DNA from: Lampris incognitus
Lineage: Eukaryota; Chordata; Actinopteri; Lampriformes; Lampridae
NCBI RefSeq assembly: GCF_029633865.1
Contig: NC_079213.1
Coordinates: 109,354,582-109,418,581 of the forward strand
Reading direction: 5' to 3'
Length of the DNA: 64,000 nt
Part shown: positions 1 to 64,000 of the stretch, piece after piece
How positions within the stretch are numbered: the first letter of the stretch is position 1
How the letters are laid out: each line of letters starts with the position of its first letter
Position numbers and translations under genes: made by a program
Notes under the pieces: generated by a model
The model's input: only the letters and a program-made list of their open reading frames with translations
What the model was told of the DNA's origin: nothing
Databases searched by the model: none

Positions 1-607
1 AGCTTGGGCCCTGCATCGTGACGCAGGGTTGGAACAAACATCCCTTGTAGGGTATGATTGGGGATCCCTACTATACGTGAACACAATACCCCTGATCTTT
101 AGGGGCCCCTCGTGGTCTTGGGCCCCGGGGCACATGCCCAGTCCGTAATTCAGCCTTGATTTGCCCTCTGGAAGAAGCGTGAATAATAGCAGCAAATATT
201 AACCTGTTTAGATGCTGATTACCCTTTTAAAAATGAAAAGTAAAAACAATTTTAAAAAAACAAAACGGACCCAGTAAGTGTAAGAGACGGTACGAACCAA
301 ATTCAAGAAAGGTAGCGGGGTTGCCTGGAGCAAGGCTTTATCTCGGGGGGGGGGGGGGCGGACAGCAAAGCCTGTCGGCGGGCCTCCTCCTCAGCCCCTG
401 TGCCTCTGCCCTCCTGCTGCCAGCAGCTGTTTCACTTCCACACACCCTTCCGCTCAAGCACTTGCGAGTCACAAGTTGTGACACTTTTGATTCCCGCCCC
501 GGCAGGCCGGAGGCGCCGTCTGCAGGCCGCATGTCAGCCTTTGCATTCTAAACCACTAGATCTGCATGTTTTGAATAGAGCGGGGGAAAAAAATCAAATC
601 TGGTGGT
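1..607. other. Intergenic, no gene seen
   Basis: No coding exon can be supported. The first ~150 bases are rich in GGGCCC-type motifs resembling the termini of a hAT-like repeat also seen near 57560 and 60130. A poly-G run lies at about 345-358. Open frames across 321-551 and 400-1023 run through the poly-G and into a SINE, so they are not taken as genes. Confidence 0.5.
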
Positions 608-888
608 CGTTGCTCAGCATCCATCCGCCCATTATCTTAACCGCTTATTCTGCTCTCGGGGTCGCGGGGAATGCTGGAGCCTATCCCACCTTCACACCTA
701 GGGACAATTCAGTACGGCCGAGTCACCTGACCTGTGAGGAGGAAACCGGCGCCCCCCCCCGGAGGAACTCCACACAGAGGACGACCCGGGATGACCCGCC
801 AAGGTTGGACTACCCCGGGGGCTCGAACCCAGGACCTTCTTGCTGGGAGGCGACCGCGCCAACCGCCGCGCCGCCCCGTTGCTCAACA
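608..888 (-). mobile_element. tRNA-derived SINE (family B), antisense copy
   Basis: This is the reverse complement of a fish SINE whose sense copy begins GGCGGCACGGTGGCGCAG at 6918. The recognisable block reads CCCGGGGGCTCGAACCCAGG (a B-box region) near 815-834. It is flanked by a near-perfect 12-bp direct repeat CGTTGCTCA(G/A)CA at 608-619 and 877-888, which is read as a target-site duplication. That places the inserted copy at 620-876. Confidence 0.8.
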
Positions 889-2015
889 GCCACGACAAAA
901 CAGCTGGTCGGCCTTCGGGCCTTAAAGGAGTTCCTGATTTGCAACCCCGGTTTCCCCCTCGGGGATGAACCAAGTGTTCCGATTCTGACTCCGATGAAGC
1001 GGCGTGGCTCATACAGGTCATGACCTCAACGTCAGCTTGCATGCCACGCGGTGTGCCAACGTGGGCATCTTCTTCTTCTTCTTTTTTAGCTTTTCGTTAC
1101 CGCCGTTACGTAAAAGTTCATTTGGATGACAGCGAGCCATTGTCCAGCGACACCGTTTAATCCGCATATTATTGCTCTTATGTTGGAAATCTGATTTTTT
1201 TGGACGTGTTGTTTACACCTCTTTATGCGTCCCCCCCCCCTTTTTTTGCAACGGCGTCTTGCTTGGACGCACCAAAAATAAAATCTTAATGGGATGATGG
1301 GCCCCTACAAGCCGCCAATATAGCACCAGCGCAACTGGGATTCTGCGGCCGTCTGAATTCCACTTGAAGGATGAACCGTCTTATTATCGCTGGCATGTTC
1401 GGCGGTGAGGCGGAAAGCACCCTGTCAAAGCACCAGCGGTCCAGAATCTCCCTCGTCTCGAGCAGGGTAAAGTGGTTACCCTTAATTTCGTCGCTTTTGC
1501 TGAATCTAGCATCATCGGGTGGGTGGGGGGGGGTCAGGGTAGCTCGTTTTCGTGCTGCGAGTCCCGGCTTTCCCTTCAAAACGGATGCGCCCCAGACTGC
1601 ACAGAGGGCGTCCGTGTGCAGGTTGCAGACGCCGGCGCAACGCTGACGAACTAACCCAGCGGTAGTGTGCATGTGTAGGAGGAAGAGCACTCGTCATCGT
1701 CGTCATCCCACGTGGAAGTGCTGAGCGTGGCATGAGGCCGTATGCAACGTCTGATTAAACCCGAGTAAAACGCTGGATCATGTTTCGCCCTGCGTTCAAG
1801 CACCTATGGCTCACTCTTGTGCATTCGACATGCGAGTCCCTTCCCTTTCCTCTTTTTCTGCTTTTGTGGCAGACTTGACTCATGTCCTGTGTGCGCGCCG
1901 TTACGTTTCGAATACTCGGCAGGAATGCTGGACCCCGCTGGCATCGGTGGGGGAAATAGCATATAGAGGAGCGGCGCTCACCAACTCTCAACGCCCGGTG
2001 GGTCTGAGAATGGTC
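889..2015. other. Intergenic, CpG-containing, nothing identified
   Basis: There is a short TTC run near 1070-1084 and several short open frames on both strands, for example 1371-1646. None shows a recognisable domain or a convincing exon flanked by splice signals. I see no supported gene here. Confidence 0.4.
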
Positions 2016-2023
2016 ACTTAGGC

Positions 2024-2836
2024 CAGTGGTTCTCAACCTTCTTGGGGTCCTGCACCCCCTGCGTATTTTTGATCTACCCTGAGGACCCCTCCACCTGATC
2101 TTGGGGGAGGGGGGTTGCAATTTGATAGAAACAGTAGAAACTGCATTTTAAATTGCATTATAGCATTTATTCACTCTTTGGGGCAAACATAAGAGCTTTC
2201 AGTTGTAACTTAGATATAGTTAACAAAACAGAATTCTTATGCAGTAACTTTCAGATATATGTAACAAAACAGAATATGTATTCAGTAACTTTCAGATATA
2301 TGTAACAAAACAGAATATGTATTCAGTAACTTTCAGATATATGTAACAAAACAGAATATGTATTCAGTAACTTTCAGATATATGTAACAAAACAGAATAT
2401 GTATTCAGTAACTTTCACATATATGTAACAAAACAGAATATGTATTCAGTAACTTTCAGATATATGTAACAAAACAGAATATGTATTCAGTAACTTTCAG
2501 ATATATGTAACAAAACAGAATATGTATTCAGTAACTTTCAGATATATGTAACAACACAGAATATGTATTCAGTAACTTTTAACAATGCAAACGGGAGCGA
2601 GATCTCTTATTAAAACACAATAAATTACACTTGTGAAACAGATGTAATTAGAGAAAAAAGTCCTGTTACCCTTTATAGTTTAGGTAGATAAAGGTCTCAG
2701 TCACATTTGAGTAAAATAATCCTATTTCTATAAATGTCATAGGATCTTTTTTTTAAAGATATTTTATTTTCACGGACCCCTTGCAATTACACCACGGACC
2801 ACTAGGGGTCCGCGGACCCCCGGTTGAGAAACACTG
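2024..2836. mobile_element. hAT-type DNA element, non-autonomous
   Basis: The terminal inverted repeats read CAGTGGTTCTCAACC at the left and GGTTGAGAAACACTG at the right. They are flanked by an 8-bp duplication ACTTAGGC (2016-2023) and ACTTAGAC (2837-2844), differing at one base. Eight-bp duplications and CAGTGGTTCTC-like ends are hallmarks of the hAT superfamily. No transposase is present. Internal sequence is a 41-bp tandem array. A second, inverted copy of the same family lies at 58814-59462. Confidence 0.85.
2211..2579. repeat. 41-bp minisatellite inside hAT element
   Basis: About nine head-to-tail units of 41 bp are present. Each contains TATGTAACAAAACAGAATATG followed by TATTCAGTAACTTTCAGA. 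The spacing is exact: TTCAGTAACT begins at 2281 and again at 2322. The related element at 58814-59462 holds only about five units, so unit number varies between copies of the family. Confidence 0.9.
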
Positions 2837-2844
2837 ACTTAGAC

Positions 2845-3018
2845 GAAATCAACCCCAACAATTTACCACCACGGGCCGGCCGGGAAACTGCCCTGTGAAG
2901 GCAAGGACTCTGTTGTGCATAAGGAGTTTAAAGGGTCCACACCATTTAGGAAAAAAAAATGCAGCCCACCTCCTGCCAAGCTGCAAAAACCTTGAATCGT
3001 CTGATATGAGAATAATAT
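2845..3018. other. Short unique spacer
   Basis: This lies between the hAT element and the SINE. It ends in TTGAATCGTCTGATATGAGA, which is the left copy of the SINE target-site duplication. Confidence 0.5.
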
Positions 3019-3479
3019 CATTTACGAGGGGCGTCCGGGTAGAGCAGCTCTCTATTCCGTTGCCTACCAGCACGGGGATCGCCGGGTCGAATCCCCGGTG
3101 TTGCCTCCGACTTGGTCGGGCGTCCCTACACACACAATTGGCCGTGTCTGCGGGTGGGAAGTGGGCACGTGTCCCGGTCGCTGCACTAGCGCCTCCTCTG
3201 GTCGGTCGGGGGGGCCTGTATGGGGAAGGGGAGGGGGGTAGTAGCGTGATCCTCTCACGCGCTACGTCCCCCTGGTGAAACTCCTCACCGTCAGGTGAAA
3301 AGAAGCGGCTGGCGACTCCACGTGTATGGGAGGAGGCACGTGGTAGGTCCGCAGCCCTCCCCGGATCGGCAGAGGGGGGCGGAGCAGCGACCGGGACGGC
3401 TCGGAGGAGCGGGGTGATTGTTGGCCGGGTACAGTTGGTGAGAAGAAGGGGGGAAATCCTTTATAAAAACAAAACAATG
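3019..3479 (+). mobile_element. tRNA-derived SINE (family A), near full length
   Basis: A tRNA-like head starts GGGCGTCCGGGTAG at 3028, with a B-box-like GGTCGAATCCCCGG near 3083. A conserved body follows, containing GGTCGGGCGTCCCTACA, CTAGCGCCTCCTCTGGTCGG and GGCTGGCGACTCCA. Near-identical flanks of about 23 bp (TTGAAT(C/T)GTCTGAT(A/T)TGAGAATA, left from 2992 and right from 3480) are a retroposition-type target-site duplication. Other copies are at 30541, 40227 (antisense), 50291/53838 and 57176/60191. Confidence 0.85.
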
Positions 3480-3572
3480 TTGAATTGTCTGATTTGAGAA
3501 TATAATCTACTCTTTTTTTGCCTGCAAGTACACATCTAACTATCCATAACAAATTAGCAGATGGCACATCAG

Positions 3573-3573
<1 letters not shown>

Positions 3574-3623
<50 letters not shown>
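3574..3623. repeat. (TA)n microsatellite
   Basis: Pure TA dinucleotide repeat of about 25 units. It is adjacent to the dispersed repeat that follows. Confidence 0.95.
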
Positions 3624-3626
<3 letters not shown>

Positions 3627-3627
3627 T

Positions 3628-3945
3628 CAAGCACTTGTGACAAAGCACTTAGTTTAGCCCGCTTCCACATCCTGTCAGACCGCCCTCGTTGCTTCCTCTT
3701 CGGGCACAGCTCCGAGCAGGAGCCTTGGTCCCCGAGCCCACCGGACGCAGGAGACCAGGATCCCTCAGCCGATCCTATCCCTGCTCTCCCAGCCAGACAC
3801 CCTCGACACACCTCCTCACTCGACGGCACCAAAAGCGGCGAGGCCGCCGCCAGACCGCCCTCGGTGTTACTGGAACTGCCGGTCTGCATGGACTAGGAGT
3901 TAGCTTAGCCCGCCCCACCTCCGCCTCCCCTTCAGACCGCCCTCA
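3628..3945 (+). repeat. Dispersed repeat R3, copy 1
   Basis: This contains two successive versions of a block with TAGCTTAGCC, CATCCTGTCAGACCGCCCTC and TTCGGGCACAGCTCC. The same block appears at 22556-22760 and 25048-25270. The class of this repeat is not known to me. Here it lies between two (TA)n tracts, while the other copies are associated with an ACACATATATCCAAACTAAG array. Confidence 0.7.
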
Positions 3946-3947
3946 GT

Positions 3948-3951
<4 letters not shown>

Positions 3952-3991
<40 letters not shown>
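3952..3991. repeat. (TA)n microsatellite
   Basis: About 20 TA units follow the R3 repeat block directly. Confidence 0.95.
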
Positions 3992-3993
<2 letters not shown>

Positions 3994-5219
3994 CATTTGT
4001 GACTGCTTAGCAGGTCACTACCCATATTCTCTGCACCACCTCATTCAGAGAAGTGCACATTGTGGTGCGATACCAGCCTTCTCTTGTTAAATTCGGAGCG
4101 GTCTCAGACTCACATTTGTACACTAAGTCCAGTTCAGTTGTCGTACCTTTCTTGTCTGTTTTACCCCTGCTTCAGTGTGCAGACGTCAGTGTAGACGGGT
4201 GCAAAGCATGCATGTGTTTGTGCAGTGTTTACCTGCTTTAACATGCGAAGAAACACAAACGCAAACAGGCAACGGCGAACCAAACACAGACACACACAGA
4301 CACACACAGGCGTACCAATCCACAAAGACACCACACACACATTCAACAGACTCGTATTCAGGGCCATGTTTTCCATATAATATCCATTCGAGAGGCAGGT
4401 TAATATGTAGCAGACTAAACATGACGTGGTCATTTTTGAATATTATCTAATTAAAGGACCCCCCCCCCCGCGCTGTCGAATCAAGGCAAATGTAGAAACC
4501 GCCACGCTTCTCCGGTGGCTGCACCTCCCTCGCGTCGCCTGCTCCAACAAAGCATTTCATAGAAAACTCACTTCCCTTCTGGGGCACAGTCTGATGCAAC
4601 GTTTTCGGTATTTTTCATAATTGTGTAATGTAATCTAGCTCAATGGTGGGCTCTGTTCAAATGGCGGTGGACATACTGTAAACTGTCGACACCCGTTTCG
4701 ACAGTCTCGGCGCGTTATCATCGGTGCCCACGTTTGTGAGAAAAAAACCCGGGGCGCCCTGTGACCCATCTTAAGCAACGTGGACGCTATTGCAACGGGA
4801 GGTGACCGTCTCCCGTGTAATAAGGGTGCTTTTAGGACTTCATGGAAAATGTCATCATCATTTTTCATCTTTCAACAAATTGTCTGTCACAGCCTCTCGC
4901 CCTTGACATCAAAGCGATGGCCATCACCCTTAAAAAGCCTCCACTGTGGACCAGTCTTCGCTGGAACGTCGCCTTTCATGGACTTCTGCCTGCCCGTCTA
5001 CCTGCCACTGAGCCAACTCCTGCTCCACCCCTGAGATTGGTCCCTTCAATAAAGACTTGATTCTTCCCTTACCTGGTTGTCCCGTCTGCTTCTGGGTTCT
5101 TTGCCGATACGTGACATCGTCGGAATATCACAAGCAATCACTGCCAATTCTGTGGACAGAAGGACCAGAGGAGTGCGTTGCTCAACTGCTCTGCCAGTTT
5201 GCACCATTTTTCCTCCTGT
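3992..5219. other. Intergenic; possible LTR-like remnant at right
   Basis: Most of this stretch shows no recognisable feature. A CA-rich patch lies at 4280-4340. Around 5049-5110 there is an AATAAA followed by a segment ending in a tract of CCCGTCTGCTTCTGGGTTC type. That resembles the 3' part of an LTR, but I found no partner LTR, so this is only a weak suggestion. Confidence 0.3.
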
Positions 5220-6133
5220 CGGTGTTGTGGTCGAGTCACTAAACCTCGAGTCCGAGTCGAGTCCCCCGTGTTCGAGTCCGAGTCCCCAAAGAAGAGTCCG
5301 AGTCGATTCTCGACTCCCCAGTGTTCGAGTCCGAGTCGATTCTCGAGTCCCCAGTGTTCGAGTCCGAGTCCCCAAAGGAGAGTCGAGTCTCCAGTGTTCG
5401 AGTCCGAGTCCCCAAAGAAAAGTCCGAGTCGAGTCTCGAGTCCCCCGTGTTCGAGTCCGAGTCCCCAAAGAAGAGTCCGAGTCGAGCCCGAGTCAAGTCC
5501 CCATTACCTGAGTCTGAGTCGTCAAGGTTGAGTCTGAGTCGAGTTCCAAGATGGGCTCCAGGTCTCCACTCTGGCACCGTAACAAAGCTGACATCCAAAT
5601 AAAAAAGGTCGACATGAAACAAAATGACGCAGCTGTCGCCACTTCAAAGGGAGTTTATGTACTTTGTGACACAACAGCCAAACAAATGCACTCACACCAG
5701 TGTTGTAGTCGAGTCACTAAACCTCGAGTCCGAGTCGGGTCTCGACTCCCCCGTGTTCGAGTCCGAGTCCCCAAAGAAGAGTCCGAGTCGAGCCCGAGTC
5801 AAGTCCCCATTACCTGAGTCTGAGCCGTCAAGGTTGAGTCTGAGTCGAGTTCCAGGTCTCCACTCTGGCACCGTAACAAAGCTGACATCCAAATAAAAAA
5901 GGTCGACATGAAACAAAATGACGCAGCGGTCGCCACTTCAAAGGGAGTTTGTTTACTTTGTGACGCAACAGCCAAACAAATGCACTCGCAAGCATGTGCA
6001 CACACACCAGTGTTGTAGTCGGGTCACTAAACCTCGAGTCTGAGTCGGGTCTCGAGTCCCCAGTATTCGAGTCCGAGTCATCGGCGCTCAAGTCCAAGTC
6101 GTGTCACGAGTCCTGAAAATCAGGACAACACTG
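5220..6133. mobile_element. hAT-like repeat with internal GAGTCC arrays, tandemly duplicated
   Basis: Three successive units start with (C)(A/G)GTGTTGT(A/G)GTCG(A/G)GTC at 5220, 5698 and 6008. The last ends in the inverted match GACAACACTG at 6133. Each unit holds degenerate hexamer arrays of GAGTCC/GAGTCG. The first two also share a 3' block with CTGGCACCGTAACAAAGCTG and a segment ending AACAAATGCACTC. Flanks CCTCCTGT (5212-5219) and CCTTCTAT (6134-6141) match at 6 of 8 bases, a possible hAT duplication. The apparent Ser/Arg/Glu-rich ORFs here are simply translations of the hexamer. Confidence 0.65.
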
Positions 6134-6141
6134 CCTTCTAT

Positions 6142-6917
6142 ATCTGCTGTAATGCTAACGCTAATGCAGTGTGGATAGGTTATTTGGACAGCTGTGGTGA
6201 GAGATTCGGATGGCTGACGACTGAAATAAGATGTTGTCGGCCTGCGAGCTAACCCGCCGTCTAATGAAGACACGTGGGCGAGAACCTGGCAGGCTTCAGA
6301 CATGCAGATCAGCAGTGACTCATGTGTGGATTTGGTAGCAGAGTACTGTCTAGAATTAAGCAATGTCTAATAATATTGGCTGTAAGGCTTCTTGTCCTTG
6401 TTTGGACAGGGTTATAACTGCTGTATTATTGTCTCTCCTAGTCACTCTGTATCTTTGTTGCTATTTCTCTCCTTAATGGAAAATTATTTTAATATTTATA
6501 AGCTGCCGATGCCAGCAAGTATGCTGACCGAGCATCATTTGTACCGACTGAAACATACGAAGGAGCTATGAAAGATGGCAAGGAAGAAAATAGAACATAC
6601 AAGCCACTGGTTATACAGAAATGATGATGTAATACACATTCATTATAGACTGAATTGTTCTGTGATGATCTTTAATTGTGGGGTACCGTAACAAAACCGT
6701 AGTGAAGGGAGCATGTTGACCTAATATTTCAATTTTAACAGCCAATTACTTTTTGTCCCTGTGACAGAAATGATTTCCAATACTTTGTGTTTGGTACAAT
6801 ACAAATTGAGGATTTAGCATGTAGAGTGTTTGATTATGGTTGATTATATTCAAAAGGGAAGCACACTACAGACACTGTATTAAAAGCCTCTATTTTACTC
6901 AGGAATTATTATTCTTC
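6142..6917. other. AT-rich intergenic, nothing identified
   Basis: No open frame of note, no recognisable repeat terminus and no RNA gene signature were seen. Confidence 0.45.
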
Positions 6918-7270
6918 GGCGGCACGGTGGCGCAGTGGTTAGCGCGGTCGCCTCACAGCAAGCAGGTCCTGGGTTCAAGCCCCGCGGTAGTCCAACCTTG
7001 GTGGGTCATCCCAGGAGTTTGCATGTTCTCCCCGTGTCTGTGTGGGTTTCCTCCGGGGGCTCCAGTTTCCTCCCACAGTCCAAAGACATGTAGGTCAGGT
7101 GAACTGGCAATACTGAATTATCCCTAGGTGTGTGTGTGTGGGGGGGGGGGTGGGGGGCCTGTAATGGCCTGGCAGCCTGTCCAGGGCGTCTCCCCGCCTG
7201 CTGCCCAATGACTGCTGGAATAGGCTCCAGCATCCCCGTGACCCTGAGAGTAGGATAAGCAGTTCCCTGT
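6918..7270 (+). mobile_element. tRNA-derived SINE (family B), sense copy
   Basis: It begins GGCGGCACGGTGGCGCAG and continues GTGGTTAGCGCGGTCGCC (A-box region). A B-box region follows, GGTTCAAGCCCCGCGG, near 6971-6986. The typical body includes TCCTCCCACAGTCCAAAGAC and CCCTAGGTGTGTG. It ends near the GGATAAGCAG tail. It lies back to back with an antisense copy from 7421. Confidence 0.85.
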
Positions 7271-7395
7271 TTCTCAGGGGTCGCCACAGCAGATTGTACA
7301 GTTTTCATCGGTACCCTGTGAGGGCACAGCACCAATGGTGGCCGTTGTTAACCCGGGCCTCAGCCAATCCCGTATGGAGCTGCCTAAAAATTAAA

Positions 7396-7430
7396 TTCAT
7401 TCATTCATTCATTCATTCATTATCCAAACC
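7396..7430. repeat. (ATTC)n microsatellite
   Basis: About seven ATTC units lie at the tail side of the antisense SINE that follows. This is consistent with a SINE-tail-derived simple repeat. Confidence 0.8.
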
Positions 7431-7532
7431 GCTTATCATACACAGGGTCGCGGGGATGCTGGATCCTATCCCAGCAGTCATTGGGCGGCAGGCGGGGAGA
7501 CACCCTGGACAGGCCGCCAGACCATCACAGGG

Positions 7533-7567
<35 letters not shown>

Positions 7568-7750
7568 TCACACCTAGGGACAGTTTTTCAGTATGGCTGA
7601 TTCACCTGACCTACATGTCTTTGGACTGTGGGAGGAAACCGGAGCACCTGCAGGAAACCCACGCAGACACGGGGAGAACATGCAAACTCCACACAGAGGA
7701 CGACCCGGGATGACCTCCAAGGTTGGACTACCCCGGGGCTCGAACCCAGG
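7421..7750 (-). mobile_element. tRNA-derived SINE (family B), antisense copy
   Basis: This is the reverse complement of the family-B SINE, from ATTATCCAAACCGCTTATCA to GGGGCTCGAACCCAGGA. An internal (CA)n tract of about 33 bp lies at 7533-7566, at the position where other copies carry a shorter (CA)n. It ends directly against a perfect palindrome at 7751. Confidence 0.85.
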
Positions 7751-7858
7751 ACTCATCTAAGTGACCTCTTCAGACTGAAGAGGTCACTTAGATGAGTGAA
7801 AAAACATCTGTCAATAAACGTTGTATCCAGATGAACTGATTCAACCTTTGATAGTGTT
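7751..7858. repeat. Foldback repeat with 23-bp perfect palindrome arms
   Basis: ACTCATCTAAGTGACCTCTT at 7751 pairs with its reverse complement ending at 7797, giving 23-bp arms and a one-base centre at 7774. It is followed by AATAAACGTTGTATCCAGAT, the signature of a foldback family also seen near 27590, 28200, 28410-28500, 30420 and 42130-42268. Confidence 0.8.
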
Positions 7859-7930
7859 TAGTAGCTTCGAGCTTAGCCTAGTTTAGCAGTTAGCTTTATT
7901 GCATTTGCAGTCAAAGCAGCCTTGTTAAAA

Positions 7931-8540
7931 TGTTGGAGTGCGGTGACTGTTCCGTAGTTACAGATAGGTTGTCTCTACCAGACAGACGTGTTCGTGAGTT
8001 AGAGAAGCTTCTTTCGGCTAGGATTACATTAGACATGATGGGCACTACAGATAGTCCCGGGGCCTGACAGCAGACGTGCTAGTATTAGTACTAGCTCAAC
8101 CTCATTGGCAGATGCAGTGGAGTTTGTCCGTTTGCCAGGAAGGCTCACAAGCCACCGGTCATGTGGTCTTGTCTGCAGTTACCTCTCCTGACTGCAAACT
8201 GGGGTTTTTTGCCCCTCACCAGTGCTGTTGGTAGTCCAACCAGCCAGCATGTCTCTCCCACTCCTGTCGACAGGGTAAAGCAACACATGCTAACGATAGG
8301 AGACTTCAATACCCAAAATATCAGACTAGATTTGCCAGCCTGGTTCACTGTTTACCCAGGGCCAGTGTCTCTAACATAACGGATCATCTTAGGGTGCTGG
8401 CATCATGTAGGGAGAATCAGAGAACCCAGGCACACAGTACGACTACTTTCAGTAACATTGTTATTCATGTCAGCACCAATAATCCTAGGATGAAGTGAAC
8501 GGAGATCACAACAGCTAGCCTAGTCAGGACGCTTGAGCTG
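7931..8540 (+). pseudogene. L2-type LINE ORF1 remnant, 5' part (esterase-like)
   Basis: Translations from ATG 7931 give a short leading peptide and then several stops. Near 8270-8370 the reading resembles the start of the esterase (SGNH-like) domain carried by ORF1 of some L2/CR1 LINEs: LTIGDFNTQNIRLDLPA, comparable to a GDS-type block. The segment appears to continue at 9800-10228, where the DxxH end of the domain is found. The two were probably one ORF separated by the Rex1-like and hAT fragments between them. Stops and frameshifts show that it is dead. Confidence 0.55.
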
Positions 8541-8559
8541 GCCATAAAGGTGTGTCAGC

Positions 8560-9335
8560 AGTGATTATTCACCCAGCTCACTGAAAACTCACCCATCTCA
8601 CTCTACGAGCTCCAACCTGTCAGCGGGTAAAAACTTCCTGACAGACAGGAGACAGCCGGTGAAGCTGGGGAAAATCACATCCAGCACCTGGACAATCAGC
8701 ACTGGCACTCCCCAGGGATACGTGCTCTCCCCTCTGCTCTTCCCCCTCTACACAAATGAATGCATCTCAGGAGACTCATCTGTTAAACTCCGGCCTTCAT
8801 CTGGGATAGTGATGAGTCTGCATACAGATAGGAGGTTGAACAGCTGGCCCTCTGGTGCAGTCATAACAACCTGGATCTGAACACACTCAAAACTGTGGAG
8901 ATGACAGTAGACTTCAGGAGGAGCCCCCAAACATTGCCCCCCCACCACCACCATACTTAACAGCACTGTGTCTAATGTGGAAACCTTCAGGTTTCTGGGA
9001 TCCATAATCTCCCAGGACCTAAGGTGAGCGTCCAACACAAACAAAATCATCAAAAAGGCTCAGCAGAGAATATACTTTCTTTGTCTGTTCAGGAAGTTCA
9101 ACTTGCCTCAAGAACTGTTGATTCAGTTCTACTCTGCAATAATACAGTTTGTTCTCTGCATATCAATCACTGTCTGGTTTGGATCAGCCACAAAACAGGA
9201 CAAGAACAGACTACAATGGACAGTCGGGATAGCAGAGAAAATCATTGGTGCCAACCTGCCCTCCATTTAGGACTTATACATCTCCAGAGTCAGAAAACGG
9301 GCAGGCAATATCACTGCAGACCCATCACACCATGG
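8560..9335 (+). pseudogene. Rex1-like LINE reverse transcriptase fragment
   Basis: The + strand reads TISTGTPQGYVLSPLLFPLY near 8693-8750 (the G-PQG-VLSP-LF RT motif) and then LNTLKTVEMTVDF-like sequence. From about 9055 it reads KAQQRIYFLCLFRKFNLPQE and ITVWFGSATKQDKNRLQW. This order is typical of the C-terminal half of Rex1/Babar-type LINEs of fish. Frames change several times and the active-site YADD block is missing or damaged. The 5' end is truncated, as is usual for LINE inserts. Confidence 0.7.
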
Positions 9336-9342
9336 TCACTAC

Positions 9343-9425
9343 CAGTGGTGGATCTAGAGATTTTTTCCTGGGGTGGCAAAGGGGTGGCAAGACTCCCCTG
9401 TGGTAGGCACTGCAGTGCACTGTAC
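9343..9425 (+). mobile_element. hAT terminal fragment
   Basis: CAGTGGTGGATCTAGAG followed by TTTTTTCCTGGGGTGGCAA matches, in inverted orientation, the end of the element at 59821-60118. Only this terminus is present and no right end was found nearby. Confidence 0.6.
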
Positions 9426-9799
9426 ACCAAAACAACCAGAAACAAGAACACTTTCTTTCTGCAGGCTGTCACTCTGATGAAAACTTAACATTGTCATAAT
9501 AAAGCTGACCACACTGTATATACTGTATGTTGTACATGTACATGCATATTCTGTCATGTCCACCTACTACCTCATGCATATAAGTCATCTGCAAACGTAT
9601 TTATTCCAACATATTTGTATTCTCCACCACTGCACTACTGCCTTCCCGTTTCACCTGTATATAGTCGTTCCTTGTATATTCTTGAAGATTGTTGTGCTGT
9701 TATTATATGTATGTATGTATATGTAGAGCCGCTAAATCAGAGTCAAATTCCATGTATGTTCAAAAATACATGTACAAATAAAGATGATTTTGATTCTGA

Positions 9800-10228
9800 T
9801 TCCAATTCTGATTAATTATCTCTCATCGCTTACCCATGAGGGTAGGCTCACCTAAATTAACCACTGGCTGGTTCACTACTGTAATGAGCAGGGATTCAGT
9901 TTTGCTGATAACTGTTCTTCTTTCTGGGGCCACCCTTATTTCTCTAAAGTGGACAGCATTCATCCTACTGGGGATGGTGCCGCTTTTTTTGTCTAGCAAT
10001 ATAGATAGCTGTCTATGTTTAGTCTGACACTAGAGCCTTGTCTTTCAGCAGGTCGCAGGTGATTAGAGGGCCTGCTAGGTTAAAACCTATTGCAGATGTG
10101 GAGTCAACTAGTTTAATGTGTCTAGTCAGGGAATTTCTCAGACTGACAGCTTGGTCTATAACATTGACACCATCTCCCTTACCTACTGTATTGCTCCCAA
10201 GCTCTCTCTCTCTCCTAAATGTGTGAAT
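9800..10228 (+). pseudogene. L2-type LINE ORF1 remnant, 3' part
   Basis: The frame around 9885-10010 reads GFSFADNCSSFWG followed by DSIHPTGDGAA. That is the C-terminal Asp-x-x-His end of an SGNH/esterase domain as found in L2-family ORF1 proteins. The reading is broken by a stop soon after. It is followed by non-coding linker up to the inserted hAT element, and the L2 resumes in ORF2 beyond 12872. Confidence 0.6.
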
Positions 10229-10589
10229 CACCAACGGGGGTGCCCAACCCTTTTTGAACCAAGATCTACTTTTACATTTTTCAGCCAGCCGAGATCTACC
10301 AGCCCAAATATGGAACCACATTACTGTAATACCCATTCAATACACACGACAAACAGAAAATAGTACAGCCACTACACTGTATAGTTATCTGTTAAAAAAG
10401 TAGAAATAAATGTCATTCTCTACCTTAGTGGGACCGTTGGCACTGGGAGGAGGAGGATAGTCTTTCGTAGTCAGGGTTGTAGCAGCTGGTTGCAAGCCTT
10501 AGGCAGGCCAGAAGGCAGTCATCTATCATTGTGGCTCTGTACTTCAACTTGATGATCTTCATGTGAGAAAAAGCAGATTCACACAGGTA

Positions 10590-10651
10590 CTACTACTACT
10601 TTCGGCTGCTCCCGTTAGGGGTCGCCACAGCGGATCATCCGTTTCCATTTT
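10590..10651 (-). mobile_element. 62-bp mini retroinsertion with 14-bp duplication
   Basis: The insert runs from CTACTACTACTTTCGGCTGC to GTTTCCATTTT and contains GTTAGGGGTCGCCACAGCGG. It is flanked by perfect 14-bp direct repeats GATTCACACAGGTA at 10576-10589 and 10652-10665. The (ACT)n end corresponds to a 3' (AGT)n tail if it is read on the minus strand. A longer sibling (88 bp) with its own 16-bp duplication lies at 52878-52965. Confidence 0.85.
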
Positions 10652-10665
10652 GATTCACACAGGTA

Positions 10666-12540
10666 GGTTGATCCAAAAAGTGCTGCGAAGTTCATGGCAC
10701 ATCTCCTGAGGATGGGGTACTTTTCCTGCAGCAGTAGCTCCCAGAATACTCCCTTCATCTCTTGTGTCGCCCTGGATTTAATCTCAATGTCAGTTTGAAG
10801 AGTGAGGATCTCATTCTCCACAGCAGGGCTGTCCAGGTGAAACAGTGATGCCACTTGGGAGGCAATGTCATCCACATCAATACTTCCAAATGGAAAACAC
10901 AGACAGCTGGCAACAGGTCCAATGGATGCAAAGTCAGTAAAGCGCCTATCAATCTCTGACAAGATGCTCTGAACTTGCTCCTCATAATGTGCATTACCAC
11001 GTTGTTCTGTGTCGTTACCCTGACGTTTAAGTTCTGCCTGCATGTAGGCAGTTTCGCAGGTCACTGCATTGCAGCCTACTTGACAGCAGTCGGAGCTTGT
11101 TTTAAAACGCGTTCACTGAGCTGATCGTGTTTATTACGCATTTATCCTTTCCCTGTAGTTCTAAATTCAGCTCATTCAGCATGCTGGTGAGATCGGTTAG
11201 GAATGCCAAATCCAAAAGCCACTTGTTGTCCTCTAGCTGTGTATATTCGGCATGTTTAGTGAGCTTGAGAAAATCTCTGATTTCAAGCAACAACTCACTG
11301 AATCTCTCCACAAAATGTGCCTCTGCTCAGCCACCTTACATCCGTATGCAGCAACAGATCTGTGTGTTCTGCCCCCGTCTCCTCCACGTGTGCACGAAAT
11401 AGCCTCCTATGCAGGCTCCTTGCCCTAACCGAGCGCTCAATCTTCATAGCAATATCCATTACTTCTTTCATGTTTAAGATCTTCCCACACAGCGCTTAAT
11501 GGTGAGTTATGCAATGATAATTAAGGAAGTCGGGGAAAGAATCACTTCGTTTGCACAATCCAACGAACCCATTAGTACGGCCTACCATCAGTTGTAATGC
11601 AGATGGGTTTAAAAGGGGGCCAGTTTATTCTGGTTAACGAATTCCATGGACGCTTGAAACATATCTTCGCCTCTAGTCTGTCCTTTAAGTCGCAAAATGG
11701 CGAGCAGCTCTTCTTCTGCGCCCATGATATCGTCAAAGGCCATTCTAATGAAAATGCAGAACTGCGCCACGTCCGCCATATTGGTTGACTCGTCGAACTG
11801 GCGCCACGTCCGCCATATTGGTTGACTCGTCGAACTGGCGCCACGTCCGCCATATTGGTTGACTCGTCGAACTGGCGCCACATCCGCCATATTGGTTGAC
11901 TCGTCGAACTGGCGCCACATCCGCCACATTGGTTGACTCGTCGAACTGGCGCCACGTCCGCCATATTGGTTGACTCGTCGAACTGGAGGAGAAAACACTC
12001 GCAGGCCTCAACGTCCTTCTTCAGTTGCTCATGAAGACTCCCGCCATTTCCTCGCAGCGCCGTGTGACAGTATTCCGGGGCAGTTGGACGTCTTTGATGG
12101 CATTCACGATGTCCGTTTTGTTCTTGAACTCACCGAAGAGTCCATCCGCAGCCACAGCAAACGCCTCTTCCACAGCTTAGCAAGAACATGACTGACGCGA
12201 TGCGACGCTGTCGTTGCAGCCTCACCCTCGGCGCCGGGTCTCGTAAGAGTAGACTGCTGCGTTGCTAGCCGAGGCTTCAACCCCTGCAGTTTTCTGGTAG
12301 GTAGAGTTGTTTTCACTGGGGAATCTGTATCACGGCTTCTGGGCACCGTTTTAAAATGGCGCTCCCAATGACCCTTCTTCGGTAGAGCCACACTAGCGCT
12401 TGCAGATCAGACGGATGGATTTTGCGTTGGAATAAACGAAAAAAATAAGCTTCCTCCCATTCACTGTGGAAATGATAAGGTTTCGATCTTTTGGCTTCTG
12501 CCACTTTTGTTGTTTGTCGCTGAACACACACAATAAAGTT
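10666..12540 (-). pseudogene. GTF2IRD2/ZBED-like hAT transposase pseudogene
   Basis: Reading the minus strand from about 12540: KRSKPYHFHSEWEEAYFF (N-terminal), then ERHFKTVPRSRDTDSPVKTT and VSHVLAKLWK. Next comes FIRMAFDDIMGAEEELLAIL near 11740-11680, AEYTQLEDNKWLLDLAFLTD near 11260-11190, and the dimerisation-type end KYPILRRCAMNFAALFGSTY with LCES near 10670. This order matches the hAT-derived C-terminal half of GTF2IRD2-like proteins and related Charlie-type transposases. Frameshifts, a 37-bp tandem expansion in the middle and a small retroinsertion directly after LCES show that it cannot be expressed intact. The source was a transposase, not a host transcription factor. Confidence 0.75.
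11768..11990. repeat. 37-bp minisatellite within transposase pseudogene
   Basis: About six units of 37 bp are present, each with GACTCGTCGAACTGG and CCACGTCCGCCATATTGG. GGTTGACT begins at 11783 and again at 11820. On the minus strand a unit encodes DESTNMADVAQ-like sequence, so the array is an expansion of the transposase's own coding sequence. The 37-bp length shifts frame with every unit. Confidence 0.9.
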
Positions 12541-12648
12541 AAAGAGAAGTCGGTCCTGTTGCCGTTAGCCGCGTCTCTCGTCTCTCCTCGTTGACGCTGA
12601 TAAGTTGACGTCAGAGCTCGCGAGTGAGAGACCAATAATATCTTGAGT

Positions 12649-12754
12649 GATGTTGAATCTGACTAATACAGGACCAGTGCTGACCATGAAGAGGCAAGGT
12701 CAGCACTGGTCCTGTATTAGTCAGATTCAACATCTGACCTTGCCTCTTCATGGT
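12649..12754. repeat. Perfect 37-bp inverted repeat with second overlapping inverted repeat
   Basis: Arm 12649-12685 (GATGTTGAATCTGACTAATA and on to GTGCTGACC) is the exact reverse complement of 12698-12734, with a 12-base loop ATGAAGAGGCAA. A second exact inverted repeat, 12683-12703 (ACCATGAAGAGGCAAGGTCA plus G) with 12734-12754, overlaps the loop and one arm. The arrangement is A-B-A'-B'. Confidence 0.9.
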
Positions 12755-12959
12755 TGGTCAGATTCGATGTCAATCAAGATGTGAACACGAGGGACTGCCG
12801 TTTTTGTTTTGTTTTTTCAAAATCTAACTCAATTTTTCAAAATCATCTCGCGATCGACTGGTTGGGCACCCCAGCGCATAATCTAATAATCATTCCTACC
12901 ATTGGTGGTGTTGAAATGTGCAAAGAAGCACCTACAGAACCAAACATCTAATGTTATCA

Positions 12960-15230
12960 AAGGTGTGACAGCACATCACCCAAAGCATTGGTCTTCAAAA
13001 TTGCCAACTAATAATACAAGTTGTCTGATTCCAATTAATTTTTAATCTAGTGGTAGCTCTAAAGTTCTGCCCACTACTGGTCATGGCAACAAGACCCTTA
13101 CACTTGGTTTTCTAAATATCAGATCACTGTCTACCAAAGCCTTACTACTACATGATCTGATTCTTCAACATAGTAGTTTTGATATAATTGGGTTATGTGA
13201 AACATATGTGAAATCAAATGTTTTCTTTCCCTTAAATGATGCTTCCCCGCCCATGAAGCTCGGGGCAAATTAACAAGGTGGAGGTGTCATCTTAATATAT
13301 AAGTGTATTTTCAATTTAACGTCTAAACTTGAAACTAAATTCAAATCTTTTGAGGCTCTTACTGTTTGTCCATCTCTGTCAGCCACGAGCACTCGGCTCA
13401 GTCCACATTATGATACGACCTCCTGGCCCTTACTCAGTATTTCTTGAAAATTTTGGAAAATTTATCGCAGATCTTGTTACCCCTTCTGATGATATTCTAA
13501 TTCTTGGTTATTTCAATATTCATCTAAATCAGGCTGGTGATCCTCTAAGTAAAGCCTTTCTGGCACTTGTCGATACTTGCGTGTTCGCTGAGTTTGTTCA
13601 AGAGTCGACTCATTGCAGTGGTAACACCCTTGATTTAGTTTTATCTGAAGCGATAGCTGTTTCTGATCTGACTGCTTGCCAACAACATCCGCTGTGTCAG
13701 ATCCTTTTCTCATTAAATTTCAAGCATCATTGGCCTGCCCTGTCAATGTCGGCAAAGACGTAATTACCACTCATCACATTGGTCCCTCCACTGTAGCTGC
13801 ATTTGGCCAGCAGCTGCCTGAAGATTGGGTCTTTTCACTGTAGAGACAGACTGTTGAAAATCTCACTAGTGACTTAAATGTGGCCTCAATGTCTCCTCAA
13901 TTCAGTTGCACCTTTCACTAAAGAGGCCTACACCCTGGTTTAATGATTAGACACGTGCTCTTAAGCGGGCCTACAGGAGACTGGGATGTAAATGGTGAAA
14001 GTCAAAATTGGAAGTTTTTTTTTTACCTATCTTGGCATGAGTGTTTATTGAAATAAAAGTGTGCTTTATCTGCTGCGAAAGCAGCGTATCTCTCTTGCTT
14101 AATCAATATTGACAAAACAATCTCTCTCTTTGTCTTTGACACTGTAGCTAAACTTACTAAAACGAAGCCGTCTATTAGCTGCTCACCATTCACAGTCCAT
14201 GAGTTTCTAGACTTTTTCTGCAATAAGGTTGACAAGATCAGAAACTAAATCAGTTCTTGAACTCCAGCTACTCCTGCAAATCCTGATCAAATTTATATCT
14301 ATACAGTGAGTCACGGATAGTCCCTGTTATTACAGCTTTTGAGACTATCTCTCTTGATACTTTGTCTAAGCTCATGTCAGCTTCTAAACCAACTACTTGT
14401 CTGCTTGACCCTTTGCCAGCAAAACTTTTTAAAGGTCTCTGGCCTTTTCTGGGACCTACAGTACTAGACACTGTTAATTTATCACTTACTACTGGCACTG
14501 TTCCCAACAGTTTTAAGACAGCTGTGGTCAAACCTCCATTTAAGAAACCACATCTCAATCCAGAGTCTCTTAATAACTATCAACCAGTTTCTAATCTTCC
14601 ATTCTTTTCTAAAATACTAGACAGAGTTGTGTATCAAAGACCCATATAGAAGAAAACTATCTATATGAACCTTTTCAGTCAGCATTAGGGCCTGTCATGC
14701 CACTGAAATGGTTCTAACTAGAGTGGTAAATGATCTTCTACTTGCTCTGGACTCTGATTTCACCTCTGTGTTTCTATTACTGGACCTCAGTGCAGCATTT
14801 GACAACATTGATCACCGTATATTATTAGACCTAATTAATTGTAATTTTGGTGTCTCTGGCCTAGCTGTCTCTTGGCTCAAGTCCTACTTATTTGGAAGAA
14901 CACGGTGTGTTTACTATAATAATATTAAATCAAAATTCTCTATTAAATATGGTGTACTGCAGAGCTTGATTCTTGGCCCTCTACTTTAGTCTGTTTACAT
15001 TTCACCCCTTGGTCAAGTTATATGCAGTCATGGAATAAATGTCCATTGCTATGTGGATGATACTCAGCTGTATGTACCTATGAGGGCTAATGATCATACT
15101 CAAATTGCTCATTTAGAGGCCTGCTTGGCTGCTGTGAAATTTTGGATGTCACTAAATTCCCTGCTTTTAAATTCAGATAAAACTGAGATGCTGGTGTTTG
15201 GCCCTGCTAGACAAAGACAACAATCTATAA
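12960..15230 (+). pseudogene. L2-type LINE ORF2 remnant (endonuclease and RT)
   Basis: The + strand reads LGFLNIRSLSTKALL near 13105-13150, the N-terminal endonuclease block. It continues with ILILGYFNIHLNQAGDPLSK near 13495-13550. From 14360 the RT part follows: LLDPLPAKLFK, NNYQPVSNLPFFSKILDRVV, LLLDLSAAFDNIDHRILLDL near 14780-14830 (motif A) and CYVDDTQLYVPM near 15048-15080 (the YxDD motif). Several frameshifts and stops break it. It stops at a reverse-oriented L2 insert at about 15230 and resumes at 18885 with the region after the RT. This is the L2/Maui type common in fish. Confidence 0.75.
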
Positions 15231-18200
15231 TAATAACAACAACAACAAAACGACAACAACAATAATAATAATAATAATCAAGTGAACATAATAAAATAAT
15301 AATAATGTCAATCAAGTGACATCTGCCGTATAGTGCCGCAGGTCCATAGTTTGGACCTGGCTCTACAGGATCTAAAGCAGGAAATTTAAATAAGTATAAT
15401 CATAATAAGAATAACAACAACAACAATATTATTATTATTATTAAACATTTTATTTAAAGGTGCCTTTCATGACACTTTTTTCTCACTTAAGTTTTATTGA
15501 GTTTTCAAAAAGATATAAACAGAGCAGTACAACAACATCAACACAAAAAGAATACAGTAAGATATAAAAATAGATAAAAATGTTAAAAAAATCATAAATA
15601 GTTGTCTGGAAATATTTCAATATTCACAAAAATATTTCAATTAGGCATTCGATTAGTCAGTGTCATTTCCCATATAAATGTTCCATATGTCCCAGTTCTT
15701 TTTAAATATTTTCTCTTGGACTCTCAAAATGTATGTCAACTTTTCCATAACAAAAACGTCTTGGACGGTTTCCATCCACTTTTCCTTATTTGGGGTGTTA
15801 ACATTAAGCCAAATTTTGGTAACGGCTTTCTTACTTGCTGCAAGTAAAACTTTAGTCAAGTAGAGATCTTCTCTCATCACAACATCATCAGTGTTACCAA
15901 GATACATCACAGGGCAGGTATCTGGGATTTCATATCCCAAAATATTGTTGATACCTACGTTTACATTCTCCCAATTATAACCTTATCTTTGTGCATTTCC
16001 AGTAAATATGCGAGTGGTCAGCCTCCATGCTCCCACACAGCCTCCAACACTGTTGTTGTGCAGCAAGCTGCCTGTTTTTTATTTTGGGTGTTATGAAAAA
16101 GCGAGTTAAATTCTTCCAGCAGAATTCCCTCCATATTTGTGAGTTTGTGGGTGTACGTTGTGTCTCACACATTTGATACCATCATTCCTCTGTTATCTGA
16201 ATCTTTAGCTCTACTTCCCATTTTGCTTTTATGTAGAGCATTGAACCCCCCCCCCGTTTCCCCCCAAAGCTTGGCACAAAGCAGAGATGACCCTAAGCCA
16301 CATCTGTTTGTATGCATCCCCAAGCACCCCAATCACATTATTTGAAGTTTCATCTGGTTCCGACCTTATCTGTTTTGTAAAGTCGTCTCTTAGCTGCACG
16401 TATGTAAAAAAAAAAAACAAATCTGTTTTCGGTGCCATATTTTGCCTTTAAATCTTGGAAGCTCATAAATTCACCATTTTCTAGAACTGTACACATTGCC
16501 GTAATGCCTTTTTGTGCCCATTCCTTGAATATTGGGTCATACACACCTGCCTTCTTTAAGGGTCCATTTAAAACAGGGCAGAAGCAGAGGTGTTAGCTCC
16601 TTCTTAAAGGCCTTATACCGTTCTAATGGAAATCCATCGCTGCCTAGTGATTTATTGGACTTTAGTCTACTAATTGAAGCTTCCAGCTCCTCGACTGTAA
16701 ATTGTGACATAATGGGGTCATTCTGTATCTTACCAATAGATGGCAGGTCGAGTGAGTTAAGAAAACTTCTTATTGTTTTTTTTTTCTCAGCTGACGGCGG
16801 TTTGGAATAGAGTTTCTTATGGTACCCTTCAAATATTTTTTCTATCTCGTCTGGCTCATGTAATAATTGGTTTGTTTGAGGGTCCCTTATTTTATTAATT
16901 GTGTTAGAGGTCTGCTGTTTACGCAGGTGTCTGGCCAGGAGTCTAGCTGCTTTTGGACCTGCTTCATAATAAGTCTGCTTTACAAATCTTGCCCATTTTT
17001 TCTATATCTCCCCTGAGGGTCTCATCTATCCCCTCCCTGGTTTCCTTAATTTGTGTAATACCGTCTGGTCCTCCGTGTTTTATGGTTTTTTTTCTCCAGT
17101 TCTTTCAATTTTTCTACATTGCGTTTGTAGGTGGCTAGCTGGGCCTTTTTCTTTTTTTTTTGTGGTGATGATGTCAGGGCGATCAGCTTTCCACGAATAA
17201 CTGCCTTCATAGCATCCCACGATATTACAGGGTCCACTTCCCCGTTATCATTCTCTTCTATATACCTTTTTATCTCTGCCCTTATCTGTTCCACATTTGC
17301 CTTATTATTCAAAATACCCACATTGATCCTCCATACCGTATTTATTTTGCTACTGTTCAGGTGAATTGTCAAGCTGATCGCGTTATGATCTGATACATCT
17401 GCCACCCCAGTTTTACACTCTTTGACCATGTGACTCTCACTGGTACTCATTAAAAAGTAGTCAATTCTGGAGTAGACAGAATAAGGTATGAGTAATGTGT
17501 ATAGTCCCTTTCCAGAGGGTGACGTTCTCTCCAAACATCAGTTAGACCCATTTCCTGTATTGATATGTTGATAAACTACGTCAAATGCATCTTGTTTTTC
17601 TTGAGACTTGTTGCATCAAAATTATGATTCATGACCACATTAGTTAAGTCCCCTCCACATAACAAAATACCTTCAGCCTCTGCCTTTCATGACACATAAG
17701 GTCACCTTATGTCAAATACAATAAAACAATGCAGTAAAAAAGAAAAATTAGTGCAAGCAACAATAAAACACACAATAAGCAATAAAGCATATACCAGCAG
17801 GAGTTAAAAAAAAGAATTTGATGCTGTTAATGCTATTAAAATGAGTATGCTAGTTTAGAAAGGTGGGTTTTAAGAGCAGTTTTGAATTCTGTAATGGAGT
17901 CCAATTAGCGGATGTGACAACGAATGGAGCTCCAGAGTTTGGGTGCAGAAAAGCAGATAGCCCTGGCACACATTGTGCTGAGGTTGATGGCTGGTAGTGC
18001 CAAAAGACCTGCTGGGGAAGATTGCAGGGAGTGAAATAGAGTATAAGTGTGAAGGAGGTCTGTGAGATAAGCAGGGGATAGATTGTGAAGAGCTTTGAAT
18101 GTTAATAATAATTTTTTATAATTAATCTGCTGTGACACAGGAAGCCAGTGTAATTGAATCAGCAGGGGAGAGACATGGTCCATGGAATCGGAACGCGTAA

Positions 18201-18884
18201 TAAGCCATGCTGCAGAATTCTGGAAGAGTTGAAGTTGGTGAAAAAGTTTGCTGGGGATGCCAGTCAGGGTGGCATTGCCGTAGTCAATGTGTGATGTGAC
18301 CAAAGCATTGACTAAGACTTCCGGGGAGTGTTGTGTTAAAGCAGGGCGTAGTCTGGACATGTTTGGCAGATGGAAAAGGGCAATCCGGGTGACCTTGTTT
18401 ATATAACTGGAAAAGGAAAGGGTACTATCTAGGATAACACTAAGGCACTTAGTCTGAGCAGAGACAGGTATGGTGGCTCCAGCAATGGGGAATAAACAAA
18501 TATTAGTTTTTGGGAGTGTAGATTTAGTGCCAATGAGAAGTAGCTCAGTTTACTACTGTTGATTTTCAGATAATTATCTCAACTATACAGATGACTAACA
18601 ATTATAATTGTTAGTTATCCATATATGTATATCATGGAGACAAGCAGTGAGGGTAATGAAGGGAAGAGTGGAGGTGGGCTTAGTGGACACATAAAGCTGT
18701 GTATTATCGGCACAGCAGTGGAAATTGATATCATAGAGCCAGAAGATGTTGCCAAGAGGGAGGAGGTAAATAATAAACAGGAGTGGCCCCAACACTGAAC
18801 CCTGTGGAACTCCATGAGGAACTATCAAACTTTATGACTGGCAATTCTGAATTTGTACAAAATGGGTCCTGTGTGTAAGGTAGG
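15231..18884 (-). mobile_element. Antisense L2-type LINE (contains an L1)
   Basis: The minus strand encodes VPHGVPQGSVLGPLLFIIYL near 18820-18770, CADNTQLYVSTKP near 18720-18680 (degenerate YADD), HIDYGNATLTGIPSKLFHQL near 18280 and LIQLHWLPVSQQINYKKLLL near 18150. All are L2 RT and post-RT blocks. The 3' UTR extends left to the (TTA)n tail near 15430-15445. An L1 is inserted in this 3' UTR at 15476-17680. The whole antisense copy sits inside the + strand L2. The exact edges, near 15231 and 18884, are blurred by AAT/AAC-rich sequence. Confidence 0.7.
15476..17680 (-). mobile_element. Antisense L1 LINE with RT core deleted
   Basis: It is flanked by perfect 15-bp direct repeats TGCCTTTCATGACAC at 15461-15475 and 17681-17695. 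A T-run at the left edge marks the 3' poly-A side on the minus strand. The minus strand encodes the endonuclease end (SRIDYFLMS and VADVSDHNAISLTIHL near 17480-17360) and the pre-RT block LKSNKSLGSDGFPLERYKAF near 16660-16600. It then jumps to the C-terminal domain with CWRLCGSMEADHSHIYWKC near 16050-15990 and TKIWLNVNTPNKEKW near 15820. The catalytic RT motifs expected between these blocks are absent, so this is an internally deleted copy. Confidence 0.8.
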
Positions 18885-19105
18885 GAGCAAACCACTGATA
18901 CACAGTGGTTTGATCAAGTAATGGTAACACTTGACAACTCTGATTTCACAAAGAGTGGCAGCCAAAAATCTTGGTTTTATGTTTGATCCCAGCCTTTGCT
19001 TTGATAAGCACATTAAAGAAATCAACAAGACTGCCTTTTCCCCCCTTACGTATCATAGCTAAAATTTGGTCTTTCCTGTCTATGGCTGATGCAGAGACTC
19101 TAATA
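18885..19105 (+). pseudogene. L2-type LINE, post-RT segment
   Basis: The + strand reads RVAAKNLGFMFDPSLCFDKH and IKEINKTAF near 18950-19035, the region just after the RT in L2 elements. It continues the + strand copy from before 15230 and is cut again at 19105 by a hAT element. Confidence 0.7.
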
Positions 19106-19898
19106 CAGAGGTAGCTAACCATGTGCCTTGGAGAGCCACGTGTATGCAGGTTTTCATTCCAACCCGACTCCACACAAGGTGATTTCACTGATACATTCTT
19201 CCTCTGGTTGAAGGGTTGCTAATCAGTGAAGGTTGATGCTAGATCCAACGGGGTGTAGGTATGGAAGTAGATGTGATTGGTTGTTGGTTAGGGTTAAGGT
19301 TTAAACTCTTTTTGAATTTCCATTCTTAGCAAGCATTAACGTTAGCTATCATTACAGTATGATCTGGCAATGTTAAGGTCAGTTGTAAGCTAGCTAGCTA
19401 AATGTTTCAGTGTGCATCGTTTGTTTCAAGTCAGTGTGCTCCCAAGGTTCCGCAATGTCTATTGGCCGATGCAACAGCCAATCATGGCTGGTTGGCTGTT
19501 GCGTCTAGCGTCAACCATCAGTGAAATCACCTGGTGTGGATGTCTGTGAATGTTCTCATTCATCCAGGTCATAATTATCCAAAGGATTTGAATCAAGTGC
19601 AATTGGACTTGGTTATATATCCGTGAAGACGTTTTGCCTCTCATCCAAGAGGCTTCATCACGACTCCAAAGAGGCTAAATATCTGAGTTTCATCACCAGC
19701 CAGTCAGACTAGCTTGGTCTAGTCAGAAAGGCACGAACTGATGAAGCCTCTTGGATGAGAGGCGAAACGTCTTCGTGGATATATAACCAAGTCCAGTTGC
19801 ACTTGATTCAATTCCTTTGGATCACCTGGTGTGGAGTCTGGCTGGAATGAAAACCTGCATACACATGGCTCTCCATGGTACATGGTTAGCCACCCCTG
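19106..19898. mobile_element. hAT-type DNA element with exact 8-bp duplication
   Basis: The ends read CAGAGGTAGCTAACCATG at the left and CATGGTTAGCCACCCCTG at the right. Inverted similarity extends roughly 75-90 bp inward (GTATGCAGGTTTTCATTCCA against its complement). An exact 8-bp duplication CTCTAATA occupies 19098-19105 and 19899-19906. Removing the element rejoins the L2 frame. No transposase is present. A nested foldback lies at about 19578-19820. Confidence 0.9.
19578..19820. repeat. Foldback repeat, ~80-bp arms
   Basis: TATCCAAAGGATTTGAATCA with AGTGCAATTGGACTTGGTTA and ACGTTTTGCCTCTCATCCAA is mirrored by GATGAGAGGCGAAACGTC and AACCAAGTCCAGTTGCACTT near 19752-19820. The arms differ at several positions. 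It has no coding capacity and is nested in the hAT element. Confidence 0.8.
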
Positions 19899-21236
19899 CT
19901 CTAATACATTTATTTGTTTCATCCAGACTTGATTATTGTATTCTGTTTTCAGGTCTGTCACGTGATAGAACTAAAAGTCTTCAGATGGTACAAAATGCTG
20001 CAGCTAGAATCCTAACTAAAATTGGAAAATTTGACCATATTACACCAATTCTTGCCTCCCTTCATTGGCTTCCTATCCATGTTAGATCAGTCTTCAAGGT
20101 GCTTCTGCTGACTTTTAAAATCCTAAATGGGCTTGCCCCATCATACCTATCTGATCTCCTTAAACCCTATTTTCCATCTCGAGCTCTCTGCTCTCAAAAT
20201 ACAGGGCTCTTGTGTATACCCAAAGTTAAAAAGAAGTCAGCTGGTGGTAGGGCCTTTTCCTATTGGGCCCCGTTCTTATGGAATAGCCTGACTGCAGCCA
20301 TCAGACAATCAGATTCTGTTGAGTCCTTTAAATTCAAAGTTAAAATTCGTATTTGCCTTAACCTACAATTTGCTGCCTTTATATTGAGTACTTCACGACC
20401 TGTACTGCATGGCAGTTCAGTTTCTGTCTCAATAAATTTACAAAGCACTGTTCTGCCCACGACATTATAGATTATTGATTATTGCAACTGTTCTACTCTC
20501 TCTCACATTGCTTTTCTCCCTCTGAATTATGGCTACCCATCTGTTCTCCCATGTGTGTGAATGGTGTGATGCGAGTCTCCCCTGTGTGCACGTGTAGACT
20601 GTACTCCTGCTAGGTCTCCATGGTGATAGTGGTCGCCACCTGGACACTGCTTGGCATCCTCCTCATCATATTTTTTTATATCTTATAAATCCATATAATC
20701 TTTTTTTATCCTGTTTCGCTGTTATATCACTCTGTCTCTCATATATGAGGGATGCGTTTTCTTGTCTCGTCTCCTGTGTATGTGAATGGTGTGATGTGAG
20801 TCTCACCTGTGTTCATGTGTAGTCTGTCCTCCTTTCATGTCTACATGGTGATGGTGATCATGTCGCTCAGGTCCTGGGCTGTTCCGTTGGCATCTGGACA
20901 CTGCTTGGCATCCTCCTCGTCATATTCTTCATATATCTTATAATCCCCATTATAATTCTGTAATCCCCTTTCAGTGTTGTATTGTGTAAATTGTGTAAAC
21001 ACAACATCCATTGCACGCTGTCCGTCTCGGGAGAGAGATCCCTCCTCTGTTGCCCTCCCTGAGGTTTCTTCCTAGTTTTTCTCCCTGCTAAAGAGGGTTT
21101 GTTTTTTTTAGGGAGTTGTTCCTTATCCGATGCGAGGGTCTAAGGACAGGATGTTGTGTTGCTGTAAAGGCCGCTGAGGAAAATTTGTAATTTGTGATAT
21201 TGGGCTATACAAATAAAATTGACTTGACTTCATAGA
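19899..21236 (+). pseudogene. L2-type LINE, C-terminal segment and 3' UTR
   Basis: An open frame from about 19907 to 20469 reads FVSSRLDYCILFSGLSRDRT, LQMVQNAAARILTKIGKFDH and TPILASLHWLPIHVRSVFKV, then NGLAPSYLSDLLKPY. This is the conserved C-terminal L2 region, still open over about 190 codons. The following 3' UTR ends in GTGATATTGGGCTATACAAA followed by TAAAATTGACTTGACTT. Stand-alone antisense copies of this tail are at 28783-28985 and 49502-49735. Confidence 0.8.
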
Positions 21237-21694
21237 ACAAAGTAAAAAGTCAGCTTATTGGGTTTGTTTTATGTGAAAAACGCCCTTCATGGAAAATCAG
21301 CTGACATATTGACATAGAGTAGCGACATTGCCTCACAAGATAATGCAAACAATACTGTACGGTCCTTATGGTACATAACAATGTAAACATGTATGGTACA
21401 ACAGCACTGTCCTTATGGTACTATCAATGACACAGTTCATCACTTCAAATCGAGAATGAAAAATTCCCCGTCTAAAATGTGAGAACTGCAGTAATCAGCA
21501 GCTAAACCTGAGAGAAGAAGAAAGAAATAAAGTCATTCAAATGAGACTGGCTACAGTCACAAAAATGACTCAAAGTGAAAGATGTTTCCGGCAAGGGAGG
21601 TTTATCTACTTCAGAGATCGCATCACACCAGCGTGTTGCTGTACGTGCATGCATAAGCATATCTGTGGCTGAGTTTATGTATGCCCATGCATCC

Positions 21695-21728
<34 letters not shown>

Positions 21729-22440
21729 CTATGGTGTGAAATACATCCTAAAATACATACTTTCGAAGTTGTAAATGTCCGAGTCCCCACAATGTTTTCA
21801 GAAAGGGTGGACAACCTGCACTTAAATACTTCAGCAGAATAATTAACACAATAACACAAAAGACAAACAAATCACATTCATATTTAAAAACAAGCTGAAA
21901 TGAAAATAGCAATTTGTAGTCATTTGTTTTGCCACCAAGAGAATCCAAATAGACGACAGGTTGAGCCGGTGGCACACTGCATCTGTTTTGAATGACGTGT
22001 GTGTCGGATTGCGATCATTCATTGTCTACCGCAGTGTGACAGTGGAACATATTATCTCATTCATTTTTCCTCAAGTGACAGTGCTCTTTTGATCTTTCTC
22101 GTGATGACATGAAAGAACAGAGCCGTCATTCATAGCTGCACCATTCATGAATATTTTGGGACGGCTATTGATCCTGTCCGTCAAACTCTCCCCATGTGTC
22201 ATCACACACACTAGAAGTTAACATGGAAAATGAACGCCAGCTCATCGCTCTCAACCCTACGTGGTGAGGTGTGGCTGTGAGTTGTCTCTAGAGGTCTACT
22301 TCTGTTCAAAACACAGCAGTTTCCATCTCAACACATACTGGGATGTTTATTCCTCAGTCGGATTCAGAATGCGAAACAGATTGTCGTTTCATTTTATGTG
22401 TGCAAGTGCATGAAATGAAACGAAACATCGTTTCCCCCCA
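21237..22440. other. Intergenic, nothing identified
   Basis: A (GT)n tract lies at about 21696-21727. No other recognisable element or exon was seen. Confidence 0.45.
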
Positions 22441-22760
22441 GCCCACAGCAGTGCCACACAAAGACAAAAACACATCCAAAAACCACAAGAACACATATAT
22501 CCAAACTAACACATATACGTACATCTAAACTAAACTAAAAAATAATCACTGTCCAAGAGAGCGAACGCCAGCCAGGATGACTGTCGGTCTGCATGAGCTA
22601 ACAGTTAGCTTAGCCTGCCCCGCTTCCGGGTCCTGTCAGACCGCCCTCGGCCCTCCTCTTCGGGCGCAGCTCCGGTCAGGGCCGTGGTGCTTGGGCCCAC
22701 CAGACACACAGCAGACCTGGCTTCCTCAGCCGATCCAACGCCAGCTAGTTTTATTGTTTG
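22441..22760 (+). repeat. Dispersed repeat R3, copy 2 (short VNTR)
   Basis: It begins CCCCCCAGCCCACAGCAGTG and holds only about three short ACACATATATCCAAACTAA-like units. The R3 block follows: AACGCCAGCCAGGATGACTG, CGGGTCCTGTCAGACCGCCC and TCTTCGGGCGCAGCTCC. It is co-linear with the copy at 24525-25270, which has a greatly expanded array. Confidence 0.75.
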
Positions 22761-24524
22761 TTTTCTGTAACAGCCAGCACCTCTAGCTGTGGTACCGAGC
22801 ACAGATATATGGGTAACAACCAGTTCTTATCAGTCCTCTCTATGTTATAAATAATAGAAGAATAAAGAATTTCAATGTGGACCAGAGTCTCAGGAATTCT
22901 TGGTCGCTCGGGAGAAAATGGGTACCGGCAGCAAAGGTGAAACAAGACACAAACTCAGCAGTCACGTTAGAAAGGTAAAAAAAATAAAATATTCATTTTC
23001 TGCTCTCTTTCTGTTCTCTTTTCCTCCTCTTTTTAAACTCAACTCAAATCAAATAAACATACACATTCAAGAATAATTCAATTTATGTTGTATGTGTCTT
23101 CAAGCATCTCCCCCTTTCTTTCGATCCAGCTCATGGGTTTGGCTCGCCACTCCAGGACCAACGGCACTTCTCTCCAACGGAAGCAAGCCGGGCTGAAGAA
23201 TCCATGGAGCTATATGCAACTTTTTTGTTCATAAAGTGTTCTTGCGTTTATGCAGAAAAAATGGCACCCACTGGTGAGTCAAGTAGTTTCACTTCTGGAG
23301 GCCTCAAGTAGTCTGGGGAAACCAGTCTTCTCACATACCACGTATATTATATACACATCTGGTCTCACAAGTGAGGGATCATCCATGACAAGGTTTGAAT
23401 TAAAGGATTTTAATGCGCTATGTGGAGGCAACGAACCAATGCAAAGTGGATGTTGCCTCTGCAGAAAATCCCTTATCTGACACCTTGGAGTGGATTATCC
23501 AGTTTGTACCATGGTCATTTGCCAAGGGAGTAAAATGAAAATGTTCACTTATTTTTGTTTTGGACTCGGAATTAAAAGGCTATGAAGCAAAAGTTAGCCA
23601 CTAAGCTAACTTGAATGTTCAGTGTGTGACTATGGTTGCATTAAACTTGAGCCAAACTACATGTGCATTATACGGTTTTAACGTACACCCTCCAGCCAAT
23701 CAGGGATGAGTTTTCTCTGTGACTATGGTGTAATACTGTTAATCACAAAGAAGGCTCTCGCACACTAAGAGAGGACAAGCGCTAACCTGTCTTCACAATA
23801 GTTTTGAATAGGTTAATAAATGGCGGTAGAAAACAAAAAAGATGTTTCCGTGTCAAGCCACCAATACTGTTTATACTGTATATTAAGGACCCGTGAAGTG
23901 TGACATAAATGTCATGCCCAAGAGAGGGATTCCAGGCCCAACCCAGTTTAAATCCTATTCAAAAATATGAAGGGGGTGTAAAATAATAGCCTGTAACAAT
24001 ACTGATTCTTTTTTGCTTTTGAAGACTGCTCTCTTATGCGTTTCTAGATAGGTTGAGGGGCATCTTGACCAGTTTTTAAGCTGCAATAAGAAATCACTTG
24101 CAACTGTTAGCTTAGTATAAGCTGTAAAAGTCCCTGACATCTACCAGCAGCACATGCATGACACTACTAGTGTTCCCTCTCCTAGTCCAGTGATGTAACA
24201 TCCCACAATGGCATATATATAGACCGTGCAGACAGCGTGGTTGCACTGGGACCCGTGGGGGGGGGGCACCAACAATGTGTTGGGCGGAGAATGGGCCCTT
24301 GCAAGTGATTCAGATTGCCGCCTCGGAAATACGCCTGTGTTCAAAGAACTCTACTGTACCATTTGCTATATATGCCATCTAAAAAGCAAACCCATCTCCG
24401 TCATGGGTTTCTTTTTTTTTTCTTTTTTTTTTTGGTAAAATTGCTACAGTCTGTAGCAATGTATAATAGAATTATATGCTTATTCTGCATAAAATATAAA
24501 GGAATCAGGAAGCAGGAAATATAA
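22761..24524. other. Intergenic, nothing identified
   Basis: Poly-T tracts lie at 24411-24433 and a poly-G run at about 24257-24264. No supported exon or repeat terminus was seen. Confidence 0.4.
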
Positions 24525-25270
24525 TTTCCCCCAACCCACAGCAGTGCAACACAAAGACAAAAACACATCCAAAAACTACAAGAACACATATATCCACACT
24601 AGAACACATATATCTAAATTAAGAACACATATATCCAAACTAGAACACATATATCCAACCTAAGAACACATTTATCCAAATTAAGAACACATTTATCCAA
24701 ACTAGAACACATATATCCAGACTAAGACATATATCCAAACTAAGAACACATATATCCAAACTAAGACACATATATCCAAACTAAGAACACATATATCCAA
24801 ACTAAGAACATATATATCCAAACTAAACACATATATCCAACACATATATCCAAACTAAACACATATAACCAAACCAAGAACACATATATCCAAACTAAGA
24901 ACACATATATCCAAACTAAGAACTTATATATCCAAACTAAACACATATATCCAACACATAGTTCCAAACTAAACACATATATCCAACACATAGTTCCAAA
25001 CTAAACACATATATCCAAACTAAGCAACAACAACAAAAAATACTGTCCAAGAGAACAAACGCCAGCCAGGATGACTGTCGGAACCGCCAGTCTGCATGGG
25101 CTAGCAGTTAGCTTAGCCTGCCCCACTTTCACATCCTGTCAGACCACCCTCAGTGTTTCCTCATCGGGTGCAGCTCTGGGCAGGGCCATGGTCCCTGGGC
25201 CCACAGGATGCAGCAGACCAAGCTCTCCCAGCCAATCCAGCACCAGCTCTCCCAGCCTTCAAACAAAAAC
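24525..25270 (+). repeat. Dispersed repeat R3, copy 3, with expanded ~21-bp array
   Basis: It begins with the same CCCCCAACCCACAGCAGTGC leader as copy 2. About twenty degenerate units of AAGAACACATATATCCAAAC follow (24585-25022). The R3 block then appears, AACGCCAGCCAGGATGACTG and CATCCTGTCAGACCACCCTC. The array is several times longer than in copy 2. Confidence 0.8.
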
Positions 25271-25389
25271 ACAAACCTAGACACAAATGTGGACAAAGAC
25301 ACTGCATAGACAGTACTGGGTGAGGCCGCAGCAGGTGTAAGTTCGTCATGCCAACTTCCCGCACCGGTACTGGGTGAGGGCCTTCGAGG

Positions 25390-26500
25390 CCGCTGCAAAC
25401 GTGAGTTCAATCATCCGCTCCCATGGCTTCTTATACCATTGCTATGCTGACGATACCCAGCTCTTCCTATCATTCCTGCCAGATGACCTCACAGTCTCGG
25501 CATGGATATCATTATGCCTTGCTGATATCTCTGCATGGATGAAAGGACACCACCTTCAGCTTAACCTATCTAAGATTGAGCTCCTTGTCATCTCAGCCAG
25601 TCCATCCTTACAACAACAGATCAATATCCAGCTTGGATCATCAACCTAACTCATGCCCACAAAGTCTTCCCGAATCCTGGGTGTCATAACTGATGACCAA
25701 CTAACCTTTAAGGTTCACGTGGCCTCAATTGTTCGGTCGTGCCGATTTGCCCTGTACAACATCAGGAAAATTAGACCCTACCTGTGTGAGCATGCAGCAC
25801 AACTCCTGGTACAGACTCTTGTTATATCACGCATTGACTACTGCAACTCCTTACTGGGAGGTATCCCTGCATGCACTTTCAAACCTCTACAAATGACCCA
25901 GAATGGCATGTCTGGTCTTCAACCAAGCCAAAACAGCACATGTCACTCCACTGTTCATATCCTTCCACTGGCTCCTAGTTGCTGCCAGCATCAAATTCAA
26001 AACCTTAATGCTCACTTACAAAACAGCAACTCAAATGGCCCCCGTCTACCTGAACGTCCTCATTCAGGTATACACTCAGTCAAACTCACTAAGCTCTGCC
26101 AATGAAAGGTGTCTGGCACTTCCGTCACAATGTGTCCCTAAGTCACTAGTCAGACTCTTCTCTTCTGTGGTTCCCCGGTGGTGGAACGAATTACCAAACT
26201 CCATTCGATCCACTGAGTCCCTCTCCATCTTTAAGAAGAAGCTAAAGACCCAGCTCTTTATTGAACACCTCCACACCTGATTGTATTAATATTGGAAAAA
26301 AAATCACTTCTAAGCACCTTATGCATTGCCTTTGTGCACTGCGTGTTGACGCCTATGTGCTGTCGGATTTGAACCTAGTTTTTTGGCACTTACTTGCAAT
26401 GCCGCCTCCTGACTAGATCCTTGCTTGTGTTGTATTAACTTCCAGATGTACATCGCTCGGGATAAAAGTGTCTGCTAAATGAAATTGTAATTATAAAAAA
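25390..26500 (+). pseudogene. L2-type LINE fragment, 5' truncated, frameshifted
   Basis: The + strand reads FLYHCYADDTQLFLSF near 25428-25475 (intact YADD), then SSRILGVITDDQLTFKVHVA near 25660-25720 and SRIDYCNSLLGGIPACTF near 25828-25880. A frameshift at about 25905 moves the frame, which then reads PLFISFHWLLVAASIKFKTL and SVVPRWWNELPNSIRSTESL to a stop near 26280. The tail ends in AAGTGTCTGCTAAATGAAAT. Sequence upstream of the YADD block is missing. Confidence 0.8.
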
Positions 26501-27574
26501 TATGCAATAACCCTGTTGTATGCCATTTTTACTTTTATTTCTGAAAATATTCTAAAAGCAGAACCACTGGCAAAGAGGATCTGAAAACCTTATTCGTTTT
26601 TGCCATAGGTGAAAAATCTGAGAGCCCCAAAATTATGAGTACACTCTGGAAAGCATCAAGGAAATAACGCTCAGAGCCAACAAGGGCTGTCGCAGTGCCA
26701 AACTTGCATGTGTAGCTTTAATAACCCACTATCTTATCCACGATGTTAATTTTATCGAATGGGCTCCATCTCACAGGATCCACAAAGTGTATTAAGATTA
26801 GTGAGAACAAGGCCTCAGACACCCCCCAGCCTTCTGTAGTGTGTGCAGATTTCCAATTTGAAAAGCTGAACATCAACCACTAAAATGAACAACCACAAAA
26901 GTATTCATGGTTCAGACATTGGCGGATTCATTATTGTCTTAAATTTCCCAGTGATAGAAAGTATCAACAAGCACATTTGTTAGCAAATAAATCTGCAAGA
27001 CTGACGCTTTAATAGGCTGAAAGAAATTCACGGCTGAATCACTTCTGAACACTTATGTTCCTAACCATTTAAAAACAACTTTAATGTTAACACACATTGG
27101 TGAAGATAACACCGAGCATCGTTGTTACTGACTTTGCATGACATGAAACATCAAGATGAGACAAGATCTCCATTAACCAGAATGTAAGCGTACATGTAAT
27201 GTGGAAAATGCATCTTAAGGTATGAGATTTGGCAAGCCCTGTTTATCAAATCTCATACCTATGCCGTGTCCGCTATACTAAGTATACAGAGTCTCTTCAT
27301 GAACTGATTAACTTGCTGGCACCACCCAGGGGTCATTTACTTCACTTTATTCTAGTCATCAAGGTGTGAGATGAGGTTAGCCTGTTGGTGCTGGTAGAAG
27401 TGGGTTTCTTTCTTTCTCGCAGTGTAAAAAGTGATTCAATGTCTAATTTATTGGGCAAAGTTTTGATGGACATGCCAACTGTACCACCTGTAAATATTTC
27501 AACGATGATGACACATGCCAGACAAGGACAGAAACTGTGGCAGGCAAAATGCTGTTTTCCAATACACCAATAGT
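26501..27574. other. Intergenic, nothing identified
   Basis: Low-complexity AT-rich sequence. ORFs on both strands at 27342-27611 overlap each other and show no recognisable domain. Confidence 0.4.
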
Positions 27575-28510
27575 TACTCAAAGAAAGTTGAATCAGTTCA
27601 TCTGGATACAACGTTTATTGACCGATACGTTTCATCACTCAGCTAAATCTAATTTTACCCGGATTATTGGGCATGCATCAAGACCAATAGTTGTATTATA
27701 GCAATTGCTTTATTAACTTTATCCTTACATTCAGCACAGCAAGCATGAAAAAAGTAAAACATTGCTGTGCCTTGGTTGTTGACTTGTCTAAAACATATGG
27801 AAATGAAGCCATGGCGTGTCAGGCCAGGACTCCGCAGCCTACACCCATCTACAGGCCAGTGGCCACTCTTTCTAGGATGAGGATGTGCACATCCTAGGGA
27901 GGAACGCTGGTTTGAACGGGGAGTCACAGAGGCCATCTATGTTAAGAGGGAATGGCCATCCTTGAACCGGGGGAGGGGGGGGGGGCTAAGCGTACATCTG
28001 TCACCATCTTCCAATGCTGTGATTGCAAACATACCCGAATCCTCTGTGAATAGTACACATGGCCATTGAAGCGCTAGTTAATGCTCACGCCCATATTTGC
28101 ACATGAAACTGGTTGTTGTTTTCAGTCGCTATGCCACTGTATTGTTTATAAGGGTGGGGATTCCTGCAGTCGGTTGAGACTGAAGATGTGATGAAACGTT
28201 TCTCTCAATAAACGTTGTATCCAGATTGATTCACCTTTCCGTGCTTTCCTTACCTGGATTATTGAGCATGCATAAAGACAAATAAAAGCCATGATTTACT
28301 AAACACCAACATCCCCATTTGCCACAACAAAATGTTTCTATGAGTTGATGCGGTTTCATTCTCATACGTGAGGAAGTCATTAGTGGATCACATTCCCAAA
28401 CATCAAAGGAGATTGAATCAGTTCATCTGGATACAATGTTTATTGACAGAGAAATCTCTCAATAAACATTGTATCCAGATGAACTGATTCAACCTTCTCT
28501 GATTTTGCCA
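27575..28510. repeat. Cluster of foldback-family repeats
   Basis: Three pieces of one family are present: 27588-27640 (TTGAATCAGTTCATCTGGAT and ACGTTTATTG), 28180-28245 (GATGAAACGTTTCTCTCAAT) and 28404-28503. The last is a near-perfect palindrome with arms of about 48 bp around a GACAGAGAAATCT centre. The sequence between them is unassigned and includes a poly-G run near 27972. Confidence 0.7.
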
Positions 28511-28782
28511 CCTGGATTATCATTGGGCACGCATCAAGACACATTCCCAAACAGTTTTCGGGGCTAAGCTCTTTTTTTAAGTCAAAACCTTCACATCACC
28601 TTCGGGCCGAGTGGTCGGGTTAGACAGTGTGGTGACGCATTTAGAATCGCGGCACTGACTGAGAGCATTTAACGGCAACACTTAGCCATAATGAAATGAG
28701 TCAAAATAGAAAAGTGGACACGGGTGTGCAGGAACTTCAGCACAACGTCACCACAGAAGCACGATATGTCATGAAGCAGAAG

Positions 28783-28985
28783 TCAACTCAGTTTTATTTG
28801 TGTAGCCCAATATCACAAATTTGCCTCGTGGGGTTTTAAAGCAACACAACATCCTGTCCTTAGACCCTCGCATCAGATAAGGAACAACTCGCTAAAAAAC
28901 AAAACAAAACCCTTTAACGGGGAGAAACTCCAGGGAGAGCAACAGAGGAGGGATCTCTCTCTCCTGAGACGGACAACGCGCAATG
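28783..28985 (-). mobile_element. Antisense L2-type 3' tail
   Basis: TTTTATTTGTGTAGCCCAAT followed by ATCACAAATTTGCC, AACATCCTGTCCTTAGACCC and GAGGGATCTCTCTC is the reverse complement of the L2 tail at 20990-21236. Coding sequence is absent, so this is a 3'-end-only insert. Confidence 0.8.
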
Positions 28986-30369
28986 GAAAATGAAGTAAAC
29001 GTTACAATGTACAGTAAAGCATCGGTGAAGCCTCTCCACACGCGGCATGAAGATACGTTCACGTTATTTACTGTACACCGGGTTACGGCATCTAACATTA
29101 TGTCTCACACTCTCAGCACGATGAACCGGGCCTGCAAAACAAAGCCGGGTTTACTTCCGTGGAATCGCACAGAAACGAGAGACCAGCAGAACCGGGGGGG
29201 GGGGGGCTGATCAAAACCTTTCCCGTAAATGAAAAGAAAGTTGGGCAACAGTGACAGAGCAGCTGCATTTTAAACCATGTGTTCAGGGTTTCTTTAGAAT
29301 ACGGCAGGTTTATTTACGGGCCTCCCTGAGATAAATCCAACCGTCCTTGTCACATGAAAGAAAGGCGTAAATGTGACGCTGTGATATTTTCATTTGTTAA
29401 ACAAAAAGTAGGGGAGTAAAAAGGAAGAAAAAAAAAAGTGCAACCGTCCCATTTAAGCCGTCTGTGAAAGCATCATTTGATTTGTGTTGCCGTGGAAAAG
29501 AAGCTCTGGGATGCCAGCCGCCCCGCTTCCCTCCGCGGCCTTGGCCGTGACTGGCCAGGATATCGTGCAGACGGCAGAAGTGTTCAATAGTTGGGGTTAT
29601 TTATACCATTTGGCTGCGCGTATCTGAGGAATCGGGGGGGAATTCTGGCTCGTCAGCGTGAGTAATGGTATCTGGGAACGGGGGGCCCCCGCCGGAAAGG
29701 TTTTGACGGTGTGAGTGGGTTCGCGCCGTAATCGCTCGGACAACGTGAATCGGGGAAAGGGACGTAAATTCCCGTGTTGTTTTTGGGCCTTGTTGTGGAT
29801 GTGCAACTCTCGTCACGTCGGCGCCGTGAGTCGGCGCCGTGAGCCGTGCCACATTAGAGGTACGCACAGCAGATGCGCTGCTGAAGGGCTGCCCGCGACA
29901 CACGCATTTACAGCATCCGCGGTGGAAAGTTTTATTCTTAGGACGGGGCTTTTTTCTTTTTTTCCCCTTCTCTCTCTCTCTCTCTAGTCCCTCCGACAGC
30001 GGATGTACAGTGACTACAAACAATAGTGAAAGCCTTGAGGGCATCTTCAGAAATACCACACACACACACACGCACACGCACACACACAATCACTGGGTTG
30101 ACACTTCTTCTGGTTCCAGCTGCTATTTCTATCTGTCTGCTGTCTGTGAGGTCACAGGCTTTGATGCAATAACCGGGTTGTGGTGTGCTGATTTAAAAAC
30201 CATACATCATGGAATGTGTGTGTGTTTGTGTTTGTGTGTGTGTGTGTGTGTGTGTGGGTCTAGCCTTGGAGCCTTGGTTTCTGAGTGTGTGTGTGTGTGT
30301 GTGTAGGAGCCCGGACGTCCTGACTTCCGATGTCGGATTCTGCTGAAGACTTAAGTGTTGACTGTCTTC
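28986..30369. other. Intergenic, GC-moderate, nothing identified
   Basis: It contains a (CT)n tract at 29971-29988, (CA)n at 30056-30088 and (GT)n at 30213-30302. Open frames across 29601-30306 are extended by these simple repeats and are not supported as genes. Confidence 0.4.
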
Positions 30370-30540
30370 ATGCTTGCTCAACAATCCAGGTAAGGAAATG
30401 ACAGGAAGTTGAACCGGTTCACCCGGACGCAACGTTCGGCGGGAGAAACGTTTCATCAGTCATCTGAGTGACCTCTCCAGTCTCATCTGACAGCACGTAC
30501 CCCCCCCCCCAAAAAAATAAATTTTTTAAATACAGTGGTA

Positions 30541-30911
30541 TCTACCAACAGGGGGATCGCTGGTTCGAATCCCCACGTTACCTCCGGCTTGATCGGGCGT
30601 CCCTACAGACACAGTTGGCCGTGTCTGCGGGGGTGGGAGGCCGGACGTGGTTGTGTGTCCTGGTCGCTGCTCTAGCGCCTCCTCTGGTAGGGGGTAGCGT
30701 GATCCTCCCATGCGTTACACCCCCCCTGGTGAAACTCCTCACCGTCAGGTGAAAAGAAGCGGCTGGCGACTCCACATGTATGGGAGGAGGCATGTGGTAG
30801 TCTGCAGCCCCCCCCCCCCGGCTCTGAGGAGGGGGTGGAGCAGCGACCGGGACAGCTCGGGAGAGTGGGGTAATTGGCCGGATACAACTGGGGAGAAAAA
30901 GGGGGTGAAAA
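30541..30911 (+). mobile_element. SINE (family A), 5'-truncated
   Basis: The B-box region is present (CTGGTTCGAATCCCCACGTT near 30562), followed by the family-A body CTAGCGCCTCCTCTGGTAGG and GGCTGGCGACTCCACATG. The A-box part of the head is missing. Direct repeats AAATACAGTGG at 30528-30538 and 30912-30922 flank the insert. Confidence 0.8.
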
Positions 30912-30969
30912 AAATACAGTGGCATTACAACGCAAACCAACGATTGGCTTCATGTGCAAACTGCCGCGA

Positions 30970-31034
30970 CCATTAACCATTAACCATTAACTATTAACCA
31001 TTAGCCATTAACGGTTAACCATTAACCATTAACT
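30970..31034. repeat. Degenerate ACCATTA heptamer array
   Basis: About nine units of (ACCATTA)n with variants such as AACTATT and AGCCATT. It is not the vertebrate telomere hexamer. Confidence 0.85.
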
Positions 31035-31533
31035 AGAGCTAGTGGCCATGAACACTACTGACAGATGACTGGGGAGGAGTTGCAATCACAGCACGGTAAG
31101 ATGGAGACAGATGCACTCTTAGTCCCCCCCCCCCCCCCGGGGTAGTGTTTAATTCATAGTTTATATTGTTTAATTTACATTAACATTGTGCATGTGTGTG
31201 TGTGTGTGTTAGTAGGCATCAAACAACCAATGACTGAGACATTATGACAGGGAGCATCGTCATGGAGCCGTCCTAAGAGATTTATTTTCCGGATGACTGG
31301 CTGCAAACCACACCCTTTACCTTTATAAAAAAAATATCCCAAGTCCCAAGATAGTCCACATCTCACTTAACGACAATTCATTTAGACTAATTAGTTTTCT
31401 GTGTGTGCATGTGTGTATGCATGTGTGTACACTTTTATTGACATGGTTAGCCTCCCTACATCTGAGAGAACTGTTTGCTCGTTTTAGACCGCGAACATGT
31501 AGGAAATTATATGATTTTGAACATTAAACAAAA

Positions 31534-31771
31534 CTACCCAGGTCAAAAAGTAGTATACTGCACTGTATTAGAGATATAATCTATGTATACTAAAGTTAGC
31601 ACAAGTACACTTTTGCTTTTTGTGCTTAGGGTTAGCTGTACTCAAGGAGTAGTTGAGTACACTTTAGTATACTTGAAGGGGACAAAAAAGAAAGTACGAA
31701 GAAGATGAAAGTGTACTTCGTACATTCTTTAAAAGGTATAATGTAAGTATGGTATGTTTTCACCTGGGTAG
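31534..31771. mobile_element. Short inverted-repeat element (MITE-like)
   Basis: The left end CTACCCAGGTCAAAAAGTAG is mirrored by the right end TTTTCACCTGGGTAG. Internal AGTATACT and GTACACTT motifs are also arranged with partial dyad symmetry. No coding sequence is present and the target duplication is not clear. Confidence 0.6.
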
Positions 31772-31914
31772 GTAGTGTTACATATTGATAAGCTCCAAGT
31801 TTCCTGTTGGTCAAAGATGGGTTCTGTCTGTTTCAACTGAAACAAGTTCATTTTGAATCATGTCGTTCTGTGTTGTGGTCCTGTTACTTCTTCTCTCTGT
31901 TACATGAAGCTATA

Positions 31915-31993
31915 GACACACAGACACACAGACAGGCAGGCAGACAGACAGACAGACACACAGACACACAGACAGACACACAGATACACAGAC

Positions 31994-32060
<67 letters not shown>

Positions 32061-32117
32061 CAGACAGGCAGACAGACAGACAGATCCTGGTACATCTTCT
32101 CTCTGTAATATGAAGCT

Positions 32118-32154
<37 letters not shown>

Positions 32155-32212
32155 TCCTGGTACATCTTCTCTCTGTAATATGAAGCTACAGACAGACAGA
32201 CAGATAGATACG

Positions 32213-32244
<32 letters not shown>

Positions 32245-32361
32245 TCCTGTTACATCTCTCTGTAATATGAAGGTACAGACAGACAGACAGACAGATAGAT
32301 ACATAGATAGATAGACAGACAGACAGACAGATCCTGTTACATCTTCTCTGTTATATGAAGG

Positions 32362-32430
<69 letters not shown>

Positions 32431-32458
32431 ACAGACAGACAGACAGATAGATAGGTAT
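31915..32458. repeat. Compound (GATA)n/(ACAG)n microsatellite with duplicated spacers
   Basis: Blocks of GATA and GACA repeats alternate with a repeated unique spacer of the type ATCCTGGTACATCTTCTCTC followed by TGTAATATGAAGCTA. The spacer occurs at about 32092, 32153, 32243 and 32331, showing tandem duplication of a spacer-plus-repeat unit. A related TTCTTCTCTCTGTTACATGA motif at 31889 precedes the array. Confidence 0.9.
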
Positions 32459-32755
32459 GTGATTTTGTAAAGCGTGTAGCACATTGCATTTGAATGTGGG
32501 GGATGTGCTATATTAATACAGTTTGATTGATTGAACAGTTTGATTTCTCCATATCATCTTTAATAAGAACGTTTTGGTGGTAACTTTGGTGAAAATCTTC
32601 AGGTCGAGACGTGCATTAATTGCAATGCTTCAGCGATTAACAAATATACCAAGGCTCACCATTATACAAGCTACATACTGTGCAGAACCCATACCCCAGA
32701 CTGAAAACAAATAAAGTTTTTTCCCTCTCTGACTATTGGAGAAACCAGATACCTG

Positions 32756-32844
32756 AAGGAGAATTTCCCAGTAGTGGGCCAATGCCAACAGCAACTGAGT
32801 CAAAGGTGCGTTCAGGGGTGTTCATGTGGGCCTGGTATTTAAAA
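32756..32844 (+). promoter_or_regulatory. Putative rgs1-like promoter (kB-like, CCAAT, AP-1, TATA-like motifs)
   Basis: Within 90 bp there is AGAATTTCCC (32759-32768; its complement GGGAAATTCT matches the NF-kB consensus at 9 of 10 positions). Also present are CCAAT (32779-32783), the AP-1 consensus TGAGTCA (32796-32802) and TATTTAAAA (32836-32844). The TATA-like box lies about 150 bp before the start codon. These are motif matches only; activity is inferred. Mammalian RGS1 is an immune-activation-induced gene, which would fit such sites. Confidence 0.45.
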
Positions 32845-32979
32845 CCTGCAGCAGCATGCCCTCAGCGTCACAGGGTCACACCTCGGCTGAAACTCGTGCA
32901 GGCTGGATAGATGCTCTGGAATATTTACAAAGACCCTAACACGGGAAAACTTGCAACAGTTTGAAGGACTTTTACAGCA

Positions 32980-33039
32980 ATGCCGACATGCCCAAACTTT
33001 TGTTTTCAAAGATTTGCCGCTACGAGTTTAAGGATCTGA
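32980..33039 (+). other. Overlapping upstream ORF of rgs1-like gene
   Basis: ATG at 32980 opens a 19-codon ORF ending in TGA at 33037-33039. It starts 8 bases before the main ATG (32988) and overlaps it in another frame. Both ATGs have G at -3. Such an arrangement usually lowers translation of the main ORF through leaky scanning. Confidence 0.5.
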
Positions 33040-36000
33040 TTGATAATGTGAATCAACGCAGAAGGTGAGCCCACTCCCAGGACAATATCTGAATAGTTTT
33101 AGCACTGTGATACTAGTCAAAACAGCCATAGGGACAATCAAATTTAAATGCTGTTTAAATTTGGTGGACTTGCAACGCTGAAACAACTTGGTCTCGGGCC
33201 TGTTATTAAGTAGTATTCACAATTTCAATGGTGTTTAAAGTCAGATCTGATTTAGTGAATCGGCTCAGGTTCTGCGATTCTTTATTTTCACGGTCATTTC
33301 CTGCGGTGGATAGGCGACTAGCTTTCACCTTGTTTTCTTCTGCAGGATTGATATTGTTCTGAGCCGGAGGCAAGGTGAGAAGAACGTCAGGTTAAACTTG
33401 GTGCAGAGGACAAAGAATGACATTCATCCCTCGAAGCTCAGGTACGCCGCAGCGCTGACTGGGATATTGATGAATTGCACCACGAAATTATTCAGTGTGT
33501 AAATCAATTATTGTTATTTTTTTCTTCTGTATTTATTTCAGTTCGGAAGATGACAAACTCCGGCCCTCTCTCGAACATCTGTTAAGAGACAAAAGTAGGA
33601 ACCACCGCTCACTTTGTCACAGATGACAACTCATATACGGTTATAGAATTATATTGCAATGATGGTTATTGATTTGTGGTCTCACTCAGTGTCTCCGTGG
33701 AACATGTGAAATCTTGCCGGGATCGTTCATGATAGCCAACCAGAAATAGTTGGCATGTGATTGTTATCTAAAACGTTCAATTCTACTGTTTGTGAATGTG
33801 CACAAATGTCAGATTTGAATGACTAATGCTTCTCCGCTCTGACTTCAAATTCTTGCCCCATATGCAGGGTGCTTAGCAGCATTTCGTTCCTTCCTGCGGT
33901 CGGAGTTCAGCGAAGAAAATGTCGAGTTCTGGCTGGCGTGTGAGGACTTCAAGCGGATCGCCTCACCTGGCGATCTGTGTTTGAAAGCTGAGGAGATCTA
34001 CCAGGAGTTCCTCCACCCTACGGCACTCCGGGAGGTCGGTATACATTTGGGAATTAGAAAACCGGAAAAAAAAGGAGCAACCCGCTCTTCTTCACACACA
34101 GAATGTCTGAGTACAACGTATTCGCGGCTGCCAAAACTCATGGTCTACCAGCGTTCTGTCACATGAATGCGAAGCATGTCACGTTAGATATGATTAGATA
34201 TGGTTCAGCTCATGAAGGTGTCTGGCCTGGTTAAGGTCAGGGTAAGGGCCGTTTCACGTGACAAGTGTCAGAGGCGTTATCTCAGTATCTCACCACAGAG
34301 TGCTGCACACAATGAGCGGTGTGGTAATACAATCTAGTAGTTACATAATCATGGACGTGCAGGAATGGAAGTATAGAAGGAGAGAGTGGTGAAAATAAAG
34401 GAAAACGTGAAAAAATACAACTTGGCGCTAATCTACTCTCTTTTTTCTGCCACCGATGCCCTATTTAGTTCTGTCGCCCACATATCATTCAAATATACCA
34501 CAGTTCACTTGCAGTTACACTACTGCACTGTAAGCTACAGCAGGGTCAGACTTCGGCAACGTTGAACTTTTAGTGGAGCTCTGCAATGCCAGATTTGGGC
34601 GGTGAACTCCACCGAGGTCCCGCATCGCGGTGAGCTGAGCATCAGTGCTCTCTTCATTGGAAAGCAATGGTTCCATCTGCGCTATGCCATATTGCCGCCA
34701 CTTGTCATGTGAAACGCCGTATCTGGAAGGCCACAAGCGACGGAATCCGTGTTGAAAATCAGGGCTTACAGAGGATCTGAGCAGATGTCCTCAATTATAT
34801 CCTCATTCAGCAATACATTGCCAAGCCATGTATTTTGGGACTTGAAAAAACATTGTATATGAATAGCGTGTTTGTGAAACTGGACTGGAAAAGAGATGAC
34901 AGTCTCGAAAACCTTTTTATATTTTACATTAGTAGTGTCATCTGTTCAACCTTCAGCATCGTGAAAGAAAATATTTGTTCGGGTAAAGTTGACTGGGCCC
35001 ACTTGTGCGTTATACACCATATTCAACAATGTGCCGCTTCACACCTCTGGAGCAGTGTGTGGTTGACCTCCTCGCTCAAGGTCATGTCAGCAGGAGATGA
35101 CAGACATTTTCATGGGTGGATTTAAGATTTAAAACCAACAAACCTCTGTTCACAAGCCCAGATATGTACCCATGTTTACCTGGTAATTGTTAGTTGATGA
35201 AAATAATGATCATGGGTGGCATGGTGTTGCTAAACGTGTTGCTAACCATGTTGCTAACCACTGCAAGAGGCAGAGGTTAGCAACAGTGCTAACCACTGTT
35301 GCCTCTTGCTCTGTGGTTAGCGCTGTTGCCGCAGAGCAAGAAAGTCCTGGGTTCGAACCCCAGGCTGTCCCAGGTCCTTGCTGTGTGGACTTTGCACGTT
35401 CTCTGTGTGTCTGTGTGGGTTTCCTCCGGGTACTCCGGTTTCCTCCCACCATCAAAAAGACATGCGTGTTAGGGTTAATACTCCTGTCTGTGCCCCTGAG
35501 CAAGGCAATGGAAAGAAGAACTGGAGTTGGTCCCCCGGGTGCTGCAGCTGCCCACTGCTCCAGTACAATAGGATGGGTTACATGCAGAGGACTAATTTCG
35601 TTGTGACCGTACAATGACAAAATAAAGTGGCTTTCTTTCTTTCCTTTTTTATTTATGTTGCACTCCTGTTATCAGGATTTACAAAGTGCATTGCAAGCCA
35701 CAAACATAGCGAAGACAAAATAGATGAAATGTCGTAGAATAATGTACAGTACAATACATGAGACAAGAGTAAGATATTATGGGTCGAATAACAAAATAGA
35801 CACGAAGAGAGACAGATGAGTAAAATGAAGTGTAATACTATCTTTAAAACTAGATGAATATATGTACTTGCTCAATATGCCGCCCGGCATTAGCATTTTA
35901 AAAGTTGGTACCGAGTTCGACAGACTGACTTCCAAAAGTAGGCCATTGCACAAACTTGATGCCGCCCTTTGATTTTATTTTTTATTCTTTGGAACAAACT

Positions 36001-36456
36001 TAAAGATCCAGTCCAAAGAAAGTTATACTTTGCAATTTCGTCATTTTTACATGAAGGTTTTAAATTTAAAGTCAACAGCTGTTAATAATATTAAAAATAA
36101 CGTTAAACATGTTAACTGCTGTTGTTGTGAAAATATGACCGCAGCCCCTTGAGAAACTAGTTGTCAGCATATTTAAACTGGTTCAGAAAACCAGTCAGGT
36201 TATACATTACATAAACTAATACCCTGATTTGATGACAATGAATTTTCAGGGTGTCAGCTGGTCAGTTTTCAAAAGGTCACCCAGCAGCAATATATGCATG
36301 CTAGCAAGCTAGCTAGCAAGCAAGCTAGCTTTCAATAAAGAGTCTCAGGGCCGCACCCCATCTACCGCCTGAGAGTTGGCTCTGTTCATACAGGGTGTGT
36401 TAAAACAGTTATGACAAATCAAACAACACCTCTGACACTGAACAGATAACTCACCA

Positions 36457-36536
<80 letters not shown>

Positions 36537-39111
36537 GGTGTGTGTGTGAAGGTGTGTGTGTGAAGGTGTAGAGAAGCCTTTTGTCCGGTTTTATGAAGTT
36601 TATTTATTTTGCATGTTCAGAAATTCTTTTTTTTTCTTTTTGTCGCTGATAAGGGGAGGAGGAAGCAGGGGCCCACGGCTCCCATCCCTAACCAGGAAGT
36701 CCCCTTAGACAAGTATTACTTCACACTAGCAGATAACATGACAAGAACGGAAGATGCAGGGTTCCTGGGTGCGAAGGAACACCCAAAGTGATGTGCAAGA
36801 AGTGTAATGTACACCTCTGTTTCACAGCACAGAACTGCTTTTAGAAGTGGATCAGGAAGGCTCCAGCAAGGCTGGATCGTTGCAGCGGGTCGTTGGGGAG
36901 CGCAGCCGGAAAAGACACTCGGTGTGCAGCTACAAGCAGAGCTCGAGCGGTCTGGAGCCTCAGAACAGATGTTCAGTAGTGCGAGGTCGCCTTTCAGTGT
37001 GTGTCCCCTAACAATTGTAGTATGCCCCGGTGATGGAGGGGCAAAGACACCATCGTCCAAAAAAAAAGTTTTATCAATAAAATGTCACAAAATGGACCAA
37101 GAAATTATGTAGAATGATTTCTATCATGGTCCAAACATGTGTGCATTAGAGGGTTAAGAAAAATTCGGGCCAGTATTCCCTGTTGGCATTTCATAGTGTT
37201 TAATTTACATTAACTTTGTGTGTGTGTGTGTGTTTGTGCATGCGTAAGTACCAAGATGCACCAAGGCTCCTACCATGCCTCCCTGTGGGCAGCCCACAGT
37301 AACTTGGGTTTCGCGACCCCTGGCTAAATCAGTAGTAGGGGCTGTCGGTGCTGCAGTGGTCTCTAGAGGTGTTTTCACCAACCACTGCCCCACTGCCACG
37401 TGGGTAAACCTTGGGAGGGACGATGGCTAGGGTAGTAATCCCTGAGCTCAAATCTGCAGCCGGGGATAGACACAGGCGGAGTCCAGCAGAACGGACCACC
37501 GGCGGTCCCTTGCAGCTCCAGCCAGACATAGGCCGTCATGAGCTCCTCATGCCACTGGAAGTCTGTCTGGCGGAGCAAAAGTGGTGGGAGTAAGGACTGT
37601 GCACCCACACTCTCACCCTAATCCTTTTCTTGTGCAAGCCCCTTGCTTCCTCCCTGTGGTGTTATGGAATGGTGGCAGTTACAGGCCAAGGATGTGGCTG
37701 GGAGTGCCTAGCCAAACCATGTACACAGGTGGCAACAGAGTGATGGCGGTTGAGATTGCGAGATGGAGCAACGTGTCCCCTCGGTCGGCAGCTTGCGTTG
37801 CATCTGAGCAGCACCATACTGCTGACTCCCCACGGGGAATGACCTGGTAAAGGTGGTCCAAAATTGTCTGCTCCTTCAACTCCGGACGGTAAGCCGCAAC
37901 CATCAAAGCACCCCTCTCTGTGGTCCAAGAACCTTCTGGGCTCCCCTTACCCCACCTGTGGACTAGTGGCTCACGCATTGGCCTCCGTAGCCAATGTATT
38001 GGCTAACTGTGTCACGTGACTTGAATCGAATTTTCCCACACCAACGCTGCTCCCTTCATGAAGTTAATATTAAACCGCCACTTCGTTCTTTGGTTATCTA
38101 GTTAGTTTTTAGTGAAAAAATAACAGATTTTTTTCAGGTCAATGCCAACAAAAGTTGGTAAGGGGACTGCCGTGAGGAAGTTTTTTTGGTAAAAGTAGAT
38201 GTTTGGGGGATTGCCAGGGACTTCATCCAGCAAGACAGAGACAGTTCTTCCGCAATATTTAAAGGGCAGTGGTGGGTTTGACGTTTCTTTTTAAATTCTA
38301 TATGATAGGATTTATTCTTTAGTGCAGGGGTGTCAAACTCCAGGCCTCGAGGGCCGCAGTGTCTGCAGGTATTTATTGCAACCATGCAGTACACCACCTG
38401 ATTAAACTAGTTCCTTTCCCTCCTTGATCCAGGAGGTGAGCTAATTAGTTAAATCAGGTGGTGTAGTGCACGGTTGCAACAAATACTTGCAGACACTGCA
38501 GCCCTCGAGGCCTGGAGTTTGACACCCCTGCTTTATTGTCTTAATTATGTGTTAGCTGTAATATCGTAATGATCATAAAAGTGGCTGCAGAAGTCAAGTC
38601 GGTTCAAAGTCGGGGAGCGAGGGGGTGGGGGTGGTGGCTTTGTGTGTGCGTGGGGGGGGGGGGCTGATGGGCCCCACCAACTCGAAATGTGTTCTGCAGT
38701 CCATGCACAGTTCAGCTGTATACTAGGTTTTGACCTCGTCTTATAATTTCTTTATTCTCTCTTATCTGCTGAGGTGGCTGGTTCCTACTGGCCACATGGT
38801 GTGAACAAGAAACTGTGCCGCAGAACAAACTAAGAAAAGGAACAGGGTTGAAAATCCACTCCCGTGTCACCCTCAGTAATCTGTACAGCTAATAAGAGTG
38901 TGTTTTATGTGTTTCATCCCTCCAGATTAATGTTGACCACCATGTAAGAGAGAAGATAAAGAAGTCCTTGGTGAAGCCAAGTAGCTCCTGCTTTGATGAA
39001 GCCCAGAGACATGTTTACCAGCTCATGGAAAGAGACTCCTGTCCCAGGTTCCTCCACTCCGACAACTATTTGAGTCTGACACGCAAAACCAGGAGCATGT
39101 GGCACATGTAG
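32988..39111 (+). CDS. rgs1: Regulator of G-protein signalling, R4 family, rgs1-like
   Basis: The coding exons are 32988-33064, 33346-33441, 33542-33594, 33868-34034 and 38926-39111 (stop TAG). All introns are GT-AG, with phases 2, 2, 1 and 0, and the product is 192 aa. RGS proteins accelerate GTP hydrolysis by Gi/Gq alpha subunits at the plasma membrane. Residues ~69-182 form the RGS domain: SEFSEENVEFWLACEDF (87-103) with the Galpha-contact pair Glu92-Asn93, KAEEIYQEF (114-122), CFDEAQRHVYQLMERDSCPR (153-172) with Leu164, Asp168 and Arg172. KAEEIY and the order of genes favour rgs1. The usual Trp just before the domain is Leu here, and the Asn that contacts Galpha (RGS4 Asn128) is Ser145. 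The N-terminus (MPKLLFSKICRYEFKDLIDN) is basic/hydrophobic, suitable for membrane contact. Intron 4 is 4.9 kb and full of repeats. The start is chosen because the ATG at 32980 leads to an early stop. Orthology by name is probable, not proven. Confidence 0.88.
35290..35650 (+). mobile_element. Diverged family-B-type SINE in intron 4
   Basis: GTGGTTAGCGCTGTTGCCGC (A-box region) and GGGTTCGAACCCCAGG (B box) are followed by GTGTGGGTTTCCTCCGGGTA and CCGGTTTCCTCCCACC. Its 3' end differs from the other copies and ends in a short (CTTT)n run at 35629-35645. Just upstream (35230-35320) are small direct and inverted duplications of GTTGCTAACCA and CAAGAGGCAGAGG. Confidence 0.7.
36462..36568. repeat. 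(GT)n microsatellite
   Basis: About 36 GT units are followed by GTGTGTGTGAAGG-type variant units, in intron 4 of the rgs1-like gene. Confidence 0.95.
36650..36860 (+). pseudogene. piggyBac-type transposase C-terminal fragment (tentative)
   Basis: One frame at 36774-36852 reads TPKVMCKKCNVHLCFTAQNC followed by F, a stop, and KWI. The spacing C-x2-C-N-V-x-L-C-x6-C-F resembles the C-terminal cysteine-rich finger of piggyBac transposases. Upstream, GRRKQGPTAPIPNQEVPLDK is open in another frame. It is short and broken, so the family assignment is tentative. Confidence 0.4.
37220..38040. other. Intron 4 segment, unassigned
   Basis: A GC-richer block with short ORFs in several frames (37205-37978) contains CATGTACACAGGTGGCAACA. 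Its composition differs from its surroundings, so it may be an old retroelement fragment. No domain could be recognised. Confidence 0.3.
38325..38530. mobile_element. 206-bp hAT MITE
   Basis: The ends read CAGGGGTGTCAAACTCCAGG at the left and CCTGGAGTTTGACACCCCTG at the right, perfectly inverted over at least 20 bp. They are flanked by CTTTAGTG (38317-38324) and CTTTATTG (38531-38538), a 7/8 match duplication. It has no coding capacity and lies in intron 4. Confidence 0.9.
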
Positions 39112-40226
39112 CCATGACATGATGACTGAGTCCACTAAAATATATTTGTATAACAACCTGCTGGTAGATGGTTGCTTGTACTTCCTCAAAATTTTCCTTT
39201 TTTTCTTTTGTGGTACTAACCAAACATTTGCATATGTCAAAAGTCCAATACCCGAAAGTGATAGACTGCATTCATAACAGACTTTAGGCCCAAGACAAAT
39301 CCTCAATTTCACCATTTCATCTTGTTATAATAGGATCTCAGTGGGGTATAAAGTGGGCACATTCGGGTATTAGACTTTAACAGCCTGCATCAGGACCATG
39401 ATCACTTTTTGGCAAGTCTTGTGCTTCAGAAAGTTGCTGAATAAGCAAAATGTGTTGTACTGTGTAAGAGGTAAAGCCCAGGGTTTTACTTGACTTTTCC
39501 CCACGCCAAGTATAGATGATGACCAGATCTGGCCGTACATAGCTTTGCTATTGTTGTTCTGCTTAAAAGCGTTATTTTATTTCTGTTGTTGATGTTTATC
39601 ATCACAGTGAAACACTGAGAACGCTGAGACTGAGAAAATTTGTTCTTCCCCTCCAACGGAAAAAAAAAAATTCCTTCATGTGTTTTTTTTTTGTGGGTTC
39701 GGGGGTGGGGGGTATTTGTAAATGTGATAAAATGGTAAAGAGTACATTGGAGCAGTGATTAATGAATGTGATAGTCATGCTGAAGAATTGAGAAGTCATG
39801 TGGAAAAGTAAAGTCACTTGGTGAACTGGGCTGTGTTACTTGGATGGTTGTGGATGAGGGTAGACGTGGTTGATAGACTGGAGTTTTCCGGTAAGGTGCA
39901 GTATGTCCGCAAGTGGCGTTCAGAGGGATAAGAGATGTGACCCCCCCCCCCCCCCCGCCTGCATGTTTCGTAGCCATCACTGTCAAAATTAAAAGTACTG
40001 TGGGAACGTTTTCCATCTCTCTTTCTTCACAACTTTACAACACATGCATCACAGTACACACACTGTTGTTGTTACGACTTCCACTGGAGTTGTCTTGATG
40101 CACGCTCAATAATCCAGGTAAGGAAATCAGTTCATCTGTGCACAATGTTTGCTTATTTATTTATTTAGTTGGTTATTTAGTTAGTCAGTTAGTTGTTTGT
40201 TTGTTTGTTTGTTTGTTTGTTTATTT
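39112..40226. other. rgs1-like 3' flank, nothing firm
   Basis: No canonical AATAAA lies in the first 800 bp after the stop. An ATTAAA at 39988-39993 is the first plausible variant poly-A signal. A poly-C run lies at 39942-39956. A foldback-family fragment (GCTCAATAATCCAGGTAAGG) is at about 40105-40145, and a (GTTT)n run is at about 40191-40222. Confidence 0.4.
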
Positions 40227-40612
40227 TTTTCTCATTTCCCCCCCTAGTCGTACTTGGCCAATTACCCTATTTTCTGAGCAGTCCCGGTCCCTGCTCCACC
40301 CCCTCTGCCGATCCGGGGAGGGCTGCAGACTACCACATGCCTCCTCCGATACATGAGGGGTCGCCAGCCGCTTCTTTTCACCTGACAAGTGAGGAGTTTC
40401 GCCAGGGGGACGTAGCGCGTGGGAGGATCACGCTATTCCCTCCTCCAGCCCGCACAGGCGCCCCGACTGCCCAGGAGAGGCGCTAGTGCAGCGACCAGGA
40501 CACATACCCACATCCGGCTTCCCAACCGCAGACACGGCCAGTTGTGTCTGTAGGGACGCCCTGACCAAGGTGGAGGTAACACAGGGATTTGAATCGCCGA
40601 TCCCCATGTTTT
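40227..40612 (-). mobile_element. SINE (family A), antisense copy
   Basis: This is the reverse complement of family A: CTCTGCCGATCCGGGGAGGG, GGGTCGCCAGCCGCTTCTTT, AGGCGCTAGTGCAGCGACCA and TTGTGTCTGTAGGGACGCCC. It ends in the B-box complement GGGATTTGAATCGCCGATCC and the head remnant near 40600. Confidence 0.85.
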
Positions 40613-40640
40613 CCTCATCCGGGTCTGCACGGAAAGGGGT

Positions 40641-40862
40641 GTGTGGCACGCTCGATGGTGTTTTAAGGCCCCAACGTACTCTTCAAGGCAGCGCTGCATG
40701 GAAGGCACTCCCCGCCCCCTACAGTTTCAGCCAATCACAGCACTGGCGCTAACCCTAACCCTAACCCTAACCAGTGCTGTGATTGGAGGAAACTGTTGGG
40801 GGCGGGGAGTGCTGCCTGGAAGAGTACGTTGGGGCCTTAAAACACCATCGAAGGTGTGGCAC
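40641..40862. mobile_element. Foldback element with telomere-type repeat in its loop
   Basis: Arms 40653-40746 and 40771-40850 are inverted copies (CGATGGTGTTTTAAGGCCCC against its complement). The arms differ by a small indel (left AGCGCTGCATGGAAGGCACT). The loop at 40747-40770 carries the vertebrate telomere motif as about four CTAACC units (40749-40772). A perfect 9-bp direct repeat GTGTGGCAC flanks the structure at 40641-40649 and 40854-40862. Confidence 0.85.
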
Positions 40863-42127
40863 ATTGGCACCTATCATATCTTTATCTATCGGATAATGCA
40901 TGTGACGGAAAAGCCCTCTGGGACTGAATTGCGATTTAAGGCTGTATAAAATGTGCCCTGACTTGGACCTGACTTGACAGCTTTAGGCTTTCACAACTAC
41001 TTTATTCCCAACTGGATAAATTATCACTGAGATATACGTCTGTGGTGGGCAATACGTCAAAACGGTGTGCTTATATTTATACTTTCCTGTGGAGGACAGG
41101 CATTAGTCAAAGGTTTCCACGGTCTGACCACGCAGGGCGTCTGCTCAGTGTGATGGATGTAAGTACTCCACTAATTAGGTGGGGGAGATGAGTCCCCCGA
41201 GCCAGTGAGAAGGGTCACAACGTAGGGGAAAAAAAAAAAAAACGACGGCTGCCACCCATGACTCGATTCTGTAAATGGCCTTATTCCTGAAATTGTTCCT
41301 TAAAAAGGCATACCGAGGAAGCTAAGAATATCTCCGTGGTCTGACCTAGAACACTGGCTGGTGGATTGGAGTCATCAGACAACCTGATGCGTGACAAATC
41401 AGACTGAATGTGGGCTCTTGTCCGGAGAATAATCTCATCACCCACACACAGATATTTTAGTGAAATACAATTAGATATGCCCTGCTAAAGTATTACTTTG
41501 ATAAAAGTCCCTCCTGTATTTTGCTACTCACGTAAAAGACATTACGTAGAAAAAGTGGATGATGGGGGGATAACCACTCCAACACCCATAAGCGGCATCA
41601 TAAACAAGAAGAAGAAAAAAAAAACAGTAGGTTCCCCTCATATATCACCTCACCCGACCCTAAACGTATGAGCGTGCAGTTAAACGGGCTGATGGTCAAC
41701 CCATTTCTTAGTAAACTTGTTCCATACTTCTGTGAAGACTTCCTTTTATCAAACTAGTACATGTGATGGCGCAAAAACAGTGAGATTTTATCTTTGAAAG
41801 ATGTTTAAAAGTATCTATAGAATGGAAATGGTTGCAGAGGAGCAGCTCACATTGGTACCCCAGTACGGTACTTGTGTTTACTTACTTTGTTCTTAGGTAC
41901 TCTCAACCCGAGGCCATGGACAAACAGTGCAAAGTTGATATCTAGCCTTACCCTTCACTTCAAACACAGGGTCAAATTTAGATGTGCCCACGGTAAATGC
42001 TAATTACCATTTAAATCAAATTTCCATGGAGAACAGATCAAAGACATGTTGATGTCAACTTTTGGAAAAATATGAAAACCGCCCAAACCTCTTGTCTTGA
42101 CGCATGCTCAATAATAAGCCAGGTGAG
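40863..42127. other. Intergenic, nothing identified
   Basis: Unique-looking sequence between the rgs1-like and rgs13-like genes. No exon or repeat terminus was recognised. Confidence 0.4.
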
Positions 42128-42270
42128 AAAATCAAAGAAGGTTGAATGAGTTCATCTGGACACAACGTTAATTGCTGTATCCAGTTCAACTGGATAACGT
42201 TGTATCCAGTTCATCTGGATAGAATGTTAAACGTTGTGTCCAGATGAACTGATTCAACCTTCTTTGATGC
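42128..42270. repeat. Foldback-family palindrome
   Basis: ATCAAAGAAGGTTGAATGAG at the left is mirrored by CTGATTCAACCTTCTTTGAT at the right, with inner repeats of TGTATCCAGTTCA(A/T)CTGGATA. This is the same family as at 7800 and 28404-28503. Confidence 0.85.
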
Positions 42271-44334
42271 TCAAACCTCTTCCGTTGACAACGTCTAGCG
42301 CCGCAGGATGTAAGACAAAAACTCAGCCTATTGTTATTATTGTTATGCTATTATTACATTCCGCACAAAGTGTCTTAAATGGAAAGCTATCCGAGGGTGA
42401 TACGAGGTTTTGGACTCGAGCAGAACCTATGGGGCCGACATCTGTTCTCCGACTTTCATGCGCACACATCAACGCGGGTTAGGCACAGGCCTCCCAGAGG
42501 GGTTTATTTGAAGAGTAACTCCAGAATTTACTCTGGTAAATGTACTTCTGTTACCGCCGAGTACCACTCACGGTACCACTGGGGAGTTATTTTGATGACG
42601 AACGTCACTGTGGATCTGCCGGGTGCAACGGCAATGTTCCCGATAGCTGACAGAGGTCACACCTCTTCTGCATCGCATGGCCGGCTTTTCCTCGCACACA
42701 ATCTGTGGCTGTTTTCTCGTGGCCCAACACAGTTGCCACGGCAACAAACGGGAAGTGAGTAATGTATGGTGCATTACTCCTTGTGGCACGGTGTTACTCA
42801 AGAGTCATACATGAGGAACTTTGTTCATACGCTTTGTCCATGCTTGTTAACGTCTCCCTGAAGCTCCCGGGCCGTCTCGGCCTTTAGATAAAACCTAACC
42901 CAGAGAAACAGTTTTTTGAAAGCGAGAGTGAGGATCCTCATGTTTAAGTCCTGTTTGCTCACCGCCACGGTTCACTGCTTACACCCGTCTTTGGGCAAAA
43001 CTTGGGAGAGCTGCATCAGTGCAGCCAAGCAAAAGGGCAGCGGCGGGGCAGCCCGGGCCACCAAGTGGTATGTGGTGTTAAAAGAGCTGACCATTTTCAG
43101 ATACTAAAAGTGCTCCTGTAGAGAATCTTAAATTACCACCTAAATCTCCCCCCTTGCAGACCCCCCCCCCGTCCCACCGGTAAGGAAAGTATGATTGTTA
43201 AGGGGTGTGTACAGCCCATACTGGGTACAGCGGCAAAAAAAAAGAAAAAAGAAGCTGAAAAGTTGGTACTTTCTCTAGCACACACGAGGTCCATAGATGA
43301 TCAGGTCAAGACAGCGACACCGAGACTACCGCGTTTCCTCGATGAAAGTAAAACCTGTACCGAAACCAGGATTTATCTCTCTCGCACCAACGCTGTAATC
43401 TCGTGGCGGCTTAGGAGTTGCCGAGCTTACTTCTGCAAACATTTCCAGGGACATCTGCAATTGGCCGACCCTGGTCAGGCAGTAGTAAGAAAGGGTTTTT
43501 AAATGAAGACTAAAAAAAAAAAATGATTAAAGTGTTATCAAAAACGCACAGATATAAGTTCTCATGAATTAGAACGGATGCTTGATTCTCTCTATCTCTT
43601 CCTCTTGCTTCCACACACACACACACATGGACACACACACACACACATGCACACACAGGCTTTGCATCTATTATATAACTGTGTGTGGGAGGTGTTGGTC
43701 AATAAAGTAATAGTTTCGCAGCTGAAACAAGGGAATGGTCACAATGTGATAAATCCTGACAATCTTGCTCATTTCCTGCAGCCACGCTGAGCTGTTGCAA
43801 TCCATTTGCCGCTTCCCCTTTCTCAAAGAGCTGCAGTGTCACGTCAGAGAGGATTCGCACACAACTGGCGGGAAGGAAAAACCCGAGCGTCTCTCTCTCT
43901 CTCTCTCTCTCTCCGACTGTAGGAGGCAAGCTCTCGGTTCGGGTCCGAGAGCTCCGGCATCACGGCCGCCGTGTGTCAACAGGGTGCCCGTGCACGGCTG
44001 AGCAGAGGTCACAATTTGCCTATGACGGTCACCGTTACTGTCATTTGCATCTGTGCGTCCCGGCACTAAAAATAATTTTAACACAGCAGGCTTTCAGCCG
44101 GGCAGAGCTCACCAGCGCTGCAGACAGACAAAAGAAGGAAGGGAGGTAAGGAGCCCGGAAAGAGGGGGGGGGGGGGGGAAAGAAAACAAACAAAGAAAGA
44201 AAGGAGGGATATGGCAGACGTAGTGGGGTAAATACGCTTTGCATGGTCCTTCCTAACAAAGAGGCAGCTGAAGAGGAAAGAGAAGGAGGGGTGGAAGAGG
44301 AGGAGGTGGAGGAGGAGGGGTCCCTTCCTTTCTC

Positions 44335-44336
<2 letters not shown>
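42271..44336. other. Intergenic, upstream of rgs13-like gene
   Basis: (CA)n lies at 43613-43657, (CT)n at about 43889-43912 and poly-G at about 44164-44178. Open frames at 42379-42762 and 42916-43107 have no recognisable domain and no supporting splice context. Confidence 0.35.

Positions 44337-44404
<68 letters not shown>
44337..44404 (+). repeat. (CT)n tract upstream of rgs13-like promoter
   Basis: About 34 CT units end some 44 bp before the TATA box of the rgs13-like gene. Being polypyrimidine/polypurine, it could form non-B DNA and may vary in length between individuals. Confidence 0.95.
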
Positions 44405-44406
<2 letters not shown>

Positions 44407-44447
44407 GTTGATGTATTCCAGCAGCCCTGAGCAGCAGAAGACCTGCG

Positions 44448-44457
44448 TATATAAAAA
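44448..44457 (+). promoter_or_regulatory. TATA box of rgs13-like gene
   Basis: TATATAAAAA in the context CTGCGTATATAAAAAGGCCC is a strong TATA element. It lies 99 bp before the start codon, which places transcription start near 44478 by the usual spacing. Confidence 0.7.
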
Positions 44458-44502
44458 GGCCCGTGGTGGAGGGGAACCTCCTGAGTGTCTCTCAGCCACA
44501 GC

Positions 44503-44559
44503 ATGTCCAGGACGGGCAGCCGGAGCGCCGTGGACTTAACAAAACCATGCCCAGCCTAA
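44503..44559 (+). other. Overlapping upstream ORF of rgs13-like gene
   Basis: ATG at 44503 opens an 18-codon ORF that ends in TAA at 44557-44559, past the main ATG at 44547 and in a different frame. The arrangement parallels that of the rgs1-like gene. Confidence 0.5.
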
Positions 44560-46269
44560 CCGTGGAGCCGCCCAACACACAGCAGCGCTCCATCATGGAC
44601 AGAGATGACAGGAAGAGAAACAGGAACATGTGAGTCAAAGTTTCATCGTTAACGGTCTTTAAACAATTAAACAAACTTTAAACAATTGAGCGAACTGATC
44701 TTAGTTGACATCTCAGCAAGCCTTTTAGACCAGTGAAAGGTGAAAACGCCACAGGGGCGCTCATGCAGAATGCATCATTTCAGTGGATACTGTATGTACT
44801 GTAAATAGAGTGACTACATGTGGATGCTTCATGGTAATATCTTCTGAAAATAGGGCGAAGGCGACGTTATCTGGCGCTCCGTAGCCGCCACACGCCCTCT
44901 TTTCTAATTACTTAATACCCGACATACTTCACTTGAAACTAAATATACAGCAGTAAATCCAGGACGGATGTATTAATATAATTCTTATCTCTGCACAGTG
45001 GAAAGAACTTCATGTGCCGACTCCAGTGCATGTTCTCCCACTCCTCGAGCTCGGAGAGGTAAATAGAGACTTATTGAGTGTTTTGCATACATTTCAGTGT
45101 TGGAAAAAGCCAGCCTGCTCCAATCATTTCCATCTATGGCATTTTGAGAGGATTCAAATGAACTTGGGACACCATGTTTGCTTTGGCGCAGCACACGCAT
45201 GCCCAAATTTTGACCCTCTTTCTTTTTCTTTTTTTTCTGAGGATAGTTCAAGAATTTGCTAACAACATCTGCAAGAGCTTCGTGATTAAAAACCGTTCTT
45301 GCATCGCCGCATCACACTGCTCGCTGGTTTCTGTTTTACCCGAATTTGATGTGGGTTGAGTAATCCGCGTTGCATTCTCTCCCAGCAGGCTAAGTTTAGA
45401 AGACACCCAACAATGGTCACAGTCACTGGAGAGGCTACTGGAGTCTAAATGTAGGTACCTCATCCTCAGGGAGGACGATACTAGGAGAAAAAAAAACACT
45501 AATGGTGCTTTTGAAGAATAACCAAACGGAGCTTCTTGTGGGGTTTACCGGTGTTATCTTTCACGCTTTGCACAGATGGCCTGGCCACCTTCCGCACTTT
45601 TCTGAAATCTGAGTTCAGCGATGAGAACATAGAGTTTTGGCTAACCTGTGAGGACTACAAGAAAATAAAGTCGTCCTTCCGGATGTCGTCGAGGGCCAAG
45701 AAGATATACGAGCAGTTCATCAAGGCGGAATCTCCCAAAGAGGTATTCTGAATAGGGATGAAAACAGCTACCTTCCCAAAATACGCTCTCTCTCCAACAC
45801 ATGCACCCAGATGCACACTCCTCCTTTCTTTTCTCCTCAGTCTCGCTTGACATGAACACACACACACACACTAACACATATAGTATACACACACACACAA
45901 ACACACGTGTGTGCACTGTTTTCTCAGATGGTACAGTAACATTTCCATGGAGGACTGCTGAAAAGCTAGTCTAATGTAGACTTAGTGTGGAGAAAAACCC
46001 ATTTACCCAAACATCTGTGTGGCCTAACAACACGGCTCCAGACTCCGGCACCCATCCTGTTATCTATCGTGTCATTCCAGATCAACATCGACTACCACAC
46101 CAGAGAGCAGATCAAGAGGAACGTCAAAACGCCCACTCTGCACTCCTTCGACGACGCCCAGAAGATAGTCTACGGGCTGATGGAGAGAGACTCGTACCCG
46201 CGGTTCCTCCGCTCGGACATTTACAGGACCCTCCTAGAAAACCTCGCCGCCGACGCCACGAAAGGATGA
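44547..46269 (+). CDS. rgs13: Regulator of G-protein signalling, R4 family, rgs13-like
   Basis: The coding exons are 44547-44629, 44999-45058, 45389-45450, 45576-45742 and 46081-46269 (stop TGA). Splice sites are GT-AG, intron phases 2, 2, 1 and 0, and the product is 186 aa. As a GTPase-activating protein for Gi/Gq alpha subunits it would shorten receptor signalling at the membrane. Residues 28-48 form a short exon with a Cys-rich stretch (FMCRLQCMF, Cys34 and Cys38), a candidate palmitoylation region. The RGS domain is about 57-178: Trp57, [20 protein letters not shown] (80-99) with Glu85-Asn86, [29 protein letters not shown] with Asn138, and [15 protein letters not shown] with Asp161 and Arg165. 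All key Galpha contacts are kept, so it should be active. The short Cys-rich N-terminus, AQKIVY and [10 protein letters not shown], and its position between rgs1-like and rgs2-like genes favour rgs13; rgs21 is the main alternative. Exon 3 has a tandem CAGCAG acceptor. Confidence 0.9.
45857..45906. repeat. (CA)n microsatellite in intron 4 of rgs13-like gene
   Basis: Two interrupted CA tracts are separated by TAACACATATAGTAT. Confidence 0.85.
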
Positions 46270-46830
46270 AAACACAACCGGGGATGGACGGACGGACTGT
46301 AGGAAAACACACACGCACGAAAAAATCCTAACTGGAACGTTTGGGCTCCTCCATCGCGGAGGAGCGCACACCGAGGGCCCCGGGACAGGATGGGAACGTT
46401 TGGCCTGCCTGGCACACAAACAGACACGGAGATTCCTCCCCTCCGGCTTACCCCGCAGACACAGTACCAGACCGTGCCACGGGGCCCGCGAGGGCAGGAC
46501 CTCCACACTGAGCACTGTGCACCTGAGGACAAGAAGAGGAGTAGAAGAGAAAACAAAACAACAACCACATCAATTACGATATTGACTCAAGCGTGAGTGT
46601 TTGAATAAGGGCGATAAAGTTTGTGTACGTAGAGGAAGCGGATGTCTTCGACACTGAATGAATGAATCACCGGGTTGGCTGGCGCCTGTCTTCAGACGAT
46701 GGAGCTATGTCAGCAAACCATATAGCCGCCCCCCCCCCCCGCCCCGCCCCCCCCCCCCGTCCTTCTTTCTGCCAGTGTTTCCTGTGAAGATAAAGATAGA
46801 GGATGTAAAAATGCAACGCTTACACTGTAT

Positions 46831-46831
<1 letters not shown>

Positions 46832-46896
<65 letters not shown>
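46832..46896. repeat. (GT)n microsatellite, rgs13-like 3' region
   Basis: About 32 GT units lie some 560 bp after the stop codon, probably within the 3' UTR if the gene uses the downstream poly-A signal. Confidence 0.95.
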
Positions 46897-46899
<3 letters not shown>

Positions 46900-47187
46900 C
46901 AAAAAGAGACAGGAGAGAAAAAGATGGACATGCACGACGGGGAGAATAATTCAAATCGAGATGTTTTCTTCAGCTGCCACCGTCACGGCATGAACAACCC
47001 TGACAGGAGTGTTTATCTGTTAAATCTTGTCCGAGGGTTTGTACGGAGAACCACGTTACATCCACAGTGGATGGAGGACTCGACAGCGTCATGTAATCCT
47101 TATTATAAAGGGTTGCAGAAGGCCACTACACATACGAGGGGCATTCTGGGACACTTTCCATAAGAGATTCCTGCAATTCACAGTAAA

Positions 47188-47345
47188 ATCCTGAGTGTTA
47201 ATTTAACTCCGAGAGTGTTAATTTAACTCCGAGAGTGTTAATTTAACTCCGAGAGCGTTAATTTAACTCCGAGAGCGTTAGTTTAACTCCCGAGGGTGTA
47301 CAAATGGATCCCTTCGGGTCCACATGTACACTCTCAGGGTTAAAT
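47188..47345. repeat. 20-bp tandem repeat
   Basis: Five units of GAGAGTGTTAATTTAACTCC with single-base variants, each itself containing the palindrome TTAAATTAA-like core. An inverted relative follows at 47325-47345 (TACACTCTCAGGGTTAAATT). Confidence 0.85.
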
Positions 47346-47955
47346 TACCACCCGGGATACACAGGAGATGGAGGTTTATTTTAGGTGATGAACTGTTTGA
47401 GTGGTATTGTAGAAATAAGACATTTCACATTGCATGGAAAGACTTAGGTCTCCTTGTATATCCAGAGTTTGTTGTTGCTTCCAAAGCATGTTGGTTGAAT
47501 GTACGACTCGGGCCTTAGCACTAAAGTTGATCCGAGAATCAAGACGTTTTATTTATTTGGTCAGTTTGAGTACAAAGTTTGTCGTAGATTTTTGCAGTGC
47601 TTGTAAAAACGATACCGATCAGAATGCCATTAAATTATTGAAATACGTAGAAGTAAGTGGTATTTCTCAGCAACGGTTCCCCAAATGTGACTCTCTCGCC
47701 TCTCGATTCCCTCTCCTGACTTGCATCGATGATTGAGGAAACCCCCCCATTACAGCTGTTCTGAGTGCTTTTTTATATTTTTGCACAAAGGCACTATTTA
47801 GTGGTCGAGAGCGCAGTGCGTTTCCAGACCCCGAAGTGACCGAGGGATTTGTGAAAACAGGTCAAGTGATGTGATTTTCAGTTTACGCGTTAAAAGTAAG
47901 ACCCTCCACAAGAAGCAAGTGAATATGAAAGGTTGTGGGAGGTTGTGGTCAGACA

Positions 47956-47961
47956 AATAAA
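47956..47961 (+). terminator. Candidate poly-A signal for rgs13-like gene
   Basis: This is the first canonical AATAAA I see after the stop codon, 1.7 kb downstream. Nearer use of a variant signal is equally possible. Confidence 0.25.
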
Positions 47962-49027
47962 AGTTAAAAACAGCAGTCAGACTAAGGTTAGTAAAAGGGA
48001 TATGGTGCCTTGCAGGGCCTAACTCTTCACCTTCCTTCATTGAGAAGCGCATCTGAAATAAGGGTGCCGATGTAGCCAACACTTTAAACGGTATCAATAT
48101 TCGCTTAGACGATATAGATTCGACTACCACAGAAAATTGTGCAAAACTGCTCTATCGCTATCGGCGAAGCCTCGTCATTCATATTCTTACATCCACCTTT
48201 AGACTTTCTACAGTCACAATGATCATGACAGAAGTCTAAAACCCCACTTGAAATTCCTCTGCATTTCATATGACTGGTTTACTGGTATACAGGATATGAT
48301 GTAAGTCCTCTTTGTGTCAAACTCACAAGCATTCACACAGAGACCCGATTGTGGCAAAAAGTGATGCGACACCCGCGGCCTGGGGAAAACCGAGACGTAA
48401 CCTAAAAAGAGACTGCAGTCATCAATACAGAAATCTATTACGACACTCTTTCTGAGGCATCAGATTAGGCACCGCCAGAAAAACGGACAAAAGAGAACTG
48501 AATCAGGCGAACCAAACGTCCCCATCAAAATGAAATAAACCAACAGAAGAAGAAAAAAAGGGAGCTGGATACACGTCCACTTGTCTAGCTCCAAACCCAA
48601 CCCAACCCAGGAGATCAAAACAAACAGGCCGACCCACCCATATATCCCCCCCCCCCGAGCGGCTACGTTACAGATTTTTCCAATATAACAGCATCACATT
48701 GTCTTACTAAACAACCCACGTGTCCCCTGAGACCACTTGGACACAAACAAACAGAAGTAAGGCAGGGTGGGAGACGGGAAGGGACACCAGCCCTGCATGG
48801 ACTGCTGACAGATGTCCTTAAATCTGACTTCCTTAAATCTGACTTCCTTAAAGCCAACTTCCCCTGAGCCAGTCAGCCACCAGGAGACACCTGTAGATTC
48901 GCACAACTCCGCCAAACAAAAATCCCCACCTCAAACTCAACAGACACAACCGCACTAAAGTCAAAAGCAGTTTTAGAATTGTTAGTACGTTTATAATATA
49001 GTGCATACTCTTAGGGTATACTATTCC
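47962..49027. other. Intergenic, nothing identified
   Basis: A small tandem of the type CTTAAATCTGACTTC lies at 48816-48849. No exon or element end was recognised. Confidence 0.4.
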
Positions 49028-49407
49028 TTCATTCATTCGTCCATTATCCAAACCGCTTATCCTTACTTAGGGTTACAGGGATGCTGGAGCCTATTCCAGC
49101 AGTCATTGGGCGGCAGGCGGGGAGACACCCTGGACAGGCTGCCAGTCCATCACAGGGCCCACACACACACACACATTCACACACGCATTCACACCTATGG
49201 ACAATTTAGTACAACCGATTCACCTGACCTACATGTCTTTGGACTGTGGGATGAGACCGGAGCACCCGGAGGAAACCCACGCAGACACAGAGAGAACATG
49301 CAAACTCCACCCAGGATGACCCCCAAGGTTGGACTACCCCGGGGCTCGAACCCAGGACCTTCTTATTGTGAGGCGACTGCGCTAACCATTACGCCACCAT
49401 GCCGCCT
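49028..49407 (-). mobile_element. tRNA-derived SINE (family B), antisense copy
   Basis: It runs from ATTCATTCGTCCATTATCCA to CGCTAACCATTACGCCACCA. It contains GGACTGTGGGATGAGACCGG, the B-box complement GGGGCTCGAACCCAGGACCT and a short (CA)n. It is full length by comparison with the copies at 6918 and 7421. Confidence 0.85.
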
Positions 49408-49501
49408 ACGGAGTCTTGGCAGACTCGCGTCCAAGTGGAAGTGATCCTCTGTAACACCAGTATGTGAAATATAGTATACACCATACACTACGGACCTTAG
49501 A

Positions 49502-49735
49502 GTCAAGTCAAGTCAATTTTATTTGTATAGCCCATAATCACAAATTACAACTTTGCCTTAGGGTGCTTTACAGTAACACAACACCCTGTCCTTAGACCCT
49601 CACGTTAGATAAGGAACAACTCCCTAAAAAAATCCTTTCACAGGGAGAAAAACTAGGAACAAACCTCAGGGAGAGGAACAGAGGAGGGGTCTCTCCCCCG
49701 AGACGGGCAGACGTGCAATGAATGTTGTGTTTACA
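49502..49735 (-). mobile_element. Antisense L2-type 3' tail
   Basis: AGTCAAGTCAATTTTATTTG, then TAGCCCATAATCACAAATTA and CACCCTGTCCTTAGACCCTC. It is the reverse complement of the tail at 20990-21236 and continues as related UTR sequence toward 49830. No coding part is present. Confidence 0.8.
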
Positions 49736-49830
49736 CAATTTACAGAATACAGCATTGAAAGAGGATAACGAAATTATGAGATATATGAAGAATATGATGA
49801 GGAAGATGCCAAGCAGTGTCCAGACACCAC

Positions 49831-50290
49831 CTCAACAGCCCAGGCCGCAACCACGCAACCACAATCACCGTGTAAAAAATAGAAAATTAAAAAAAAAATA
49901 GTCACAGTTATTAACATTATATATAACATTATAACATTAGTCACACTTGGCAGATTCACATCCAAGTGGAAATGACCTTCCGTATCACCAGAAGAACACT
50001 GTTGCTTTCGAATTTGAAGAACTGGGTCATTTGCGCGTCGTCTGTTTCGAATTAGCCTTGACAGTTTATTTATAATAAAAACCTATTTTATTGCAAATGG
50101 TGAAAAATACATTTGAATTTGTCACTGCTGGCTGCTGCTCCTTTGTTTTGTTGCTCGCAATGTTCTTTCAATGGCGAAAAAAAATCCTCTGGCTGACGGT
50201 TACCATGGAAACAACAGAGGTGCAAAGAATTATGGGGCCGTTTTGATCATCTGAGTGACCATAAGCTCTATACTGACTATTTTCATCCTA
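49831..50290. other. Intergenic, nothing identified
   Basis: AT-rich sequence with no supported features. Confidence 0.4.
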
Positions 50291-50961
50291 CCTCCGGCTT
50301 GGTCGGGCGCCCCTACAGACACAATTGACCTTTCGCAAAGTAGCGCCCCAGAACGGTGCTTGTCCAACCCGACCTTAGCAACGGTCCGTCAAGCTTTCAA
50401 ACACACAGCAAAATGCTGAAACAGTGTGCCTATGGGATCTGCAAATCGGATACTAGATATGTGGAAAGTTTGGAGGGGGTGTCATTTTCTTTCCCTTCCC
50501 GAAACCCAGAACGCAAGAAGCGCAATGTGGGCAGTAGATTTGGCAGTATAGCAGACCCCATGGCCAGCTTAATCCATCCAAAATCAATAAAAATACCTGT
50601 CTGCTCCAAGCTAAGCTTGCTACTAGCTATTATTGCTAGCTAATACAGCAAACGTATTATTACTGTTACTTTTCCCCACACAATGCGCTGATTTCTTCCT
50701 TCATGTTTTCCGGCTACTTCCTGGATAGTTCTGAAATACTTGACGGGCATAGCAACAGTAACTAAGGGGGGCGGGACTTTGCGAAAGGTCAATTGGCTGG
50801 GTCTGAGGGTGGGAAGCCGGATGTGGGTATGTGTCCTGGTCCCTGCACTAGCGCCTCCTCTGGTCGGTCGGGGCGCCTTTTCGTGGGGGAGGGGGAACTG
50901 GGGGGGGGTGGAATAGCGTGACCCTCCCACGTGGTACGTCCCCCTGGCGAAACTCCACACT
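50291..50961 (+). mobile_element. SINE (family A), left part, split by THAP element and hAT
   Basis: The SINE body runs CCTCCGGCTTGGTCGGGCGC at 50291, is cut at CAATTG (50322-50327) by a 462-bp element, and resumes at 50790 with CAATTGGCTGGGTCTGAGGG. It continues CTAGCGCCTCCTCTGGTCGG to CTCCACACTGTCAGG, where a hAT element cuts it again. The remainder is found at 53838-54000. The tRNA head is missing. Confidence 0.85.
50328..50789 (+). mobile_element. Inverted-repeat element carrying a broken THAP-domain ORF
   Basis: The ends are ACCTTTCGCAAAGTAGCGCC at the left and, as complement of the right end, ACCTTTCGCAAAGTCCCGCC: about 22-bp inverted repeats with two mismatches. CAATTG is present on both sides (50322-50327 and 50790-50795), either a 6-bp target duplication or part of the palindromic ends. 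Inside, from ATG 50413, the frame reads MLKQCAYGICKSDTRYVES, then GVSFSFPSRNPERKK. That is the N-terminal half of a THAP zinc finger (C-x4-C part); the later C-x2-H half is lost. THAP domains occur in P, Kolobok and Harbinger-related transposases, so this is probably a deletion derivative of such an element. Confidence 0.75.
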
Positions 50962-51553
50962 GTCAGGCGTAGGGTTGGGCATCGAGGACCGAAAATTCCG
51001 ATTCCAAAGGAATCGTTCAGAAATTCAACTTTCCATTCTGCCTATCGGTCCCTAAATGCGTTTCACTCGCGCTAAAGTTAGTTTCAGCTTCCGTGGTGGC
51101 GGCACGCAGCTTCCGTACTTTCCGCCTCCGCAAGTTAAACGCGCGCCATCACGGACCAGAGCGAGCGGCGGCCGGAGGCGTGGCTTGATTTTGGCCGTGG
51201 AAAAAATGAGGGGGTGGCACCGCGCAAGGCCTGTGGCCAACATGGTTTCCCGCAAGGGAGGACGCACACTACGGCCCAACACCGTCGCCTACACGGTGTC
51301 CAGATGAACCAGCGTGCCGCGTTTGACACGTCGCGCCGGTCTCCATCTCCCGCCTCGGCGTCCTCCTCAGCCAACCCCGAGCAAACGGCAAGCAGCACCT
51401 CGTCGCGACTGGGTAAGTGGAAAATTACTACCACTTTTTAGCCCAGTTTATGCTCCAAATGTCGGCTAGCAGACAAAAAGGTGTCTCGCATTTAGGCTTG
51501 TCGCAATGTCGCTGACCGTACATACAGCCAGCCTGAGAAGGCAGACATGCTAA

Positions 51554-51926
51554 TGTAAACTACTAATAAAACACGTTAGCCCCTAGCTAGCGGGTCTGGC
51601 CCTTTAGCCGAGCGGTTAGTGATGTCGCCTTGTGGTGCAGTACACCCCGTATCGAATCCCGCACCGGGCAAGAAAATAACCGGTTACATTGGTGGCAGCG
51701 GTGGGATCCGGAAGTGTGCAGATCCTCAGAAGTCTCTTCGGAGCGCGGGAAGAACAAAGCGCGAGGGCGCGCTTCCGGGGAGGGTGACGACTGTAAACTA
51801 CTAATAAGACACATTAGCCCCTAGCTAACGGTTCTGAACCTTTAGCCGAGCGGTTAGTAACGTCGCCTTGTGGTGCAGTTCACCCCGTATCGAATCCCGC
51901 ACCGGGCAAGAAAATAACCGGTTACA
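51554..51926 (+). mobile_element. TRIM-like LTR retrotransposon with tRNA-like LTRs
   Basis: Two 135-bp direct repeats, 51554-51688 and 51792-51926, both begin TGTAAACTACTAATAA and end ACCGGTTACA (TG...CA). They differ at about nine positions. A CTAA duplication flanks the element (51550-51553 and 51927-51930). Directly after the left LTR, one base in, is TGGTGGCAGCGGTGGGAT. As I recall the tRNA-Leu (AAG/TAG) 3' end plus CCA, this is its complement over 18 nt, a primer-binding site. A purine-rich GGGGAGGG-type tract precedes the right LTR. The internal part is only 103 bp and non-coding. Each LTR holds TAGCCGAGCGG, a perfect A box, and GTATCGAATCCC, a near B box, about 50 bp apart. Reverse transcription would depend on enzymes from another element. 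Confidence 0.85.
51590..51668 (+). promoter_or_regulatory. tRNA-like Pol III promoter in left LTR
   Basis: The A box TAGCCGAGCGG (51606-51616) fits TRGCNNAGNGG at every position. The B box GTATCGAATCC (51650-51660) fits GGTTCGANTCC at nine of eleven. Their spacing is normal for a tRNA gene, but the acceptor and anticodon stems are not convincingly complete. The right LTR repeats the arrangement. Confidence 0.6.
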
Positions 51927-52458
51927 CTAATCTTTCTAAACAAGAGCTGTTTCTAATTTAAGGAGTTTAATACCTGGTAGTCCGGTGTCGGTACTTGATC
52001 CACTCGCCCTACCGGATGTGCTGGGGGGTCCTGCGACTACAGATGACGTCACTACTCCATGCGTTATGATTGGGTAGGGGCTAGTTCAGTTTAGGAACGG
52101 CGGGAAACAGTAGATCGACGGTTAGACGCAGCTCGCACCCTTACCAACCAACTCTATGTCGACGTGGGTTGTAAAAAAAAACCACACAGCTAAATAACTA
52201 TAAAGCTTGCAACATAATCCGTGACGTCATATGTAGTCGAAGGACCCCGAGTCGATATTGTACCTGAGCAGAAATGGAACCCACACCGGACCAGGGTGTG
52301 ACTGTGTCTTTTGTTCAAGTCAATTCAAAACTTGACTGCAGACTCAGGGTCCATAACAGACAAAGACAAATAGGTAAAAGACAAACCCCAGACAATACAC
52401 AGAGGAAACACAATAAAATAACATAAATGGAACAAGTCATTGTGTTATAAGAAGGCAG

Positions 52459-53570
52459 CTATACATACCAGTGGTCCCACTGCCGGGATTGGTAGCGTGT
52501 GGCACTGAATCTTGTATTAGTTAAACTCTTGATGATTACATTATCAGAGTCATTGAGCCGGCAAATAAATGTATACATGAGCCTTCTTAGAAGAGCCTGA
52601 AAGGTACCGACTCCTGCAGCCACAAACATTTCACCTGCACTACACCATCTAGGTCTTGTTAGTAGTATTCTCATGGCATCATTATAAGCTACTCGAAGCC
52701 TCTGTAAGCGTGCTTTTTTACAGTTTGACCACAGGGGGCAGTATAGAGTGGTGTACAATATGCTCTGAACGGACATCTTCACACTAACTGAACACACACC
52801 AAACTTGCGTGACAGAGTGTTTGCTTGTGCATAGATCATGCGGCATTGCCTATAAATATCATCATCGTCTGTCATTTACTACTACTACTTTCGGCTGCTC
52901 CCGTTAGGGGTCGCCACAGCGGATCATCCGTTTCCATTTCTTCCTGTCTTCTGCGTCTTCCTCTCTCATCGTCTGTCATTTGTTCAGTAATATAGTGCCC
53001 AAGATATTTCCCCTTATTACATACCACAAGATTATTATCAGACAATTTAAAATCAGGACATTTTAGATGATTGACCTCTTTGGTTCTGCAGATCATGACA
53101 ACACTCTTACTAGCGTTGTATTTGATATCATGCTCCACACCATACACACAACATATATCAAGGAGCTGCTGGAGACCAGCGCTACAGGGACTAAGAATGA
53201 CAAGGTCATCTGCATACATAATATGGTTCACCAAGGTATTACCAGTCATGCACCCAGTGTTACAGGCTTTCAGCTGCTTGGACAAATCATCTGTATATAA
53301 ATCGTAGAGAACTGGACGCAGAATTCCCCCTTGTCTGACACCATTGCTAACCCCAAATGGGGCTGAAACACCATAACCCCATTGCACTTGCATAGTGTGA
53401 TGGGCATACCAATAAGCCAGAATTCTCACAATGTATTTAGGCCCCCCTCTTTGACTCAATTTAACAAACAACTTTCTATGATTAACACGATCAAAAGCTT
53501 TAGAAGCATCAATAAAACACATAAGAACCGATCAGTTTTGGCCTCTATATTTGTTTACAATTTCCTTTAA
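52459..53570 (-). pseudogene. Non-LTR retrotransposon reverse transcriptase fragment
   Basis: The minus strand reads MCFIDASKAFDRVNHRKLFV from 53522 (RT motif A), SNGVRQGGILRPVLYDLYTD near 53345-53285 and NHIMYADDLVILSPC near 53232-53190 (catalytic YADD). GKYLGHYITEQMTDD then follows. After a small insertion it continues DIYRQCRMIYAQANTLSRKF and YCPLWSNCKKARLQRLRVAY to a stop near 52459. The core motifs are intact, the 5' end is missing, and the clade cannot be named with confidence. It lies within the hAT element. Confidence 0.8.
52878..52965 (-). mobile_element. 88-bp mini retroinsertion with 16-bp duplication
   Basis: ACTACTACTACTTTCGGCTG through GTTTCCATTTCTTCCTGTC to CTTCCTCTC is flanked by perfect 16-bp repeats TCATCGTCTGTCATTT (52862-52877 and 52966-52981). 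Removing it restores the LINE reading frame across MTDD. It is a sibling of the 62-bp insert at 10590, which stops earlier. Confidence 0.9.
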
Positions 53571-53837
53571 GGCATACCTACATTCCTTTAAGGCATATAT
53601 ACATGTCTTTATTTCTTCATCTTCATGTATGAAGACAGTTGTTGTAAATGGAAATGTAAGAACGAGACATTCACGTGAATGATCTGTTCTTAAAACAGAA
53701 TGGCTTGTATGAAGTTTCTTTTAATAAAAATGTCTTCTGTGAAAGAAGCATGCGACCTGTTTTGACGCTGCCTCTCAAAGAACCGGAATTGAAAAGCAGA
53801 ATCGGAATCGTTAAAATCCAAACGATGCCCTACCCTA

Positions 53838-54002
53838 GTCAGGTGAAAAGAATCGGCCGGCGACTCCACATGTATCGGAGGAGGTATGTGGTAGTCGTAG
53901 CCCTCCCCGGATCGGCAGAGGGGGTGGAGCAGCGACCAGGGCGGCTTGGAGAGTTGAGTAATTGGCCAGATACAATTGGGGAGGAAAGGGGGGGGGTTAT
54001 AT
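53838..54002 (+). mobile_element. SINE (family A), right part
   Basis: This completes the SINE split at 50961: GTCAGGTGAAAAGAATCGGC, GACTCCACATGTATCGGAGG, CTCCCCGGATCGGCAGAGGG and the 3' end AATTGGGGAGGAAAGGGGGG. Confidence 0.85.
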
Positions 54003-55225
54003 ATATGTATATAAAATTGTTTCATCCAAGTTCCGGGCATACACATACCTTTCTCATACTAGATTTGCATACTATCCTCACGCATACAAGATTTTTCATA
54101 ATGTACCATGCAGCATGAACATTATTGACACCACTAGAGAGAAAAAGAGAGAAAACCAGCACAACACATAGCAATCCTATAATAGGACCCCATGGTAATA
54201 ACAGTTAAAGCTTAACGCTGTGTCCTGACACATTGTACTCATCAGCAGTCATCATAGAGGAGATCAGAGCGCACTATTGAAGCTCTTCCGGCTCATTTCA
54301 CATGCAGCAGCACTCACTTGACTACCTAAACTAGTTACATTCAGTTGCATTGAGTGACTGGAGTGTGTGAGTGAGTGAGTGCAGTATCAAGTGGGTAACC
54401 TCTTATACAGACAGATCTTTCACTGAAATGGATTCACCACGCCTCAAGAGGGCTCAACAGGCTGTTCTGGTGTCTCCCATTGTCAGCAGACTCAACAAAG
54501 AGATGTCATTGTTGACAAAGGCATGCATTTCCACTCTGCATGCCAACTAATGTGAATCCAATATTCATCTCAGTATCCATTCATGCCATCAATCTAATAA
54601 CCACCCCTTAAATGCACTTGCACAATACAGCTACAACTTCGTCGCGCACAAAGTTCAAACTCCTGTCTCGATGACCAAGCATAGGTGTGGATGTATGCAT
54701 GTTGAACTTGCTAACCCCACTAACACAGAACACTAGCTAACACACCAAAGAAAATTTGGAAAATTAAGTCCAAAAAGGAAACTATCAAGTCAAAACTTTG
54801 TTAACAAATGCTCTTACACGTCACGTTGGGCAATACATAGCAGAAGGGGATTTTTCCTCCTCCACCAAGATTTCTGTGTTAAAGAATTATCTCAGTTGGA
54901 GTCTATTTATATGGCAGTGGCAAAGTTTATTTCATGAATAGTATGTGAGCAAAAAACAAAAAAACAAAACTCTAATCTCTAAAATGAAAGAAGCGACCAA
55001 AGAGAAACGTCCTTGCAAGTTGTCAACACGGAAAATTACAGACTAGAGAAAGACAAGATCTTAGGAAGTTAACCGGAGATACCAAACCATGAAAAAAAAG
55101 AGATGCATCAAATCAAGGCTTTGGAAGTGTTAGATTTTGGGGTTTTCAATCTATTCCCTGGTCTAATATAAGGTGTTTGGCTTTGAGTTTTTGGTCTACT
55201 TTCAAATTTGAAATTCATTCATTCA
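54003..55225. other. Intergenic, nothing identified
   Basis: AT-rich sequence without supported exons or element ends. Confidence 0.4.
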
Positions 55226-55590
55226 TTCATCATCAGCCGCTTCTCCGGGGTCGGGTGGCGGTGGCTGCAAGCTAAGTAGGCCACTCCAGACGTCCCTCTC
55301 CCCCAGCAACGCCCTCCAGCTCCTCCTGGGGGATCCCAAAGCGTTCCCTGGCCAGATTGGACATGTAGTCCCTCCAGCGAGTTCTGGATCTACCCCGGGG
55401 TCTCCTCCCAGTTGGCCGTGCCCGGTAAACCTCCAAAGGAAGGTGCCCAGGAGGCATCCTAATCAGATGCCCGAACCACCTCAACTGGTTCCTTTCGACG
55501 TGAAGGAGCGGCGGCTCTACTCCGAGCTCCCTCCGTATGTCCAAGCTCCTCACCCTATCTCTAAGGCATGAAACAAAATTCCCTTTAAAT
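55226..55590 (-). pseudogene. LINE 3'-end ORF fragment
   Basis: The minus strand reads CLRDRVRSLDIRRELGVEPP near 55570-55510, then RNQLRWFGHLIRMPPGHLPL, GRRPRGRSRTRWRDYMSNLA and LARERFGIPQEELEGVAGGE. This is the well-known C-terminal block of a fish LINE (often annotated as an RTE/Rex3-like retrotransposon protein). An (ATTC)n run at 55212-55227 sits at its 3' end. No RT core is present. Confidence 0.75.
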
Positions 55591-57175
55591 AATAATTTTC
55601 TCTGCGACATTGGAAAAAGTATATCGGTCAGTTGTCTTTCCCGTGATTCCTTTATTATGGAAAATAGACACATCTGTTGACTTAAAAGTGTACTTAACAT
55701 ATTTATGGTGTCTTAGACGTAGGGAGACCTGGAGATCCAGTTCCTCGATTCTGGAAGAAGTATGGTTTGCACAGGCTTTTGGATTTAAACAAGTGACGTC
55801 TGTTTTTTTTAAGCATTGAGTTATGTGCCCAAATTCTGTGAGGAACACCACTCACTGCGTAATGAAAACATGAATAGATGTACTATAGGAACGTAAATAA
55901 CAGTCACTGACATGTTCCTAAGCATCACATATATCTTGTGTAGGCTTGCTCATATCCCATTAAATAAAATGAGTCATTTGATCCATGCAAGTAATTCATA
56001 AGTAGTGGTCAAACTGAGGTTAACAAAATGACCCACAGTGTTGGAGTTCAGTTTTCACTTGGACATGAAGGAACAGAGACATGGACGCCTATATGATGAT
56101 CATGCCTATATCACGGATAAGGAAACCATTTGGACTTTGCTCTCTCAGCTGGCTATAAACAACAGCAATGATTTTTTGAAAGCACAAGCTCAAATGGCCC
56201 ATGCATAAAAATAACATTTGCAAATAAGAAAATAAACCAGTCACATATTTTATCAGAATAATCCATTTTGTTACGGTTAAAAGAGCCAGAACATAAACTC
56301 TATATATAGTTTCCCACTGTGATACTGTACAACTGAACTGTTTTGAAATATTAGCATAGCTGACATGTAATGTGTTTTCAGTGTGAAAAATCCATTTCAG
56401 AGTTTATTACTGCCCTGCGGTACAGGGACACTGGTGGAGATGTGAACCACGCACTATTCAGCCTGGGCAAATTTATATGCAGACACTAAATCGTTTTTTA
56501 ATAGTTGTTCTGAAAGGATGCAATGGTTGCAAGCCTTTGCAGGCAATCTATCAAATTCTCAGTTTGCAGTACTGCTGTTTGTTGACACAAAAACTATACC
56601 AACACCCCTGTAAAATGTCCAACTGGTGCCTTCGTCTGTTAGGAAGTCAATGTATTGACCATGAGGACGAGCTCGGTCTGGATGTCTAAACAGCATGTTA
56701 ATAGATTTAGATATATCAAGTCCTGTCAAGTTTATTTGTGCAGCCCTAAATCACATCTACAGGGGACTTTACATTCACACAGTGAAAATCGGGTAGATAA
56801 CAGTAAACCGAGGGTTCCCAAATATTTCCATGCCATGACTCACCCATGCAGACACCCATCAAATATTTTTATAGTAAAATAAGCAATAACTTCTCATTAC
56901 CTGTCAAAAAGCAAAATAATCAACAATCCTCTCTCTATGCTGTCCGCAAATACAGTATTCGCCATTTCAGTCTTCAACCATGGCCTACTAATGATCTAAC
57001 GAGACGGACAAAGTGTGTCAGCAATATACAGTAGAAATTTTGGACTACATTTAGATCATTGCATTGTTTGCACTGACTCAAAAAGTATAAAAAAATAAAA
57101 AAATTCTCTGTTTATATATGCAAATTAAAATCAGATATTTGATGATTAAAAAAGAAGAACGTAAATGGGCATTTT
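55591..57175. other. Intergenic; short L2-tail-like piece near 56725
   Basis: Between about 56720 and 56800 the sequence TCAAGTTTATTTGTGCAGCC resembles the L2-type tail. Otherwise nothing is recognised. Confidence 0.4.
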
Positions 57176-57556
57176 TCGGGCGTCCGGGTGGCATAGCGGT
57201 CTATTCCATTGCCTACCAACATAGGGATTGCTGGTTCGCATCCCCCTGTTACTTCTGGCTTCGTTGGGCCTCCCTACAGACACAATTGGCCGTGTCCATG
57301 GGTGGAATGCCGAATGTGGGTATGTGTCCTGGTCGCTGCACTAGCACCTCCTCTGGTCAGTCGGGGCACCTGTTTGGGGGGGGGGGGCGATGGGGATGGC
57401 GTGATCCTCCCATGCGCTACGTCCTCCTGGCGAAACTCCTCACTGTCAGGTGAAAGAGAAGCGGCTGGCAACTCCACATGTATCGGATGATGTGGTAGTC
57501 TGCAGCCCTCCCCGGATCGGCAGAGGGGCTGGAGTAGTGACCAGGACGGCTCAGAA
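57176..57556 (+). mobile_element. SINE (family A), left part, interrupted by hAT
   Basis: The head GGGCGTCCGGGTGGCATAGC and GTTGCCTACCAACATAGGGA is followed by the B-box region TGCTGGTTCGCATCCCCC and the family-A body. The SINE stops at GACGGCTCAGAA (57545-57556) and resumes at 60191 with GCTCGGAAGAGTGTGGTAAT. Confidence 0.85.
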
Positions 57557-58813
57557 GTAAGGCTGGATTAGTACCCCCAGGGGCCCCTGGGCACTAAAGC
57601 TCAACCCCCCCACCCACCTACCCCCCCCACACACACACACACCCTACGCCCCTGCCATTAAACCCAACTTTAATTATTTTGAGCTTCCGCTCAAGCTGGC
57701 ATGTCAAATCCATCAGACCATAACCACAAACCTATTTGTGAAAGGCTGAATAACCAGTCCAGTTGAGCAGGTATGCCTATACAGTTCAATAGACCAAGTC
57801 CTGCCATTTGACAAAACAATCTAATCTAATCTAATTTCACTCACAAATCACAAGACAAGTAAACAATGGATTGAATCATCCCAAGGCAGTGTATGACTCT
57901 AGACTGTGACAATATCTGTGTTCATGGAAAACCACCCAAGCAGACAGCACCCCGGTTATTACTAATACAAAATAATATGATTGGCTAGGAATAGGCTTAC
58001 AACAAGGCCATCCTAAGGCAATCGCACAGCACAGCTGAATGCAGGCTTCAAAATAAGGCTCCCTGAGCGAGCTAGGCAACTTCACACAGAACTGCAAAAA
58101 CCAACATATAATGAACTTGACAAACTGACTCCGATACAATATAGCAGCATCACACTACAGTGATGCAATACGCGTGTTATACAAACAGCACATCAAATAT
58201 ACACAACCACAAAATATACAGCAACACACAATCACAACAGCTAATACTGCTCAATGCACAGACAACATAATCAACTGGTTCTTACCTTTAGGAGGTCTTC
58301 TCCCTTGACTTTTCCTTCGCAAACTCCGTGATCAAGTCCTCCGAATCCTGCCACTGTAAATGAGCTTGAAGTAACGTCACTTCCCACTGTTTGCTCACCC
58401 CGTCTTTGTGCGTTTTGTTGTCCGGTTTTCTCGTCGTTCCCCTTATCTTGTTGCACCCCTAGCAGAGGCGGGTGTGTCGCTGCTGGAGCTAAAGACTTCC
58501 GGGCTAACGTTTTCGTTGCTAGCTAGCTGAGGCTGTGCACCGCTGCAACCGACGGTAGACGCCGCCAGGCTATCGTTGCTACTTGCTAGCTCGACGTCCT
58601 GCGTCGGAATGCCCTATACTTCACTTTATTTAGCTTTTTTTTAAAAAAAAAAACCTACTTATTAGCGGGACTCTTTTTTTGTGGCCGCTTCTTTCATCTC
58701 CTTTTCCTTTCTTTTCTTTCTTTTGGTAGCCCCGCCGGGCTTTCGGTTTACGCCCCCCATTTTCTGCGGCTTGGCGTTTTTTCCCGCACTCTTCCCGCTG
58801 ATACAACCTAACA

Positions 58814-59462
58814 GCAGTGTTTCTCAACCGGGGGTCCGCGGACCCCTAGTGGTCCGTGGTGTAATTGCAAGGGGTCCGTGAAAATAAAATATCTTTTAAA
58901 AAAAAGATCCTATGACATTTATAGAAATAGGATTATTTTACTCAAATGTGACTGAGACCTTTATCTACCTAAACTATAGAGGGTAACAGGACTTTTTTCT
59001 CTAATTACATCTGTTTCACGAGTGTAATTTATTGTATTTTAATAAGAGATCTCGCTCCCGTTTGCATTGTTAAAAGTTACTGCATAAAAATGCTGTTGTT
59101 ACATATATCTGAAAGTTACTGAATACATATTCTGTTTTGTTACATATATCTGAAAGTTACTGAATACATATTCTGTTTTGTTACATATATCTGAAAGTTA
59201 CTGCATAAGAATTCTGTTTTGTTACATATATCTGAAAGTTACTGCATAAGAATTCTGTTTTGTTAACTATATCTAAGTTACAACTGAAAGCTCTTATTTT
59301 TGCCCCAAAGAGTGAATAAATGCTATAATGCAATTTAAAATGCAGTTTCTACGGTTTCTATCAAATTGCAACCCCCCTCCCCCAAGATCAGGTGGAGGGG
59401 TCCTCAGGGTAGATCAGAAATACGCAGGGGGTCCAGGACCCCAAAAAGGTTGAGAACCACTG
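58814..59462. mobile_element. hAT element, second copy of the 2024 family, inverted
   Basis: It starts (G)CAGTGTTTCTCAACCGGG and ends GGTTGAGAACCACTG, with flanks ACCTAACA (58806-58813) and ACCTAACT (59463-59470) matching at 7 of 8 bases. Internal sequence is the reverse complement of the element at 2024-2836, but it has only about five 41-bp units. Confidence 0.85.
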
Positions 59463-59820
59463 ACCTAACTGATAGTGGATCAGTTGAAAATCACTTCCAC
59501 TGTTTTTAACCTTGACTTGGTTTAAGAAAAACTGATCTTGAATCTGCGCAGTGTAAGCCAGCTGCTCTCTATGCCCACCCACCTTGTCCGTTAGCCAATC
59601 CATACAGCGTAGCTGGCCCACCAGTCGCCACTTGGCCAGCCTCTCGCTAATATAACAATCAATCATGAGACTTATTTTCATGAAAACAACTTTTATTTCA
59701 TTCTGATTGGATGATTATCAAGAGAATGGGTCGAGCTTTGTGTCATATATCTGTGGAGCTCGACATAAAAAAATAAAATTAAAAAAAAGCAGACATTTTT
59801 TTGCCTCCCATCGCAGGAGC

Positions 59821-60118
59821 GCAGGCGCGGATCTACAGGGTGGCAACAGGGGTGGCAGCTGCCCCCTCTGGGGCACAGTCTTGCCACTCCATTTATAAAT
59901 CAGATAATATGTTTTTAAAGTATATTTCGTGTACATGCATGGTGAAGGTCGATGAGACCCCGCACCAAACTCATCTCAAACAGTAGAGAACAAAATACAT
60001 TCGATGAAATCCGAGTTTTGAATAATAACACGTTTAGAATAATGTCCATCGCCCCCCCCCCTTGAACCTCATGCCACCCCTTTGCCACCCCAGGAAAAAA
60101 TCTCTAGATCCGCCACTG
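59821..60118. mobile_element. Small hAT element
   Basis: It starts GCAGGCGCGGATCTACAGGG and ends CTCTAGATCCGCCACTG; the ends are imperfect inverted repeats. The duplication GCAGGAGC (59813-59820) and GCAGGAGG (60119-60126) matches at 7 of 8 bases. The end fragment at 9343 is from the same family. Confidence 0.8.
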
Positions 60119-60190
60119 GCAGGAGGGCCCTTTTACGCTTAGGGGGCCCCCGGGCACATGGCCAGTTGCCCATATGGTAGATCCGGCGTG

Positions 60191-60256
60191 GCTCGGAAGA
60201 GTGTGGTAATTAGCCGGATACAACTGGGGAGGGGAAAAAAAGAGGGAGGGGGGGGT
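60191..60256 (+). mobile_element. SINE (family A), right part
   Basis: GCTCGGAAGAGTGTGGTAAT and AGCCGGATACAACTGGGGAG complete the SINE that was cut at 57556. Confidence 0.8.
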
Positions 60257-62336
60257 CCAAAAAAAAAAAGCAAATGGGTTTTTTTTCGTCGCTTTCGCCG
60301 GACAAAACTGGAAGTCTTGTGACTCACCGTGGCTTGCAAACCAGTGCGGTAGGACAGGATGGATGACACGCTCAGACACTTAAACCCGGAGGGAAATACA
60401 CACTGTATAACGTGTTATCAAAAACATGTCTTCTCTGGGGCCCCGAGTTTGGTAAGGCTGCGTAAATGTTTTTACAAATCCGGGGAGCCGCTGAATTATT
60501 TGGAGCAGCTCATTTGTAGTCGTGAAAACAAATGCATTGTATTTGCTTTTTTTGTGTTTTATTACTCTTTTTTTTTCTTACAAGCCCACCAGAAGATTAA
60601 GGGGTGCGGTGACTCCCTTTTAGCGTTTACAGGAAACGGACTCGGCGCTGGTGCTGGGAACCACCGTTTGCGTAAGGTGTTTTGCATGGGTCGCCTCCTT
60701 CAGCGGAAACTTGGCCCCTCTCCTCGTCCACGTCTAAACAGATAGCGGCTTTACACATTGCACATCATAATAAACACACGAGGCGGACGCCATGCTTTCT
60801 CCTCGCCGTGGGTCGAGGGGGGAGCTGGTCTAGCAGGCCGAAGGATCCCAGTGGTTATCACAACACAGACACGCCGTTTGACGTAGGTTCAATGTACCAC
60901 TGATAATGCAAAGCATTAAAGTGCATCATGTGTCCTCTTCTCTCCACCACCCCCCCACCACCCACCCCCCCCCCCCGGTTAGGCCGTTGGTGTTTCTGAG
61001 ATGGAGTGGAACTGACTGGAAACGGGTGTTGGAGGCGCTTGCATTTCGGTCTCGTGGAAAGGACGCCGATGGTAAATATTTTTGCAGAAAAGAAAAGGGG
61101 GGGGGGGGGGAAGAAATCCTTTCAATGTTTGTGGGAGTGGAGGTGCGGCTCGTTTCTACCGAGCAGACAACGGAGCGGCCGCAGGAAAGGGAGCCTCACA
61201 TCTGAAAAATGTAAACCGTGAACGATTCACGTGTTGTCAGATATTCGGAGCAGTCCGGGCGATTTTCTAGAGCCGGCGCAGACCGCTTCGTCGTCGCCGT
61301 CACGGTGATAATCAGAATCATCATTCTTTATTTGCATAAAAAATAAATTAGGGCACCCCCGTAGCTAAGGTGTGCGGTTTCTCTAGCAGTCTATCAGCCA
61401 CCTGATTGTTCCTGCAGAGTCATGAGAGACGTGCTGAACACAGAAACGCATGTTGCAACAGCGGAATAGGGGGAAACAAATGGCTGGTCAGATGCCAAAC
61501 CAAGACAATTAAGGGCAGGGCTTTTTTTTTTTTGTCAATGTGAAACAGGTCCTGCAGGTTTGATCTAAGCAGAGACCGATTACACATTTCCACCCACTTG
61601 TGTGCCTGCTGCTCCACGTGTGAGAGGGTGGCCAGCGAGTATGTCTGTAATGTCCACATGACTGGCTGGCTGGGTGTGTGCATGACAGGTCATAAAGTGA
61701 ATTATCTGTGTTTGAATCAGCTGGCACGGCTACGTGGGCCATTTGGCAAGGCACCGTTCCACCTCTTACGGTATTTTGACGTCTTCAGGACCGTCTTTTG
61801 GCAGATAGACTCTGTGACAGAGAACAGAGCCGTTTGTCCCGTCACCATCGTGTCAGTTGGCACCAGTTGCTGGCGTCCCTCGCCACAGTGGTGCAGCCTA
61901 AACCCAGGTGCTGCTGATCAACCCAAGGGGAGGGTTTAAGCAGGGGTTTTGGAGTTGGTGGGGGGTGGGGGGTTGTAGGATGTCAGGGCGTAGGCGTGTG
62001 CACGAGATGTTGCAGTTGATATGAAGTGAGTTCAGCTTATTTATTCGTTACTGTAAAGCTCAGTTGTTGGCAGCCGAGTTTGTGCAGTTCATACGTAGCT
62101 ACGCCCTGTAAATACAAGCCGTTTTGAGTCTGCCTCCTACCGCTCAGGCCAGACTTCCCCGCAGACCCTCATGCAACAACAACAAAAAATGAATCAGATC
62201 AGTACACAAAAGGTTTGTCCAATTTATGAGAAGAAGAGAGAATTGTTGTCCATGTGTAATTCATGAGCATCATGTGCATACAGCACACACATCCTCATGT
62301 AGTATACCAGGTTTCCTTTGAAACCTGTAGTGCATC
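60257..62336. other. Intergenic upstream of rgs2-like gene, nothing identified
   Basis: Poly-C lies at about 60967-60977 and poly-G at about 61098-61110. Open frames at 60359-60745, 60906-61205 and 61598-61939 show no recognisable domain. Moderately CpG-containing around 60650-61290. Confidence 0.35.
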
Positions 62337-62470
62337 CATCCGTCCAGGAGCCGAACCGCTTATCCTTACCCAGGGTGGCGGGGATGCCGGAGCCTATCCC
62401 AGCAGTCATCGAGCCGGTCCATCACAGGGACGACGCACACATAGGGACAGTTTGGTTCGGCCGATATAAA
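62337..62470 (-). mobile_element. tRNA-derived SINE (family B), antisense fragment
   Basis: CCGCTTATCCTTACCCAGGG, GGGATGCCGGAGCCTATCCC and GGGACAGTTTGGTTCGGCCG match the tail half of family B. The head is missing. Confidence 0.7.
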
Positions 62471-63290
62471 GCTTCTCACGGTTGATGGATAATCTGTTGA
62501 AATTTGCCCGGCAGCACTTTTTCTTAAAATCTGGATGATGCATCGGGCTAACCTGTTCTGTCTTAAAGGTTGGTCATCAAAAAATAAACACTCCTTAGAC
62601 ACACCCCGTGTGCGTCACTCATCAAATAGTAGCGATCTATACCACACTATTGCAGGCGTACCGCAGCTTCCTGTACACGTCGTAATACAGATGTTGCTTA
62701 AAACAGTGAGTTACATAATGACCAAGGTGGGATTGTTTTCTGGGGGGGGGGTCTTAATTATGATTATACGGTAGCGTATAGCTTACCTGCTGGCCTTTGC
62801 ATGTTCAGTGGTCATTGCCTAATAAGGACACTTTCATGGTAGGTGCACAGTGTTGGGTAAATTTCCTGTTTCTCAAAGACATGCGTACCGGTTTTGCCCA
62901 ATATCGATCGTAATCTAAAATCTTCCAGATTGAATTGCTTCATAAGTACTTTCCAGAGGGTGCTGTGAGTACGACGGGGCCGAGGGAACAGCATGTGCTA
63001 TGTGTCCGAACATAAAAGTGCATTCACCGCCCCCCCTCCCCCCCCTCCCCGTTATTTTGCCAGACAACCACGCTGAACAGAACAAAAAAAAAAACACAAC
63101 CTTATTTTCGGAGGAGAAAATCCAGCGTCCTCCTACGTCATTGTCTCCTGACCTTAGATGTAAAAATGGAAGCACACAGGATACTCGGGGAGGAAATGTT
63201 TACGTAATAACAGCCTATCGGTGCCTTGGACTCTGGAGTCATAATGGGTGAATGGTTGTTTACACAAGCAGGGCCAATCACGTTAAAGAG
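62471..63290. other. Upstream region of rgs2-like gene
   Basis: Poly-G lies at 62741-62750 and poly-C-rich runs at 63030-63050. No other element is recognised; it may contain regulatory sequence. Confidence 0.35.
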
Positions 63291-63299
63291 CTCCGGTCT

Positions 63300-63344
63300 G
63301 GGCCCGCCCCCCGGCTGGATCACAGTCAGTAGGAAACTATAAAG
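63300..63344 (+). promoter_or_regulatory. Putative rgs2-like promoter (GC box and TATA box)
   Basis: GGGCCCGCCCCCCGG at 63300-63314 resembles a GC box. TATAAAG at 63338-63344 is a TATA element 56-62 bp before the start codon. By normal spacing transcription would begin near 63368, giving a short 5' UTR of about 30 nt. Assignment rests on motif and position only. Confidence 0.5.
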
Positions 63345-63399
63345 CTGTCTGACGGGTCAAGAGGGAGAAGGAGACTAGTGCCGAGTCTGAGGTTAAAGC

Positions 63400-63714
63400 A
63401 TGTCAGAGAAGCTGCTTTTAATGTCCTCCACGAATATGGCATCGACAGACTGTGTGAAAGCTCCCGGCCTGTCCGCGGGGAAACCAGGAATAAGGTGAGC
63501 CCGACTCTGCAGCATTTGATCCCTCAAGTTGCTGGTTGTGATGGTCTATGAGAAAAAAAAAAACTATTTCAGAAGTCATGTTTTTATAAAAAACTCTTGC
63601 AAATAATTTTTTTTTTTTTTCCAGGAGGGGAAACTTGAGAATGAGACTGAGGCTCTTTTTGAAGATGGGCTTTTCCCAGGCAAAACCCAAAGTGAAGAAG
63701 AACAGATCCTATAG
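63400..63714 (+). CDS. rgs2: Regulator of G-protein signalling, R4 family, rgs2-like (partial, first two exons)
   Basis: Exon 1 is 63400-63494 and exon 2 is 63625-63714, joined by GT-AG with phase 2; exon 2 also ends in phase 2 at a GTAAGT donor. The first 62 residues plus two bases of a codon lie inside the window. Residues 32-62 are strongly basic and amphipathic (RRGNLRMRLRLFLKMGFSQA, then KPKVKKNRSY). They align in spacing with the membrane-binding helix of RGS2, including the KPKxxKK stretch. The RGS domain lies beyond the window end. Same strand, same intron phases and position after the rgs13-like gene support rgs2; another R4 gene such as rgs18 cannot be excluded from the N-terminus alone. 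In-frame Met codons at 1, 8, 13, 38 and 46 could allow alternative starts, as known for mammalian RGS2. Confidence 0.72.
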
Positions 63715-64000
63715 GTAAGTGGAGATGGCCTGGTTAATGGAATATTATGACTGTTTTATACCACACGTGCACACACACACACACACACAGCATAATTTCA
63801 TTTCAAAATGATATTCACCATCGAAAGACTCCTTGCATGGTAGCACGCACACAGCAGAGTAGGAATGGATAAATATTAGCTATTTGAAGGGATCAGCTCT
63901 GTCATCCATAAACGTTGGTTTTGGGGCTTTTGCTGCATATCTTGTGTGGGAAAGTTCAAGATGAATGTGAAGCAGAATCTGTCACTTGCTTTTCTTCCAA
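63715..64000 (+). other. Intron 2 of rgs2-like gene, runs off window
   Basis: It starts with GTAAGTGGAG and contains (CA)n at 63768-63790. No further exon is found before the end of the window. Confidence 0.6.

Follow-up and report, generated by a model that had tools for sequence, protein, structure and literature searches.

TRIMs with tRNA-derived sequence in their LTRs were named Helenus (TRIMp3) by Kojima 2024 (PMC10886601), and that paper supplies the comparisons made here. The scheme proposed for Helenus combines a Pol III promoter with LTR-type replication and, in animals, the help of an autonomous Gypsy element; Gypsy elements share the primer-binding site (PBS) region with Helenus, and Pol III use is, by the paper's own account, not experimentally validated. 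Helenus elements are 311-1263 bp long, the GGTTC of box B is conserved among them, animal families make 4-bp duplications, and vertebrate families are primed by tRNA-His, Leu or Lys (PMC10886601). Table 1 of the paper names 13 fish (coelacanth, sterlet, paddlefish, zebrafish, six cyprinids, a nemacheilid loach, a bagrid catfish and milkfish), and carp and goldfish are among the listed hosts. The zebrafish family LTR-11_DR is represented by 5575 LTRs and 2618 interiors, some of them in tandem arrays, and the question of whether such elements occur in many copies is answered in print for the Helenus class (PMC10886601). Our search of the literature on tRNA-like miniature LTR elements and Helenus found this one paper on the subject among the papers listed.

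We analyzed a 373-bp element in a 64,000-nucleotide stretch of Lampris incognitus DNA (the window). It is very probably a Helenus-group LTR retrotransposon, structurally complete and non-autonomous: a TRIM with tRNA-derived LTR sequence that would replicate by the cycle set out below. The LTR pair, the PBS match, the tRNA-likeness and the duplication are seen directly. The original prediction described a TRIM whose LTRs hold a Pol III promoter of tRNA type, drew a parallel with plant Cassandra, suggested a hybrid of SINE and LTR strategies, and knew of no described fish TRIM with tRNA-type boxes. We consider its reading the best one, and its structural side agrees with the features open to testing, but the class had already been described: the statement about fish was overtaken by Kojima 2024 (PMC10886601), where the mixed scheme is likewise proposed. 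The element either adds a member to the class published in 2024 or is one more copy of a family already known in it. Its features, in window coordinates, are:

51550-51553, no strand, left target site duplication CTAA, 4 bp
51554-51926, plus strand, whole element, 373 bp
51554-51688, plus strand, 5' LTR, TG...CA, 135 bp
51605-51615, plus strand, A box TAGCCGAGCGG of the 5' LTR
51611-51659, plus strand, tRNA-like stretch of the 5' LTR, for which the nearest of 16 reference tRNAs is tRNA-His(GTG)
51649-51659, plus strand, B box GTATCGAATCC of the 5' LTR, 2 mismatches to GGTTCRANTCC
51689-51791, plus strand, interior, 103 bp, too short for replication-protein genes
51690-51707, plus strand, PBS, 18 contiguous nt complementary to the 3' end of tRNA-Leu(AAG)+CCA
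51777-51784, plus strand, purine run GGGGAGGG, a polypurine tract candidate that ends 7 nt before the 3' LTR
51792-51926, plus strand, 3' LTR, TG...CA, 135 bp
51843-51853, plus strand, A box TAGCCGAGCGG of the 3' LTR
51849-51897, plus strand, tRNA-like stretch in the 3' LTR, scoring 35 against tRNA-His
51887-51897, plus strand, B box GTATCGAATCC of the 3' LTR
51927-51930, no strand, right target site duplication CTAA, 4 bp

The A and B boxes are separated by 33 nt in each LTR. Both boxes were correctly predicted in both LTRs, but the A box TAGCCGAGCGG, which had been called perfect, has 1 mismatch to the pattern that we used (TRGCNNAGYNGG), so that its perfection depends on the consensus chosen, and the B box GTATCGAATCC has 2 mismatches to our other pattern, GGTTCRANTCC. 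A box pair of equal quality appeared in 4/5000 dinucleotide shuffles of the 5' LTR. Across both strands of the whole window there are four such pairs, namely, those of the two LTRs and those of tRNA-headed repeats at 6928 and 57189.

Alignment of the 5' LTR to 20 references (the 16 tRNAs and four SINE heads) gave tRNA-His(GTG) as the best local match, with 37/50 columns and a score of 39. Among 1000 shuffles of this LTR, the top score was 34 against tRNA-His(GTG) and 36 against the best of the 20 references; a separate run of 500 shuffles peaked at 31. The 3' LTR scores 35 against tRNA-His, under the best-of-20 maximum of 36 from the 5' LTR shuffles, and the tRNA-likeness therefore depends on the 5' LTR and on the 3' LTR being its copy. 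With this weaker score for the 3' LTR, the locus carries the tRNA-derived LTR sequence that defines Helenus. The tRNA-like stretch of the LTRs is degraded and contains no intact tRNA gene: ARAGORN at normal settings found no intact tRNA in the element, and Rfam, with E values up to 10, matched no tRNA family in the 2501 bp or the 401 bp that enclose it. When introns were permitted and the threshold was relaxed, ARAGORN gave 214 candidates in the window. Three of these (numbers 171-173, of which two are on the minus strand) overlap the element; all 214 were dismissed as noise.

The window also contains two dispersed tRNA-headed families, probably SINEs (6918-7264 and 49051-49406; 3029-3405, 30542-30916, 40222-40610 and 57178-57555). 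We rejected their heads as the source of the tRNA-like part: when four copies were compared over their first 88 bp, two heads scored 26 and 22 (tRNA-His, 39) among the ten best alignments listed, and the other two heads fell outside those ten.

The plus strand of the element lacks TTTT, the nearest downstream instance being at 52309. We rejected this lack as a signal of selection, since 991/2000 shuffles also have no TTTT. It does mean that a Pol III RNA started in the 5' LTR would not end in the 3' LTR; such an RNA would traverse the 5' LTR and the interior, as replication needs, and have its 3' end in the flank. Strand transfer would probably remain feasible, because only the repeated part of the LTR would be needed. 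A bolder version of the Helenus reading, in our view unlikely, is a fish lineage beyond the published host range, with a tRNA-His-derived promoter, a terminator-less Pol III RNA ending in the flank, and a 3' LTR used from within. If true, a lineage of this type needs no defined RNA 3' end, which would make it a variant of the Cassandra scheme.

Degradation of the B box in both LTRs and the missing TTTT terminator would also suit a TRIM transcribed by Pol II, its boxes being left over, with no present role, from a tRNA gene or SINE inserted into an LTR in the past, and so would the unvalidated status of Pol III use in Helenus (PMC10886601). Against this, boxes are conserved across many Helenus families (PMC10886601), and none of the nine LTR differences falls in the two boxes, a weak argument because the boxes cover just 22/135 positions. 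We regard Pol II transcription with relic boxes as distinctly improbable.

Returning to the Helenus reading, the architecture that was predicted is confirmed. The two 135-bp TG...CA repeats around a 103-bp non-coding interior are there, identical at 126/135 positions (nine differences), with starts 238 bp apart and termini of TGTAA and TTACA. The predicted CTAA duplication lies immediately outside both ends; by our estimate, a 4-bp match would arise by chance about once in 256 cases (~1/256). The locus thus has the short non-autonomous plan of Helenus, two LTRs and a non-coding interior, and the 4-bp duplication (CTAA/CTAA) of its animal families. The PBS begins 1 nt after the 5' LTR, next to it as in Helenus, and the predicted 18-nt match to tRNA-Leu held on alignment: 18/18 positions agree with tRNA-Leu(AAG), while the longest match to any of the other 15 tRNAs of the panel is 6 nt. 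A candidate for the predicted purine tract, which in Helenus lies at the 3' end of the interior, is the run GGGGAGGG, but the interior ends GGGGAGGG-TGACGAC, and because TGACGAC intervenes, the run does not abut the 3' LTR.

A tRNA-derived repeat duplicated in tandem at this site, with no retrotransposon insertion, would account for the 238-bp period at the single locus seen, and tandem arrays are reported for LTR-11_DR (PMC10886601), but the repeats are bounded by TG...CA, the PBS lies 1 nt inside and CTAA surrounds the whole, which makes this explanation highly improbable.

Within the interior, 51731-51749 (AGTCTCTTCGGAGCGCGGG) resembles the variable arm of tRNA-Leu(AAG), also the PBS-matching tRNA, with 12 consecutive identities. 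Its score was equaled in 20/3000 shuffles against tRNA-Leu(AAG) and in 101/3000 against the best of 16 tRNAs, and we treat this apparent likeness as a curiosity. The predicted RNA fold of the interior is not unusually stable (50/200 shuffles were equally stable).

For a Helenus-group element at this locus, we infer Pol III use, a helper and mobility of the family, in a cycle as follows. TFIIIC would bind both boxes of the 5' LTR, and Pol III would initiate a short way upstream of its A box. The resulting RNA would cover the interior and extend into the 3' LTR, to the end of its tRNA-like part or beyond. tRNA-Leu would prime at the PBS beside the 5' LTR, and the first-strand DNA would jump to the part that is repeated in the 3' LTR. 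An autonomous element, probably Gypsy, would then supply the proteins that complete the copy and insert it, leaving a 4-bp duplication.

The K2P distance between the LTRs is 0.070 (6 transitions, 3 transversions), so this copy is not young; at an assumed rate of 4e-9 substitutions per site per year, its age would be about 9 million years. Neither the A and B boxes nor the last 46 bp of the LTR contain any of the differences, which proves little because there are only nine.

Upstream of the element, 51001-51420 is CpG-rich (observed/expected 1.37 in 51001-51200 and 1.0 in 51201-51400), and an ATG at 51304 is followed by a splice-donor-like GGGTAAGTGG at 51411, an arrangement resembling a promoter with a first exon; on that view the element, ∼140 bp downstream, would sit in intron 1. 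A Pfam scan of 10 ORFs gave a match in one, a reverse transcriptase fragment on the minus strand (52872-53531; RVT_1, E 1e-20). Elsewhere in the window there is an inverted pair of long repeats (2014-2836/58815-59472) with ∼95% identity and a 41-bp tandem array in each, and there are six palindromic, MITE-like stretches with full-length reverse-complement self-matches (12649-12734, 19577-19822, 28399-28506, 38324-38531, 40642-40863 and 42131-42268).

A search for further copies or an empty site found no second copy of the element or its flanks within the window, apart from a 28-bp match inside the right flank. Three element patterns had no match in viral contigs, two had none in prokaryotic genome contigs, and a distant blastn search had none in plasmids and phages. 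These collections may omit records of the window's own genome. In a control carried out on the viral contigs, a 21-base pattern from a repeat present four times in the window also had no match, and the viral blanks therefore say little about fish. We counted against the Helenus reading of the locus the GTATC of its B box, the gap after the purine run, the absence of TTTT, the 3' LTR score of 35 and the lack of an Rfam tRNA match, as well as the single copy seen and the absence of relatives from the searched collections.

Set beside the systems already described, the element is closest to fish Helenus (zebrafish LTR-11_DR and its relatives). Compared by their published description, both have two short tRNA-like LTRs, a non-coding interior, a PBS for a tRNA 3' end (Leu being among those of vertebrate families) and a 4-bp duplication, and 373 bp lies within the 311-1263 bp range. 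The box B differs, being GTATC in both LTRs here in contrast to GGTTC, which is typical of Helenus but not defining. The probable SINEs of the window (the families at 6918 and 57178) share tRNA-type A and B boxes with the element. Like plant Cassandra, it is a TRIM with a small-RNA-derived promoter in its LTRs; unlike it, Cassandra has 5S rRNA sequence and an RNA end in the 3' LTR (PMC10886601), whereas our element is without TTTT and Rfam gave no match, 5S rRNA included, up to E 10 in 51540-51940. As a member of a class itself already published, the locus offers a clean example of a putative SINE-type promoter joined to LTR-type replication.
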